Assembly: GCA_019119995.1 (NCBI GenBank)
Contig: DWVY01000062.1
Span: 1 to 54,522 of the forward strand
Direction of reading: 5' to 3'
Source of the DNA: Candidatus Mediterraneibacter faecavium
GTDB taxonomy: Bacteria; Bacillota; Clostridia; Lachnospirales; Lachnospiraceae
Length of the DNA: 54,522 bases
The notes beneath the pieces were generated by a model. The model had not been told where the DNA came from and did not search any database. It saw only the letters and a list, made by a program, of their open reading frames with translations. The number at the start of each line of letters is the position of its first letter. The stretch's first letter is position 1. Positions 1-54,522 of the stretch are shown here, one piece after another. The position numbers and the translations under genes were made by a program.

Positions 1-8
1 GGTTACAA

Positions 9-136
9 AAGGAAGATAAACTAATAACCCTGAAATATAGCTAAAAGCAATCAGCCGAACGGACAACTCGCGTTGCTCAGACAATTCCGTCCGGCTGATT
101 AACGCTATATCTCAGGGTTAAAGTTTATCTATCCTT
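9..136. repeat. Nested inverted repeat (long hairpin or MITE-like)
   Basis: Outer arms at 9-41 and 104-136 are imperfect inverted copies (shared blocks AGATAAACT, AACCCTGA and ATATAGC). A second arm pair at 49-63 and 86-100 matches at 14 of 15 positions. The whole 128 bp could fold into one rod. Two of the mismatches are A-C on the plus strand but G-U on the minus strand, which mildly favours a minus-strand RNA. T-runs flank both ends, so it could terminate transcription either way. A small palindromic mobile element is equally possible. No target-site duplication was recognised. Confidence 0.6.
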
Positions 137-264
137 TTTCCACAGTCGCCGGAAGCATTACACTCCTGACTGATTCGGAAAGTGCATCATATCGGCTGTA
201 TCCATCTGATTTTCTACGTTCATCCAATCGGAAGTATCTCCCCGACAATCATGAAGTTTACAGA

Positions 265-318
265 AAACAGGTCGAAATGGTGAACCTGGTCGACTAAGTT
301 TACCATTTCGACCTGTTT
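265..318. repeat. 21-bp inverted repeat with 12-base loop
   Basis: Arms at 265-285 and 298-318 (AAACAGGTCGAAATGG and its complement, one mismatch over 21 bases) can form a strong hairpin. No T-run follows in either direction, so it is not a textbook terminator. It may act as a terminator-like barrier for glgD read-through, or be a recombination or protein-binding site. Confidence 0.6.
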
Positions 319-331
319 GTAGGAGTGTTTG

Positions 332-481
332 TTGAAAGATATCGCCGCGGCGAAAGAAAAAAATACCGACTGGATGAGACAGCGGAAAAAGAGGATACTG
401 CATAAGCTGTGCATCGACATGGAGCGTTCCGAATACACCTCGTTCTCCATGTTAGCGAGATCAAAATGCGAGTTCCAATGA
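332..481 (+). CDS. Possible 49-aa small ORF (TTG start)
   Basis: A TTG codon preceded by AGGAG at a fitting distance opens a 49-residue frame beginning MKDIAAAKEKNTDW and ending SKCEFQ. It is lysine/arginine-rich with no membrane segment. I do not recognise the family. It follows directly after the 265-318 hairpin, so it may be the tail of a broken gene rather than a real small protein. Nothing else supports it. Confidence 0.2.
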   Translation: MKDIAAAKEKNTDWMRQRKKRILHKLCIDMERSEYTSFSMLARSKCEFQ

Positions 482-634
482 ACGAGCATTTTCATCCCGC
501 GTTACATGGATTCGAGGGGATGAGGAAGAGCGGGTCGGTACAGCGTTGCAGGATCCTCTTTTTCTGCGTACCTTATTCAGTCATTATATCCTTGCTTCTA
601 TAGCGGCGTTCAATTCGACAAACACGAATTCATC

Positions 635-1759
635 TTACAGAGTATCTCCGCGTTTTACGTATCCGGGCTTAGCCGGATCAGCGATGATCCTCTTGCCGCG
701 GATCAGTCTTGCGTGTTTGTCCACCATCATGTTTTCTACATGAACGCCTTTTCCGATGATGACATCAGCGGAGATCACACAGTTCTTAACTACTGCGCCC
801 GGTTTGATGATACAGCCTCTTCCGATGATGGAGTTCTCGATCTCGCCGTCAATCAGGCAGCCGTTGGAGACAACGGAGGAAGTAACCTTGCTGTCTTCAA
901 AGTACTGTGTCGGGCAGGAGTCGTTCGTGCGGGTGTATACCGGCCACTCGTCATCGAACAGGTTCATTGCATTCTTCAGATCGATCAGATCCATGTTGGC
1001 GTCATAGTAACTCTTGAAATCTGTGATCGCTGCAAAATATCCTTTATGCGGAACGGCGCGGATATCGAGGTTCTCACATTCTTCGTCAATGATATCTGCA
1101 AATGTATACATGGATGATGTCTTGTGAGCCTTGTTTACCAGTTCAAGGAAGAGCTCTTTTGACAGCACGTAAGTATCCATGAAGATATTTCTGTTCTTTG
1201 CGTTTCCGCGGTTCGGCTCGATGGAAAGGACGCCTTTCTGCTTATTAATATTCAGGGTATCGCAGGAGAGGAAAGCGTCTTTTGCATTGTCGACTGCGTG
1301 ATACATCATGGAGATGTCTGCGCCGGAATCAATGTGAGCCTGGATGAATTCGCTGTAGTCGGCAGTGTAGATCATATAGCTCGGCGCGATCACAACATAC
1401 GGCTGATGCATTCTCTCGATGCAGTCCATGTTCTCGATGTAAGCTGCGATATCAGTGCTGTAGATACTTCCGGGCTGTATCTCTTCCGTGTACATGATGC
1501 TGAGTTTCCCGCGCTTGGAATTGATATTATAGTGACGTCCGGTGCCGAGGTGCTCGGTCAGGGAACGCGGTTTCCTGCGCACGTAAACCTGGATATTATC
1601 GATGCCGCTGTTGCTCATATTTGAGATCGGGAAATCGATGATGCGGTATCTGCCGAGGAATGAGAATGCTCCTACCGGGCGGTATTCCTGGAGGCCTTCT
1701 ACCTTAATGTGATTTCCGGCGAAATTGATGATTCCGAAAGCCTTATTCATATTATTCAT
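635..1759 (-). CDS. glgD: Glucose-1-phosphate adenylyltransferase, GlgD subunit
   Basis: This 374-residue protein is the GlgD-type partner of ADP-glucose pyrophosphorylase, which makes ADP-glucose for glycogen synthesis in the cytosol. It has the nucleotidyltransferase fold followed by a C-terminal left-handed beta-helix. The usual N-terminal GGxGxRL loop is degenerate ([14 protein letters not shown]), as is typical of the GlgD subunit, which is thought to be regulatory and catalytically weak in the GlgC/GlgD heterotetramer. [21 protein letters not shown] is conserved. The start overlaps the end of glgC by 8 bases and uses the AAAGGGGG inside glgC as ribosome binding site, so the two are translationally coupled. 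The other glycogen genes are not in this window. Confidence 0.93.
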
Positions 1760-2891
1760 CCCCCTTTACACGTTTTGCAACAAGTTCAATGTTTTCACTG
1801 TCAGCGCTTCCTACTACAGCATTCTTTCCGATCTTAATGCCGTCGGCTACAAGGGCGCGTGTAACGACAGCGCCTTCGGCAACTTCAGCTCCCGGCATAA
1901 GCACACTGTCGATAACCTTTGCTCCCGGAGCAACTTTTGCGTTTGTAAAAAGTACAGAATTCTTTACTTCGCCGTCTACTACACAGCCCTGTGTGATAAA
2001 TGCTTTTTCGATCTTGGCGTCAGCGCCGATATACTGCGGTAATGCAGTTACGTCTTCTGTATAGATCTTCCATGTCGAATCGTTCAGATCGAGTTCGTTG
2101 TTCTTGCTGAGCAGATCCATATTTGCTTCCCATAGAGAGTCGATCGTTCCAACGTCTTTCCAGTAGCCTTTATATTTGTAAGCAAAGACATTTTTGCCTT
2201 CTGCTAACAGCGTCGGGATGATATCCTTACCGAAGTCATGTGAAGACTCCGTAGACTTCATATCTGCAAGAAGCATCTTCCTTAATGTCTTCCAGTTGAA
2301 GATGTAGATACCCATGGATGCGAGATTGCTCTTCGGATGTTCCGGTTTCTCTTCAAATTCGATGATGCGGCCGGTGTCATTTGTATTCATGATACCGAAA
2401 CGGCTTGCCTCTTTCATCGGAACTTCGATAACGGCGATCGTCGCATCAGACTGGCACTCTTTGTGGTAAGCCAGCATCTTGGCATAGTTCATTTTGTAAA
2501 TATGGTCGCCGGAGAGGATCAGAAGATACTCCGGTGAGTATGTATCGATGAAATCGATATTCTGGGAGATCGCGTCTGCAGTTCCTCTGTATACGTCCAG
2601 ATCTGCATCGGATTTCTCACGCGGCGGAAGTACGTATACACCGCTGTCCTTGGCATCAAGACCCCAGCGGCGTCCTGCTGCGACATAACTGTTAAGAAGG
2701 ACTGATTCATACTGCGTTAATACGCCGACAACATCAATACCACTGTTTGCACAGTTGCTGAGCGGGAAATCGATGATGCGGTATTTTCCGCCATATGAAA
2801 CAGCCGGTTTTGCCACTTTTTTGGTCAGGTCATGCAGACGAGATCCGCGGCCGCCAGCTAAGATCATAGCTAACATATTATTTTGTTTCAT
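1752..2891 (-). CDS. glgC: Glucose-1-phosphate adenylyltransferase, catalytic GlgC subunit
   Basis: This 379-residue enzyme catalyses ATP + glucose-1-phosphate to ADP-glucose + PPi, the committed step of bacterial glycogen synthesis. Residues 9-20 carry the intact nucleotide-binding loop [11 protein letters not shown], followed by [29 protein letters not shown] and FEEKP are the metal and sugar-phosphate binding motifs, and the last third is a hexapeptide-repeat beta-helix. Length is normal for the family. The start is preceded by a GAGGG ribosome binding site and a promoter at 2926-2954. It is first in a two-gene operon with glgD. Confidence 0.96.
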
Positions 2892-2925
2892 AATGAGCCC
2901 TCACTTTCATTCTTACTGTTTTTTT

Positions 2926-2954
2926 ATTATAACGTTCTTTATAGAAATTTTCTA
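2926..2954 (-). promoter_or_regulatory. glgCD promoter
   Basis: On the minus strand a perfect -10 TATAAT (2926-2931) lies 17 bases from a weaker -35 TAGAAA (2949-2954), about 35 bases upstream of the glgC start. Sigma-A type by consensus. Confidence 0.6.
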
Positions 2955-3070
2955 CAATTTTGTTTAAAAAAGAAGAAAATCACATGAAAAATATAGGAAA
3001 AACTTATAAAGAAAAATCGCATAGGGGAATAATAGTAGTATATTCATATGAAAAAGAGAGGCGAAATGAG

Positions 3071-3937
3071 ATGAACACGATAAAAAATAGCGATGAAACA
3101 GTATTTGAAGAAAAAATGATCGTATATTTTACAGAGTTTCTTGAAGAAAAGGAGTGCGCACCGGCGACAATTGAAAAATATGCAAGAGATATAAAAACAT
3201 TTACAAAATATCTTGGAAATGACAAGAAGATTACAAAACAGAGGCTTCTGGCATATAAGGAGTGGCTGATAGAAAATTATTGCATTTCGAGCGTAAACTC
3301 TATGATAGCGGCATTGAATCAGTTCTTGATCTATATAGAGATGGGACGTCTTAGACTAAAAAGAGTAAAGGAACAGGGGCATAGTATGAACCGTGCCGGC
3401 AGGGAGTTATCCGGAGAAGAATTCCGCAGTCTGGTACGCACAGCAAAAGAAAGAGGAAAAGATCAGACAGCTATGATCATGGAGACGATGTGTGCAACAG
3501 GGATCAGGATCAGCGAGCTGAAATTTTTCCGCGTGGAAAATATAGAAAGCGGCGTGGTAAAAGTGCGGAATAAAGGAAAAAGCAGAATCGTTCTCATACC
3601 AAAGATTCTGCAGAAAAAACTTCGCATATATATAAGAAGAAAGGGGATACGAAAAGGGATGATCTTCTGCACGAAAAGCGGAAAGGCAAAGGATCGGTCT
3701 AATATCTGGAAAGAAATGAAAGCAATCGCAAAAATAGCGGGAATAAATCTGGAAAAAGTATTCCCCCATAATCTGCGACACCTCTTTGCGCGTACATTTT
3801 ATAAGACAACAAAAGATCTGATCAATCTGGCGGATATATTGGGACACAGCAGTGTGGAAGTGACGAGGATCTATACATCGGATGGAATACAGGAGTGGCG
3901 CAGAAGCCTGGAGAAGATAAAACTTCTTGAGACATAA
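3071..3937 (+). CDS. Tyrosine recombinase (probable phase-variation invertase)
   Basis: A 288-residue XerC/D-like integrase. An N-terminal SAM-like core-binding domain (about 10-95) precedes a catalytic domain with the full residue set: Arg146 (GIRISEL), Lys168 (NKGK), His233 and Arg236 (HNLRH), His259 (LGHSS) and nucleophile Tyr268 (RIYT). I chose the ATG at 3071, which opens the normal family N-terminus; the frame is open to 2960 but the extra residues look unrelated. The TAA stop (3935-3937) overlaps the first base of a 24-bp inverted site, and the second copy lies 220 bases on. Standing next to its own inverted sites and upstream of a surface-pilus operon is typical of dedicated promoter invertases in gut Firmicutes and Bacteroidetes. 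It could instead be a generic Xer protein, but the context argues against that. Confidence 0.9.
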   Translation: MNTIKNSDETVFEEKMIVYFTEFLEEKECAPATIEKYARDIKTFTKYLGNDKKITKQRLLAYKEWLIENYCISSVNSMIAALNQFLIYIEMGRLRLKRVKEQGHSMNRAGRELSGEEFRSLVRTAKERGKDQTAMIMETMCATGIRISELKFFRVENIESGVVKVRNKGKSRIVLIPKILQKKLRIYIRRKGIRKGMIFCTKSGKAKDRSNIWKEMKAIAKIAGINLEKVFPHNLRHLFARTFYKTTKDLINLADILGHSSVEVTRIYTSDGIQEWRRSLEKIKLLET

Positions 3938-3960
3938 CCACATAATATTAATTATGTGGT
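3937..3960 (+). repeat. Left inverted recombination site of the pilus switch
   Basis: Two 10-base arms, ACCACATAAT and ATTATGTGGT, surround an asymmetric 4-base core ATTA. Perfect arms around a short core are the normal form of a tyrosine-recombinase crossover site. The reverse complement recurs at 4180-4203 with one mismatch. Confidence 0.85.
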
Positions 3961-3996
3961 AGACATACATAGAATGAAATGAATCTATTCTTAAAA

Positions 3997-4025
3997 AGAA
4001 TAAAACGGATTGATAAGCAAGTCAA
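3997..4025 (-). promoter_or_regulatory. Promoter inside the invertible segment, facing away from the pilus genes
   Basis: On the minus strand TTGACT (4020-4025) and TATTCT (3997-4002) are separated by exactly 17 bases. The -10 keeps the key T-A----T positions. It fires toward the left site and the recombinase end. Confidence 0.6.
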
Positions 4026-4038
4026 TAGAAAGTTTAAA
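4010..4038 (+). promoter_or_regulatory. Weaker plus-strand promoter candidate in the switch
   Basis: TTGATA (4010-4015) and TTTAAA (4033-4038) lie 17 bases apart but the -10 lacks the important second A and last T. If real it would give some expression of the pilus genes in the present orientation. Confidence 0.3.
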
Positions 4039-4179
4039 AAAATAATAAAAAATCAGTACGCGGATCATGAATTGTCAAAAATATATAAATCATGGCAAAA
4101 AATATTACAAAATCGTCCCGAATGAAAACATATAAGTAGACAGAGATGCATTCTCCATATGAATACACTGTGTTCTCCA

Positions 4180-4203
4180 ACCACATAATTAATATTATGT
4201 AGT
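4180..4203 (-). repeat. Right inverted recombination site of the pilus switch
   Basis: Reads ACCACATAAT, core TAAT, then ATTATGTAGT. It is the reverse complement of the site at 3937-3960 except for one base at 4201. The inverted orientation of the asymmetric core (ATTA against TAAT) means recombination gives inversion rather than deletion. Confidence 0.85.
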
Positions 4204-4238
4204 TCATACTGGTGTGAAAAGTAGGGAGTGATAGGAAA

Positions 4239-7200
4239 ATGTACAGGAGAAAAGGACGTATCCTTGCAGGGCTGCTTGCACTGATACTGGTCTGCACGTC
4301 GAGCGGCGTGTCTGTCCTTGCAGATGAGGGGACTGATCAGGGGTACACGGCCGGACTCTGCGAACATCATCCGGAGCATACAGATGACTGCGGATATGAT
4401 GCGGCATCAGAGACGCCGTGTGCATATAAGTGTGATATATGCGGGGATAATGTTTCTGAAGAAAGCTCGGAAGAAGATAGTCCTGCCCGAGATGAAAATG
4501 AAAATATGCAGGATGACGCAGCCCCGGTGGATGATGACAGTGATTCTGTCCAGGATGCAGAGCAAAATGATTCTGCAGAAGTGGCTGATACGAAAGAAAT
4601 CGTAGAATGGACATGGGTGGATGAAGACGGAGTCCTCCAACAGAATGGAAACGTATGGGGACTGGGAGTACCAGGAGCCAGTGAAGATAACCCGCTTACT
4701 CAGGATGCATTGCTGGAGATGCTGCCAAAGCAGATCGATGCTGCTCTGGCGGACGGCAGTGAAGTAGCCGTAGATCTGACGTGGGATCTGTCTGCGATAC
4801 CGGAAGAGGGAGTCTGGAGTGGAGATTATACTGTAACCGCTGACGTAGACGTAACGTATAGCTTGGGCGTGGAAGTTGCGCCGTTAAGCGTGGAAGTTGA
4901 AGTTGGGGGAGGGGAGACGTATGCTAGTCAGGAAAATTTGAATGCGAATACGGTAGAAGGAGAATCTCCACAGGGCACTACAATCAATGTGTTTGATTAC
5001 TGGTTGAGTAGTCAGAATGACAGTGACCAGTCAAATCCTGAAAATTACCTGAACAGGGGTATTAACAATGGAGAAGTACTGAAGTTTGGGACAGGTATGG
5101 GGACTGATCGTGATACTGGAGAAAATCATCTGAATAGAAATACTGTAAATTATTGGACCGGAAGTGAGGCAGTGCGTTCGGGAGTTGTCAGCCGGGTTCT
5201 GACTGACGGATATCCGACTCTAAGCAGCACGTTGGGCGGCGGTTCACTGGCCTACCTCTTCAGTACATCGGAAGAACACACAGGTAAAGCCTCATACCCT
5301 GATGCAACGGGGCTGCTCCAGGTAAGCGATGGTTATTTTTACTATAATAGTCAGGATAATTTTGCGGAGCTTAACAGCAGTACAGAGGGAAACGCGTTTA
5401 CACTGTACAATACCTGGGGAGTTTATGCGGGCGGAAGTTCGCCGAACGGACAGTTTTTTCCTTTTGATACAGGCGCAGAAGTATTTGATGATGCAGGGAG
5501 AAATGGCATTACACAAAAAGATGTAAACTCTGTGAGTCAGTATGAAAGTTTGCAGAATCGGGATCAATACATAAATTATCCTGGTGTATCCATCAATCAC
5601 TATTTCGGTCTAACAATGACGACACGGTTTGTTCAGCAATACGGGGGGCATACCGATGAGTCCCCACAAAGTGATGTGGTAACTTATGAATTCAGCGGAG
5701 ACGATGATGTATGGGTATTCATCGATGATGTTTTGGTAGCTGATTTGGGAGGAATCCATGATGCAGCATCATTGGAAATTAATTTTAATACAGGAGCAAT
5801 TAGCATTAATGGTAGTGGAACAGGGACTCTGAAAAGTATGTACCAGGCAGCCGGCAGAGTTAATAGTACAACATGGAATCAAAATACATTTGCGGACAAC
5901 ACTTATCATACTTTAAGATTCTTTTATCTGGAACGCGGTAATACAGATTCTAATATGTCTCTGCGCTTTAATCTGGTGACAATCCCGGAGAGCGGAATCA
6001 TCAAGATGGATCAGTCAGGAAACCATATAGCGGGAGCGAGGTTTACGCTGTATGAAGCAACTGAACAGTATGAAAAAGGGAATAGAATCTGTAGTGGTGT
6101 TACCGACGATAAGGGCGAATTGATTTTTGTAGATGATCAGGGAATGATTGTCAGTCTGGCAGATTTGTACAGCCGCAATATTCAGTATCTGGTTCTGGAG
6201 GAGACAGCTTCTCCACAGGGCTATCGAACGACTGGGGACATGCATCTTTATTTTTATACGCCTAATAATGGGCAGGATGTAGTTTTACTTTCAGATAATG
6301 AATGGGATACTGGTTCTTACGCTAGCTCAAAGGTGACAGCACAGACCGGTTCGGAAATTACTTTGAGTGATTCCAGGTCAATAAATCTTGATACTGATGG
6401 TGGGACACTCTTTGCAGTTGTGTTGCAAAGACAGGATATATCCGGTGATTTAGAGAATTCAAACAACTGGCGGGCAGTTTACGGAGATCCTGAAAGTGGA
6501 TGGCATGTAGCTTCTGACTCAGGTATGTTAGCTATTATTGATGCTGCACAGAACAATCCATATGAATTTGAAGTAACAGCCAGCGGTGCATATGAAGCCA
6601 ATGTCGAGAACTTGCCGGGTGATATTACAAAGTATTACTACATGCTTAGCGAGCAAGAGAAAAATAATGCGAAATATACAATCGCGTATTATTATACCAC
6701 AGAGGCTTCCGTAGCAGGAGCTACGATCGGAAATACCCGGCGCGTGGACAGCGATGAGTTTGAAAGAGTATTCTCAGTAAATCTATATGTACCGAATATA
6801 CAGAACAACTTGTATGTGCAAAAATTAGATGAGAGTGGGACACCAGTTTCAGCGGAAATTGGTACTGCAACATTTGCGCTTTATAAAGCAGAGGATGTAA
6901 CAATTGCTGATGATGGAACATATACCATCAGAGATGAAGCAACCCGTGTACAGACTCAGACAACTAGTGATATGACCATGCCTCTTGAGCTGACGGGCGG
7001 TGCAATGTTCAGCAGGATACCGATTGGAGAGTATTATCTGATCGAGACATCTGCTCCTACAGGATATGTGGCATCAGGACAGGCGGTTCATGTAATTGTT
7101 GACAATACGGGCGTCTATGCAGATGCAGGCACAGAAACGGATGCAGTCAGTGTTCGCAGAGGAGTCGGTTCTGTTGTGAGAAGTATGGTTCAATTTGCAA

Positions 7201-8528
7201 CGGATGACGATGTGGATACGACCCTTCATGATATTAAAACCGAGCTGGTGAGTGGCGAACACAGCGGCAACGGATTTAGCTGGGACAGTTGGGATGCCAA
7301 TGTCGGGAATGACCTTCACTTACAGTTTCGGAATACACATGCGGTTCTGGAGTATGGAACGTATGAGGGAAGTGGTAATCCATATTTTGAAGTAGAGTCA
7401 GGATGGTCCAAGCTGTTGGTGCGTCAGTGTTTGGCGCATCAGGAAGATGGGAGTATTTCTTCTAAAAAGCAGCATCTTGATGAAAATCAGGATTTAACGA
7501 ATCTCTTTTCTGGCACAGTCACCGTATGCGTAAAGAACCAGCGGATTAACAGCCTGACTATAAGCAAAACAGTAGTAGATGAGTCAGGAGAAGCTCCGGA
7601 AGATCAGGAGTTTACATTTACCCTTACCATGACAGATGCATCTAATGATCAAATGAATGCTTCATATAACGTGGAAGGGACTGGCCTTCCAGAATCCAGA
7701 ACAGTTCAGTTTAGCGATGGAAGGGCAGAATTAACACTCAGTCATGGTGAAAGTATCACAATAAGAAATCTTCCGGCGGGAGCGCATGTGAATGTTACAG
7801 AAAGTGATATAGAAGGGCAGTCTTATACAACAACATATGCGGTTGGGGATGAGGCACCTGTAAGCGGAAAAGAGACTGGAGAACTTGAAATCACAGACAG
7901 TGGCAGCGTGAACGTATCATTTACGAATACATACGTGCCGACAGATGATTTTTCGTTTATAAAGACGGACAAGGACGGCAAAGCGCTTCCCGGAGCAAAA
8001 TTTGCACTGTATCGCCTGTCTTGCAGTGCAGACCACAATCACTCAGAAGATGAAATTTCTGTAAAGGAAAACGGGGAATTCCTTGAGGATTATGGGTATA
8101 AGGCCTGTTGGACATTAGTACATGCGGCAGAATCAGATGATATAACTGGACAAGTACAGTTCACCGATATACCGACTGAAGGTGAATACAGACTTGTAGA
8201 AATAAAGACGCCTGACGGATATGCAGCTCCAGGTGGTCAGTGGAAAATTGTATATAGTGATGGTAGATTCCAGCCAAAGGGAAATGGTGATGCCAGTGTT
8301 GGGAATCCTCCTGCTATAAAAGAAGAAAATGAAGGTGGCAATGTAACATACAGTATTGTCAACTATCAACCCGGTGAACTTCCGTTCTCTGGAAATACGG
8401 GAATCAGGATGTTCCTGCTGATCGGTGGCATGTTGATGATTCTGGGAGCTGCCGGGGGAACCGGCTGGTATATGTATCACAGAAAATCTGTGGTAGTGCA
8501 CAGACGCCGCAGAAGGCACAGAATATAA
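4239..8528 (+). CDS. Giant SpaA-type pilus tip adhesin with fibro-slime/PA14-like domain
   Basis: A 1429-residue secreted, cell-wall-sorted protein. Order of parts: signal peptide (1-29), short Cys/His-rich segment (about 40-70), acidic linker, beta domain (about 128-220), a fibro-slime/PA14-like domain (about 245-580, with SGDDDVWVFIDDVLVADLGG and NTYHTLRFFYLERG, typical of carbohydrate-binding adhesins), then several SpaA/Cna-B repeats that should form Lys-Asn isopeptide bonds (GIIKMDQSGN..GARFTLY with LVLEETASPQGY; FALYKAEDV with YLIETSAPTGY; a DUF7601-like domain from LTISKTVVDESG; FIKTDKDGKALPGAKFALY with YRLVEIKTPDGY). The C-terminus has the sorting signal LPFSG (1381-1385), a membrane helix and an Arg-rich tail. 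First gene of the pilus operon. Ligand unknown. Confidence 0.9.
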   Translation: MYRRKGRILAGLLALILVCTSSGVSVLADEGTDQGYTAGLCEHHPEHTDDCGYDAASETPCAYKCDICGDNVSEESSEEDSPARDENENMQDDAAPVDDDSDSVQDAEQNDSAEVADTKEIVEWTWVDEDGVLQQNGNVWGLGVPGASEDNPLTQDALLEMLPKQIDAALADGSEVAVDLTWDLSAIPEEGVWSGDYTVTADVDVTYSLGVEVAPLSVEVEVGGGETYASQENLNANTVEGESPQGTTINVFDYWLSSQNDSDQSNPENYLNRGINNGEVLKFGTGMGTDRDTGENHLNRNTVNYWTGSEAVRSGVVSRVLTDGYPTLSSTLGGGSLAYLFSTSEEHTGKASYPDATGLLQVSDGYFYYNSQDNFAELNSSTEGNAFTLYNTWGVYAGGSSPNGQFFPFDTGAEVFDDAGRNGITQKDVNSVSQYESLQNRDQYINYPGVSINHYFGLTMTTRFVQQYGGHTDESPQSDVVTYEFSGDDDVWVFIDDVLVADLGGIHDAASLEINFNTGAISINGSGTGTLKSMYQAAGRVNSTTWNQNTFADNTYHTLRFFYLERGNTDSNMSLRFNLVTIPESGIIKMDQSGNHIAGARFTLYEATEQYEKGNRICSGVTDDKGELIFVDDQGMIVSLADLYSRNIQYLVLEETASPQGYRTTGDMHLYFYTPNNGQDVVLLSDNEWDTGSYASSKVTAQTGSEITLSDSRSINLDTDGGTLFAVVLQRQDISGDLENSNNWRAVYGDPESGWHVASDSGMLAIIDAAQNNPYEFEVTASGAYEANVENLPGDITKYYYMLSEQEKNNAKYTIAYYYTTEASVAGATIGNTRRVDSDEFERVFSVNLYVPNIQNNLYVQKLDESGTPVSAEIGTATFALYKAEDVTIADDGTYTIRDEATRVQTQTTSDMTMPLELTGGAMFSRIPIGEYYLIETSAPTGYVASGQAVHVIVDNTGVYADAGTETDAVSVRRGVGSVVRSMVQFATDDDVDTTLHDIKTELVSGEHSGNGFSWDSWDANVGNDLHLQFRNTHAVLEYGTYEGSGNPYFEVESGWSKLLVRQCLAHQEDGSISSKKQHLDENQDLTNLFSGTVTVCVKNQRINSLTISKTVVDESGEAPEDQEFTFTLTMTDASNDQMNASYNVEGTGLPESRTVQFSDGRAELTLSHGESITIRNLPAGAHVNVTESDIEGQSYTTTYAVGDEAPVSGKETGELEITDSGSVNVSFTNTYVPTDDFSFIKTDKDGKALPGAKFALYRLSCSADHNHSEDEISVKENGEFLEDYGYKACWTLVHAAESDDITGQVQFTDIPTEGEYRLVEIKTPDGYAAPGGQWKIVYSDGRFQPKGNGDASVGNPPAIKEENEGGNVTYSIVNYQPGELPFSGNTGIRMFLLIGGMLMILGAAGGTGWYMYHRKSVVVHRRRRRHRI

Positions 8529-8549
8529 ATTTTATTAACTGTTGAATAT

Positions 8550-8566
8550 GGGCGGCGTGACCGCCC
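8550..8566 (+). promoter_or_regulatory. Small GC-rich stem-loop between adhesin and pilin genes
   Basis: GGGCGG, loop CGTGA, CCGCCC: a perfect 6-bp stem in an AT-rich gap of 109 bases with no T-run. It could be an mRNA processing or stabilising hairpin that lets the major pilin be made in excess over the tip protein. That role is an inference from its place. Confidence 0.45.
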
Positions 8567-8637
8567 TTAAGGATAAATACATCCATATTCAAAATTAAAA
8601 CCAAATCAAAATGAAATGAAACGAGGAGGAAAATTCA

Positions 8638-10257
8638 ATGAAAACGAAACTTAGAAACACGTGGATTTCAAAGCTCATGGCATTATGTCTGGCGGTTGTG
8701 ATGATGCTGTCGATGAGCATGACGGTATTTGCTGTAAAGAGTACAGATACAGCCGATTTCGAGGTGACAGGATTTGACACGGATCCCGCTCCGTCTGTAT
8801 CCGCTTATCAGATTATTACGGTAAATGTAGATGATACATCAGCACAACCTGAGTATCCAGTGTATACATGGGTCAATGAAGTAGCAAATTGGGTAACAGC
8901 AAATCATCCTGCTTATATCGATCAGACCTTGGGAACAAATGCCGTGGCAGATGCTTTTGCTGAAGCAGATGCCGCTGATCTGACTACGTTTCTTGAAGAG
9001 ATGACGGCAGCAATCAAAGATAATACTATTACAGGGATTACACCTACTACGGTTACTGCCTCAAATGGTACAGCATCATTTACAGATATGGCAATGGGAG
9101 AGTATCTCATTACAGCAAATGGTGGGGTAAAGATTTATCAGCCTACAACAGTAAAAGTAGTTCCGGTATATGATGAAGAATCTCAATCCTGGGAAGTCTC
9201 AGAAGCCGTGATTGGCGATAAAGGCGTTATGAAATCTCAGGAGCCATCCATTGGGAAAGAAGTCGCAGACGGGGATGATACAGTAGCGGTTGGAGATACT
9301 GTTAAGTATAAACTGACAGTAGTAATACCGGACTATCCGACAGATTCTACTGATGCAAAGCTTGAGGTAGGAGATACTTTTTTATCAGGATTGACATATA
9401 ACAATGATGTAAGGGTTTATTCTGATGCTGATATGACTATTGAAATTCCAGCGGCTGGAGTGTATACGAATGTAACAGATGGGGAAACTCTTGCCAATAA
9501 AGACTTCCTATTACAGTTTACTCAGGATTACATATTAACTCATGGTGGACAGACAATATATGTAGGATACACAGGTACTGTAAATAATGATGCGTTTTCA
9601 GCAGCAGATGCTCTGGGAAATAGGGCATTCCTCGGATATAACAATGATCCATATAATGACACTTCCTATACACCAGATAAGGAAACTGAAGAAAAGGTAT
9701 ATTCCTATATTATTAATCTGAAAAAAGTAGATAAAAATGGTAGCGCTCTTTCTGGAGCTGAATTTACACTGACAAAAAGCAATGAGCAGAATGCAATGAA
9801 GTTTAATGGCTCAAATGGAGTTTATACATATGATTCTAAGGGTCAAGTAACAGATACCAAGCTTGCGGTTAATGGAGAGGGAGTGCTTTCAATTAGAGGT
9901 TTGGATGAGGGCACCTATGTTTTACGGGAAATAAAAGCCCCAAATGATTACGTACTTCCGAACGGTGAGATTACGATTGAAATTTATGATCAGGACAATG
10001 GATCAGCAGATGGAATAATTGATGAAGGCGAATCTGCTATTGTTAACGCAGATGGAACAGCAAAATTGTATGGTAATGTAGTGATTGATGGAAATACCGT
10101 ATCTTTTAATATTGAGAACACCAGCTCCGCAGATGCCGGCTTCCAGCTCCCGACCACCGGCGGCATGGGTACTATGATCTTTACGATCGCAGGTATCCTC
10201 CTCATGGGCGGCGCGGTTGCTCTGATCGTAGTAGCTGCAAGAAAGAAGAGAGGATAA
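8638..10257 (+). CDS. Major pilin, isopeptide-forming, LPTTG-anchored
   Basis: A 539-residue backbone pilin of the SpaA/FctA type. A signal peptide (1-31, ending TVFA) is followed by an N-terminal pilin domain (about 35-190), a D2-type isopeptide domain (from SIGKEVADGDD, about 205-360), and a Cna-B/SpaA domain (from IINLKKVDKNGSALSGAEFTL) with the E-box YVLREIKAPNDY. LPTTG (504-508), a membrane helix and ARKKRG form the sorting signal. No canonical YPK pilin motif was seen; VKVVPVY may take its place. GAGGAGG ribosome binding site. The two class C sortases downstream are the expected polymerases. Base composition is more AT-rich than the housekeeping genes nearby, as is common for surface proteins. 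Confidence 0.9.
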   Translation: MKTKLRNTWISKLMALCLAVVMMLSMSMTVFAVKSTDTADFEVTGFDTDPAPSVSAYQIITVNVDDTSAQPEYPVYTWVNEVANWVTANHPAYIDQTLGTNAVADAFAEADAADLTTFLEEMTAAIKDNTITGITPTTVTASNGTASFTDMAMGEYLITANGGVKIYQPTTVKVVPVYDEESQSWEVSEAVIGDKGVMKSQEPSIGKEVADGDDTVAVGDTVKYKLTVVIPDYPTDSTDAKLEVGDTFLSGLTYNNDVRVYSDADMTIEIPAAGVYTNVTDGETLANKDFLLQFTQDYILTHGGQTIYVGYTGTVNNDAFSAADALGNRAFLGYNNDPYNDTSYTPDKETEEKVYSYIINLKKVDKNGSALSGAEFTLTKSNEQNAMKFNGSNGVYTYDSKGQVTDTKLAVNGEGVLSIRGLDEGTYVLREIKAPNDYVLPNGEITIEIYDQDNGSADGIIDEGESAIVNADGTAKLYGNVVIDGNTVSFNIENTSSADAGFQLPTTGGMGTMIFTIAGILLMGGAVALIVVAARKKRG

Positions 10258-10292
10258 TCTGTCCTTAAGCATTTCGATTGGATTCAGAATTA

Positions 10293-11186
10293 ATGAAGAG
10301 AGAACAGAAAAAGAAGAAAAGTAATCTGTTATTACTCCTGGCGCCCCTGCTGCTTTTTGCGGCAGGCGCCGGGATTTTCCTTTATCCGGCGGTAAGTAAT
10401 TATCTGGCGGAGCGGCAGCAGTCGGAAGTGATCCATACTTACCGGGCGGCTGTGAATGAGATGGACCAGGCGGAAATAGATGCTGCATGGCAGGAGGCTG
10501 TGGAGTACAATGAGAACCTTGCCGGAGATCCGGTACATGACCCTTTTGTCATGGGGAGCGGCTATGTCCTTCCGGATAATTATGAAGAAGTATTAAATGT
10601 CAACGGCGATGGGGTGATGGGATATATCGATATCCCGAAGATTGACGTCTATCTTCCGATTTACCATGGAACCAGTGAAGAGGTATTGGCAGAGGGCGCC
10701 GGACATCTGGAGATGACAGCGCTTCCCATTGGCGGGAACAATCGGCATCCGGTCATCAGTGCCCATCGCGGCCTGCCTAGTGCGGAGCTGTTTACCCGGC
10801 TGGATGAGATGGAGGCCGGAGATCAGTTTTATATCCATGTACTTGATCATACTCTGGCTTATGAGGTGGATCAGATCGAGGTGATCCTGCCGGAAGAGCT
10901 TTCTCTTCTGCAGCCGGAGGAAGACAAGGATCTGGTGACGCTGCTGACCTGTACTCCGTATGCAGTGAATACGCATCGTCTCCTCGTGCGGGGGACGCGG
11001 GTGCCGTATGAGCCTGAGACTGAGGAAGATACTGTGCAGACGGCGGATCAGGTGAGTACCTGGCTGAGAGAGTATCTGTATGCGATACTTGCAGGCATTC
11101 TCCTGCTCTTTATCCTTGTGACTGCCGTGATCACCCTGAGACGCAGGAAACGAGGGAGACGAAGGAGGCGCAGGAGACGGCGATGA
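10293..11186 (+). CDS. Class C (pilin-polymerising) sortase 1
   Basis: A 297-residue membrane transpeptidase that would cut LPxTG-type signals and join pilin subunits. An N-terminal membrane helix (about 13-35) precedes a lid region with the DPF motif (VHDPFVMG) characteristic of class C sortases. The catalytic set is His158 (SAHRG), Cys220 (LLTCTPY) and Arg229 (NTHRL). A second helix near the C-terminus and a run of arginines follow. I chose the ATG at 10293; the frame is also open from a TTG at 10278, and neither has a strong ribosome binding site. The stop overlaps the next sortase start as ATGA. Confidence 0.93.
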   Translation: MKREQKKKKSNLLLLLAPLLLFAAGAGIFLYPAVSNYLAERQQSEVIHTYRAAVNEMDQAEIDAAWQEAVEYNENLAGDPVHDPFVMGSGYVLPDNYEEVLNVNGDGVMGYIDIPKIDVYLPIYHGTSEEVLAEGAGHLEMTALPIGGNNRHPVISAHRGLPSAELFTRLDEMEAGDQFYIHVLDHTLAYEVDQIEVILPEELSLLQPEEDKDLVTLLTCTPYAVNTHRLLVRGTRVPYEPETEEDTVQTADQVSTWLREYLYAILAGILLLFILVTAVITLRRRKRGRRRRRRRRR

Positions 11187-12124
11187 AGAGAATATGGCTT
11201 TTTATCCTGGCAGGGCTCCTGCTCCTGACAGGACTCGGGATTCTTCTCTATCCGAACCTGAACCGGCTTGCCGCAGGATTTACAGATCAGGAGAAGATCG
11301 TACATTTCCGGGAGGAGCAGAAGGAAACAGACGGAGAGGACGCCCCTTATGCGGACCTTCTTACTCAGATGCAGGACTACAATAAGGAAATCTATGAAAA
11401 CGGGCAGGAAGATCTGAAAGATGTATGGAGTTACGAACAGAACCCGTTTGATTTTGATACGGCCGGCCTCGCGGATGACATGATCGGGTATATCACGATC
11501 GACGCCATGGACGAGGAAATGCCCCTGTATATCGGAGCAAATGAGGAAAATATGAGCAAGGGCGCTGTGGTCATGGGGCAGACGAGCATGCCCATCGGCG
11601 GAGAGAACACGAACTGCGTGATCGCGGCTCACCGCGGGTACAGGGGGATTCCCATGTTTCAGTATATTGAAGTGCTGCAGCCGGGTGACAAGATTGAGAT
11701 TACGAATCTGTGGGACACAATCGAGTATGAAGTCGCGAAATGTATTGTGATCCGGCCGGATGACATTGATGCGGTGAAGATCGTGCCCGGACAGGATATG
11801 CTGACTCTGATCACCTGTCATCCGTACACGCAGAATTATCAGAGATATGTCGTCTACTGCAGGCGGACAGACCATGGAGAAGGTGCTGCGCAGCCGGATG
11901 GTGAAAATGATCCGCTGGCAGCATTTGACGGAGTGGTCTATGTGTCGTCTGCTGACGACATACGGCGAGAACAGCTTGTCAATACAGCTGTGATGGCCGG
12001 ATGCGCTGCTCTCTGCCTGTTCATCTTGAAGGCTGTCTGTGTGCGGGCTGTAGGAGGACGGAAACGCCGGAAGAGGAAAATGCATGCGAAACGTGAGCGC
12101 AGAAAGGGAAGAAGGAATGGCTAA
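11183..12124 (+). CDS. Class C sortase 2
   Basis: A 313-residue second class C sortase with N- and C-terminal membrane helices. The catalytic residues are His150 (AAHRGYRG), Cys212 (LITCHPY) and Arg221 (YQRYVV). The lid motif is NPF instead of DPF, suggesting a different lid behaviour or substrate preference from its neighbour. The 4-base ATGA overlap with sortase 1 shows translational coupling. Two pilus sortases beside one LPTTG pilin and one LPFSG adhesin suggest that one polymerises the shaft and the other joins the adhesin; this division of labour is inferred. Confidence 0.92.
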   Translation: MKRIWLFILAGLLLLTGLGILLYPNLNRLAAGFTDQEKIVHFREEQKETDGEDAPYADLLTQMQDYNKEIYENGQEDLKDVWSYEQNPFDFDTAGLADDMIGYITIDAMDEEMPLYIGANEENMSKGAVVMGQTSMPIGGENTNCVIAAHRGYRGIPMFQYIEVLQPGDKIEITNLWDTIEYEVAKCIVIRPDDIDAVKIVPGQDMLTLITCHPYTQNYQRYVVYCRRTDHGEGAAQPDGENDPLAAFDGVVYVSSADDIRREQLVNTAVMAGCAALCLFILKAVCVRAVGGRKRRKRKMHAKRERRKGRRNG

Positions 12125-12854
12125 AGCAGAAGACCTTACCGGGCGCAGATTCGGGAACCTCAAAGTGTTGGAACGGGCAAAGAACCGCAACGGGCGTGTC
12201 TGCTGGCTGTGCCGCTGCGACTGCGGAAATGAGAAGGTGGTGTCAGCACATGATCTGAAAGCAGGAAAATGTAAAACCTGCGGCGGCCGTAGCCACAGGA
12301 TATCTACAAACATGATAGATCTTACCGGAAAAAAGTTCGGGCGTCTGACTGTGCAATACCCGATAAAGCGCCGGGATAAGAGAGGTTGTGTATACTGGCA
12401 CTGCATTTGTGAATGTGGACGGGAGACAGACCTTAGTGAAAATGACTTAAGACACGGAAATTACCAGAGCTGCGGCTGCCTTAGGAAAGCGCTCCAGAAA
12501 GAGCTGCCGAAGCAGCTTACTATGGTGGATGGTACATGCATTGAGATGTTGGAGAGCAGAAAGTACCGCAGGGACAATAAAAGCGGGTTCCGAGGCGTAT
12601 ATCAGATGAAGAATCAGAAATACCGCGTATCGATCGGATTCAAAGGGAAGAGATATTATGTAGGGACTTATAAAGATTATGATGAGGCGGTCCGGGCAAG
12701 GCTTGCAGCGGAAGAAACAGTATTTTCCGGATTTCTCAGAGAATATCAGAGCTGGAAAGAAAAAGCAGATGATGATCCCGGGTGGGCACAGAGTCACCCT
12801 CTGGTCTATGAAGTAGAGAAAATAAACGGCAGCCTGACAGTCAGGACGAGCTGA
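12117..12854 (+). CDS. AP2-domain DNA-binding protein with duplicated Cys-rich N-terminus
   Basis: A 245-residue protein. Two homologous segments of about 60 residues each start with LTGRRFGNLKV or LTGKKFGRLTV and contain CxCDCG or CxCECG clusters, probably zinc-binding. A C-terminal AP2-type DNA-binding domain follows (about 147-200: SGFRGVYQMKNQKYRVSI and KRYYVGTYKDYDEAVRAR). Such proteins are common in phages and mobile DNA and often derive from homing endonucleases, but no HNH nuclease motif is visible here. I chose the ATG at 12117, 8 bases after AAAGGG; an ATG at 12084 is also possible. It overlaps the sortase end, so it is expressed with the pilus genes, either as a regulator or as a passenger. 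Followed by a terminator. Confidence 0.75.
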   Translation: MAKAEDLTGRRFGNLKVLERAKNRNGRVCWLCRCDCGNEKVVSAHDLKAGKCKTCGGRSHRISTNMIDLTGKKFGRLTVQYPIKRRDKRGCVYWHCICECGRETDLSENDLRHGNYQSCGCLRKALQKELPKQLTMVDGTCIEMLESRKYRRDNKSGFRGVYQMKNQKYRVSIGFKGKRYYVGTYKDYDEAVRARLAAEETVFSGFLREYQSWKEKADDDPGWAQSHPLVYEVEKINGSLTVRTS

Positions 12855-12866
12855 ATAAAGCAGATG

Positions 12867-12906
12867 GAAAACTTCCTATTTTTCGCGATCAGGAAGTTTT
12901 TCTTTT
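12867..12906 (+). terminator. Rho-independent terminator of the pilus operon
   Basis: AAAACTTCCT (12867-12876) pairs with AGGAAGTTTT (12890-12899), and the T-rich tail runs to 12906. It directly follows the AP2 gene. Confidence 0.85.
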
Positions 12907-12921
12907 TGTGCATTTTGATGA

Positions 12922-12950
12922 TTGACAATAATTTTAAATCTTTATACTAT
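12922..12950 (+). promoter_or_regulatory. Promoter of the MarR-ABC operon
   Basis: Perfect -35 TTGACA (12922-12927), 17-base spacer, -10 TACTAT (12945-12950). Confidence 0.75.
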
Positions 12951-12951
12951 A

Positions 12952-12969
12952 TTGTTAGTTACCGAACAA
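12952..12969. promoter_or_regulatory. Palindromic operator candidate for the MarR regulator
   Basis: TTGTT (12952-12956) and AACAA (12965-12969) are symmetrical about 12960.5, with two further inner matching pairs. The site lies just after the -10, where a MarR dimer would block transcription of its own operon. Inferred from position and symmetry. Confidence 0.5.
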
Positions 12970-13004
12970 ATATTTTCTGGATATGAAAGGGATGTGAGAC
13001 AGTA

Positions 13005-13502
13005 ATGTGCAGCAGCGATAACAAAGGGACTCCAGACTGCGGGCATGATGTCGGACGGCTGATCAATACGCTTTCCCATCAGCTGAAGCGGCAGATGTGC
13101 GTGCAGGAGGAGGAAGACAGTCTGACGACGAATATGCAGCGGCTCGTCCTGCATTATATTCTGTTTCAGTCACTGCAGCGGGATATTTACCAGAAAGATG
13201 TGGAAAAAGAATTCCAGATCCGCAGATCAACGGCCACGGGAACACTCCAGATCCTTGAGAAGAACGGATTTATCACCCGGGAACCGGTGAAGCAGGATGC
13301 GCGCCTGAAGAAGCTGATGCCCACGGAAAAAGCCAAGGCGGTGCGCCAGCATATCCTGGATAATATCCGTTATGTCGAGGAGCTGCTCGCGAAAGACATA
13401 CCGGAAGAAAAACTGACTGTATGCAGGGAAGTACTTATGCAGATGTCCGAGAATTTGTCTGGTGATGAAAAAAGAAGAGAGGAGATAACAGACCATGAAT
13501 AG
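13005..13502 (+). CDS. MarR-family transcriptional regulator
   Basis: A 165-residue winged-helix regulator. The HTH lies around residues 60-95 (DIYQKDVEKEFQIRRSTATGTLQILEKNGFI) and the wing includes the typical DARLKKLMPTEKA. In this family a small ligand usually releases the protein from an operator near its own promoter. It overlaps the ABC gene by 8 bases and so most likely controls the exporter. Upstream are a good promoter and a palindrome that could be autoregulatory. Confidence 0.93.
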   Translation: MCSSDNKGTPDCGHDVGRLINTLSHQLKRQMCVQEEEDSLTTNMQRLVLHYILFQSLQRDIYQKDVEKEFQIRRSTATGTLQILEKNGFITREPVKQDARLKKLMPTEKAKAVRQHILDNIRYVEELLAKDIPEEKLTVCREVLMQMSENLSGDEKRREEITDHE

Positions 13503-15228
13503 AATATTACTTCGTTCCGTCAGGGAATACAAGCGCGAATCTTTTCTGACTCCTGTGCTGGTCTGTCTTGAAGTGCTGATGGAAGTGCTGATCCCGCTGC
13601 TGATGGCGAATATCATTGACGTCGGGATCGCGAACGGTGATATGGGTTATATCATCCGGACAGGCGTACTGCTGGTCGTCATGGCAATGCTTGCACTCGC
13701 ATTCGGCGCGAAAGCAGGACAGATGGGCGCGATCGCATCTTCAGGATATGCGAAGAATCTGCGCCACGATATTTTTTATAAGATACAGGATTTTTCATTT
13801 GGAAACATTGACCATTTTTCAACATCAAGCCTTGTGACGAGGATGACGACAGATATCACGAATGTGCAGATGGCGTATATGTTTACGATACGTCTGCTGG
13901 CGAGAGCGCCGATCATGATCGTCCTGTCGCTGATCATGACGATGACGATCAGCGTGAAGATCGCGGTGATCATGCTGATCACAGTGCCTATCCTCGGGGG
14001 CGCGCTGATCGCGATCGCGAAGATGGCGCATCCTCATTTCGTACAGGTGTTTGACGAGTACGATGTACTCAATAACACGGTACAGGAAAATGTAAATGCG
14101 GCGAGAGTTGTCAAGGCTTATGTCCGCGGTGAACATGAGGTGGAGAAGTTCGGAAAGGTATCCACACTTGTGTTTAAGCTCTTCACCAAAGCGGAGAAGA
14201 TCGTTGCGTGGAACTCGCCGATCATGCAGTTCACGGTATACGCTGTGGTTATTATCATGGTGCTGATTGGCGGCGAGAGCATCATCACAGGCTCCATGCA
14301 GACCGGCGAGCTCACCAGTGTTATCGTATATGCGCTGCAGATCCTGATGTCGCTTATGATGGTTACTTTCGTATTTACGATGATCATGATAGCCGAAGCA
14401 TCCACGGACCGTATCACCGAAGTGCTGGAGGAAGTGCCGGAGATGGAAGACGCAGCGGATGCTGTTACAGAGGTGAAGAACGGCGATATTGATTTTGAAC
14501 ATGTAAACTTCAGTTACGCGGGTGAGGGCGGCAACCTTTCTCTGAAAGATGTAAACCTTCATATTAAAAGCGGTCAGATCATCGGTGTGATCGGCGGCAC
14601 TGGAAGCGCCAAGTCTACTCTCGTACAGTTGATCCCGAGGCTTTATGACGTAACGGGCGGCTGTGTGAAAGTCGGCGGAGTAGATGTCCGTAAATACAGC
14701 CTGGAAGCGCTCCGTGACCAGGTATCCATGGTGCTCCAGAAGAACGTGCTCTTTACCGGCTCGATTTATGAGAATATCCGCTGGGGTGATGAGAACGCCA
14801 GCGATGAAGAAGTACAGAGAGTCTGTAAGCTGGCTCAGGCCGACGGATTTATCCAGGAGTTCCCGGCGGGTTATGATACGATGATCGTGGAAGGCGGTAA
14901 TAACGTGTCCGGCGGTCAGAAGCAGAGGCTCTGTATCGCAAGGGCGCTGCTTAAGAAACCGAAGATCCTGATCCTCGACGATTCTACCAGTGCGGTGGAT
15001 ACAAGAACGGACGCACTGATCCGTCAGGCGTTCCGTGAGGAGATTCCGGATACGACGAAGATCATCATCGCACAGAGGATTTCTTCGGTGGAAGATGCAG
15101 ATATGATCATCGTGATGGATAACGGCGAGATCAACGGGATCGGTACATCAGAAGAACTTCTCAAGACGAATGACATTTACAGAGAAGTATATGAATCCCA
15201 GGTGAAAGGAGGTGCGCAGGATGAGTGA
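13495..15228 (+). CDS. Heterodimeric ABC exporter, half with degenerate ATPase site
   Basis: A 577-residue half-transporter: six-helix membrane domain (about 15-310), then an ATPase domain. Walker A is GGTGSAKST and the signature NVSGGQKQR is canonical. Walker B reads ILILDDSTSAVD, with Asp where the catalytic Glu should be. This is the hallmark of the degenerate half of heterodimeric exporters such as TM287/288 and BmrCD, so only the site using this subunit's signature and the partner's Walker motifs should hydrolyse ATP well. Its start overlaps the MarR gene and its end overlaps the partner gene. Likely multidrug or peptide/lipid export; the substrate cannot be told from sequence. Confidence 0.93.
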   Translation: MNRILLRSVREYKRESFLTPVLVCLEVLMEVLIPLLMANIIDVGIANGDMGYIIRTGVLLVVMAMLALAFGAKAGQMGAIASSGYAKNLRHDIFYKIQDFSFGNIDHFSTSSLVTRMTTDITNVQMAYMFTIRLLARAPIMIVLSLIMTMTISVKIAVIMLITVPILGGALIAIAKMAHPHFVQVFDEYDVLNNTVQENVNAARVVKAYVRGEHEVEKFGKVSTLVFKLFTKAEKIVAWNSPIMQFTVYAVVIIMVLIGGESIITGSMQTGELTSVIVYALQILMSLMMVTFVFTMIMIAEASTDRITEVLEEVPEMEDAADAVTEVKNGDIDFEHVNFSYAGEGGNLSLKDVNLHIKSGQIIGVIGGTGSAKSTLVQLIPRLYDVTGGCVKVGGVDVRKYSLEALRDQVSMVLQKNVLFTGSIYENIRWGDENASDEEVQRVCKLAQADGFIQEFPAGYDTMIVEGGNNVSGGQKQRLCIARALLKKPKILILDDSTSAVDTRTDALIRQAFREEIPDTTKIIIAQRISSVEDADMIIVMDNGEINGIGTSEELLKTNDIYREVYESQVKGGAQDE

Positions 15229-17149
15229 TCAGAATAACAGCAATGCACAGCCGGTCCAGCAGAGGGCAGGCGGGGGCCCGGCAGTTACAAAGGGCACGCT
15301 CAAGACCGCCAAAAGACTTCTGAACTATGTGTTCAGTGCATATAAGGTGCAGTTTATCATTGTTCTGATCTGCATCCTTATGAGTTCGGTGGCGTCGATC
15401 TCGGTATCCCTGTCACTGAAATTCCTTCTGGATGACTTTATCATCCCGCTGATCGGACAGCAGGATCCGGATTATACGGAACTGTATATGGCGCTGGTAG
15501 TGCTGGGAAGTATCTTCTTATTAGGAGTTATCGCTACATTTGTCTACAGCCGTATGATGGTAGTGATCGGCCAGGGCGTGTTAAAACGTGTCCGCGATGA
15601 GATGTTCGCTCATATGCAGACTCTTCCGATCCGCTATTTTGACCAGAATACGAACGGCTCGATCATGAGTCTTTACACAAATGATACAGATACCCTGCGT
15701 CAGATGATCAACCAGTCGATCCCGCAGGTACTGATGTCAGCGTTCACTATTATCGTTACATTTATCTCCATGCTGGTCTTAAGCCCGATCCTGACAGTGC
15801 TCGCAGTGCTCATGATCATTGTGATGATCTTTGTGTCAAAGGTCGTGACAGGCAACAGTGGAAAATACTTCATCCGCCAGCAGATCGACCTTGCCGATAT
15901 CACCGGTTTCGTCGAGGAGCGTATGAACGGACAGAGAGTCATCAAGGTATTCAACCATGAAAAGATCTCCGAGCAGGAGTTCGACGAGCTGAATGAAAGA
16001 CTCTTTACAAGCGCATCCAATGCACATACATTTGCCAGCATGATGGGACCGATCATCGGAAACCTCGGAAACCTTCAGTTCGTACTCACGGCAGTGTTCG
16101 GGGGATTCCTCTCAGTAGCAGGTATCGGAAATATCACACTGGGAGTTATGGCTTCCTACCTGCAGTTTACAAAGAGCTTCACACAGCCGTTCATGCAGGT
16201 GGCGCAGCAGTTCAACTCCATCATCATGGCGCTTGCCGGAGCAGAACGTATCTTCAATATGATGGATGAGCCGTCCGAAGTGGACGACGGTTATGTCACA
16301 CTTGTCAATGCAAAGAGAAATGCAGACGGCAGCCTTACCGAGTGCAAAGAGCGTACCGGCCTGTGGGCATGGAAACATCCACATAAGGCGGACGGTACAG
16401 TTACTTATCAGGAACTCAGAGGAGACGTTCGGTTCTACGACATGACATTCGGCTATACGCCGGATCACATGGTGCTCCATGACCTGACACTGTATGCAGA
16501 GCCGGGACAGAAGATCGCGTTTGTCGGATCTACCGGAGCAGGAAAGACGACGATCACCAACCTGATCAACCGTTTCTATGATGTTGCAGACGGCAAGATC
16601 CGTTACGATGATATCAATATCAATAAGATCAAAAAAGACGATCTGAGGCATTCACTCGGCATCGTGCTCCAGGATACCCACCTGTTTACCGGAACGATCA
16701 AAGAAAACATCCGTTACGGCAAACTGGATGCAACGGATGAAGAAGTGATAAATGCAGCAAAACTTGCTCATGCGGATGGATTTATCCGTATGCTGCCGAA
16801 CGGCTATGATACACACCTGAGCGGCGACGGCGAAGAACTTTCGCAGGGCCAGAGGCAGCTGCTCGCGATCGCGAGGGCTGCGATCGCAGACCCGCCGGTA
16901 CTGATCCTCGACGAGGCGACATCCTCCATCGATACAAGAACCGAGCAGATCGTCCAGAAAGGTATGGATAACCTGATGAAAGGCCGTACCGTATTCGTGA
17001 TCGCCCACAGACTCTCCACCATCCGCAACAGCGATGCGATCATGGTGCTCGAGCACGGACGCATCATCGAGAGAGGAACACACGAAGAACTCCTCAAACT
17101 GAAAGGGACATATTATCAGTTGTATACAGGAAAACTGGAGTTGTCATAA
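15221..17149 (+). CDS. Heterodimeric ABC exporter, half with catalytic Walker B
   Basis: A 642-residue partner of the preceding gene. It has a membrane domain of six helices, then Walker A GSTGAGKTT, signature LSQGQRQ (non-canonical) and Walker B LILDEATSSID with the catalytic Glu. Intact Walker motifs with an altered signature are the exact complement of the first half. An insert of about 30 residues (around VNAKRNADGSLTECKERTGLWAWKHPHKADG) lies between the membrane and ATPase domains, which makes it longer than its partner. The ATG at 15221 has AAAGGAGG 8 bases upstream and is preferred to the GTG at 15212; it overlaps the previous gene by 8 bases. Confidence 0.93.
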   Translation: MSDQNNSNAQPVQQRAGGGPAVTKGTLKTAKRLLNYVFSAYKVQFIIVLICILMSSVASISVSLSLKFLLDDFIIPLIGQQDPDYTELYMALVVLGSIFLLGVIATFVYSRMMVVIGQGVLKRVRDEMFAHMQTLPIRYFDQNTNGSIMSLYTNDTDTLRQMINQSIPQVLMSAFTIIVTFISMLVLSPILTVLAVLMIIVMIFVSKVVTGNSGKYFIRQQIDLADITGFVEERMNGQRVIKVFNHEKISEQEFDELNERLFTSASNAHTFASMMGPIIGNLGNLQFVLTAVFGGFLSVAGIGNITLGVMASYLQFTKSFTQPFMQVAQQFNSIIMALAGAERIFNMMDEPSEVDDGYVTLVNAKRNADGSLTECKERTGLWAWKHPHKADGTVTYQELRGDVRFYDMTFGYTPDHMVLHDLTLYAEPGQKIAFVGSTGAGKTTITNLINRFYDVADGKIRYDDININKIKKDDLRHSLGIVLQDTHLFTGTIKENIRYGKLDATDEEVINAAKLAHADGFIRMLPNGYDTHLSGDGEELSQGQRQLLAIARAAIADPPVLILDEATSSIDTRTEQIVQKGMDNLMKGRTVFVIAHRLSTIRNSDAIMVLEHGRIIERGTHEELLKLKGTYYQLYTGKLELS

Positions 17150-17174
17150 TGTACGTGATGGCTATAAGCCGTGC

Positions 17175-17240
17175 GATAAGACAGGAAAGAGCTCCCGGAA
17201 GAGTGCTTGCATTCTTCCGGGAGCTCTTTTTTGTCTTATC
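17175..17240. terminator. Strong terminator after the ABC exporter
   Basis: Stem AAAGAGCTCCCGGAAGA (17186-17202) pairs with its complement at 17213-17229, with a T-run to 17232. Outer arms GATAAGACA and TGTCTTATC extend the hairpin. It can stop transcription from the left and perhaps also from the Rpn gene on the right. Confidence 0.88.
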
Positions 17241-17346
17241 ATAGGGCGCCAGCCCGCGACTGAGATGGAGCAGAGAAGCTGCGGAATCGAAGTTGGGCAC
17301 GGCGGATGACCGGGGCATAGGGCGCCAGCCCGTGGAATCGAAGTTG
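17240..17346. repeat. Duplicated short blocks beside the Rpn gene
   Basis: CATAGGGCGCCAGCCCG occurs at 17240-17256 and 17316-17332. GGAATCGAAGTTG occurs at 17283-17295 and 17334-17346. The pair of blocks is a partial direct duplication just past the Rpn stop codon, possibly left by local recombination or slippage. Confidence 0.7.
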
Positions 17347-17351
17347 CGCTT

Positions 17352-18263
17352 TTACGAAGATAAATCTTTCGCTTTCTTGATCTCTTCCTCTGATGCTCCT
17401 GCCACATGGGCAATCTCTTCCTCACTCATTCCCTTGTTTAGCATTTGTATGATTATAGACAAGCGCCCGTCCGCCCAGGCTTCTTCGCGCTCCTGTCTCA
17501 TATGCTTTTCCTGGTCATATTCGAATATACTCATTTCCTTCGCCTCCGCTCTGTGCTTCTCCAGGAAATCTTTCAGCACGCCCTCTGCGATACACTCCTG
17601 GATTGCCTGCTCCACCGCGTCCGCAAGCTCCATCTCTTCCACATACTTCCGAACCTTATCCGTGTAGAGGGCATATTCTTTAAGCGTCCTGCAGGCGTCT
17701 TTCAGTTTCTGGTTATGCTTCCCTGAAATGTTCAGCATCACTGCTGACAGTTCCAGTCCTGCATGGGGATCTTCTTTCTCGTACATGTCTGACAGATTCA
17801 GAACGGTCCGATCCGGCAGTTCTTCCCTTCCATTGTAAAAGATGAGGAACTCCGGCGGTGGGATATGGATCACTTTTGTTCCGTACAGGTTTGCATTCCG
17901 CGTCATCCTTGAATACAGCTTTGCAATGTAGATCAGAAACCTTAAGGGCAGGTTCGGGTTGTAAGTGGACTGGTGCTCATACAGGGAGAGCCGTCCGTCG
18001 ATCAGGAAAGAAATATCGTTCTTCACTGTCATGTAGATTGCATTCTCCAGAGTGTTGATCTCCAGGATTCCCGGATCAGTATAATGTTTTCCGCTTACTG
18101 CGTTGTACAGTTCCAACAGGTTGTTCTTATCCTGGAACAGCATAATGAACAAGGTAGATTTGTACGTCCGGTTGACTGGTATCGCGGTCGATGCGGATGG
18201 TACGTTTTGTACCTGTTTTGCACCTGAATTGTCTGTTATAGCCGTTTTTGCTTCTTTTGTCAT
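17352..18263 (-). CDS. Rpn-family PD-(D/E)XK nuclease / putative transposase
   Basis: A 303-residue protein of the recombination-promoting nuclease family. The PD-(D/E)XK core is seen as FLIDGRLSLYEHQST (Asp and Glu-x-Gln) followed by RFLIYIAKLYSR. A helical C-terminus with a variable, charged tail (GMSEEEIAHVAGASEEEIKKA) resembles a small helix-turn-helix-like repeat common in this family. E. coli RpnA relatives cut DNA and stimulate recombination; some members are linked with phage defence. AAGGAGG ribosome binding site. It stands alone between a terminator and purC, with a partial duplication of non-coding DNA at its 3' end. Confidence 0.82.
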   Translation of the reverse strand: MTKEAKTAITDNSGAKQVQNVPSASTAIPVNRTYKSTLFIMLFQDKNNLLELYNAVSGKHYTDPGILEINTLENAIYMTVKNDISFLIDGRLSLYEHQSTYNPNLPLRFLIYIAKLYSRMTRNANLYGTKVIHIPPPEFLIFYNGREELPDRTVLNLSDMYEKEDPHAGLELSAVMLNISGKHNQKLKDACRTLKEYALYTDKVRKYVEEMELADAVEQAIQECIAEGVLKDFLEKHRAEAKEMSIFEYDQEKHMRQEREEAWADGRLSIIIQMLNKGMSEEEIAHVAGASEEEIKKAKDLSS

Positions 18264-18533
18264 GCTTCAGCCTCCTTATGAAAATGTGGTGCAAAGAGAC
18301 TGATGCTGTTTAGGTGGCAGGCAACGCTTTGTATTCGTTCTGCACTTTTACATCCTTATCTCTCTGCTGTTAATAGGGAATTAAAAGCATTGAGATTTTC
18401 CTGGATGTAATAGAACTTTTGACGCGGACAGCGCTGCCGCTTAAGAATAGAACATGCTGGAAATATAATGCTTTTGTCCATGATAACACAGAACGAAAAA
18501 AAGTACCAGATGGAAAGAGGCTTTTTAAGTATT
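18264..18533. other. Intergenic region between the Rpn gene and purC
   Basis: About 270 bases with no gene. A small GC-rich hairpin near 18423-18440 (GCGG..CCGC) is the only structure I noticed. The Rpn promoter must lie here but no clear consensus stands out. Confidence 0.4.
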
Positions 18534-18578
18534 ATAAAGGCTGTACATCCCCGGTATGTGACGATGTACAGCCTTTAT
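18534..18578 (-). terminator. Perfect 16-bp hairpin at the end of purC
   Basis: ATAAAGGCTGTACATC (18534-18549) and its exact complement (18563-18578) enclose a 13-base loop. It lies 12 bases past the purC stop. There is no long T-run, so termination may be partial. Confidence 0.65.
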
Positions 18579-18589
18579 GTTTATAGTTT

Positions 18590-19462
18590 TTACTGCAATT
18601 TCTCCCCTGTCAGCATTTCATAGCTTTGGAGATACTTGTCGATGGTCTTTTCAACGATATCGTCCGGAAGCGTCCAGTCGTTGTCCGGATTAGCTTTCAG
18701 CCAGTCGCGTGCGAACTGCTTGTCAAAGGACGGCTGTCCGTGTCCCGGCTCGTAGCCGTCAGCTGGCCAGAAGCGTGAGCTGTCCGGTGTGAGCATCTCA
18801 TCGCCGAGCACGATGTTGCCTTCTTCATCCAGACCGAACTCGAATTTGGTATCTGCGATGATGATGCCGCGGCTCAGTGCGTAGTCTGCACATTTCTTGT
18901 AGAGGGCAATCGTATAGTCACGCAGTTTAGATGCATATTCTTCGCCCTTGCCCGGGAATGCTTTCTCAAGGTGTTCGATGCTCTGCTCGTAGGAGATGTT
19001 TTCATCGTGGTCGCCGATCTCTGCCTTTGTAGAAGGTGTATAGATCGGTTCCGGCAGCTTGTCGGATTCTTTCAGACCTTCCGGCAGCTTAATGCCGCAT
19101 ACAGTACCGTCTTTCTGATAGCTTGCCCAGCCGCTTCCCGTTATGTATCCGCGGACAATGCACTCAACCGGGAGCATCTGCAGTTTTCTGCACATCATGC
19201 TGTTGCCGTCAAACTGCGGTTGGCGGAAGAACTCCGGCATCTCGTTTACATCTGTAGTGATCATATGGTTCGGGAGGATATCCTGTGTCATGTCGAACCA
19301 GAATTTGGACATCTGAGTCAGAACTGTCCCTTTCTTTGTGATCGTATTTTTAAGGATCACATCAAAGCAGCTGATCCTGTCAGTAGCTACAAGGATCAGG
19401 CTGTCGCCGTTATCGTAGATCTCGCGTACTTTTCCTTCTTTGATCGGTTTCATGTTATACAC
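18590..19462 (-). CDS. purC: Phosphoribosylaminoimidazole-succinocarboxamide synthase
   Basis: A 290-residue SAICAR synthetase, which joins CAIR and aspartate using ATP in purine synthesis. GKVREIYDNGDSLILVATDRISCFDV is the N-terminal ATP-binding region, VECIVRGYITGSGW the CAIR site, and PIYTPSTKAEIGDHDENIS the family signature. Length matches the longer (about 290-residue) PurC type rather than the 240-residue one. A GAGGTG ribosome binding site precedes the ATG. Standing alone here, away from other pur genes. Confidence 0.96.
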   Translation of the reverse strand: MYNMKPIKEGKVREIYDNGDSLILVATDRISCFDVILKNTITKKGTVLTQMSKFWFDMTQDILPNHMITTDVNEMPEFFRQPQFDGNSMMCRKLQMLPVECIVRGYITGSGWASYQKDGTVCGIKLPEGLKESDKLPEPIYTPSTKAEIGDHDENISYEQSIEHLEKAFPGKGEEYASKLRDYTIALYKKCADYALSRGIIIADTKFEFGLDEEGNIVLGDEMLTPDSSRFWPADGYEPGHGQPSFDKQFARDWLKANPDNDWTLPDDIVEKTIDKYLQSYEMLTGEKLQ

Positions 19463-19704
19463 CTCATTAAATTTATGATTTAGCAGTTCCCTGTAAAATA
19501 GAAAAGAAACTTCTATATATAAGAGTAGACAAAAAGCCGGAAAAATACAAGTGTTTTATTCATTATATCTATTCATTATGAGTTATAAGTTAACGGAAAT
19601 CTGTTGCCGGATTTTCAGATTTTGTGTAAAATCAGGTATGTATATGCAGATATCTCTACGAAAGAGAAGTGCAGAAGATCGGACGGAAACAGAGGGAGCA
19701 GGAA

Positions 19705-20466
19705 ATGATAATCGATACACATGCTCACTATGATGACGAGCAGTTTGATACAGACAGAGATAAACTCTTGAACAGTATGTATGACGGGGGGATCGGCCTG
19801 ATCGTCGATGCCGGATCCACCCTTGAGTCATGGGCGAAGATAAGGAAGCTGACAGAAGACTATCCTTTTATATATGGAGCTATAGGGATCCATCCGGATG
19901 AAGTAGGGGCGCTTACGGAAGAGCATATGGATGAGATGGAGCGGCTTCTGGAGTTGGAGAAGATTGTGGCAGTGGGCGAGATCGGGCTGGACTACTATTG
20001 GGATAACGAGAGCCATGATATACAGAAGAAATGGTTTATACGTCAGCTTGAGATCGCGCGGAAGAAAGAGATGCCCGTGATCATCCACAGCCGGGAAGCG
20101 GCGGCGGATACGATGGAGATCATGCGTGGATATGCGTCGGGGATGCGTGCCGTTATCCACTGTTACTCATATTCTGCTGAGATGGCAAAAGAATATGTGA
20201 AGATGGGGTACTATATCGGTATCGGTGGCGTGGTCACTTTTAAGAATGCAAAGAAGTTAAAAAGTGTCGTAGAGGCAATCCCGTTAACATCTATCGTGTT
20301 GGAGACAGACTGCCCGTATCTCGCGCCGGAGCCTTACAGGGGGAAAAGAAATTCTTCCCTCTATCTGCCTTATGTGGCTGAGAAGATCGCGGAGCTGAAA
20401 GGCGTGAGCGTAGAAGAGGTCATCAGGCAGACGGAAGAGAACAGCAGGAAACTGTATGATCTGTAA
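19705..20466 (+). CDS. tatD: TatD-family metal-dependent DNase
   Basis: A 253-residue TIM-barrel hydrolase of the TatD/YcfH type. Metal ligands are seen in DTHAHYDD, VGEIGLDYYW, VIIHSREA, CYSYS and LETDCPYLAP. The family has 3'-5' exonuclease and AP-endonuclease activity. The ATG at 19705 gives the normal start (MIIDTHAH) after a GGGAGCAGGA ribosome binding site; upstream residues in the open frame are not conserved. It precedes rsmA, as is common in Firmicutes, though rnmV, often found between them, is absent. Confidence 0.94.
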   Translation: MIIDTHAHYDDEQFDTDRDKLLNSMYDGGIGLIVDAGSTLESWAKIRKLTEDYPFIYGAIGIHPDEVGALTEEHMDEMERLLELEKIVAVGEIGLDYYWDNESHDIQKKWFIRQLEIARKKEMPVIIHSREAAADTMEIMRGYASGMRAVIHCYSYSAEMAKEYVKMGYYIGIGGVVTFKNAKKLKSVVEAIPLTSIVLETDCPYLAPEPYRGKRNSSLYLPYVAEKIAELKGVSVEEVIRQTEENSRKLYDL

Positions 20467-20542
20467 GCGATATATGGATCTGTAAACGACATTTAGAGGA
20501 GACTTGTGCCGCCTGTTCAGAGGCGGCGGAATGGAGATGTGT

Positions 20543-21418
20543 ATGAAAGAACCAACTCTCGGTAATCCGCAGAATACGATCGCGGTGCTCCAGAAATATA
20601 ACTTTGTGTTTCAGAAAAAGTTTGGGCAGAATTTCCTTATCGATACGCATGTGCTCGACAAGATCATCCGAGCGGCGGAAATCGGGAATGATGACTGCGT
20701 GCTTGAGATCGGGCCGGGCATCGGGACGATGACACAGTATCTTGCCTGTGCGGCGAAGAAGGTCATAGCAGTCGAAATAGACAGGGCTCTGATCCCAATC
20801 CTGCAGGATACGCTGGACGGCTATGATAATGTAAAGATCATCAATGAAGATGTGCTGAAAGTAGATATCGGGAAACTGGCGGAAGAGGAGAACGACGGGA
20901 AACCGCTGAAAGTAGTGGCGAACCTGCCGTATTATATTACCACGCCTATCATTATGGGGCTTTTTGAGGGGCATGTGCCGCTTCAGAGCATCACGGTCAT
21001 GGTCCAGAAGGAAGTAGCGGACCGGATGCAGACAGGACCGGGATCTAAGGATTACGGCGCGCTCTCTCTGGCGGTACAGTATTACGCGAAGCCGTATATC
21101 GTGGCAAATGTCCCGCCGAACTGCTTTATGCCCCGCCCGAAAGTGGGGTCCGCCGTGATCCGTCTGGAACGGTATGCAGAACCGCCGGTCAGGGTGGAGG
21201 ATGAGCGGCTGCTGTTCCGGATCATCCGGGCGTCTTTTAACCAGAGAAGAAAGACGCTTGCAAATGGTCTGAAGAACTCGGCGGAACTGGATTTTACAAA
21301 AGAAGAAGTAGAAGAGGCGATTGCACGGCTCGGCAAGGGAGCGAGCGTCAGGGGCGAGGCGCTTACGTTAGAAGATTTTGCAGATTTATCGAATATATTA
21401 TGCGGTTTGAAAGGTTAG
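20543..21418 (+). CDS. rsmA: 16S rRNA dimethyladenosine transferase RsmA (KsgA)
   Basis: A 291-residue SAM-dependent methyltransferase that dimethylates two adjacent adenines near the 3' end of 16S rRNA. Motif I is VLEIGPGIGTMT, the catalytic motif IV is NLPYYIT, and PRPKVGSAV is also conserved. KKFGQNFLID near the N-terminus is the family signature. I chose the ATG at 20543, 6 bases after GGAG; ATG 20531 and TTG 20504 are also in frame. Follows tatD after 76 bases. Confidence 0.96.
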   Translation: MKEPTLGNPQNTIAVLQKYNFVFQKKFGQNFLIDTHVLDKIIRAAEIGNDDCVLEIGPGIGTMTQYLACAAKKVIAVEIDRALIPILQDTLDGYDNVKIINEDVLKVDIGKLAEEENDGKPLKVVANLPYYITTPIIMGLFEGHVPLQSITVMVQKEVADRMQTGPGSKDYGALSLAVQYYAKPYIVANVPPNCFMPRPKVGSAVIRLERYAEPPVRVEDERLLFRIIRASFNQRRKTLANGLKNSAELDFTKEEVEEAIARLGKGASVRGEALTLEDFADLSNILCGLKG

Positions 21419-21530
21419 CAGGGGGGATCCGCCGCTCTGCTGTTTCAGAAAATTTCGCAAAATTATGCAAAAATGACAATAAAAAGCCGGGAAAATGTCC
21501 TGAGTTCATAAATTTTTAATAGAGTGTTAA

Positions 21531-21559
21531 TTGTATAAATTTCCGCTTTTTAGTATAAT
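21531..21559 (+). promoter_or_regulatory. Promoter of the citrate synthase gene
   Basis: TTGTAT (21531-21536), 17-base spacer, perfect TATAAT (21554-21559), about 50 bases before the start codon. Confidence 0.75.
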
Positions 21560-21610
21560 AAAAAGGTCATACAGTAAAAATGAGTATTTAAGAGAGAAGG
21601 AGGAACGCAC

Positions 21611-22981
21611 ATGGTAAAAGATATTGACAGCATTTTTTTCGATATTACTCCGGAAATTGAAGAATTAGCTCTCAAATGTGAAACGAACAATGCGATCGAC
21701 AAAGACCTGTACACGAAGTACGAGGTTAAGAAAGGTCTCCGTGACCTGAATGGTAAAGGCGTTCTTGCCGGACTGACGAATATATCCGATGTCTGCGCAT
21801 CAAAGATCGTCGACGGCAAGTCAGTTCCCTGCGAAGGGAACCTTTACTACCGCGGCTACAATATCAAGGATCTGGTCAAAGGATTCTTAGATGCGAAGCA
21901 TCCGGGATTTGAAGAAACGACATATCTGCTTCTTTTCGGTGAACTTCCCACAAAGAAGCAGCTGAAAGATTTTCAGGAGATGTTGGCGGACAGGCGCATG
22001 CTCCCGCCGAATTTCGTGCGCGATGTCATCATGAAGGCACCCAGCCACGACATGATGAACAGCATCACGAGAAGTATCCTGCAGCTCTATTCCTATGACG
22101 AGAAAGCCGATGACACGAGTATCCCGAACGTGCTGCGTCAGTGCCTGAACCTGATCAGCCAGTTCCCGATGCTCATGGTATACGGCTATCATGCATACAA
22201 CTATAAACGCGGCGAAGATCTGTATATTTATGCACCGAAGCCGGAGCTCTCTATGGCGGAGAACATCCTGATGATGCTCCGCGAGGACAGGCAGTATACA
22301 GAGCTCGAGGCGAAGATCCTCGACATGGCGATGGTGCTCCATATGGACCACGGCGGCGGTAACAACTCTACATTTACGACGCACGTCGTCACCTCATCGG
22401 GGACGGATACATATTCTACGATCGCCGCGGCGATGGCGTCCCTGAAAGGACCGAAGCACGGCGGCGCGAACATCAAGGTGACGAGGATGTTCGAGGATAT
22501 GAAGGCGAATCTGACCGACTGGACAGACGACGACCAGGTGCGCGCGTACCTTGAGGCGCTTCTGGATAAGAAAGCGTTCGACAAAAAAGGCCTGATCTAC
22601 GGTATGGGTCACGCTGTATATTCGATATCTGACCCGCGTGCGGATATCTTCAAGAAATTTGTGAAGCAGCTGGCGCACGAGAAAGGCCACGATGCAGAGT
22701 ACGCCCTGTATGAAAAAGTCGAGCACATGGCACCGCAGATCATCGGCGAGAAGCGTCATATTTACAAGGGCGTTAATGCCAACGTAGACTTCTACAGCGG
22801 TCTGGTGTACAGCATGCTGGATATCCCGCCGTCACTGTATACCCCGATCTTCGCGGCAGCGCGTATCGTCGGCTGGAGCGCACACAGGATGGAAGAGCTC
22901 CAGAATGTAGACAAGATCATCCGTCCGGCATATAAGCCGCTTGCGCCGTACCGCGAATATGTAAATTTAGATGACAGGTAG
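21611..22981 (+). CDS. Citrate synthase (citrate/2-methylcitrate synthase family)
   Basis: A 456-residue enzyme that condenses acetyl-CoA and oxaloacetate. Catalytic regions are visible: MDHGGGNNSTF, KGPKHGGAN, GMGHAVYSISDPRA (second His) and NVDFYSG (Asp). It has an N-terminal extension of about 50 residues compared with typical 370-430-residue enzymes; long forms like this occur in Clostridia. In organisms with an incomplete TCA cycle it supplies citrate for glutamate synthesis. A good promoter precedes it and an AGAAGGAGG ribosome binding site is present. The following hydrolase gene begins only 8 bases after its stop. Confidence 0.94.
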   Translation: MVKDIDSIFFDITPEIEELALKCETNNAIDKDLYTKYEVKKGLRDLNGKGVLAGLTNISDVCASKIVDGKSVPCEGNLYYRGYNIKDLVKGFLDAKHPGFEETTYLLLFGELPTKKQLKDFQEMLADRRMLPPNFVRDVIMKAPSHDMMNSITRSILQLYSYDEKADDTSIPNVLRQCLNLISQFPMLMVYGYHAYNYKRGEDLYIYAPKPELSMAENILMMLREDRQYTELEAKILDMAMVLHMDHGGGNNSTFTTHVVTSSGTDTYSTIAAAMASLKGPKHGGANIKVTRMFEDMKANLTDWTDDDQVRAYLEALLDKKAFDKKGLIYGMGHAVYSISDPRADIFKKFVKQLAHEKGHDAEYALYEKVEHMAPQIIGEKRHIYKGVNANVDFYSGLVYSMLDIPPSLYTPIFAAARIVGWSAHRMEELQNVDKIIRPAYKPLAPYREYVNLDDR

Positions 22982-22989
22982 TGAGTAAC

Positions 22990-23940
22990 ATGAGAGATGA
23001 GTTCTATTTCCCATCAAAAGATGGCAACACAGAGATCCACACGATCGAATGGAAGCCCGAGAGCGAAGTCAGGGCAGTCCTCCAGATCTGCCACGGAATG
23101 GTAGAGTACATCGGAAGATATGATGAGTTTGCGCAGTTCCTCTGTGACAGGGGATATTATGTAGTGGGAAATGATCATCTCGGACACGGAAAATCCGTAC
23201 AGGCGAAGTCCGAGTACGGATTTTTCAATGAGAAATACGGAAATGTCTGTGTACTGGGAGATATCCATACGCTCCGGCAGCGCACGATGAAGAAATACCC
23301 GGATGTTCCCTACTTCATGCTGGGGCACAGCATGGGATCGTCTCTTTTGAGACAGTATATTGAGATGTATGGAAATGGTCTGGCCGGCGTCGTGCTCATG
23401 GGAACCGTAGCAGACCATAAAAAGGCGGCGCTTGCATTCGGCAAGAGGCTGTGCCGCATCATGGCTGCATTCCGGGGATGGCACTATCGAAGCAAGTTGG
23501 TGGATGACCTTGCGATCGGCGGCTATAATAAGAAATTCAAACCTGCCCGGACGCAGGCGGACTGGATCACAAGCGACCATGAACGGCTTGAGAAGTATGC
23601 AGCGGATCCGCTCTGTACATTCCGTTTTACGGTGAACGCTTACTATAATATGTTCCTTGGTATGATGAACATGCAGAGAAAAGAAAGCGTGTATATGATC
23701 CCGAAAGGGCTGCCGGTATTCTTTGTCTCCGGCGCGGACGATCCGGTGGGAGACTTCGGAAAAGGAGTCCGGAAGATCTATGAGAAGTATCAGGCGGCAG
23801 GGATCCAGGATGTAACGCTCCGGTTATATCTCGGCGACCGGCATGAGATCTTGAATGAGACTGACCGGCAGCAGGTGTATGAGGATCTGCTGGAGTGGCT
23901 GGAATGGAGGCGGAAGAATGGGAAGGTTTGTCAATCCTGA
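22990..23940 (+). CDS. Alpha/beta hydrolase, monoacylglycerol lipase-like (S33)
   Basis: A 316-residue cytosolic hydrolase. The oxyanion region is ICHGMVEY, the nucleophile elbow GHSMGS (Ser), the acid Asp lies in SGADDPVGD and the catalytic His in GDRHEILNE. This pattern fits the lysophospholipase/monoacylglycerol lipase group. I prefer the ATG at 22990; a GTG at 22981 overlaps the citrate synthase stop. It is probably co-transcribed with that gene, though no functional link is evident. Natural substrate unknown. Confidence 0.85.
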   Translation: MRDEFYFPSKDGNTEIHTIEWKPESEVRAVLQICHGMVEYIGRYDEFAQFLCDRGYYVVGNDHLGHGKSVQAKSEYGFFNEKYGNVCVLGDIHTLRQRTMKKYPDVPYFMLGHSMGSSLLRQYIEMYGNGLAGVVLMGTVADHKKAALAFGKRLCRIMAAFRGWHYRSKLVDDLAIGGYNKKFKPARTQADWITSDHERLEKYAADPLCTFRFTVNAYYNMFLGMMNMQRKESVYMIPKGLPVFFVSGADDPVGDFGKGVRKIYEKYQAAGIQDVTLRLYLGDRHEILNETDRQQVYEDLLEWLEWRRKNGKVCQS

Positions 23941-24091
23941 GAACAGCGCTTTTCAGGTTGCTCTTAATTCGGAAATATATAATGAAGAAATCCGCAGTGA
24001 ATTTGCAGAGACTGTTGCAAGAGACATGGAAAAGATCCATCAGGATTATGCATCGGCTATCCGGTATAACGATGAGAATTATAAAAAATAG
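23918..24091 (+). pseudogene. Remnant of an AAA-ATPase / PD-(D/E)XK nuclease-like protein (DUF1703 type)
   Basis: The 57-residue frame opens MGRFVNPENSAFQVALNSEIY, the usual N-terminus of a large AAA-ATPase/nuclease family abundant in gut Clostridia, where YVDKTGL and a Walker A motif should follow. Instead it jumps to NEEIRSEFAETVARD, which looks like a much later segment of the same family. The middle, about 200-300 residues, is therefore missing. A GGAGG ribosome binding site is intact, and the frame overlaps the hydrolase end by 23 bases. It could still make a short peptide but not an ATPase. Confidence 0.65.
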
Positions 24092-24103
24092 TCTAAAACG
24101 TGT

Positions 24104-24281
24104 AACGACGAAGACCCGCCAACCTTTCGGCTGACGGGTCTTCGTTGTTGTTATAGTTATCTAAAAGGAATGAGAGTAAAGTGCGGCACTTGTCAGTGCC
24201 TTAAACTTTATGAGGGGGGAAAGATAGTTGTTTATCAACTATCTGTTTCATAGTATAGACGAGAATTGTGACAAAAGTATG
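24104..24281 (-). ncRNA. Candidate small RNA, copy 1 of a tandem pair
   Basis: Three hairpins are shared with copy 2: H3 (24223-24230 with 24236-24243), H2 (AAAGT 24178-24182 with ACTTT 24205-24209, inner GGCACT with AGTGCC) and a long H1 (24104-24124 with 24129-24149). On the minus strand H1 closes with a GAAA tetraloop, and two of its mismatches become G-U pairs. Read on the minus strand the order is: conserved TATACT box (about 24251-24256), H3, a C-rich single strand (UUUCCCCCCUCAU), H2, a second CU-rich strand (CUCUCAUUCCUUUU), H1. The C-rich strands resemble the anti-Shine-Dalgarno regions of Gram-positive regulatory RNAs. No Rfam family is recognised from memory. Confidence 0.55.
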
Positions 24282-24387
24282 AGTGAATCATAAAAGAATG
24301 GGGAAAATTCTAAACGAAAAATAAAAAATATATGAATTGCGATTAATGCCTCAAAACTGTCCACCGGGCATACGGGACAGCTCCATG
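24282..24387. other. Spacer between the two RNA elements
   Basis: AT-rich for its first 60 bases, then a GC-richer stretch. No gene or conserved block was seen. The element copies on either side are clearly related while this spacer is not repeated. Confidence 0.4.
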
Positions 24388-24569
24388 AACGGCGAAAACC
24401 CGCTAACCACAAGGGCTAACGGGCTTCGTGTTGTTATAGTTATCTAAAGGAATGAGAGTAAAGTGCGACATCCCGGTCCCCCGGGATGTCAATACTTTAT
24501 GAGGGGGGAGATAGTTGTTTTATCAACTATCTGATTCATAGTATAGCCAGAAATTGTGTCTAAAGTATG
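24388..24569 (-). ncRNA. Candidate small RNA, copy 2 of a tandem pair
   Basis: Same layout as copy 1, 284 bases along. H3 (24510-24517 with 24524-24531) is identical in its stem. H2 keeps the outer AAAGT/ACTTT pair (24460-24464 with 24494-24498), but the inner stem is replaced by GACATCCCGG with CCGGGATGTC, still fully paired: strong covariation. In H1 three plus-strand A-C mismatches become G-U pairs on the minus strand. The C-rich strand UCUCCCCCCUCAU and the TATACT box are conserved. It starts 46 bases beyond the lysozyme stop on the same strand, so it could be a 3'-UTR-derived or separate RNA. Confidence 0.55.
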
Positions 24570-24614
24570 TTTAATCTCTAAAAGAAAAAGAAAAAAACTT
24601 ATGAAAATCTTAAT

Positions 24615-25589
24615 TCATTTTATCCGTATCCTGTCTCCGGTGTAGATCTTATCCGGATCCGAGATGCCGTTCAGGCGTGCCAGTGTACTGACGGTAGTTC
24701 CGAATCTCAAAGCGATCCCGCTGAGCGTGTCTCCTGCCTGGATCGTATAATATTGTGGGGAAGAACCGCTGTTGTTTCCGCTTTCAGGTACTTTCAACGT
24801 ATTTCCGGCATAGATCTTATCCGGATCCGAGATGCCGTTCAGCTGTGCGAGGGCGCTTACTGTTGTGCCGTAGCGCTGCGCGATCCCGCTGAGCGTATCG
24901 CCCGGCTGGATCACATAGGTGATATACTGGGGAGACGGCGCCGGGGCAGGGGCGCTGCCGGAGAGATGGTTCAGGCCGGCGGACTTTATAACTGCCGGAT
25001 AGTCTACGTATCCCAGATCCAGATCTACATTTCCGCTGATGCCGGGAACACTGCCGGTGCTTGTGTACTGCCACATGCCGCAGTTGGTTCCGTCAAACTG
25101 GTCTGTATAGCGGGCGTACCAGTAAGCATAGCGCTTGGTTAAGTCGATCCCGAGATATGTGTCAAGAAAGTTACGGTTTGTGTAAAACATAGCGTAGTAG
25201 CCTTTTGCTTCTATCCGGCTGCAGAAACTGGTCACAACGTTTCTGGCAAGTGCCGGGGTAAATGAAACTCCTTGTTTCTCGATATAATCTGCGGACGCCT
25301 GCTCGATATCATAACAGACCGGATAATCGAGCCGATATCCGGAAATGGTGCTGATGCATCCGTCGGCTTCCTGTACTGCCTTTTCCGGCGAAAATGCATA
25401 GCAGAACCAGTAGGCGCCGATCGGAAGACCGATCCGGTTGCACTCGGAAGCATTTCTCCGGAATTGTTTATCAACCGTATTGTAGCCGTATCCGGCTCTG
25501 AGCATTGCGAATTTATATCCTGCAGCTTTTACCTGTTCCCAGTCCACTTCTCCCTGAAATTCGCTGACATCAAGACCTCTTATACTCAT
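24615..25589 (-). CDS. GH25 lysozyme with two LysM domains
   Basis: A 324-residue muramidase that cleaves MurNAc-GlcNAc bonds in peptidoglycan. The GH25 barrel (about 1-200) begins RGLDVSEFQGEVDW and has the catalytic DIE triad in VCYDIEQAS. Two LysM peptidoglycan-binding repeats follow (about 226-270 and 281-323, each with QPGDTLSGIA or QAGDTLSGIA and LNGISDPDKIY), joined by Pro/Ala- and Ser/Gly-rich linkers. There is no signal peptide, so export is unexplained: phage-type release, a non-classical route, or a prophage remnant. GAAAGGAG ribosome binding site. The two candidate small RNAs lie directly downstream. Confidence 0.93.
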   Translation of the reverse strand: MSIRGLDVSEFQGEVDWEQVKAAGYKFAMLRAGYGYNTVDKQFRRNASECNRIGLPIGAYWFCYAFSPEKAVQEADGCISTISGYRLDYPVCYDIEQASADYIEKQGVSFTPALARNVVTSFCSRIEAKGYYAMFYTNRNFLDTYLGIDLTKRYAYWYARYTDQFDGTNCGMWQYTSTGSVPGISGNVDLDLGYVDYPAVIKSAGLNHLSGSAPAPAPSPQYITYVIQPGDTLSGIAQRYGTTVSALAQLNGISDPDKIYAGNTLKVPESGNNSGSSPQYYTIQAGDTLSGIALRFGTTVSTLARLNGISDPDKIYTGDRIRIK

Positions 25590-25703
25590 TGAAAACTCCT
25601 TTCATCAATATTGCAGCCGGCCGGAGAGATTCCATAAAGCTGAAATATTTAATTCAATATATGCCCGGAGATAATGAAAAGTGCAGACCGGTCGTTCTGA
25701 ATG

Positions 25704-25732
25704 TTGAAAAAAATGTATGAAAAAATTATAAT
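25704..25732 (+). promoter_or_regulatory. Promoter of the AraC-family regulator gene
   Basis: TTGAAA (25704-25709), 17-base spacer, perfect TATAAT (25727-25732), about 43 bases before the chosen ATG. Confidence 0.75.
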
Positions 25733-25774
25733 TACTGCTAAGAACTGTTGACGAAGAGAGTGTTGGGGGCAGCT

Positions 25775-26635
25775 ATGGATTTTTCACATGAACTGATCGT
25801 TCCGGAAGCAGGATTTCCGTTTAAATTATTTGTTTTTGAAGGCAGCGGGGGAAATTATTACCGGGAGAGACACTGGCACAGATCGATCGAGATCTTCGCG
25901 GTGTGTGCGGGAGAGCTGGAATTTCATATTGATAACAGGAAATGGCATCTGGCTCCGGGAAACTTTATGATTGTGAATTCGAATGAGGTGCATTCCGTGG
26001 ATTCGCCTTTGCCGAATGAGACGATCGTCCTGCAGATCCCGCTGAAATTATTTGAGGATTATTTTACCGGGGAGCAGTTTATATGGTTTTCGCACGAGCC
26101 GGGAAAGCGCGACGAGCGTTTTATGGAACTCGTCAGGGAATTATATGGAGCCTATTGCAAAAAGGTCTGTGGCTATGACATGAAGATGAAGAGCATTTTC
26201 TACCAGATCATGTATCTGCTCGTGAAGGATTACAGGCTGACGGAGGTCGACGGATCTTTTGTCCGCAAGAATAAAAATCTTAACAAATTGTCTGCGATCA
26301 CTTCCTATATGAAAGAGAATTATACGTCAGATCTGTCGCTTGAAGAGGTGGCGCGGATCTTTGATTATTCGCCGAACTATCTCTCACGGATGTTCCGGAA
26401 ATATGCAGGGATCACATTTAAGAGCTATGTGCAGAGTATCCGCCTGGGCTACGCGGTAAAGGATCTGGAGGACGGCAGGTACAGCATCACAGAGGTGGCG
26501 CTGCGAAACGGATTTTCCGGAAGCAAGGCGCTGGCAAGGGCGTTTCAGAAGAAGTACGGGATGCTGCCGAGCGAATACAGCGCGAAGATCAGGGCGGATT
26601 TGGTGGGGATTTTACGGGAACACATGAAAGACTAG
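25775..26635 (+). CDS. AraC-family transcriptional regulator with cupin sensor domain
   Basis: A 286-residue regulator. The N-terminal cupin-like domain (about 10-110: HWHRSIEIFAVCAGELEF and LAPGNFMIVNSNEVHSV) would bind a sugar or metabolite. The C-terminal pair of helix-turn-helix motifs (LSLEEVARIFDYSPNYLSRMF and YSITEVALRNGFSGSKALARAFQKKYG) is typical of AraC/XylS. The ATG at 25775 has GGGGG upstream; a TTG at 25748 is also in frame. It lies next to the DUF4867-isomerase-kinase genes and most likely activates them in response to their sugar. Confidence 0.92.
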   Translation: MDFSHELIVPEAGFPFKLFVFEGSGGNYYRERHWHRSIEIFAVCAGELEFHIDNRKWHLAPGNFMIVNSNEVHSVDSPLPNETIVLQIPLKLFEDYFTGEQFIWFSHEPGKRDERFMELVRELYGAYCKKVCGYDMKMKSIFYQIMYLLVKDYRLTEVDGSFVRKNKNLNKLSAITSYMKENYTSDLSLEEVARIFDYSPNYLSRMFRKYAGITFKSYVQSIRLGYAVKDLEDGRYSITEVALRNGFSGSKALARAFQKKYGMLPSEYSAKIRADLVGILREHMKD

Positions 26636-26795
26636 AAGTGAAAAAGATAAGAAATGGGCACTAAAAGGCTAATTATTTGGTCGATAACAGATAATAAAGG
26701 TGATAAAATGACCTCATAAGACAGAGAATGGACATATGACTCGGCGGGATATGCAGGGGATATGTGCAGAATTCAAAGTGTAAGGAGGTCATAAC

Positions 26796-27410
26796 ATGAA
26801 GATCCAGGAACTGACAGATGCATCCTTCGGCAAATACGGAAAAGTGGTCACAGAATTTTCTTTTGAGAAGATCTTAAAAGAGATGGAGCACACTCCGCTG
26901 CCGAAGGATGTTGTTTATGTACCGTCTGTAGAGGCGATGGAAATCCTGCCGGAAGCGGTCGATGTGTGCCGGAAGGGATTCGGCGGACTGCCGATCCAGA
27001 TCGGCTACTGCAACGGGGATAATCACAAGCTGAACGCACTGGAGTACCACAGAAGTTCGGAGATCGATATTGCAGTGACAGATCTGATCCTGCTGCTGGG
27101 CTGTCAGCAGGATATTGAGGCGGACGATACGTATGATACATCAAAAGCAGAGGCATTTTTCGTGCCGGCGGGAACAGCGGTCGAGCTCTATGCAACGACG
27201 CTTCACTATGCGCCCTGTTCCGCGCAGGAAGGCGGATTCCGCTGCGTGATTGTGCTTCCAAAAGGGACCAATGAGGAGCTGACATTTGAACCTGCGAAAG
27301 AAGGCGAGAACCGTCTGCTGACAGCAGTGAACAAATGGCTGATCGCCCATGAGGAAGCAGGGATTGAAGGAGCGTTCTGCGGACTGAAAGGTGAGAACCT
27401 AGAAGTATAG
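26796..27410 (+). CDS. DUF4867-family protein (cupin-like, sugar module)
   Basis: A 204-residue protein of the DUF4867 type. It contains HRSSEIDIAVTDLILLLG and EAFFVPAGTAVELYATTLHYAPC, a beta-barrel pattern with His/Glu that suggests a metal-binding cupin-like fold. From family knowledge such proteins recur next to FucI-like isomerases, and some cupins of this kind act as sugar mutarotases or isomerases; the precise activity is not known. Excellent AAGGAGGT ribosome binding site. Followed after 130 bases by the isomerase gene. Confidence 0.75.
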   Translation: MKIQELTDASFGKYGKVVTEFSFEKILKEMEHTPLPKDVVYVPSVEAMEILPEAVDVCRKGFGGLPIQIGYCNGDNHKLNALEYHRSSEIDIAVTDLILLLGCQQDIEADDTYDTSKAEAFFVPAGTAVELYATTLHYAPCSAQEGGFRCVIVLPKGTNEELTFEPAKEGENRLLTAVNKWLIAHEEAGIEGAFCGLKGENLEV

Positions 27411-27540
27411 GATCGAATATGCAAAAGAAACTGTTACTATACGGTAATCTATTTATCAAATGGTAACATATAAAAAATCTGTAACAAAGAGGATGCGCTA
27501 TATACCGCAATGGCGGTGAAAAGAAAGAGAGGAATCAACT

Positions 27541-29025
27541 ATGAACAACATGCCAGAACTGAAGATCGGAGTTGTCGCAGTAAGCCGCGACTGTTTCCCG
27601 GAGAGCCTGTCTGTAAACAGGAGAAAAGCACTGATCGATGCTTATGAGAAGAAATACGGAAAAGGTACGGTTTATGAGTGCCCGGTCTGCATCGTTGAGA
27701 GTGAGATCCACATGGTGCAGGCACTTGAGGATATCAAGAAAGCAGGATGCAACGCACTTGTCGTATATCTCGGAAACTTCGGACCTGAGATATCTGAAAC
27801 ATTGCTTGCGAAACATTTTGATGGACCGAAAATGTTCGTGGCGGCAGCAGAAGAGACACAGAATGATCTTGTACAGGGACGCGGCGATGCATACTGCGGT
27901 ATGCTCAATGCAAGCTATAACCTGAAACTGCGCAATGTGAAAGCGTACATACCGGAGTATCCGGTGGGCACGGCTGAAGAATGTGCTGATATGATCCATG
28001 AGTTCGAGCCGATCGCAAGAGCTGTCGTAGGTCTCAATAACCTGAAGATCATCAGCTTCGGTCCGAGACCGCTCAACTTCCTCGCATGTAACGCACCGAT
28101 CCAGCAGCTCTACAATATCGGCGTTGAGATCGAAGAGAACTCCGAGCTGGATCTGTTCGAGGCATTTAATAAGCATGAAGGCGACGAGAGGATCCCGGAT
28201 GTTGTAAAAGAGATGGAAGAAGAACTGGGAGCAGGCAATAAGAAACCGGAGATCCTCACGAAACTGGCGCAGTATGAACTGACGCTCAAAGACTGGATCG
28301 AGGAGCACAGGGGATACCGCAAATACGTTGCGATCGCAGGAAAATGCTGGCCGGCATTCCAGACGCAGTTCGGATTCGTTCCGTGCTATGTGAACAGCCG
28401 TCTGACAGCGCAGGGAATCCCGGTATCCTGTGAAGTGGACATCTACGGATGCTTAAGCGAGTTTATCGGAACAGTGGTAAGCCAGGATGCGGTTACACTG
28501 CTGGATATCAACAACACAGTTCCGGATGATATGTATAAAGAGAGCATCGAGGGCAAATTCCCGTATACACATAAAGATACATTTATGGGATTCCACTGCG
28601 GAAATACAGCTTCAGGAAAACTGACTTCCTGCGAGATGAAGTATCAGCTCATCATGGCACGTTCACTGCCGGAAGAAGTGACACAGGGAACACTTGAAGG
28701 AGATATCAAGCCGGGCGACATCACATTCTACCGCCTGCAGAGCACATCAGACAATAAGCTGCGCGCGTATGTGGCACAGGGAGAGATCCTTCCGGTAGCA
28801 TCAAAATCCTTCGGCTCTATCGGCGTATTCGCGATTCCGGAGATGGGAAGATTCTACCGTCACGTACTGATCGAGAAGAACTATCCGCATCATGGCGCTG
28901 TAGCATTTGGACACTACGGAAAAGAGTTGTTTGAAGTGTTTAAGTATATCGGGGTGCCGGTGGAAGAGATCGGCTATAACCAGCCGGCAGGAGTGAGATA
29001 TCCGACAGAAAATCCGTGGGGATAA
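27541..29025 (+). CDS. L-fucose isomerase-like ketol isomerase
   Basis: A 494-residue protein of the FucI/AraA-like superfamily. The N-terminal Rossmann-type region (KIGVVAVSRDCFP, CNALVVYLGNFGPE) and the C-terminal sugar-binding domain (MGFHCGNTASG, GRFYRHVLIEKNYPHHGAVAFGH) are conserved. It would convert an aldose to a ketose in the cytosol. Pairing with an FGGY kinase implies a pathway aldose to ketose to ketose phosphate. Although related to fucose isomerase, no fuculose aldolase or fuculokinase is present, so the true substrate may be another deoxy-, pentose or modified sugar. The 130-base gap upstream holds repeated GTTAC/GGTAAC blocks that might be operator sites. Confidence 0.82.
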   Translation: MNNMPELKIGVVAVSRDCFPESLSVNRRKALIDAYEKKYGKGTVYECPVCIVESEIHMVQALEDIKKAGCNALVVYLGNFGPEISETLLAKHFDGPKMFVAAAEETQNDLVQGRGDAYCGMLNASYNLKLRNVKAYIPEYPVGTAEECADMIHEFEPIARAVVGLNNLKIISFGPRPLNFLACNAPIQQLYNIGVEIEENSELDLFEAFNKHEGDERIPDVVKEMEEELGAGNKKPEILTKLAQYELTLKDWIEEHRGYRKYVAIAGKCWPAFQTQFGFVPCYVNSRLTAQGIPVSCEVDIYGCLSEFIGTVVSQDAVTLLDINNTVPDDMYKESIEGKFPYTHKDTFMGFHCGNTASGKLTSCEMKYQLIMARSLPEEVTQGTLEGDIKPGDITFYRLQSTSDNKLRAYVAQGEILPVASKSFGSIGVFAIPEMGRFYRHVLIEKNYPHHGAVAFGHYGKELFEVFKYIGVPVEEIGYNQPAGVRYPTENPWG

Positions 29026-29031
29026 TTTTCG

Positions 29032-29258
29032 GGGACGTAGTAAAACCGGATTTTACTACGTCCCGGATTACGATTTGCCCTGTCCCTTTTCTGAAATATC
29101 CCTGTCCCCTGTAGAAAAGTGCACAAATTCTTATCGACAATGCAAAATATTTTCAGATATGATTTGTGCAAAATTACAGTAGGGACACCGTAATATGAAA
29201 AAAGGGACAGGACAGTTTCTAATTGGGGACGTAGTAAAGTTGAGATTGACTACGTCCC
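29032..29258. repeat. REP-like nested palindrome (REPIN or MITE) between isomerase and kinase genes
   Basis: Both ends are hairpins sharing GGGACGTAGT and ACTACGTCCC (29032-29064 and 29226-29258). The two ends are also inverted copies of each other over about 77 bases, including ATTA, CCTGTCCCTTTT and TGTCCC blocks. The centre contains a further palindrome (TGCACAAAT near 29119 with ATTTGTGCA near 29161). The element fills the whole gap and stops just before the kinase ribosome binding site. A pair of REPs in opposite orientation is the hallmark of REPINs. No transposase gene is in this window. Confidence 0.8.
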
Positions 29259-29274
29259 GGAAGGAGGAAATGAC

Positions 29275-30732
29275 ATGTTTTTTATCGGAGTGGATCTCGG
29301 AACATCGGCAGTCAAGCTTCTGCTGATGGATGAAAACGGGAAGATCCATAAGATCGTATCAAAGGAATATCCGCTCTATTTTCCGCATCCGGGCTGGTCG
29401 GAGCAGAAGCCGGAGGACTGGTTTGAGCAGAGTATGGCAGGGCTGAAGGAGCTCACTGCAGAGTGCGACAAGAGTCAGGTGAAGGGTATCAGCTTTGGCG
29501 GTCAGATGCACGGCCTGGTCGCTCTGGATCAGGATGATAATGTAATCCGCCCGGCGATCCTCTGGAATGACGGCCGGACAGGGAAACAGGTCGAGTATCT
29601 GAATAATACTATAGGAAAGGAAAATCTTTCTAAATACACTGCAAATATCGCGTTCGCAGGATTTACAGCTCCGAAGATCCTCTGGATGAAGGAAAATGAG
29701 CCGGACAATTTCGCCAGGATCGTGAAGATCATGCTTCCGAAAGATTATCTGGCATATAAACTTTCCGGAAGTTTCTGCACGGAATATTCGGATGCATCTG
29801 GTATGCTGCTGCTCGATGTGGAGCACAAGTGCTGGTCAAAGGAAATGATGGAGATCTGCGGCATCACGGAAGGGCAGCTCCCGAAACTGTATGAGAGCTG
29901 GGAGCCGGTGGGATGCCTGAAACCGGAGATTGCAGAAGAACTCGGCCTGCCTGCGGACGTTAAGGTGATCGCGGGAGCGGGAGACAATGCGGCCGCTGCT
30001 GTCGGTACTGCGACAGTAGGCGACGGCGGATGTAATATTTCACTCGGAACATCGGGGACGCTTTTTATCTCCAATGAAAAGTTCGGCGTGGATGAGAATA
30101 ACGCGCTTCATTCATTTGCACATGCAGACGGAAATTATCATCTCATGGGATGTATGCTCAGCGCGGCGTCCTGTAATAAGTGGTGGATGGATGAGATCCT
30201 GAAGACGACAGATTATACTGGCGAGCAGTCAGGCATCACAGGACTGGGCGAGAACCATGTGTTCTATCTGCCGTATCTGATGGGCGAGCGCTCCCCGCAT
30301 AATGATCCGGATGCGAGAGCTGCATTTATCGGAATGAGCATGGACACAAGCCGCGAGGATATGACGCTTGCAGTTCTTGAGGGCGTGGCATTCGGTCTGA
30401 GGGACTCCCTTGAAGTGGCGCGCAGCATCGGCGTGGATCCGCAGCGGACGAAGATCTGCGGCGGCGGAGCGAAGAGCCCGCTGTGGCGGAAGATCATCGC
30501 CAATGTGATGAATATGAAAGTGGATATCATCGAGAGTGAAGAAGGGCCGGGATACGGCGCGGCGATCCTTGCCGCGGTCGGATGCGGCGTGTATCCTTCG
30601 GTGGAAGAGGCTGCGAAGAAGCTGGTAAAAGTCGTGAAAACCGAAGAGCCGGATGCGGAGCTGGTGCAGAAATATGAAGAGAAGTACCAGAAGTTCAGAA
30701 AATTCTATCCGGCGCTGAAAGGGATGTTTTAG
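29275..30732 (+). CDS. FGGY-family sugar kinase, xylulokinase-like
   Basis: A 485-residue kinase with the ASKHA fold. The phosphate-1 loop is GVDLGTSAVKLLLMDENG, the substrate region ISFGGQMHGLV and LWNDGRTG, the catalytic Asp lies in GAGDNAAAAVG, and ICGGGAKSPLWRKIIANV is the FGGY signature 2. It resembles D-xylulokinase most closely. A GGAAGGAGG ribosome binding site lies right after the REP-like element. In context it phosphorylates the ketose produced by the upstream isomerase. A classical XylA xylose isomerase is not present, so the sugar may not be D-xylulose. Confidence 0.88.
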   Translation: MFFIGVDLGTSAVKLLLMDENGKIHKIVSKEYPLYFPHPGWSEQKPEDWFEQSMAGLKELTAECDKSQVKGISFGGQMHGLVALDQDDNVIRPAILWNDGRTGKQVEYLNNTIGKENLSKYTANIAFAGFTAPKILWMKENEPDNFARIVKIMLPKDYLAYKLSGSFCTEYSDASGMLLLDVEHKCWSKEMMEICGITEGQLPKLYESWEPVGCLKPEIAEELGLPADVKVIAGAGDNAAAAVGTATVGDGGCNISLGTSGTLFISNEKFGVDENNALHSFAHADGNYHLMGCMLSAASCNKWWMDEILKTTDYTGEQSGITGLGENHVFYLPYLMGERSPHNDPDARAAFIGMSMDTSREDMTLAVLEGVAFGLRDSLEVARSIGVDPQRTKICGGGAKSPLWRKIIANVMNMKVDIIESEEGPGYGAAILAAVGCGVYPSVEEAAKKLVKVVKTEEPDAELVQKYEEKYQKFRKFYPALKGMF

Positions 30733-30775
30733 GCATACGGCATATAAAGCAACATATATAGATTATCATGCATCG

Positions 30776-30815
30776 AACGGGGCGTTTTCAGAAAATGGAA
30801 AACGCTCCGTTTTCT
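30776..30815 (+). terminator. Terminator of the isomerase-kinase operon
   Basis: AACGGGGCGTTTTC (30776-30789) pairs with GAAAACGCTCCGTT (30798-30811), with one G-T position, followed by TTCTTCT. Confidence 0.85.
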
Positions 30816-30881
30816 TCTGCTTTCTTCTGTGGGAAAATCCTGAGACTTCCTGATGGGATAAAAATCTGACGGGCAGGATGA

Positions 30882-32165
30882 TCATGGGCTGGCGATGTTT
30901 CCGGTCTCTATAATCTTATAGATCGTCTCCGGATCTATCTTCCCTTCCATCGGCCCGAACGCCATAGCATTGAGCGCGCCTGCGGCGGCTCCCATCTGGG
31001 CGGCGGTCTCCGGCGTTTCCCCACGGATGAGTCCTGCCAGGAATGCCCCGTCAAAGCAGTCTCCGGCACCGGTGGGATCTTTCTGCTCTATCTTATAGGC
31101 ATCAATCTGGCAGACTTTCAGTTCGTCTGTGCTTTCTGCCGTGTCAGGATCAGGAGCACAGCGTGTGTACAGGCGGCTTCCCCTGGAGCCGTCCTTTAAT
31201 ACCAACATCTCAAGGCCGGGGTTCTCAAAACATTTACGAACGGCGCTGCCAACATCGTTTTCTCCGGTTATGAGCAGGAGCTCTTCCTTTCCGGGCAGAA
31301 GGATATTCGTATGCATCAGGACATCGGCAAAGATTTCTTTTATCTCCGCTGTCTGGTACAGCTCTTTCCGGATATTCGGATCAAAAGAAATCTTCGTGCC
31401 GGCTTCGGAAAGCGTATGCATCGTATCCAATATCCCCTGTGCAAGATATGGATCCGCCATCAGCGAGCACCCCATGATGTGCATATATTTTACTTTGCCG
31501 AACTGTGCCGGGGCGGGCGCTGCAGCATGAACGGACGCGCCCATGTGGAAGATGAATCTGCGGGAGCCGTCCTTGAAATATGTGACAAAAGCGCATCCTG
31601 TGGAATGCCGGTCAGTCTGCGTGATACAGCGGCAGTCTACGCCGCCACTTTCCAGTCTGTTGATCACAAGCTTGCCGAAATCATCTCTGCCTACGCTTCC
31701 GACAAGCACGGTATTACAGCCAAGCCTTGCCGCGGCATCAATGCAGATGGCAGGCGCTCCGCTGGGATAGGGGCCTTTAAATGTTCCGGTCTGCCCCAGG
31801 GGAACATCTTCCCTGTCGCGCATGATCTCCACGAGGATCTCACCCATGATCAGAAGGTCTGTCCGGATCTTCTGATCTTCCGGGAGCGGAACGTGTCTGA
31901 TATTTTCATAGGCTCGGAGACGGTTCCTGAATCCTTCGTCTAAAGCGCGGAGATCCGTATATTCAATACGTTGTCCGAGGTACAGATCAGCCTCAGACAG
32001 TTTGAGCGCGCCGGCAATCTTTGCAAGCTGGCTGCTGCGGGGTTCGCGTTTTCCTGATTCGTACTGCCGGATCGTGATCTCTGCAAGACCACATTTTCTC
32101 GCCAGATCTTTCTGGGTGAGTCCGGCTTCTTTTCGGAAGAAGCGGATGCTTTCTGAGATAGACAT
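30882..32165 (-). CDS. XRE helix-turn-helix / PfkB sugar kinase fusion
   Basis: A 427-residue two-domain protein. Residues 1-60 form a Cro/C1-type HTH (ESIRFFRKEAGLTQKDLARKCGLAEITIRQYESGKREP), followed by a linker to about 100. Residues 105-427 are a complete ribokinase-type PfkB kinase: FKGPYPSGAPAICIDAAARLG, VGSVGRDDFGK, the anion-hole/catalytic DPTGAGDCFDGAF and a C-terminal helix. The usual GGN-type motif near the sugar site is altered to SGAP. Ribosome binding site AAAGGAG. The fusion suggests a kinase that also binds DNA and could regulate its own or nearby sugar genes. It converges on the xylulokinase operon. ROK proteins combine HTH and kinase folds; an XRE-PfkB fusion is less familiar to me. 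Confidence 0.9.
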   Translation of the reverse strand: MSISESIRFFRKEAGLTQKDLARKCGLAEITIRQYESGKREPRSSQLAKIAGALKLSEADLYLGQRIEYTDLRALDEGFRNRLRAYENIRHVPLPEDQKIRTDLLIMGEILVEIMRDREDVPLGQTGTFKGPYPSGAPAICIDAAARLGCNTVLVGSVGRDDFGKLVINRLESGGVDCRCITQTDRHSTGCAFVTYFKDGSRRFIFHMGASVHAAAPAPAQFGKVKYMHIMGCSLMADPYLAQGILDTMHTLSEAGTKISFDPNIRKELYQTAEIKEIFADVLMHTNILLPGKEELLLITGENDVGSAVRKCFENPGLEMLVLKDGSRGSRLYTRCAPDPDTAESTDELKVCQIDAYKIEQKDPTGAGDCFDGAFLAGLIRGETPETAAQMGAAAGALNAMAFGPMEGKIDPETIYKIIETGNIASP

Positions 32166-32216
32166 AAGGTACTCCTTTCTTCAGGTGGTGAGGCTCGGTT
32201 CCATACGAGATAATGT

Positions 32217-32245
32217 TTGACACATAATGAAATATTTCCTATAAT
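32217..32245 (+). promoter_or_regulatory. Consensus promoter of the antitoxin RNA
   Basis: Perfect TTGACA (32217-32222), 17-base spacer, perfect TATAAT (32240-32245). Nothing but a short RNA can be read from it before a terminator at 32308-32347. Confidence 0.88.
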
Positions 32246-32251
32246 ATATTT

Positions 32252-32347
32252 AACAAGGGAGTCGATGACTAGACTACACCTAGCCGTCGGTAATATGGTT
32301 TTACAAGAGTAGCGCCTTAGTTTACCAGACCGAGGGCGCTACTTTTT
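32252..32347 (+). ncRNA. Antisense RNA antitoxin (type I TA), with its terminator
   Basis: From the predicted start near 32252 to the terminator (AGTAGCGCC 32308-32316, GGCGCTACT 32335-32343, T-run to 32347) gives an RNA of about 95 bases. It converges on the toxin gene of the opposite strand and overlaps its stop codon and 3' region, the arrangement known from B. subtilis txpA/RatA. A perfect consensus promoter fits an abundant antitoxin RNA. Confidence 0.72.
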
Positions 32348-32484
32348 GCGTGATATGTAAGTAACAAGAGTTATCACTGCGCAAAGCATAATTACAAATT
32401 GGATCAAATCCGAAAAAGTAATCATAAGCCCCAGCCCCTTTCATGAGTATTCCAGCGGCTGGAGTGTACGCCCCATCGACTCCC
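32257..32484. repeat. GGGAGTCGATG inverted repeat bracketing the toxin-antitoxin locus
   Basis: GGGAGTCGATG lies at 32257-32267 on the plus strand and at 32474-32484 on the minus strand. Each copy is at the predicted 5' end of one of the two RNAs, so both transcripts would begin with nearly the same sequence. Confidence 0.75.
32339..32425 (-). CDS. Putative holin-like toxin, type I toxin-antitoxin system
   Basis: A 28-residue peptide, MITFSDLIQFVIMLC onward, ending YISRKK: one hydrophobic membrane helix with a basic tail, matching the small holin-like toxins (TxpA/Hol_Tox type) of Firmicutes. An AAAGGGG ribosome binding site lies 9 bases before the ATG. In the leader, CCAGCC (32451-32456 region) can pair with GGCTGG next to the start, a usual way to limit toxin translation. 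Its own promoter is at 32500-32527, and an antisense RNA overlaps the 3' end. The peptide would insert in the membrane and depolarise or damage it when free of antitoxin. Confidence 0.75.
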   Translation of the reverse strand: MITFSDLIQFVIMLCAVITLVTYISRKK

Positions 32485-32499
32485 TGGGGAAATATATTA

Positions 32500-32527
32500 A
32501 CTATATTTTTTCTTTAGCATATCACAA
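32500..32527 (-). promoter_or_regulatory. Toxin promoter
   Basis: On the minus strand TTGTGA (32522-32527), 16-base spacer, TATAGT (32500-32505). It gives a leader of about 68 bases before the toxin ATG. Confidence 0.6.
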
Positions 32528-32710
32528 AATAGTGAGTTTGAAAAGATTCAATTTGAATCTTAAAAGAACGATTTAATAAAATCCTAAGATTTTCATTCCC
32601 CCCTCTTAAAAAATCAATCTTATCATGTATACTATAGATGGACTCTTTCCGTTGCGGTTTCCGCTGCAGGAAGATCCGGAGTGTTTAAGTGAGACGAAGG
32701 GGTGATCATA

Positions 32711-33409
32711 ATGTACAACATACTTGTCTGTGACGACGACAGAGAGATCGTGGAAGCAATTGAGATATATCTTTCCCAGGAGGGATACCATATCCTGAAG
32801 GCGTACGACGGGATCGAGGCGATTGGCATTCTTGAGAAGGAGAAGATCAATCTGCTGATCATTGATGTGATGATGCCGCGTCTGGACGGGATCCGCGCGA
32901 CGCTTAAGATCCGGGAGAAGAACAGCATCCCGATCATTATCCTCTCGGCGAAATCAGAGGATGCGGACAAGATACTGGGACTGAATGTGGGGGCGGACGA
33001 TTATGTGACGAAGCCGTTCAGCCCGCTGGAGCTTGTGGCGAGGGTGAAATCCCAGCTCAGACGGTACAATCAGCTCGGCGGTTCCGGCAAAGGAGAGCAG
33101 GAGAAGATCTACGAGGTCGGCGGTCTGAAGATCAATGATGATCTGAAGGAAGTGACGGTGGATGGGGAACCGGTGAAGCTTACCCCGATCGAATACAATA
33201 TATTGCTCCTGCTCATGAAGAATCAGGGCAGGGTATTCTCCATCAGCCAGATCTATGAATCGATCTGGAACGAGGAGGCGATCGGCGCGGACAATACGGT
33301 TGCCGTGCACATACGCCACATCCGGGAGAAGATCGAGATCAATCCGAAGGATCCCCGGTATCTGAAGGTAGTGTGGGGCGTAGGCTATAAGATTGAGAAA
33401 GGAATATAG
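32711..33409 (+). CDS. OmpR/PhoB-family response regulator
   Basis: A 232-residue two-component regulator. The receiver domain (1-118) has the acidic pocket Asp8-Asp9, phospho-acceptor Asp52 (LLIIDVMMP), a Ser79 switch (ILSAK) and Lys101 (VTKPF). The C-terminal winged helix (about 130-230) contains LTPIEYNILLLLMKNQGRVFS and VAVHIRHIREKIE, typical of the VanR/PhoP branch. The ATG at 32711 follows AAGGGG by 8 bases; a GTG at 32702 is less likely. The histidine kinase starts 9 bases after its stop, so the two form one operon. Confidence 0.95.
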   Translation: MYNILVCDDDREIVEAIEIYLSQEGYHILKAYDGIEAIGILEKEKINLLIIDVMMPRLDGIRATLKIREKNSIPIIILSAKSEDADKILGLNVGADDYVTKPFSPLELVARVKSQLRRYNQLGGSGKGEQEKIYEVGGLKINDDLKEVTVDGEPVKLTPIEYNILLLLMKNQGRVFSISQIYESIWNEEAIGADNTVAVHIRHIREKIEINPKDPRYLKVVWGVGYKIEKGI

Positions 33410-33418
33410 GATAAATAT

Positions 33419-36031
33419 ATGAAGCAATGGTATAGAAGGACCCTGACGAAAGTGATCGTCCTGCTGGTCGGCATTATAAGCGGCGCGGCATTTGTCACTT
33501 CACTGGGAGTAGCCGCCACATACGCAGGGACGATCGATCCCTCCCAGATCACGAGCCTGGTAAATGAGCCTTATGAGGATTCACAGGATTTTAACTCTGC
33601 GGTAGAGGGCGCTATGTATGAAACCTTTGGAATGTTCAGGGTGAAGGATGTAATGGAGACGGACGGAGCGTATGATCCGAACAAGGAAATCGACGTCATG
33701 TCCTACTCTGATCCCGGGCAGATCGGAAATACGGACAGCGCAAAGCTGATATACAGGCTGGAAGACCTGATCAAATGGAGCGAGGATTATAATTCATCCA
33801 GTGAAGACCTGTACAGTGAAAATGTCATTGTATGCAGGAATGCAGAGGGAAGCTATTATTACTATTATTTTGACGACTTCCTCGCGCTCTTTGAAAGCGG
33901 GCAGCTTACGGCCAAGTTCGACGATGAATATCAGACACAGGCACAATTTTTGAACGATCTCTCCAACAAAAATGCAGAAGCCGGCTATAATGGCGGTGTA
34001 AGGATCTTAGATCCGGATGGAAATGAACTGTATACAGACTGTTGGAATTTCGGCGCGGCACTGCGGGAGGAATATGCGCCCGTGGGCGGGGAAGATCTTC
34101 TTGAGATCGTGAACAATACACCGGAGCTGAATGGAAATCTGTCGGAGATCTACGACCATCTTGCCTTTGTACTGAGCGGTTTAGATGATGACTATATGAC
34201 TTACCAGTCAGGATGGGAGTATCTGGAAGAGGGAAATACGAATTTTACTTATCTCTATGTTGACCGTGAGAAAAAGCAGGTGCTTACGAATCGAGCGGAG
34301 TTCGCAGAATATGCGGATGCCCAAAAGCATATCAGGGAGATGAAGTCGGGCGGCTCCGTGAAATATATGATCGTCAATCCCAAACTGAAGGATTTTGAGA
34401 CAAATATGAATCTGACTGCATCCGGAGAATGGGATATGGTAAGGTCTTACGAATCCAGCCGGGATTCGGAGAATATCCTGGCTGTCTCGGTGGATACTTC
34501 ATATCCGATACAAGATCAGTTTTATGAGGGAAGAGCGAACTATAACCGGAATCTCCCGTTTTTGAGAGGGGCGTTGTTCCTGTTTGTAACAGGAGGCATA
34601 CTCTTCCTCGTATCGGCTGTGTGGCTTGCCATAACAGCGGGGAAAAAGCCGGGAGATGAAGAAGTTCATCTGACTGTATTCGACCGTTGGAAGACGGAAA
34701 TTTCAGCTGTGCTCGTGATCGGCCTGTGGGTGCTTGTTACATGCATCGTCATTGCCGGAGGAACTACATTTGGCGGTATCACTGATCTGTCGTCAGCGGC
34801 CGGGTATTATGCCGAAGCGTATGGGGCTGAAACAATCCCGGTGGTCTACTCCGCCCTCTTTACAACGGCTATAGATATGGTGGATCTGGCAGGACTGTTT
34901 TTCTACGGGCTGTTCACGTTCCTCTGCTTCTTTGCCGGATACGTGAGCCTTGTCCGCAGGATCAAGGCGAAGATCCTCTGGAAAGGCAGTCTGCTCTGTG
35001 CACTGATCAGGGCAGTCGGACAGGTGTGGAGATCACGGTCGGTTACCTTGAGAGGTGCAGCGGCAGTACTGGGATTTATGTTTCTCCAGTGGCTGGCGAT
35101 CCTCTTCCGTGATCTTCCGTTCCTGGTGCTGGCGCTGGCGGCGGATGCGGCAGCCATATGGGCGGTTATGTGCGGCGCGGTTGCAAAGAACAGGATCAGA
35201 AAAGGGATCGAAGAGATCTCTGGCGGGAATCTGGAGTATCGTATCGACCTGAAATGGCTGCGCGGAGAGGAGCGGGACATCGCGGAGAAGATCAATAATA
35301 TCGGAAGCGGGCTTAATAAGGCCGTTGACGAGGCGATGAGAAATGAACGCCTGAAAACAGATCTCATCACAAATGTATCCCATGATATCAAGACGCCGCT
35401 GACTTCGATCATCAATTATGTGGATATCCTGAAGCGCTCTAATATTGCCGATGAAAAGATCCGGGGCTATCTTGATATCCTTGAATCAAAAGCCCAGCGG
35501 CTCAAGACACTGACGGAAGACGTGGTGGAGGCGTCCAAGGTAAGCAGCGGCAATATCACACTGGAATATATGGATATGGATCTGAGGGAACTGGTGCAGC
35601 AGACAGAAGGAGAGATGGCTGAAAAATTTGCCGCGCGCAATCTGACCATGGTGCTCAATCTCCCGGAGGAACCGGCGGTCATCCATGTAGACGGCAGGAG
35701 GATGTGGCGTGTGCTCGAGAACATTTTCGGAAATGCGGCAAAATACGCGATGCCTGGCACAAGGGTTTACGCGGATCTTATATTGACGGAGGATAAGGTG
35801 AACTTCTCTTTGAAAAATGTATCTGAGCAGCAGCTTAATATTTCAGCCGATGAACTGACAGAACGCTTTATCAGAGGCGATATTTCAAGGAGCACGGAAG
35901 GCAGCGGCCTGGGCCTGTCTATCGCAAAGAGCCTCACTGTGATGCAGGGCGGGCAGTTCGATCTGTATCTGGACGGAGACCTGTTCCGGGTAAATATACA
36001 GTTCGACAGAGTCCGGGGCAGGAACATATAA
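33419..36031 (+). CDS. Large membrane sensor histidine kinase
   Basis: An 870-residue kinase. A first membrane helix (about 12-38) is followed by an extracellular sensor of about 330 residues with no domain I recognise, then about five more helices (around 380-590). The HisKA helix pair carries the phospho-acceptor His655 (NVSHDIKTPLTSI), and the ATPase domain has the N-box NIFGNAAKYA and G-box EGSGLGLSIAKS. The many helices before the kinase core are more than in simple two-helix sensors and may sense membrane or antibiotic stress, as in VanS-like systems. Its partner regulator is directly upstream. The signal is unknown. Confidence 0.93.
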   Translation: MKQWYRRTLTKVIVLLVGIISGAAFVTSLGVAATYAGTIDPSQITSLVNEPYEDSQDFNSAVEGAMYETFGMFRVKDVMETDGAYDPNKEIDVMSYSDPGQIGNTDSAKLIYRLEDLIKWSEDYNSSSEDLYSENVIVCRNAEGSYYYYYFDDFLALFESGQLTAKFDDEYQTQAQFLNDLSNKNAEAGYNGGVRILDPDGNELYTDCWNFGAALREEYAPVGGEDLLEIVNNTPELNGNLSEIYDHLAFVLSGLDDDYMTYQSGWEYLEEGNTNFTYLYVDREKKQVLTNRAEFAEYADAQKHIREMKSGGSVKYMIVNPKLKDFETNMNLTASGEWDMVRSYESSRDSENILAVSVDTSYPIQDQFYEGRANYNRNLPFLRGALFLFVTGGILFLVSAVWLAITAGKKPGDEEVHLTVFDRWKTEISAVLVIGLWVLVTCIVIAGGTTFGGITDLSSAAGYYAEAYGAETIPVVYSALFTTAIDMVDLAGLFFYGLFTFLCFFAGYVSLVRRIKAKILWKGSLLCALIRAVGQVWRSRSVTLRGAAAVLGFMFLQWLAILFRDLPFLVLALAADAAAIWAVMCGAVAKNRIRKGIEEISGGNLEYRIDLKWLRGEERDIAEKINNIGSGLNKAVDEAMRNERLKTDLITNVSHDIKTPLTSIINYVDILKRSNIADEKIRGYLDILESKAQRLKTLTEDVVEASKVSSGNITLEYMDMDLRELVQQTEGEMAEKFAARNLTMVLNLPEEPAVIHVDGRRMWRVLENIFGNAAKYAMPGTRVYADLILTEDKVNFSLKNVSEQQLNISADELTERFIRGDISRSTEGSGLGLSIAKSLTVMQGGQFDLYLDGDLFRVNIQFDRVRGRNI

Positions 36032-36054
36032 GAAATTGCAAGAAATCGCAGGAA

Positions 36055-36080
36055 GAAACGTCCGGGAAACCGGGCGTTTC
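36055..36080 (+). terminator. Hairpin with GAAA loop after the histidine kinase gene
   Basis: GAAACGTCCGG (36055-36065) pairs with CCGGGCGTTTC (36070-36080) around GAAA, with one T-G pair. There is no T-run, so it is a weak terminator or an mRNA-stabilising end. Confidence 0.5.
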
Positions 36081-36244
36081 CTGATTGTTGGGGGATGAGC
36101 GGACTTTTCTTGATGTTTGGCGGTTGCAAAAGTCATCTTCAGGTGATACGATGAAATCAGTTTATCTGACCTGCCGAAAAAGGTCAGATCTTGTAAGAAA
36201 ACAGATGCCAAAAGAAAAAGAGAAGAGTTGAGAGGTGGCCAGAG

Positions 36245-37531
36245 ATGAACAAGGGGGAAGAGCAAAGAGGAAGAAACCGTCAGTCCGGCAGCCGTCCTGA
36301 TCCTGCACGGGAGAGGCAGACACGGGATCAGAGACGGCAGAGCTCCGGAGGAGCGGAAACACCGCGCAGGACGGTAAGCCGTGAAGAGCGGATGCGCCGC
36401 AAACGCGAGCGCCTGAAGAGGAGAAGGCGGATCGCCATAGCGATATTATGTGGAATGGTTCTGCTGCTGATATTGATCATTGCGGGAATCGTTGCTCTGG
36501 TGAGACATTTTGTAGGCGGCAGCGACGGCAGTGACAAGGGTCAGGGGCAGACGTCGGATCTGACGATCGAGCAGACAGGAGAAGGGCAGACGGACGCAGA
36601 GCAGCAGGAGGAGAAGGAGACAGAGCCGGTCTCCATCACGATCAGCGCAGCCGGGGACTGCACGCTCGGAACGGACGAGTATTTTGACCCGAGTACAAGC
36701 CTGAATGCCTACTATGACAGCAACGGCCCGGCATATTTCTTCCAGAACGTGAAATCGATTTTCGAGGCGGACGATCTGACGATCGTCAATATGGAGGGAA
36801 CTCTGACGGAAGAGACGTCCCGTCAGGATAAGACCTATGCGTTCAAGGGACCGGCTGAGTACACTCAGATCCTGACAGAGGGCGGTGTGGAAGCGGCAAA
36901 CCTTGCCAACAACCACAGTCATGATTACGGCGACCAGAGTTATACGGATACGATCGCGGCTCTTGATGCGGCCGGCATCACGAACTTTGGCTATGACAGG
37001 ACTGCGGTCATGGATGTGAACGGCGTGAAGGTCGGCCTGGTCGGTACGTATGAACTGGCGGACGGCATGGGCTGCGAGGATGAGATGATCGCGAATATCA
37101 AGGCAGTGGAAGAGCAGGGGGCTCAGATCGTCATCGTGAGCTTCCACTGGGGTCTTGAGAAAGAAAATTACCCGACAGAGAACCAGGTGAACCTCGCGCA
37201 CTCTGCAATCGATAACGGCGCGGATCTTGTGCTCGGACATCATCCGCATGTACTCGAAGGGATCGAGGTATATAACGGTAAGAATATCGTGTACAGCCTC
37301 GGCAACTTCTGCTTCGGCGGCAACAGCAACCCGTCGGATAAGGACACTATGATTTTCCAGCAGACATTCACCGTGCAGAACGGCGAGCTAGTAGAAGACA
37401 ACGTGACGAACATTATTCCGTGTTCAGTCTCGTCGGACCCTTCATATAACAATTATCAGCCGACCCCGTTGGAGGGCGATGAAGCCGAGCGGGTGAAGGG
37501 CAGGATCGAAGAGTACAGCAGCGGATTCTGA
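36245..37531 (+). CDS. CapA-like metallophosphatase-fold protein, membrane-anchored
   Basis: A 428-residue protein of the CapA/PgsA (poly-gamma-glutamate biosynthesis-related) family. A long basic, cytoplasmic N-terminus (1-63) leads to one membrane helix (64-88) and an acidic Gln/Glu-rich linker (90-128). The extracellular CapA domain follows with the metal-site motifs AAGDCTLGTDE, NMEGTL, NLANNHSHDYG, SFHWG and GHHPHVLEGIE. No pgsB or pgsC synthase genes are nearby, so capsule synthesis is doubtful; many stand-alone CapA proteins have no proven function. It follows the two-component genes and could be their target. The start codon has a weak GAGGTGGCCAGAG upstream. Confidence 0.88.
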   Translation: MNKGEEQRGRNRQSGSRPDPARERQTRDQRRQSSGGAETPRRTVSREERMRRKRERLKRRRRIAIAILCGMVLLLILIIAGIVALVRHFVGGSDGSDKGQGQTSDLTIEQTGEGQTDAEQQEEKETEPVSITISAAGDCTLGTDEYFDPSTSLNAYYDSNGPAYFFQNVKSIFEADDLTIVNMEGTLTEETSRQDKTYAFKGPAEYTQILTEGGVEAANLANNHSHDYGDQSYTDTIAALDAAGITNFGYDRTAVMDVNGVKVGLVGTYELADGMGCEDEMIANIKAVEEQGAQIVIVSFHWGLEKENYPTENQVNLAHSAIDNGADLVLGHHPHVLEGIEVYNGKNIVYSLGNFCFGGNSNPSDKDTMIFQQTFTVQNGELVEDNVTNIIPCSVSSDPSYNNYQPTPLEGDEAERVKGRIEEYSSGF

Positions 37532-37620
37532 CAGGAGATAGTAATTCGGCAATCTGAGCAGCAGCGGCCGGATCGATCTGCGAAGAAACTGCTCAAAGAA
37601 ACTGCTCTTTAAGAAATTGC

Positions 37621-37649
37621 TTGAATTTGTAATTGTTTTATGCTACGAT
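37621..37649 (+). promoter_or_regulatory. Promoter upstream of the RNA or leader before the polyamine operon
   Basis: TTGAAT (37621-37626), 17-base spacer, TACGAT (37644-37649). Confidence 0.55.
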
Positions 37650-37655
37650 ACCTCA

Positions 37656-37965
37656 TGTATGGAAAGCAGATATATGGTACGTTCTCCATGCAAATATTTT
37701 ACGCGGCGTTACGCTGCATTATTGATTGAGTTAGGAGCTCAAATTTTATAAGTTGGTTACTTTATAACCGCGGTGTGCACGAAACGCATACACAACTTGT
37801 GAAACGGTCAATAAGAGTAGTAAAAGTAAAAATATTTGCTATATAGACTCTACGTCCAATATCTGTTATATCTGTAAATCAGACGAGCCCTCTTGCATAA
37901 GAAGGGCGGGATCATAACGCGATATCACACAGGCTGGGTGCAACGTGCATCCGGCCTTCTTTGTT
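37656..37965 (+). ncRNA. Candidate structured RNA or leader, about 310 bases
   Basis: The stretch between a promoter and a strong terminator has no gene but several hairpins: TGTATGGA (37656-37663) with TCCATGCA (37685-37692), GCGGCG-TTA-CGCTGC (about 37703-37717), a GTGTGC/GCATAC pair near 37775-37795 and a GCCCT..AGGGC stem near 37888-37908. It ends in the terminator at 37932-37965. It could be a free small RNA or a riboswitch/attenuator that controls the decarboxylase gene 120 bases further on. It does not show the marks of RNase P RNA, tmRNA or SRP RNA. Confidence 0.45.
37932..37965 (+). terminator. Terminator ahead of the polyamine operon
   Basis: GGCTGGGTGCA (37932-37942) and TGCATCCGGCC (37946-37956) pair completely, counting two wobble pairs on the plus strand, followed by TTCTTTGTT. 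It lies upstream of, not after, the decarboxylase gene. Confidence 0.82.
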
Positions 37966-38086
37966 GCAATAGTTCAGCTATCTGATGTGCGGCTTTGCGA
38001 ATGGCGCGTGCTGAACGTTACTTTTTCAGCAATATGGCAGTTGGATGCACACGCCGCAATCATACATGGCGGAGGTTAGATTTAAG

Positions 38087-39541
38087 ATGGAGAGATCATT
38101 ACAGAAGAGAGCGCCGATCTATGAGGCGCTTGAACGTTTCCGGCGCAACAGGGTCGTGCCCTTTGATGTGCCGGGGCATAAGCACGGAAGGGGCAATCCA
38201 GAGCTGGTGCAGCTTCTCGGGGAACGGTGCGTCAGCATCGACGTGAATTCCATGAAGCCCCTTGACAATCTGTGCCACCCGGTATCTGTCATCAAGGAGG
38301 CGGAAGAACTGGCGGCGGACGCATTCGGAGCGGAACACGCATTCCTGATGGTGGGCGGAACGACTTCGGCCGTCCAGACCATGATCCTGTCCTGCTGCAA
38401 GAAAGGGGACAAGATCATTCTTCCGAGAAATGTGCACCGCAGCGCGATCAATGCAATGGTGCTCTGCGGGGCGAAGCCGATCTATGTCAATCCGGACGTG
38501 GATCAGAGACTGGGAATCTCTCTGGGGATGAAGCGCGCGGATGTGGAGCGGGCGATCGAGGAGAATCCGGATGCGGTGGCGGTGTTTGTCAACAACCCGA
38601 CATATTACGGCGTCTGTTCCGACCTGAAGGCGATTGTGAAGATGGCGCACGAAAAAGGGATGAAAGTTCTGGCTGATGAGGCACACGGGACACATTTTTA
38701 TTTCGGAGAAAATCTTCCTGTTTCTGCAATGGAGGCGGGAGCGGATATCGCGTCTGTGAGTATGCATAAATCGGGCGGAAGTCTGACGCAGAGTTCTTTC
38801 CTGCTGATCGGAAAGGAAATGCATCCGGGATACATCCGGCAGATCATCAACCTGACGCAGACGACCAGCGGTTCCTATCTGCTGCTGTCCAGTCTGGATA
38901 TCTCCCGTAGAAATCTTGCCCTGCGGGGAGAGGAATCGTTTAAGATGGTGACGGAGCTGGCGGAGTATGCCAGAGGGGAGATCAACCAGATCGGCGACTA
39001 CTATGCGTTCGGCAGGGAGATGGTAAACGGGGACAGTATCTTTGACTTCGACCCGACGAAGCTGTCCATCCATACGCTGGATATCGGACTTGCCGGGATC
39101 GAGGTCTATGACATCTTAAGAGATGAGTACGATATCCAGATCGAGTTCGGTGATCTGGGCAATATCCTCGCCTACCTGTCCATCGGCGACCGGAAGCGTG
39201 AGGTAGAGCGTCTGGTTACGGCTCTTGCGGATCTGAAGCGCAGATATAAGAAAGACAAGACCGGAATGCTCTCCCAGGAATATATCGCGCCGAAGGTTGT
39301 CATGACGCCGCAGGATTCGTTCTATGCGGAGAAGGAATCCCTGCCGCTTAGAGAGACCAGGGGGAGGATCTGTTCCGAGTTCGTCATGTGCTATCCGCCG
39401 GGGATACCGGTGCTCGCGCCGGGGGAGGAGATCACGGACGAGATCATAGATTACATTGTCTACGCGAAAGAAAAAGGCTGCTCCATGACCGGACCGGAAG
39501 ATGAGAAGATCGAGCGGCTGAACGTGCTGACGCAGAGATGA
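38087..39541 (+). CDS. Orn/Lys/Arg decarboxylase (PLP, probably arginine decarboxylase)
   Basis: A 484-residue fold-type I PLP enzyme. Seen are VPFDVPGHKHGRG, the substrate-binding DNLCHP region, GGTTSAVQTMI, DEAHGTHFYF, and the PLP-binding lysine in SMHKSGGSLTQSS. It is the shorter, wingless type found in Firmicutes (SpeA-like). With agmatinase two genes on, arginine to agmatine is the most likely reaction; lysine or ornithine cannot be excluded. I chose the ATG at 38087, which follows GGAGG by 11 bases and gives the usual start; the frame is open from 38045. The last codons lie inside a 37-bp tandem repeat that also supplies the stop codon. Confidence 0.9.
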   Translation: MERSLQKRAPIYEALERFRRNRVVPFDVPGHKHGRGNPELVQLLGERCVSIDVNSMKPLDNLCHPVSVIKEAEELAADAFGAEHAFLMVGGTTSAVQTMILSCCKKGDKIILPRNVHRSAINAMVLCGAKPIYVNPDVDQRLGISLGMKRADVERAIEENPDAVAVFVNNPTYYGVCSDLKAIVKMAHEKGMKVLADEAHGTHFYFGENLPVSAMEAGADIASVSMHKSGGSLTQSSFLLIGKEMHPGYIRQIINLTQTTSGSYLLLSSLDISRRNLALRGEESFKMVTELAEYARGEINQIGDYYAFGREMVNGDSIFDFDPTKLSIHTLDIGLAGIEVYDILRDEYDIQIEFGDLGNILAYLSIGDRKREVERLVTALADLKRRYKKDKTGMLSQEYIAPKVVMTPQDSFYAEKESLPLRETRGRICSEFVMCYPPGIPVLAPGEEITDEIIDYIVYAKEKGCSMTGPEDEKIERLNVLTQR

Positions 39542-39610
39542 AAAGATCGAGCGGCTGAACGTGCCGGCGCAGAGATGAAAAGGGCGAACGGCTGAACGTG
39601 CCGGCGCAGA
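39500..39610 (+). repeat. 37-bp tandem repeat, three copies, across the decarboxylase stop codon
   Basis: Units at 39500-39536, 39537-39573 and 39574-39610 share GATGA-AAG, CGGCTGAACGTGC and CGCAGA with few differences. Since 37 is not a multiple of 3, the second copy is read in another frame, which creates the stop TGA at 39539-39541. Copies two and three are non-coding. A change in copy number would not alter the protein, because the stop is already in unit two. Confidence 0.88.
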
Positions 39611-39675
39611 GATAAAGACAGACAGAGACGTGCAGGATCGTTCATGATCCATATGAGAAAGGAGTGAGTGACTGT

Positions 39676-40530
39676 ATGGAAATGTGGTTTTCGGATATAC
39701 ATACGGACGGCGTGAAGCTGTCCATCCGCATCGAAGAGCAGCTTTTCAGCGCCCAGAGCGATATCCAGAGGATCGACGTCCTTGAGTCGAAGGACTTCGG
39801 GAAGATCCTTGTCGTGGACGGGGATCTGATGCTGACCGAGCGGGATGAATTTATCTACCATGAGATGATCACCCATGTGCCGATGGCGGTGCATCCGGAT
39901 GTGAAGCGTGTGCTCGTGGTAGGAGGAGGCGACGGCGGAGTCGTCAGAGAACTGATCAAGTATGACACGATAGAAACAATCGACGTGGTGGAGCCGGACC
40001 CGCTGCTTGTGGAAGTGTGCCGGAAATATATTCCGGAGATTGCCAACAGCCTGACTGACGAGAGGGTAGAGATATTTAATGAAGACGGCCTCAGATTTAT
40101 CCGGTCGAAGAGCGATGCCTACGACCTGATCATCATTGACTCCCCGAACCCGTTCGGAGCGGGAGAGGGGCTGTTTACGAAGGAGTTCTACGGCAACTGC
40201 TATAATGCGCTCCATGAGGACGGCGTTATGATCAATCAGAATGAGAGCCCGTTTTATACGGAAGAAGCGTTCCAGTGCCAGCGGATGCACAAGAGGATAC
40301 TGGAGACATTCCCGATCTGCAGGGTGTATCAGGCGCACATTCCGTCTTATCCGTCGGGGCACTGGCTGTTCGGATTTGCGTCGAAGAAATATCATCCGCT
40401 GGATGATCTGGACAAGGTGGGCTGGAAACTGAAAGGCATCCATACGAGATATTACGAGCCTAGGCTCCATGCCGGAGTGTTCGCGCTTCCGGCTTATGTA
40501 GAAGCGCTGCTGGAGGATGTGGAGAGATGA
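39676..40530 (+). CDS. speE: Spermidine synthase-like aminopropyltransferase
   Basis: A 284-residue protein of the SpeE family. The SAM-type fold carries VLVVGGGDGGVVRE, IDVVEPDPLLVEV, EDGLRFI and IIDSPNPFGAGEGLFTKEFY (the catalytic Asp region with the PFGA loop). Classical SpeE moves an aminopropyl group from decarboxylated SAM to putrescine. The AdoMet decarboxylase SpeD that makes the donor is not in this window, while a carboxyspermidine pathway is encoded downstream. ATG 39676 is chosen with AAAGGAG about 11 bases upstream; GTG 39664 sits too close to that site. It overlaps speB by ATGA. Confidence 0.9.
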   Translation: MEMWFSDIHTDGVKLSIRIEEQLFSAQSDIQRIDVLESKDFGKILVVDGDLMLTERDEFIYHEMITHVPMAVHPDVKRVLVVGGGDGGVVRELIKYDTIETIDVVEPDPLLVEVCRKYIPEIANSLTDERVEIFNEDGLRFIRSKSDAYDLIIIDSPNPFGAGEGLFTKEFYGNCYNALHEDGVMINQNESPFYTEEAFQCQRMHKRILETFPICRVYQAHIPSYPSGHWLFGFASKKYHPLDDLDKVGWKLKGIHTRYYEPRLHAGVFALPAYVEALLEDVER

Positions 40531-41432
40531 TGCGGAAGAATATAGTGAATTTTATCGGATGCGATGCAGAGTATGAGGAGGCGCGCGTCGTGATCTTCGG
40601 GGCGCCCTTCGACTCGACGACGTCATTCCGCCCGGGGACGCGTTTCGCGGGACAGGCGGTGAGAAATGATTCCTACGGACTGGAGATCTACAGCCCGTAT
40701 CAGGACAGGGAACTGCCGGAAAATGTCGTGTATGACTGCGGCGACCTTGAGCTGGCGATCGGCAGTTCATCCAAAGTGCTGGGACAGATCGAGGAATGTG
40801 CGCGGGATATCTTAAGAGACGGGAAACTGCCGTTTATGATCGGCGGAGAGCATCTTGTGACGCTTGGGAGCGTGCGTGCCGCGGCGGAGAGATATCCGGA
40901 TCTGCATATCATCCATTTCGACGCGCACACAGATCTGCGGCAGGACTATCTGGGTGTGGAACTCTCCCACGCCTGCGTGATCCGCAGATGCTGGGAGGTG
41001 CTTGCAGCAAATGAAGAAGCCGCAGGAGAGACAGCGGACGGGCGGATCCATCAGTTCGGCATCCGCTCGGGCGAGCGGGAAGAGTTTGAATGGGCGAGAG
41101 CAGGGCATACGGATTTCCACCCGTTTACACTGGACGGACTGGATGAGGCGCTGGAACAGATCGGCGATGCGCCGGTGTATTTTACGGTGGATCTGGATGT
41201 GATGGATCCGTCTGTATTTCCGGGGACGGGGACGCCGGAGCCGGGCGGCATTGATTTCCTCACCGCCATGCGCGGCGTGACGAAGGTGTGCGAGAGAGTG
41301 AATCTGATCGGATGTGACGTAAACGAACTGTGTCCGCCCTGCGATCCGACGGGAGCGTCTACAGCTGCGGCATGTAAGATCATCCGGGAGATGCTCATCG
41401 CGGTCACGAACCGGCAGATACACGCGAGATAA
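40527..41432 (+). CDS. speB: Agmatinase (arginase/ureohydrolase family)
   Basis: A 301-residue binuclear manganese enzyme that hydrolyses agmatine to putrescine and urea. Metal ligands are in GGEHLVTLG, HFDAHTDLR and TVDLDVMDPSVFPGTGTPEPGG; all expected His and Asp residues are present. It overlaps speE by 4 bases (ATGA), so it is translationally coupled. Combined with the upstream decarboxylase this gives arginine to agmatine to putrescine. Confidence 0.94.
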   Translation: MMRKNIVNFIGCDAEYEEARVVIFGAPFDSTTSFRPGTRFAGQAVRNDSYGLEIYSPYQDRELPENVVYDCGDLELAIGSSSKVLGQIEECARDILRDGKLPFMIGGEHLVTLGSVRAAAERYPDLHIIHFDAHTDLRQDYLGVELSHACVIRRCWEVLAANEEAAGETADGRIHQFGIRSGEREEFEWARAGHTDFHPFTLDGLDEALEQIGDAPVYFTVDLDVMDPSVFPGTGTPEPGGIDFLTAMRGVTKVCERVNLIGCDVNELCPPCDPTGASTAAACKIIREMLIAVTNRQIHAR

Positions 41433-41457
41433 TGACTGATGAGAAAGGAGAAATATC

Positions 41458-42660
41458 ATGGGTAAAGTAATGGTGATCGGCTGCGGAGGCGTGGCCAGTG
41501 TGGCGATTCATAAGATATGTCAGAACAGCGAGGTGTTCTCGGAGTTGTGCATCGCCAGCAGGACAGTGTCAAAGTGCGACGCGCTCAAAGAGAAGCTGCA
41601 GGGGACGACGAAGACAAAGATTACAACCGCTCAGGTGGACGCGGACAATGTGGAGGAACTGACCGCCCTGATCAAAAAGGAGCAGCCGGAGGTGGTGCTG
41701 AATCTGGCGCTCCCGTATCAGGATCTGAGGATCATGGACGCGTGTCTGGCAGCAGGCGTACACTATATCGACACGGCGAACTACGAGCCGGAGGACACGG
41801 CGAAGTTTGAGTATAAATGGCAGTGGGCTTACCGGGAGAAATATGAGAAAGCAGGGCTTACGGCTCTTCTCGGAAGCGGATTTGACCCGGGAGTTACAAG
41901 TGTGTTCTCTGCCTATGCGTTGAAACATTATTTTGACGAAATAAACTATATTGATATCTTAGACTGCAATGCAGGCGACCACGGCTATCCGTTTGCCACG
42001 AATTTCAATCCGGAGATCAACATCCGCGAGGTGTCTGCGAAAGGCTCCTACTGGGAGGACGGACACTGGGTCGAGACAGAGCCGATGGAGATCAAGCGTG
42101 TATACAATTTCCCGGAGATCGGGGAGAAGGATATGTATCTGCTCCACCACGAAGAAATCGAATCACTGGCGCTCAATATTCCGGGAATTAAGAGGATCCG
42201 TTTCTTTATGACATTCGGGGAGAGTTACCTGACACATCTGCGCTGTCTGGAAGATGTGGGGATGACATCGATCGAGCCGATCATGTATGAGGGGAAAGAG
42301 ATCGTGCCGCTGCAGTTTTTGAAGGCGGTACTGCCGGATCCGTCATCGCTCGGCCCGAGGACGAAAGGAAAGACGAATATCGGGTGCATTTTCATCGGAA
42401 AGAAAGACGGACAGGAGAAGAAACTGTACATCTACAATACATGCGACCATCAGGAGTGCTATAAAGAGGTGGGCTCTCAGGCGGTTGCGTACACGACAGG
42501 CGTGCCGGCGATGATCGGCGCCATGATGGTGATGACCGGCACATGGAAGAAACCGGGCGTCTACAATATGGAAGAGTTTGATCCGGATCCGTTCATGGAC
42601 GCCCTGAATAAATGGGGACTGCCGTGGAAGATCAGTGAAGATCCGGAACTGGTGGACTAA
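41458..42660 (+). CDS. Carboxynorspermidine/carboxyspermidine dehydrogenase
   Basis: A 400-residue saccharopine dehydrogenase-like enzyme. The N-terminal NADPH-binding site is VMVIGCGGVASVAIHK, with SRTVSKCD after the second strand; VVLNLALPYQDLRIMDACLAAGVHYIDTANYEP and GSGFDPGVTSVF are family signatures. In bacteria it condenses aspartate semialdehyde with putrescine (or diaminopropane) and reduces the product to carboxyspermidine (or carboxynorspermidine). AGAAAGGAG ribosome binding site. The decarboxylase for its product follows after 55 bases. Confidence 0.92.
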   Translation: MGKVMVIGCGGVASVAIHKICQNSEVFSELCIASRTVSKCDALKEKLQGTTKTKITTAQVDADNVEELTALIKKEQPEVVLNLALPYQDLRIMDACLAAGVHYIDTANYEPEDTAKFEYKWQWAYREKYEKAGLTALLGSGFDPGVTSVFSAYALKHYFDEINYIDILDCNAGDHGYPFATNFNPEINIREVSAKGSYWEDGHWVETEPMEIKRVYNFPEIGEKDMYLLHHEEIESLALNIPGIKRIRFFMTFGESYLTHLRCLEDVGMTSIEPIMYEGKEIVPLQFLKAVLPDPSSLGPRTKGKTNIGCIFIGKKDGQEKKLYIYNTCDHQECYKEVGSQAVAYTTGVPAMIGAMMVMTGTWKKPGVYNMEEFDPDPFMDALNKWGLPWKISEDPELVD

Positions 42661-42715
42661 AAGTTTGAAAAGGATCATGCAGAGAGGTAGACAAGCAGGA
42701 AGACAGGGGCAGGAT

Positions 42716-44002
42716 ATGAAAAGAAGTGAACTCAGAACGCCCTGCTATGTGGTGCAGGAGCGGAAATTAAGAGAAAATCTGGAAATATTAAGAGAGATCC
42801 GCGAGGAGACGGGATGCCATATCCTGCTGGCGCAGAAAGCATTTTCCATGTACCGGGTATACCCCCTGATCGGGCAGTATCTGGACGGGACTACGGCCAG
42901 CGGCCTTCATGAGGCGAGACTGGGATACGAGGAGATGGGGAAGGAAAACCACATCTTCTCACCTGCCTATAAAGAGGAAGAAATGCCGGAGATCCTGAGG
43001 ATGTGCGACCATATTGTGTTCAACTCTCCGGCCCAGTTCCAGAAGTACAAAGATCAGGTCAGGGCATATGGATGCGGGAATAACGGTCAGATCATTTCTG
43101 CGGATGCAGGGAGTACATGCGGAGAGCGCATCGGCAGGAGAAGCATGGGGCTTCGGATCAATCCGGAGTGTTCCACACAGGAGGGGCACGCGATCTACGA
43201 TCCATGCGCCCCGTTTTCAAGACTGGGAACGACTCTGGAGCGGATGCAGACGGAACTGACAGAAGAGGAAATCAGTGAATTGGACGGACTGCATTTCCAT
43301 ACATTATGCGAGCAGAACTCGGATGATCTGGCGACAACGTTGAGAGTGGTCGAGGAGAAATTCGGGAAATATCTCTACCAGATGAAATGGGTGAACTTCG
43401 GGGGAGGGCACCATATCACGAGGAAAGATTATGACTGTGAGCTGCTGAAGAGATGCATCCGCCATGTGAAAGAGACTTATGATGTGGAAGTCTATCTGGA
43501 ACCGGGGGAGGCTGTGGCGCTCAATGCCGGAGAACTGATCACGGAAGTGCTCGAGATCGTGGACAACGGCATGAAGATCGCGATACTGGATGCATCCGCG
43601 GCGTGCCACATGCCGGATGTGCTGGAGATGCCTTATCGGCCGCCGCTCAAAGGCGCGGTGAGCATGGAGGATGCGGGAGCGGAGAGCAACGCGCTGTGCC
43701 GGGATGAACGTGAGACTGCCAAAGACGGAAGCGCGCGCGGCGATTATGGGGCAAGACGACAGTATGTTTACCGGCTCGCCGGGCCGACCTGCCTTGCCGG
43801 AGATGTGATCGGGGATTATGTGTTCGATCATCCGCTGCAGTGCGGCGAGAAGCTGGTATTTCAGGATATGGCGATCTATACGATGGTGAAGACAAATACA
43901 TTTAACGGAATGAACCTGCCGGATATCGTGCTGGAGAGGGAAGACGGAGAGTGCGAGACCGTGAGGACATTCGGATATGAGGATTTTAAGTCGAGACTGT
44001 GA
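42716..44002 (+). CDS. nspC: Carboxynorspermidine/carboxyspermidine decarboxylase
   Basis: A 428-residue fold-type III PLP enzyme that removes CO2 from carboxyspermidine to give spermidine. The PLP lysine lies in ILLAQKAFSMY; FNSPAQF, GLRINPECS, GLHFHTLCEQ, VNFGGGHHIT, LEPGEAV and GPTCLAGDVIGDY are family motifs. It is longer than the usual 370-390 residues: about 20 extra residues before MGLRINP (GNNGQIISADAGSTCGERIG region) and about 30 before YVYRLAGP (MEDAGAESNALCRDERE region). Both lie between conserved blocks, so function is probably kept. The ATG at 42716 follows GGGGCAGGA; the open frame extends to 42635 inside the previous gene. Last gene of the operon. Confidence 0.92.
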   Translation: MKRSELRTPCYVVQERKLRENLEILREIREETGCHILLAQKAFSMYRVYPLIGQYLDGTTASGLHEARLGYEEMGKENHIFSPAYKEEEMPEILRMCDHIVFNSPAQFQKYKDQVRAYGCGNNGQIISADAGSTCGERIGRRSMGLRINPECSTQEGHAIYDPCAPFSRLGTTLERMQTELTEEEISELDGLHFHTLCEQNSDDLATTLRVVEEKFGKYLYQMKWVNFGGGHHITRKDYDCELLKRCIRHVKETYDVEVYLEPGEAVALNAGELITEVLEIVDNGMKIAILDASAACHMPDVLEMPYRPPLKGAVSMEDAGAESNALCRDERETAKDGSARGDYGARRQYVYRLAGPTCLAGDVIGDYVFDHPLQCGEKLVFQDMAIYTMVKTNTFNGMNLPDIVLEREDGECETVRTFGYEDFKSRL

Positions 44003-44032
44003 GAAGTCCCGGCTTTTTTTATTTAAAACCCC

Positions 44033-44056
44033 ATATGGTCGCGCGACCATATTTTT
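44033..44056. terminator. Perfect 20-bp palindrome plus T-run: terminator and possible LacI operator
   Basis: ATATGGTC, GCGC, GACCATAT followed by TTTTT fits an intrinsic terminator for the polyamine operon. The same perfect palindrome has the central CG typical of LacI-family operators and lies just before the -35 of the LacI gene, so it may also be an operator. Confidence 0.65.
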
Positions 44057-44061
44057 CCGTA

Positions 44062-44090
44062 TTGTATATTATTATTTACTGCCGTAAACT
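44062..44090 (+). promoter_or_regulatory. Promoter of the LacI regulator gene
   Basis: TTGTAT (44062-44067), 17-base spacer, TAAACT (44085-44090). Confidence 0.55.
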
Positions 44091-44162
44091 GAGAATAAAT
44101 TAAAACAGACAAAAATAAAGATCTGGATCCAAGTGATATATAACAGTGCGGGGCTTTACAGA

Positions 44163-45230
44163 ATGAGAAATATTACAAGAAAAGATATTGCGGAAAAACT
44201 GGGCGTATCGGTATCAGTTGTGTCAAGAGTGATCAATAACAGCGGATATGTGAGCAAAGAAAAGCGGGAACGTGTACTAAAGGCGGCAAAAGAGATGGGG
44301 TATGTACAGAATCCCATTGCGATGGCGCTCCAGCAAAACAGGACCAGGCAGCTGCTTTTCTTCTGTGAAGATCTCACAGCTACATACTACAATCAGATGT
44401 ATCACGGCATGGTCAGAGCCGCCAGGGAAAAGGGATATCATGTATTGACCGTAATGAATGAAAATAATTTTGAAATAGTAAAAGAAATGATGACGGATGG
44501 TATATTGTTCCCGAATGAAATGGTGGCGGAAGCTTATGCCGCTTCAGTAGGAAAAAATTATAATCTGCCGGCTGTGACTGCATGCTTCAATCCGGGGATT
44601 TCCTTCTCTAAAGCGATGCCGTCGGTGACTATAGATAATGAAGAAGTCATTAATAAGGCTATAGATTATCTGACCGGACTTGGACATAAAAAAATAGGGA
44701 TGACCCTGCCTTTCAGTTACGGATATGTAGATTTGCGGTTCAGATATTGGGAGGAGCGGATGAAGCAGGAAATAGGAGAGGAATATAAGAAATATATCCT
44801 GGATGTCCGTGACAGAGTGAAAAGAAGAAGCGATAAGAGAGGAGTAAAAATCCCATGCCCGCAGGTATCGGGGGATTTTCTCTATTATGACTGGTTTTAT
44901 ATCGGAAAGGAAGTGGCAGAATTTTACGCTGCGATGAGATATAAACCTACAGCAATCCTGTGCTTCAACGATGACATTGCATTTGGGACTATAGAGCATT
45001 TGAAGAAACTCGGGATCCGGGTTCCGGAGGATGTATCTGTAATGGGGATAGACGGGCTGTTTACGAGGGATAAATATACCCCGAAACTTACTACGGTAAA
45101 TATGTATCCGGAGCGTCAGGGTGCTAAATGCGCGGAAATACTGATCGATATTTTAAACGGATCTAAATATAAGTACATATATAAGTTTAAAGTTTCTGTT
45201 TTGGAAGGCGAAAGTGTAAAAAAACTTTAA
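44163..45230 (+). CDS. LacI-family regulator of the xylan-oligosaccharide locus
   Basis: A 355-residue regulator. Residues 1-50 form the LacI HTH and hinge (ITRKDIAEKLGVSVSVVSRVINNSGYVSKEKRERVLKAAKEMGY), followed by a periplasmic-binding-protein-like sugar domain (LLFFCEDLTATYYNQMYHGMV, TAILCFNDDIAFGTIEHLKKLGIRVPEDVSVMGIDG). There is an insert of about 30 residues (RDRVKRRSDKRGVKIP region). I chose the ATG at 44163, which starts right before the HTH; an upstream start at 44133 adds 10 residues. It lies at the head of the GH43-ABC-GH3 cluster on the same strand and probably represses it until oligosaccharide binds. Confidence 0.92.
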   Translation: MRNITRKDIAEKLGVSVSVVSRVINNSGYVSKEKRERVLKAAKEMGYVQNPIAMALQQNRTRQLLFFCEDLTATYYNQMYHGMVRAAREKGYHVLTVMNENNFEIVKEMMTDGILFPNEMVAEAYAASVGKNYNLPAVTACFNPGISFSKAMPSVTIDNEEVINKAIDYLTGLGHKKIGMTLPFSYGYVDLRFRYWEERMKQEIGEEYKKYILDVRDRVKRRSDKRGVKIPCPQVSGDFLYYDWFYIGKEVAEFYAAMRYKPTAILCFNDDIAFGTIEHLKKLGIRVPEDVSVMGIDGLFTRDKYTPKLTTVNMYPERQGAKCAEILIDILNGSKYKYIYKFKVSVLEGESVKKL

Positions 45231-45252
45231 TTCAGGAAAGTGAGTCTGTGTG

Positions 45253-46818
45253 ATGGTGTATAAAAATGAGATGTACAGGAATCCGATATTGCCGGGATTT
45301 AATCCGGATCCGTCGATATGCAGAGTGGGAGAGGATTATTATATTGTGACGTCTTCTTTTGAGTTTTATCCGGGAGTACCGATCTATCATAGCAGAAATC
45401 TTGTCAACTGGGAATTGATAGGATACTGCCTTACAAGAAAATCCCAGCTGGATATAGAGAATACGCGCTCATCCGGAGGAATTTTTGCCCCGACGCTCTA
45501 TCATCACGATAACGTCTTTATCATGGCTACAACGGATATCAATAAAGGGAATTTTATCGTATACGCTGAAGATATATACGGCCCGTGGTCAGATCCTGTC
45601 TGGATCGATCAGAGGGGGATCGATCCGTCGCTTTTGTTCGACGAAGACGGCACAGTCTATTTTCTGACAGCTGATAATGACAGGGAGAAGTGCAGTATTT
45701 TAATGAGCACGATCAATGTGTTTACAGGTGAAAAATTAAGCGATACCTGTATTATCAATAATGGCTGCGGAGGACGTTATCCGGAGGGCCCGCATCTGTA
45801 TAAAATATTTGGGAAATACTACCTGATGCTTGCAGAAGGCGGGACGGAATACGGACATATGGAAACAATCCAGAGAGCCGATTCACCGTACGGACCATAT
45901 GAAAAATGTCCGTTTAATCCTGTCTTAACTCATAGAAATGACATGAGGGGCGAGATATGCGGCGTGGGACATGCTGATATAGTCGAAGACGGAAACGGAA
46001 ACTGGTGGGCGGTATGCCTTGGATTCAGACCAAGCTGTTTTAAGGATGAACATTTGATGCTTCATCATCTGGGAAGAGAAACTTATCTGTGCCCTATGAA
46101 ATGGGATGAACAACGCTGGCCCGTGATGGGAGAAGGCGGGAAATTATCGTTAAATATGGCCGGGGATCTGCCGGGGCTGCCGGAAAATGACGCAGCGGTA
46201 AACTATACTGACAATTTCAGGACAGAACAGCTTGACATACATTATAATTTCCTGCGTAATCCGATCATGGAAAATTATAAAGTTGACACTGCAGCAGGAA
46301 GATTAATCCTGCAGGGTACGGAAGTCACGATAAATGAGAGCAGAAATCCTACATGGATCGGAATACGCCAGCCGGGATTTAAGATCGATTTCGCAGTAAC
46401 AGTAGGAGCAGAGGAGTTAAAGAACGGCGGCAGAATAGGAATAACAGCCTTTTATAATGAGTCTTATCATTATGACATGTATCTGCAGAAAAAAGGAAAG
46501 AAATTGAACCTGTATCTGGAAAAGCATGTTCACGATATAGTTTCGGTTACACATACGGCAGAAGTCACAGGATATAAAGAGATAAGACTGATAATAGAGA
46601 GCGGCAGGAAGTGGTACAGATTCTTATATGCAGACAATAAGGGCAGACTTTGCGAACTGGGCACAGGAATGGCGGCAGGTCTGGCTACAGAAGGTACCAG
46701 AACAATGACGTTTACCGGAACTTATCTGGCAATGTTTGCAGAAAGAGGGCGGGGATATTTCAAAGAATTATATTTAAGAGTCAGAGATGCAGATGAGGAG
46801 GATGACAGATGCTATTAG
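45253..46818 (+). CDS. GH43 beta-xylosidase / alpha-L-arabinofuranosidase
   Basis: A 521-residue glycoside hydrolase. A five-blade propeller (about 5-320) carries the catalytic base Asp in NPDPSICR, the pKa-modulating Asp in GIDPSLLF and the acid Glu in YPEGPHLY. A C-terminal beta-sandwich (about 330-515) is like GH43_C2, typical of XynB-type beta-xylosidases. No signal peptide, so it acts inside the cell on imported oligosaccharides. An ATG at 45253 is preferred to the GTG at 45250. It overlaps the next gene by 10 bases. Confidence 0.92.
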   Translation: MVYKNEMYRNPILPGFNPDPSICRVGEDYYIVTSSFEFYPGVPIYHSRNLVNWELIGYCLTRKSQLDIENTRSSGGIFAPTLYHHDNVFIMATTDINKGNFIVYAEDIYGPWSDPVWIDQRGIDPSLLFDEDGTVYFLTADNDREKCSILMSTINVFTGEKLSDTCIINNGCGGRYPEGPHLYKIFGKYYLMLAEGGTEYGHMETIQRADSPYGPYEKCPFNPVLTHRNDMRGEICGVGHADIVEDGNGNWWAVCLGFRPSCFKDEHLMLHHLGRETYLCPMKWDEQRWPVMGEGGKLSLNMAGDLPGLPENDAAVNYTDNFRTEQLDIHYNFLRNPIMENYKVDTAAGRLILQGTEVTINESRNPTWIGIRQPGFKIDFAVTVGAEELKNGGRIGITAFYNESYHYDMYLQKKGKKLNLYLEKHVHDIVSVTHTAEVTGYKEIRLIIESGRKWYRFLYADNKGRLCELGTGMAAGLATEGTRTMTFTGTYLAMFAERGRGYFKELYLRVRDADEEDDRCY

Positions 46819-49010
46819 AGAACACATACAATCTGCTTCAATTTGATGAAAAAGGGAGCTTGCTATCCCTGATCAGTAAAAGCTCAGGCAGAAATTATAT
46901 CATAAAAAACGGCTGCAGTATGTTTCGACTGACTATGACAGAGGTAATATCCGGCCGTATTGTTCCCGGAACCTTGATGCTGACCAGTGAAATGGCGGAG
47001 AAAGCAGAGTTTACAGAGGCAGGCCAGGGGCTGGAGATCTGCTACAAAAATCTGGACGGCATGCCGATATCAGTAAGATGTACTGTCAAATTATTCTCAC
47101 GGGAGATGCGATGGAATATATCGATAGAAAATGGAACCCGGTTTGCCGTAAAAGAAATCGAATATCCGTTTCTTCTCTTTAAACCATATCTGGGATCAAA
47201 TGCACAAAGCGAGAGGATACTGGTTCCTAAAATGGACGGGATTTTGTTAGGAAACCCTGAAATGTATCCCTGGGCGGACGGTCAGGGGATGATCTCGGAG
47301 AGATACTGGTATCCGGGCGAGGGAAAGCAGAAGCCGAATAATCTGGCTGTACAGATGACAGCGTATTACGATGATCAGGAAGGGGTCATGATTTATGCGG
47401 CAGACACATGCGGATATCCGAAAAAAATGGGGCCTGTTTATTGTAAGCCGGAATTTATTGATCTGAGTCCTGTGCATCTTCGGCCGGAAACAGCCGGAAT
47501 GAATTTTGATTTGGAGTATATGGTAATTACAAGATTTTTTAACGGCGACTGGAAGAGCGCGGCAGAAATCTATAAAGAGTTTGCGCGGACTGCGCCATGG
47601 TGCGGCAAAACGATCCCGGAGCGGGAAGATATTCCCGACTGGATAAAAAAAGGCGCTTTCTTTTTAAGTTTTCGACTGAGATATCAGAAAAAAGGGGCCG
47701 GTTACCTGGAATATGTGCCTGAATATATAGAAAAATGGAAGAAGATATTAAATATTCCGATTGTAGCGATGATGTGCGGATGGGAGAAAATAGGAGAATG
47801 GGCAGGACCTGATTATTTTCCGCCTTTTGGCGGAGAAAAAAGATTTCAAAATATGTGTCAGAAGCTGAAAGCCGATGGCAATATCCCGTTTACATTCGGG
47901 CTGTCAGGCTTAAAGCTCCTGATCAGAAGACACAGGACAAAAACAAAAGATCAGCCTCAGCTGGCTCTGGATTACGACGGACGGGAATTATTTGAGCAGA
48001 AGTATCGTGAAGCATCGGCGCTGGATATTAATGGAGTTCCGATCGTGGATTCGAACATTGACGAGTGGGACGGAGTGCATGCATATGCCTGTCCTGCCAC
48101 AGAACAGGCAAAAGAACAGATTTGCGGAGCTTCAGTCCAGATGCTGAAAAAATACGGTGTTATTATGCAGCAGGCAGATCAGATCCTGGGGGGAGGAACT
48201 TCAGAATGTTACAATAGTGAGCACGGGCATTTACCGGGAAGAGGTATCTGGCAGGTTGAAAGCCTCAAAAGAATATATGATGAGACACGGCGAACCGCTA
48301 AAGAAATTTCCAAAGATTTTGCATTGTCGCAAGAGTGGATATCAGAGCCGTTTATCCAGCATTTGGACATTTATCATTGCCGGAATTATGACAAACCTCA
48401 GGGCGGACTGGAAAGCGTACCTCTGTTTTCCTACCTGTATCATGAATATATTCCGTGCTATGCCGGAGACTGGACTTCGCTGCTTCCCGATAATGACACC
48501 GGTGTGTATTTTCACGGCTGGAATTTCGTGTGCGGCAATCTTCCCGCAGGCTCTCCGCTTAATATGCTGGAGGAAATGGAGAATCATGAACCCGAAGAAG
48601 CCGATCCGGCAATTTTGGAGATGGCCTGCAATACCTGTGCAGCGCTGAAAAGTGCAGCGGACTATCTTATATACGGAGAGATGCTTCCTACAGATGAGCT
48701 GCCTGTGCCCAGGATGAATATATGGATCAGGGGACTTGATTTCGGCTTTGAGAGAAAAATCATATCTGTACCTTGTGTACTCTGTATGTTTTGGAAAAAT
48801 CCTGAAGGCAGAACAGCCTGCGCATTAGCAAATGTATCGGATGAAACGAAAACCGCAGAAATACCGGTGGGACAATATATCAGGCATGCGCGAAGAGTTT
48901 TCATCGAGACGAACGGATGCGGGAAAATACACCAGGCAGAGGTTGTCGAAGGAAAAACGGTATTGGAAATTCCGGCCAGATCGGCAGTAGTTGTCAGAGA
49001 GGAGAGATAA
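46809..49010 (+). CDS. DUF6259-like putative glycoside hydrolase
   Basis: A 733-residue cytosolic protein. An N-terminal beta-sandwich (about 1-270) precedes a barrel-like region (from WIKKGAFFLSFRLRYQ, about 275-600) with acidic residues such as VDSNIDEWDGVHAY, QEWISEPF and AGDWTSLLPDND, and a C-terminal beta domain. I recognise it as the DUF6259 type, a family found in carbohydrate loci and thought to be glycosidase-like; substrate and catalytic residues are not established. It sits between GH43 and the ABC importer and overlaps GH43, so it probably works on the same oligosaccharide, perhaps removing an uronic or acidic side group. That last point is a guess. Confidence 0.7.
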   Translation: MLLENTYNLLQFDEKGSLLSLISKSSGRNYIIKNGCSMFRLTMTEVISGRIVPGTLMLTSEMAEKAEFTEAGQGLEICYKNLDGMPISVRCTVKLFSREMRWNISIENGTRFAVKEIEYPFLLFKPYLGSNAQSERILVPKMDGILLGNPEMYPWADGQGMISERYWYPGEGKQKPNNLAVQMTAYYDDQEGVMIYAADTCGYPKKMGPVYCKPEFIDLSPVHLRPETAGMNFDLEYMVITRFFNGDWKSAAEIYKEFARTAPWCGKTIPEREDIPDWIKKGAFFLSFRLRYQKKGAGYLEYVPEYIEKWKKILNIPIVAMMCGWEKIGEWAGPDYFPPFGGEKRFQNMCQKLKADGNIPFTFGLSGLKLLIRRHRTKTKDQPQLALDYDGRELFEQKYREASALDINGVPIVDSNIDEWDGVHAYACPATEQAKEQICGASVQMLKKYGVIMQQADQILGGGTSECYNSEHGHLPGRGIWQVESLKRIYDETRRTAKEISKDFALSQEWISEPFIQHLDIYHCRNYDKPQGGLESVPLFSYLYHEYIPCYAGDWTSLLPDNDTGVYFHGWNFVCGNLPAGSPLNMLEEMENHEPEEADPAILEMACNTCAALKSAADYLIYGEMLPTDELPVPRMNIWIRGLDFGFERKIISVPCVLCMFWKNPEGRTACALANVSDETKTAEIPVGQYIRHARRVFIETNGCGKIHQAEVVEGKTVLEIPARSAVVVREER

Positions 49011-49013
49011 AGT

Positions 49014-49901
49014 ATGGACAAGATGCTGCACAATAGGAAAGCAATAGTATTTTTTGTAGCGCCTGCGTTTATTCTGTTTACGGTTGTTTTGCTTATCCCG
49101 ATCCTTCAAATGCTTTATTACTCCCTGTGTGATTATAATGCGTTGAAAGAACCTGTATTTATCGGACTGGATAACTTCAAGACTCTTCTTTTTGAAGACA
49201 AAACCATGCGGACGGCTTTAAAGAATTCCCTGTTTTTTATGATTTTTTCCGCGGCTACACAGCAGGTGATAGGAGTTCTCCTGGCCGTTATGCTGACAAA
49301 TATAAGGCGGGGAAGAAATTTCTTCAGAAATGTGATCTATCTTCCAACGGTTTTGTCTTCGGCGGCGCTGGGACTTCTGTGGGCATTTATTTTCAACCCG
49401 AAGTTCGGACTCAATTATCTGCTGGATAAAGTGGGAATCGAAGGACCGCTGTGGCTGATGGAATCAGACGGGTTCATTGTTCTTCCGATGATCGTAATCG
49501 CGTTTGTTGCGCTTTGGCAGTATGTCGGACAGAATATGATGTTATATATGGCGCAGATTATGGGAATCTCAAAGGATCTGTATGAAGCGGCGCGCATAGA
49601 CGGGGCGTCTTCATTAAAAACGTTCCGCTTTATTACATTGCCCCTGATAAAACCGATGTTTATAACATCATTATCATTAAATTGTATTGGCTCCCTTAAA
49701 TTTTTTGATCTGGTTTACAACATGACCCAGGGAGGCCCTAACAACAGGACGCAAGTCCTTGCAACCCATCTGTATGAGCAGGGATTCATTTACTTTAAAT
49801 ATGGCTATTCCAGTGCCATTGCCGTAGTGCTGCTTGTGCTTTGCTTAATTGTTTCGTTGATAATACGAAAGGGCATAAAGGTGGAAAATTATGAAATGTA
49901 A
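49014..49901 (+). CDS. ABC sugar importer permease, MalF/UgpA type
   Basis: A 295-residue inner-membrane protein with six helices. The EAA loop that contacts the ATPase is YEAARIDGASSLKTFRFITLPLIKP. It starts 3 bases after the DUF6259 stop and overlaps the second permease by 11 bases. It forms the pore of a CUT1-class oligosaccharide importer. No ATPase gene is in the cluster, so a shared MsmK/MsiK-type ATPase encoded elsewhere probably powers it, as is normal in Gram-positive oligosaccharide systems. Confidence 0.94.
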   Translation: MDKMLHNRKAIVFFVAPAFILFTVVLLIPILQMLYYSLCDYNALKEPVFIGLDNFKTLLFEDKTMRTALKNSLFFMIFSAATQQVIGVLLAVMLTNIRRGRNFFRNVIYLPTVLSSAALGLLWAFIFNPKFGLNYLLDKVGIEGPLWLMESDGFIVLPMIVIAFVALWQYVGQNMMLYMAQIMGISKDLYEAARIDGASSLKTFRFITLPLIKPMFITSLSLNCIGSLKFFDLVYNMTQGGPNNRTQVLATHLYEQGFIYFKYGYSSAIAVVLLVLCLIVSLIIRKGIKVENYEM

Positions 49902-50715
49902 GCTGAAAGAGATAATTATTTATACTGTTTTGATTGTTCTGACTTTAATATATATACTTCCGCTGCTCTGGATGATAAACGTATCTCTGAAAACAAATCA
50001 GGAATTAATGGTAAATCCGTTCAGCATACCGGAAGTCCTGCAGCTGGGCAATTATATTTATGCATGGGTAAAAGGAAATCTGGGCACAGCTATGCTTAAT
50101 TCATTTATAGTGTGCACAGTGTCGCTGATACTCAGCCTGACATTAGGCTCGATGGCAGCTTTCGCCATTGCAAGAATGAAATGGAGATTTTCGGAATGGG
50201 CTATGAGCTATTTTATGCTTGGGATGATGATACCGGTGCATTGCGTACTGATCCCTTTGTTTGTACAGTTCTCTAAAATAGGATTAACAGACTCGTTGAT
50301 CGGGCTGATCATTCCGTATACCGTGTTCGCGCTGCCGATGGTAATTTTCCTGATGACGGGGTTCTTCAGAAGTTTACAAAACGAGATCTTTGAAGCGGCA
50401 TGTATTGATGGATGCAGTATATATTCCTGCTTTTTTAAAATTGCCGCGCCTCTTGCAAAAACAGGATTTTCTGTGGCAGGTATGATGACTTTTGTTTCCA
50501 ATTGGAACGAGCTTTTAATGGCTCTTGTATTTATATCAGATGTCGACAAAAAGACTTTACCGGTGACCCTGACATACTTTGTAGGACCTTATGCTGTTAA
50601 TTATGTACAGATGTTTGCTGCGATTATTATTGCCCTGGCGCCGACAATAATAGTGTATCTTATTTTCAGCAATCAGATAGTAGAAGGTATGACTACGGGA
50701 GCCGTTAAAGGATAA
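49891..50715 (+). CDS. ABC sugar importer permease, MalG/UgpE type
   Basis: A 274-residue second permease with six helices. Its EAA loop is FEAACIDGCSIYSCFFKIAAPLAKT. It pairs with the preceding subunit to form the channel of the CUT1-type importer and is translationally coupled to it. The solute-binding protein gene follows after 25 bases. Confidence 0.94.
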   Translation: MKCKLKEIIIYTVLIVLTLIYILPLLWMINVSLKTNQELMVNPFSIPEVLQLGNYIYAWVKGNLGTAMLNSFIVCTVSLILSLTLGSMAAFAIARMKWRFSEWAMSYFMLGMMIPVHCVLIPLFVQFSKIGLTDSLIGLIIPYTVFALPMVIFLMTGFFRSLQNEIFEAACIDGCSIYSCFFKIAAPLAKTGFSVAGMMTFVSNWNELLMALVFISDVDKKTLPVTLTYFVGPYAVNYVQMFAAIIIALAPTIIVYLIFSNQIVEGMTTGAVKG

Positions 50716-50740
50716 AATTAATTTAAGAAGGGAGAAAACG

Positions 50741-52090
50741 ATGAGAAAAAAAATAATATCAGTGTTAGCGATCAGCGCAATGTGTGTATCTATGCTGTTG
50801 GGCTGCAGTGTTTCAACGGAGACAGGGGAAGACTCCCTCGATGAAGACAACGCGTCAGGACAGGAGAAAACAACGGAAAATGAGACGGAAATATCCTGGA
50901 TATTTTATGATGATCTGGACGTGTCGGAAGATCTTGTTACCAAAGGGTATAAAGAAGTTATTGAGCGGTTTAATGAAGATTACGCGGGTAAATATCATGT
51001 AAATGTTATAACTACACCGACAGAAGAGTATGATACAAAGCTTAATGCGCTGATCGCTTCCGGCGATATTCCCGAACTGTTTACCTGTCACCCGGGACCG
51101 CTTATGGAACAATATGTAGATGCGGGAGTAGCCGCTGATCTGACAAAGATACTTCAGAAAGACAACCCGGACTGGTATCAGTCGTTTAAAGACGGTATCT
51201 TTGATAAATTAACATATGATGGGAAAATTATGGCCATACCGACAAACTTTTCCGCGGCTCTTGTATTCTATAATACCCGGATCTTTGAAGAAGTTGGCGT
51301 GACGCCCCCGGAAACGTATGACGAGTGGCTCGAAGTCTGCGAAAAGATAAAGAATGCAGGCTATACGCCTATAGCGTGCTCGGCAAAAGATCCGTGGTGC
51401 ATCTCCCTGCTTGCAGGCTACCTGTGCGACAGGGAGGGCGGACCGGATAATCTGCAGGGAATCACAGAAGGAACGTTAGACTGGACAAGCGAATCGTATA
51501 TTAATGCGGGCAATAAACTTATTGAACTTTCCCAATATTTTCAGCCTACCGCCGCCGGAGACTCAAATGACCAGGCAAATGCAGAATTTACATCTGGCGA
51601 GGCAGCTATGCTGGTGCAGGGATCCTGGGTCATAGGGGAAATTAACGGACGTGTACCCGAGATAGAAGAAATATGCGGCGCTTTCCGGTTCCCTGCTGTT
51701 GAAGGAGGCGCAGATCCTGACAGAATGATGGTAAAAACAGATAATATCATGCTTAGCTCTAAGGCGGAAGGCGATAAGAAAGAGGCGGCGATCGAGCTGC
51801 TGAAATATTTTACAGATGATACGGCCCAGAAATATGTTGCAGAAAAGGCGGGGAAAATCCCGACAACTAATGTAGAAGTAGACACTGCTGCTGCGCCGAA
51901 GCAGTATATGTATGTAGAAGAAGTCCTGAACAATACAACAGCGACGTTTGGATTTTATAACGAATCACTGGCTACTGCGGAAGCAGGGGATATATTCGAT
52001 GATGCAATTGTAGAAATTTATTTGAAAAATGCGACTCCCCAGGAAGCTTTTCAGGAACTTCAGGATTACTACGAGAAGAACGTCTGGTAA
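50741..52090 (+). CDS. Oligosaccharide-binding lipoprotein of the ABC importer
   Basis: A 449-residue extracellular solute-binding protein (family 1). The lipobox MLLGCS places the lipidated Cys at residue 22, followed by an acidic flexible linker (23-50) and a two-lobe binding domain (NVITTPTEEYDTKLNALIASGDIPELF, AIPTNFSAALVFYNTRIFEEVGVTPPETYDEW, GEAAMLVQGSW). It would capture xylo- or arabinoxylo-oligosaccharides outside the cell for the two permeases. The ligand is inferred from the adjacent hydrolases. RBS GAAGGGAG. Confidence 0.93.
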   Translation: MRKKIISVLAISAMCVSMLLGCSVSTETGEDSLDEDNASGQEKTTENETEISWIFYDDLDVSEDLVTKGYKEVIERFNEDYAGKYHVNVITTPTEEYDTKLNALIASGDIPELFTCHPGPLMEQYVDAGVAADLTKILQKDNPDWYQSFKDGIFDKLTYDGKIMAIPTNFSAALVFYNTRIFEEVGVTPPETYDEWLEVCEKIKNAGYTPIACSAKDPWCISLLAGYLCDREGGPDNLQGITEGTLDWTSESYINAGNKLIELSQYFQPTAAGDSNDQANAEFTSGEAAMLVQGSWVIGEINGRVPEIEEICGAFRFPAVEGGADPDRMMVKTDNIMLSSKAEGDKKEAAIELLKYFTDDTAQKYVAEKAGKIPTTNVEVDTAAAPKQYMYVEEVLNNTTATFGFYNESLATAEAGDIFDDAIVEIYLKNATPQEAFQELQDYYEKNVW

Positions 52091-52102
52091 TGGGAATATA
52101 TA

Positions 52103-54202
52103 ATGGATAAAAAAGAAGCGGCCGCACAGGCAAAAGAACTCGTCGGGAAAATGACGATCGAGGAAAAAATATCACAATTAAAATACGATGCTCCGTCGAT
52201 CCCCAAATTAAATATACCGGCTTATAATTGGTGGAATGAAGGCCTTCACGGAGTTGCAAGGGCAGGAACGGCAACGATATATCCCCAGGCTATAGCGCTT
52301 GCGGCTATGTTTGACAGAGAACTTGTCCGAAAGATCGCGGATCAGATTGCAGAGGAGTGCAGAGCTAAATATAATGCCTGCTCTGAAGAAGCAGACAGGG
52401 ATATATATAAGGGATTAACACTTTGGTGTCCCAATATCAATATATTCCGGGATCCCCGGTGGGGCAGAGGCCAGGAAACTTTCGGCGAAGATCCGTATCT
52501 GACCCAAGAGCTTGGCGTGGCTTTTGTACGCGGCCTTCAGGGAAACGGAAAATATCTTAAGACAGCGGCATGTGCAAAACATTTTGCCGTGCATTCCGGG
52601 CCCGAAAGACTGCGTCATGAATTTGATGCACATGTGACAAGAAAGGATATGGCGGAGACATATCTTCCGGCTTTTGAAGCTGTAGTTAAAGATGCAGATG
52701 TCGCAGGAATAATGGGAGCCTATAACCGGGTGAACGGAGTACCATGCTGCGGAAACAGGGAACTGATCCAGGGATTACTGAGAAAAAAGTGGGGATTCAG
52801 CGGGTATTTTGTGTCGGACTGCTGGGCAATCAGGGATTTCCATACACATCATGGAGTTACCGACACTCCGGAGCAGTCGGCCGCCATGGCTCTTGGCGCA
52901 GGGTGCGATCTTAATTGCGGATGTACGTATCTGAGGATTTTTCAGGCATATAAGAAGGGAATGGTAAAAGAAGAGCAGATTACCCGGGCGGCAGAACATT
53001 TAATGACAATCCGGATCATGCTGGGAGAATTTGACGAGGAAAACGAGTACAATAAAATACCGTATGACGCAGTGGAGTGCCGGGAGCATCTTGATACGGC
53101 GGAGGAAGCGGCCGGAAAAGGGTGTGTACTCCTAAAAAATACCGGAATTCTGCCGCTGAATAAAAAGAATATCAGGAGGATCGGTGTAATCGGTCCGAAC
53201 GCGGACAGCAAAGCTTCACTCATTGGCAATTATTACGGAACATCTTCAGAGTATATTACGCTGCTCCAGGGTATAAAAAGAGAAGTTGGCGACGAAGTGA
53301 AAGTTCTATATTCTGCGGGATGCCATATCAGCCGGGACAGGATTGAACCGCTTGCCTGGCGGCAGGACAGGATTTCGGAAGCAAGGACTGTTGCAAAGAA
53401 TAGTGATATTATAATCCTGCATCTTGGTCTGGACGAATCACTGGAAGGCGAGGAAGGAGATGACAGCAACAGTTATGCATCCGGGGATAAAGCGGATTTA
53501 AATCTGCCGCAGGTTCAGGAAGAACTGCTGCGGGAGGTAGTAAAGACCGGAAAACCTGTAGTGTTATGTGTTTCGTCAGGCAGTGCGTTAAACTTAAATT
53601 ATGCGGAAACACATTGTGAGGCGATACTGCAGGTCTGGTATCCCGGAGCAAGAGGCGGCAAAAGTATTTCAGATATATTATTTGGAAGATACTCCCCGTC
53701 GGGGAAACTGCCAGTTACATTTTATAAAAGCGCGGATCAGCTTCCCCCGTTTGAAGATTATTCCATGAAGGGGCGGACATACAGATATATTACGGAAGAG
53801 CCGTTGTACCCGTTTGGATATGGTCTTACATACGGCAAAATACTGGTTGATGATATTGACGCTGTTCGGGAAGGCGAGGGCATTCGGGTTAGTGTTGGTT
53901 TAAAAAATACAGGAAAGATAAGCACACATGAAGTTGTACAAATATATCTGAAAAATCTTGATTCCGAATATGCGGAAGAAAATTATCATTTGTGCGGCTT
54001 CGAAAGAGTGCACATAATGGCGGGCCAAAGCGGGCAGGTCTCTGTTTTTATTGAGAAGGAAGCGTTTTACGTAACAGATGATCAGGGAAAACGATTTATT
54101 GACGGGAACAGATATCGGCTCTATGCGGGTCTGCATCAGCCGGATAAAAGAAGCTGTGAACTGTCAGGAGATGAAGTGAGATATCTGGATATCCGGTTGT
54201 AG
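52103..54202 (+). CDS. GH3 beta-xylosidase / beta-glucosidase
   Basis: A 699-residue retaining glycosidase. The N-terminal barrel (about 5-330) has WWNEGLHG, FRDPRWGRGQETFGEDP, KHFAVHSGPE and the nucleophile Asp in YFVSDCWAI. The alpha/beta sandwich (about 340-570) has IGPNA and LDESLEGEEGDD, where the acid/base Glu is expected. A fibronectin III-like domain ends the protein. The R-H-E-F/VSDC pattern resembles beta-xylosidases. No signal peptide, so it works inside the cell on imported oligosaccharides together with GH43. It is the last gene of the locus, 12 bases after the binding-protein gene. Confidence 0.93.
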   Translation: MDKKEAAAQAKELVGKMTIEEKISQLKYDAPSIPKLNIPAYNWWNEGLHGVARAGTATIYPQAIALAAMFDRELVRKIADQIAEECRAKYNACSEEADRDIYKGLTLWCPNINIFRDPRWGRGQETFGEDPYLTQELGVAFVRGLQGNGKYLKTAACAKHFAVHSGPERLRHEFDAHVTRKDMAETYLPAFEAVVKDADVAGIMGAYNRVNGVPCCGNRELIQGLLRKKWGFSGYFVSDCWAIRDFHTHHGVTDTPEQSAAMALGAGCDLNCGCTYLRIFQAYKKGMVKEEQITRAAEHLMTIRIMLGEFDEENEYNKIPYDAVECREHLDTAEEAAGKGCVLLKNTGILPLNKKNIRRIGVIGPNADSKASLIGNYYGTSSEYITLLQGIKREVGDEVKVLYSAGCHISRDRIEPLAWRQDRISEARTVAKNSDIIILHLGLDESLEGEEGDDSNSYASGDKADLNLPQVQEELLREVVKTGKPVVLCVSSGSALNLNYAETHCEAILQVWYPGARGGKSISDILFGRYSPSGKLPVTFYKSADQLPPFEDYSMKGRTYRYITEEPLYPFGYGLTYGKILVDDIDAVREGEGIRVSVGLKNTGKISTHEVVQIYLKNLDSEYAEENYHLCGFERVHIMAGQSGQVSVFIEKEAFYVTDDQGKRFIDGNRYRLYAGLHQPDKRSCELSGDEVRYLDIRL

Positions 54203-54289
54203 GAACACGACAAACGCATGAATGAATAAATTGTGAACATCCATCCTGATTTTCTGGTATACTCAAAGAAAAAAGGATGGGGTTCTTCT
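54203..54289. other. Left end of an insertion sequence and its promoter region
   Basis: Between the GH3 stop and the transposase start lie 87 bases. TTGTGA (54232) and TATACT (54258) may be promoter parts of the element. The GGATGG blocks around 54240 and 54276 are an imperfect symmetry. The exact IS end cannot be fixed without the right end, which is outside the window. Confidence 0.35.
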
Positions 54290-54522
54290 ATGAAAGCACT
54301 TTTAGATTATGTAAGCACAGTAACAGACTGCAGACAGGAAAAAAAGGTCCGGCATAAAATGATGGATATCATCATGCTTGTGTTCTTTGCCACACTTGCT
54401 AATGCGGATGACTGGGTAGAGATCGAAGTGTTTGGGAAAGAACATGAGGATTTTCTGCGCAATTATCTGGAGCTTCCTTATGGAATCCCTTCGCATGATA
54501 CGCTCCAGAGAGTATTTGCCAT
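54290..54522 (+). mobile_element. ISAs1-family transposase, N-terminal part (runs off the window)
   Basis: The first 77 residues are present and open to the end of the window. MKALLDYVSTVTDCRQEKKVRHKMMDIIMLVFFATLANADDWVEI and the later LPYGIPSHDTLQRVFA are the typical N-terminal associated domain of ISAs1/H-repeat transposases; the DDE catalytic domain would lie beyond the window. No frameshift is visible in this part. It marks the right border of the xylan-oligosaccharide locus. Confidence 0.88.

Follow-up and report, generated by a model that had tools for sequence, protein, structure and literature searches.

The window, that is, the whole stretch of DNA that was analysed, comprises 54,522 nucleotides of Candidatus Mediterraneibacter faecavium (GCA_019119995.1, contig DWVY01000062.1, positions 1-54,522, forward strand), and it carries a tyrosine recombinase gene, a short non-coding segment between two inverted sites and an operon for a sortase-assembled pilus (Table 1).

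Table 1. Features of the candidate switch and of the pilus operon, in positions of the window.
Feature	Position	Strand	Remarks
Tyrosine recombinase, 288 aa	3071-3937	+	Pfam Phage_integrase 1.2e-23; transcribed toward the switch
Left recombination site	3937-3960	+	ACCACATAAT-ATTA-ATTATGTGGT; 10-bp arms, 4-bp core ATTA, palindromic
Invertible segment (predicted)	3961-4179		219 bp, non-coding
Putative sigma-A-type promoter	3997-4025	-	TTGACT-17-TATTCT; 36 bp from left inner edge, facing recombinase
Right recombination site	4180-4203	-	inverted copy of left site, one arm mismatch
Pilus leader outside segment	4204-4238	+	also conserved in G019 and L008
Pilus tip / ancillary adhesin, 1429 aa	4239-8528	+	SpaA, DUF7601, fibro-slime domains
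Major pilin, SpaH/EbpB family, LPXTG anchor	8638-10257	+	profile matches
Class C (pilus) sortase 1	10278-11186	+	NF033745 above cutoff
Class C (pilus) sortase 2	11183-12124	+	NF033745 above cutoff
AP2-like (presumed) / zinc-ribbon protein, operon end	12084-12854	+	repeated Cys motifs; no Pfam match

The recombinase has, according to Pfam, the architecture of a two-domain tyrosine recombinase, and its nearest solved chains are Xer proteins. The top NCBIfam profile is XerA-like and is matched under its cutoff; indeed, the scores obtained with the XerA (134.9 bits, cutoff 220), XerC (108.4, cutoff 335) and XerD (119.7, cutoff 330) models place the protein below every listed Xer cutoff, and its identification as a housekeeping XerC, XerD or XerA protein of dif resolution was thus rejected. 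PRK09870, the NCBIfam model for tyrosine-type DNA invertases, which we take to be of the FimB/E type, was matched with 20.7 bits, below its cutoff of 221. The reading frame is intact, and R146, K170, H233, R236, H259 and Y268, which we take to be the catalytic residues, are invariant in an alignment of 26 sequences, in agreement with the earlier note, which had ascribed all catalytic residues to this protein.

A site-specific recombinase is therefore encoded beside two inverted sites that enclose a short non-coding segment. The stop codon TAA (3935-3937) and the left site overlap by one base, in the place where the earlier note had described a 24-bp site with 10-base arms and a 4-base core; the reverse-complement copy with one mismatch, which had been put about 220 bases further on and before the pilus gene, was likewise recovered, the two sites being 219 bp apart. 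The core and the inner arms of the pair match exactly, and when the arms are taken together with one flanking base 24 of 25 positions are complementary; shuffling the 2-kb region 2800-4800 60 times gave inverted 25-nt matches of at most 19. A search of the assembled genome (2.84 Mb, 90% complete) gave no extra copy, either of the exact site with up to 3 mismatches or of the general site pattern with 0 mismatches, and no Rfam match to a functional RNA was obtained in 2880-4300 up to E 1. The right site ends 35 bp before the start of the tip gene, and a ribosome-binding site (AGGGAG, at about 4223-4228) can be read by eye in the leader between them.

The tip, pilin and sortase reading frames are intact, and the Pfam and NCBIfam profiles that identify the tip, the pilin and two class C sortases bear out the pilus operon that had been proposed after the right site. 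Inspection by eye adds an LPFSG-type sorting signal in the tip adhesin and, 3' of the AP2-like gene at about 12868-12907, a terminator-like hairpin with a run of T residues. A search with this last family gave 39 listed places in 24 of 397 genomes. Homologues follow a switch in L004, L006, L010, L077, L079, L207 and L210, most copies being found elsewhere, and only 5 of the 39 listed places lie within 10 kb of a listed recombinase place (counted by eye); the gene was thus rejected as a partner of the switch, and the protein is not switch-specific. A second copy, with 57% identity and one internal stop, is found at G000:C4:30880.

We have carried out a survey of related recombinases. A species-genome scan gave 32 relatives, and a profile search across 397 sampled genomes of the bacterial family detected a related recombinase in 102 (E ≤ 1e-40). 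The places examined reach down to E 1.3e-98 and amount to 122 in 68 genomes, the copy of the window and three of G010 being excluded. Downstream sequence of 600 nt or more was available for 102 relatives; in 88 of these two inverted sites lie just downstream of the recombinase, and the remaining 14 have no recognisable pair. A site with at most 1 mismatch was found upstream in none of the 122 places within up to 400 nt (at least 390 nt were present in 118 of them). The earlier note would have been contradicted by a recombinase that always occurs without such sites in relatives, and the opposite was found. Statistics on promoters, orientation and intervals were obtained from 120 of 124 pairs, namely 86 from the 122 family places and 34 others; rows L003 (contig of L112), L028 (contig of L070/L071) and L030 (same as L049) were dropped, as were two pairs consisting of masked N runs, and L162, which may be a chance pair, is among the 120. 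In this set the median distance from the end of the match to the recombinase to the start of the left site is 18 nt, and the median segment length is 235 bp. The similarity between segments is low across loci (median best score 15) and the structure of the sites is kept; the segment of the window has no close homologue among the other 119, its best score being 24.5 and the 99th percentile of all pairs 30.

The longest open reading frame after the right site is a forward one in 97 of 113 loci and a reverse one in 13. The first downstream proteins include pilin-like and LPXTG proteins, capsule enzymes and an EAL protein (cyclic-di-GMP type). A domain scan of 20 of them gave VWA, SpaA and DUF7601 surface domains and a BspA-type repeat protein among the matches, together with sugar transferases, other capsule genes, the EAL protein, a DNA polymerase, a signal peptidase and a protein with a helicase-associated domain, and no domain match for two. 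The genes placed after these switches are thus diverse, and the switch is therefore not tied to pili.

Several loci have particular arrangements. Extra sites with the same core are found in tandem at L187 (G310:C2), L151, L160, L176, L154, L165, L018 and L126; L187 has three sites at either end, in 34-bp steps, and adjoining copies at such loci could delete against each other. The CANQCD010 MAG (L017, L019, L021, L022, L026 and L032), G313, G209 and G106 each contain at least five places of this recombinase type, with mostly different cores, and cells of this kind possibly harbour many independently switchable loci. Between L224 (G075) and L225 (G106), which belong to different genera, the segments are identical at 216 of 217 positions and the 150-nt right flanks are identical, as would result either from a recent transfer or from cross-contamination of the assemblies. 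The viral collection IMG/VR gave no relatives when searched with a single sequence and 10 (L254-L263) with an alignment, 7 of which have paired sites; these may be proviral regions or miscalled host DNA.

The earlier note had also placed a promoter in the gene-free enclosed DNA and had left its direction unstated. The best promoter of the segment lies on the minus strand and aims at the recombinase, away from the pilus, and we thus regard the window as assembled in the OFF orientation. A simple consensus scan of 2890-4260 gave 6 promoter-like sites against 4.6 expected, which is not significant; since the window taken by itself is not above chance, the claim of a promoter rests on the relatives, where it holds at the level of sequence. 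Using a hand-entered promoter matrix, a score of at least 9 was obtained in 86 of 120 segments (72%) as compared to 16% of shuffles, and a score of at least 12 in 27% as compared to 0.3%. In these 86 segments the distance from the end of the -10 element to the segment end that it faces has a median of 42 bp, with the middle half at 34-46, versus 132 in shuffles, and the promoter faces the recombinase in 65 and the downstream gene in 21. Stricter rules classify 61 of the 120 loci as OFF (facing the recombinase) and 15 as ON (facing the downstream gene), leaving 44 unclear; the same rules classified 19 of 480 shuffles. An outward promoter inside the segment is thus predicted for the window.

Recombinases of the tyrosine class need identical sequence in the crossover region, and the cores of the two sites of a functional pair should thus match even if they are not conserved between loci. 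The pair finder behind the 124 pairs favours matching cores, and for this reason the count was taken from a core-blind scan, in which sites were sought in 177 related loci with the 4-bp core left free. With at most 1 arm mismatch, two sites were found in 95 loci, one in 26 and none in 56. The cores are reverse complements of each other in all 95 two-site loci, with 56 distinct cores, and at 0 arm mismatches in all 75, with 50 distinct cores; reshuffling the partners of the 95 loci 2000 times gave a mean of 2.6 matching cores and a maximum of 9. Indeed, the match extends to the central 6 bp in every one of the 95, a number that does not stand for as many independent tests, because the loci share ancestry. 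A core that is free to vary and nevertheless changes in both sites together is thus a well supported pattern, and recombination itself would be what keeps the two copies identical. Palindromic four-base cores occur in 1 of 95 loci against 5.9 expected (p 0.016), and at six bases in 0 of 95, a weak hint of selection against symmetric cores given that the loci are related. The idea that the core acts as an address label insulating the switches of one genome found no support: identical cores are found in 4 of 41 same-genome pairs versus 71 of 4424 pairs between genomes.

Opposite orientations are observed between homologous loci and between species. On one contig of G010, a genome of the same genus as the window, the segments of L070 and L071 are identical at 169 of 225 positions when one is inverted, compared to 126 of 207 as is, and their flanks are collinear (recombinase 646/798, right flank 237/298). 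The segment of L043 (G009) is inverted with respect to L070 (160/222 versus 125/206 as is) and has the same orientation as L071 (183/234 as is). A weaker case is G420:C31 against G420:C10 and G106, with reverse-complement scores of 43.5 and 40.5 versus 12.5 and 9.0. Among the 45 best segment pairs listed, 36 have the same orientation and 9 are inverted. The earlier note had named as contrary evidence that no related genome ever shows the flipped state, and L070, inverted with respect to L071 and L043 between collinear flanks, speaks to the contrary.

Assemblers break contigs where both orientations coexist. Of the 122 loci, 20 (from 13 genomes) lie on contigs that stop no more than 500 nt past the recombinase and 4 (from 4 genomes) have a contig end as close on its upstream side (p 0.0015), an excess to which paralogues may contribute. 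When other relatives are included, 32 loci have a downstream contig end within 500 nt, and in 8 of them, judged by eye, the contig stops within the left site or no more than one base from it. Contigs ending at the left site are found in G252, G196:C92, G141 (two), L009 and L018, and two G274 contigs stop in what appear by eye to be its first bases. As for both orientations within one assembly, the tails of the contig pairs C15/C32 of G010 and C35/C38 of G137, compared by eye in either orientation, share nothing clear beyond the site edge.

A further view of the orientation comes from the orthologous pilus loci. A search of 58 genomes of the genus found relatives of the tip in 10, counting that of the window; of the neighbouring genes, glgCD are seen again in L008, L066, L069 and L078, and the MarR/ABC-transporter genes, at high identity, in L008 and L069. 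The segment of the window matches the region upstream of the G005 tip with a score of 44.0 when inverted and 11.5 as is (maximum of 300 shuffles 23.5), and that of the G019 tip with 34.0 and 19.0, respectively (shuffle maximum 29.0); with the segment reversed, the G019 match continues across the site region as far as the ribosome-binding site and scores 53.0, compared to 29.5 as assembled. The promoters aligned with that of the window face the pilus and read TTGACT-17-TAACAT in G005 and TTGACT-17-TAATAT in G019, although in G019 a promoter-like site facing away from the tip scores 10.1 against 8.8 for the tip-facing one. No site lies between promoter and tip in these two genomes and no recombinase was found in the stretch examined (300 nt in G005, 1.5 kb in G019), for which reason their promoter looks fixed; since the segment of the window matches these apparently fixed promoters only when inverted, the window is again placed in the OFF state. 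The comparison of orientation in relatives that the earlier note had called for thus has the segment of the window flipped with respect to the pilus promoters of G005 and G019.

The remaining three of the five tip orthologues give no clear match: an inverted match is absent for G025 (L297) and G010 (L299), and that of G031 (L298) is marginal (19.5 inverted, shuffle maximum 17.0). The switch of G031 is complete, with a different core (CTCA) and a promoter that faces the tip. A single site, with no recombinase within 1.5 kb, is left in L299 and L300, and L296 and L297 have no site; the operon can thus do without the switch. In L008, whose GlgC is 97% identical, the flanks meet at one site (matching 96/110 as far as the left site and 74/90 from the right one onward), with no clear trace of the segment (scores of 15 and 13, taken without a control). 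At L008:6650-7640 the segment thus appears lost exactly between the sites, with the glgCD and MarR/ABC neighbours kept; the recombinase has an internal gap, and the greater part of the pilus operon is missing. Since the sites are close to palindromic, wrong-way synapsis or slipped replication could delete a segment in this way. A decayed orthologue at L069:4590-5870 (G007) has a recombinase whose frame is broken and cut off, no switch and then a shortened tip gene.

Altogether, we are highly confident that the locus is a fim-type invertible promoter switch, which would subject a sortase-assembled pilus to phase variation. The adjacent tyrosine recombinase would bind both inverted 24-bp sites and exchange strands within the identical central core, thereby flipping the 219-bp segment with its outward promoter 36 bp inside one end. 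In the ON orientation this promoter would drive the tip-pilin-sortase operon, and in the assembled OFF orientation it would run into the recombinase gene at its 3' end, with no promoter left for the pilus. At the level of sequence, the anatomy, the identity of the cores, the placement of promoters in relatives, the opposite orientations of homologous loci and the exact loss of a segment in a relative all point in this direction. From these we infer that the adjacent recombinase performs the flipping, that the segment flips in the present-day species and that pilus expression follows its orientation.

The alternative that deserves most weight is an unlikely one, namely an inherited anatomy whose recombinase or sites have lost their function in this species. 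Decay does occur at this locus, as seen from the loss of the segment and part of the recombinase in L008, from the broken recombinase, missing switch and cut tip of L069, and from the single site with no recombinase gene within 1.5 kb in G010 and G462, and the window itself is OFF; however, its recombinase frame is intact with the catalytic residues kept, its cores and inner arms match exactly, and its tip, pilin and sortase frames are undamaged. It is much less probable that the inversion is real and mainly controls the recombinase, by antisense in the OFF state, with the pilus under another promoter. Although the OFF promoter faces the recombinase 3' end and 61 of 76 classified loci are OFF, no tip-facing promoter was found in 3934-4238 as assembled at an 8-bit threshold, and the matching promoters of the two congeners face the tip.

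We give a shade less credence still to a switch of the cwpV type, in which the promoter lies outside the segment and the OFF-oriented segment forms a transcription terminator. The C. difficile cwpV and flagellar RecV systems are indeed similar in belonging to Firmicutes, in their XerC/D-like tyrosine recombinase and in their repeats of about 20 bp around a segment of about 200 bp, the cwpV repeats being 21 bp long and 195 bp apart (accessible portion of PMC2784873). However, the same portion of that source has the promoter outside the segment and RecV encoded away from the cwpV switch, whereas the present locus has an adjacent recombinase and an internal promoter; no terminator-like site was found in 2890-4260, where shuffles give only 0.7, the segments of relatives tend to hold a promoter at a fixed internal place, and that of the window matches the pilus promoter of two congeners. 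Least credible of all is a relic of a MITE transposon, with terminal inverted repeats, next to an unrelated recombinase. A short non-coding segment with 24-bp inverted ends would fit such an element, but repeated copies at unrelated places are lacking in the assembled genome, each end is a palindromic site in itself, 88 of 102 loci have the pair immediately 3' of a recombinase of this type, segments differ between loci under a conserved site structure, and the segment is inverted between paralogues with collinear flanks, so that this reading is already contradicted.

Returning to the invertible promoter, a broader proposal, which we consider tentative and on balance rather doubtful, is that of a widespread, self-contained cassette of Lachnospiraceae and relatives, in which the two cores of 4-6 bp, free to vary, would change together via recombination and the OFF promoter would damp the recombinase and favour OFF. 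Since recombination itself would keep the cores identical, their identity would report a live or recently live switch; and since the OFF promoter would fire head-on into the recombinase gene, recombination would be damped. The geometry and the skew of 61 OFF versus 15 ON loci suggest that the switch may feed back on its own recombinase in this manner.

FimB and FimE are recombinases of the tyrosine class, and the E. coli fim switch has 9-bp repeats. As in the present locus, a short invertible promoter segment (fimS) lies there upstream of a fimbrial operon with recombinase genes nearby (accessible portion of PMC2784873); in contrast, the window has a Gram-positive sortase pilus, one recombinase in view and 24-bp sites. 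Switches of this kind are thus already known, both as fim-type invertible promoters and as an inverton-invertase pair of Clostridia. In the hCom2 community, inverton group 139 and invertase group 35 comprise 33 invertons, 32 of them from Clostridia, nearly all with a tyrosine recombinase nearby and with a motif called previously unpublished; the orientation of one member shifts during growth on mucin carriers, and the main text, as far as available, contains no mention of sortase, pilus, pili or 'spacer' (PMC11892184). The switch of the window probably belongs to this same family. Bifidobacterium breve, likewise a gut commensal, switches sortase pili ON and OFF, by replication slippage according to the title of the report and not by promoter inversion (PMC9187656). 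Terms on Lachnospiraceae and pili are absent from the accessible portion of PMC5903667, and among the papers listed by a literature search that covered few subscription journals none showed an invertible promoter for a sortase pilus of Lachnospiraceae. In the window this type of switch is tied to a sortase pilus and backed by the rule of matching cores, which has no exception in 95 loci.

This rule offers a way to spot such switches independently of sequencing reads, draft genomes included, and the idea of antisense transcription in the OFF state is directly testable. If the interpretation is true, this gut bacterium would bet on a piliated versus a bald state through the flipping of a promoter, which, judging from the known roles of pili, would bear on its adhesion, its visibility to the immune system and its escape from phages.
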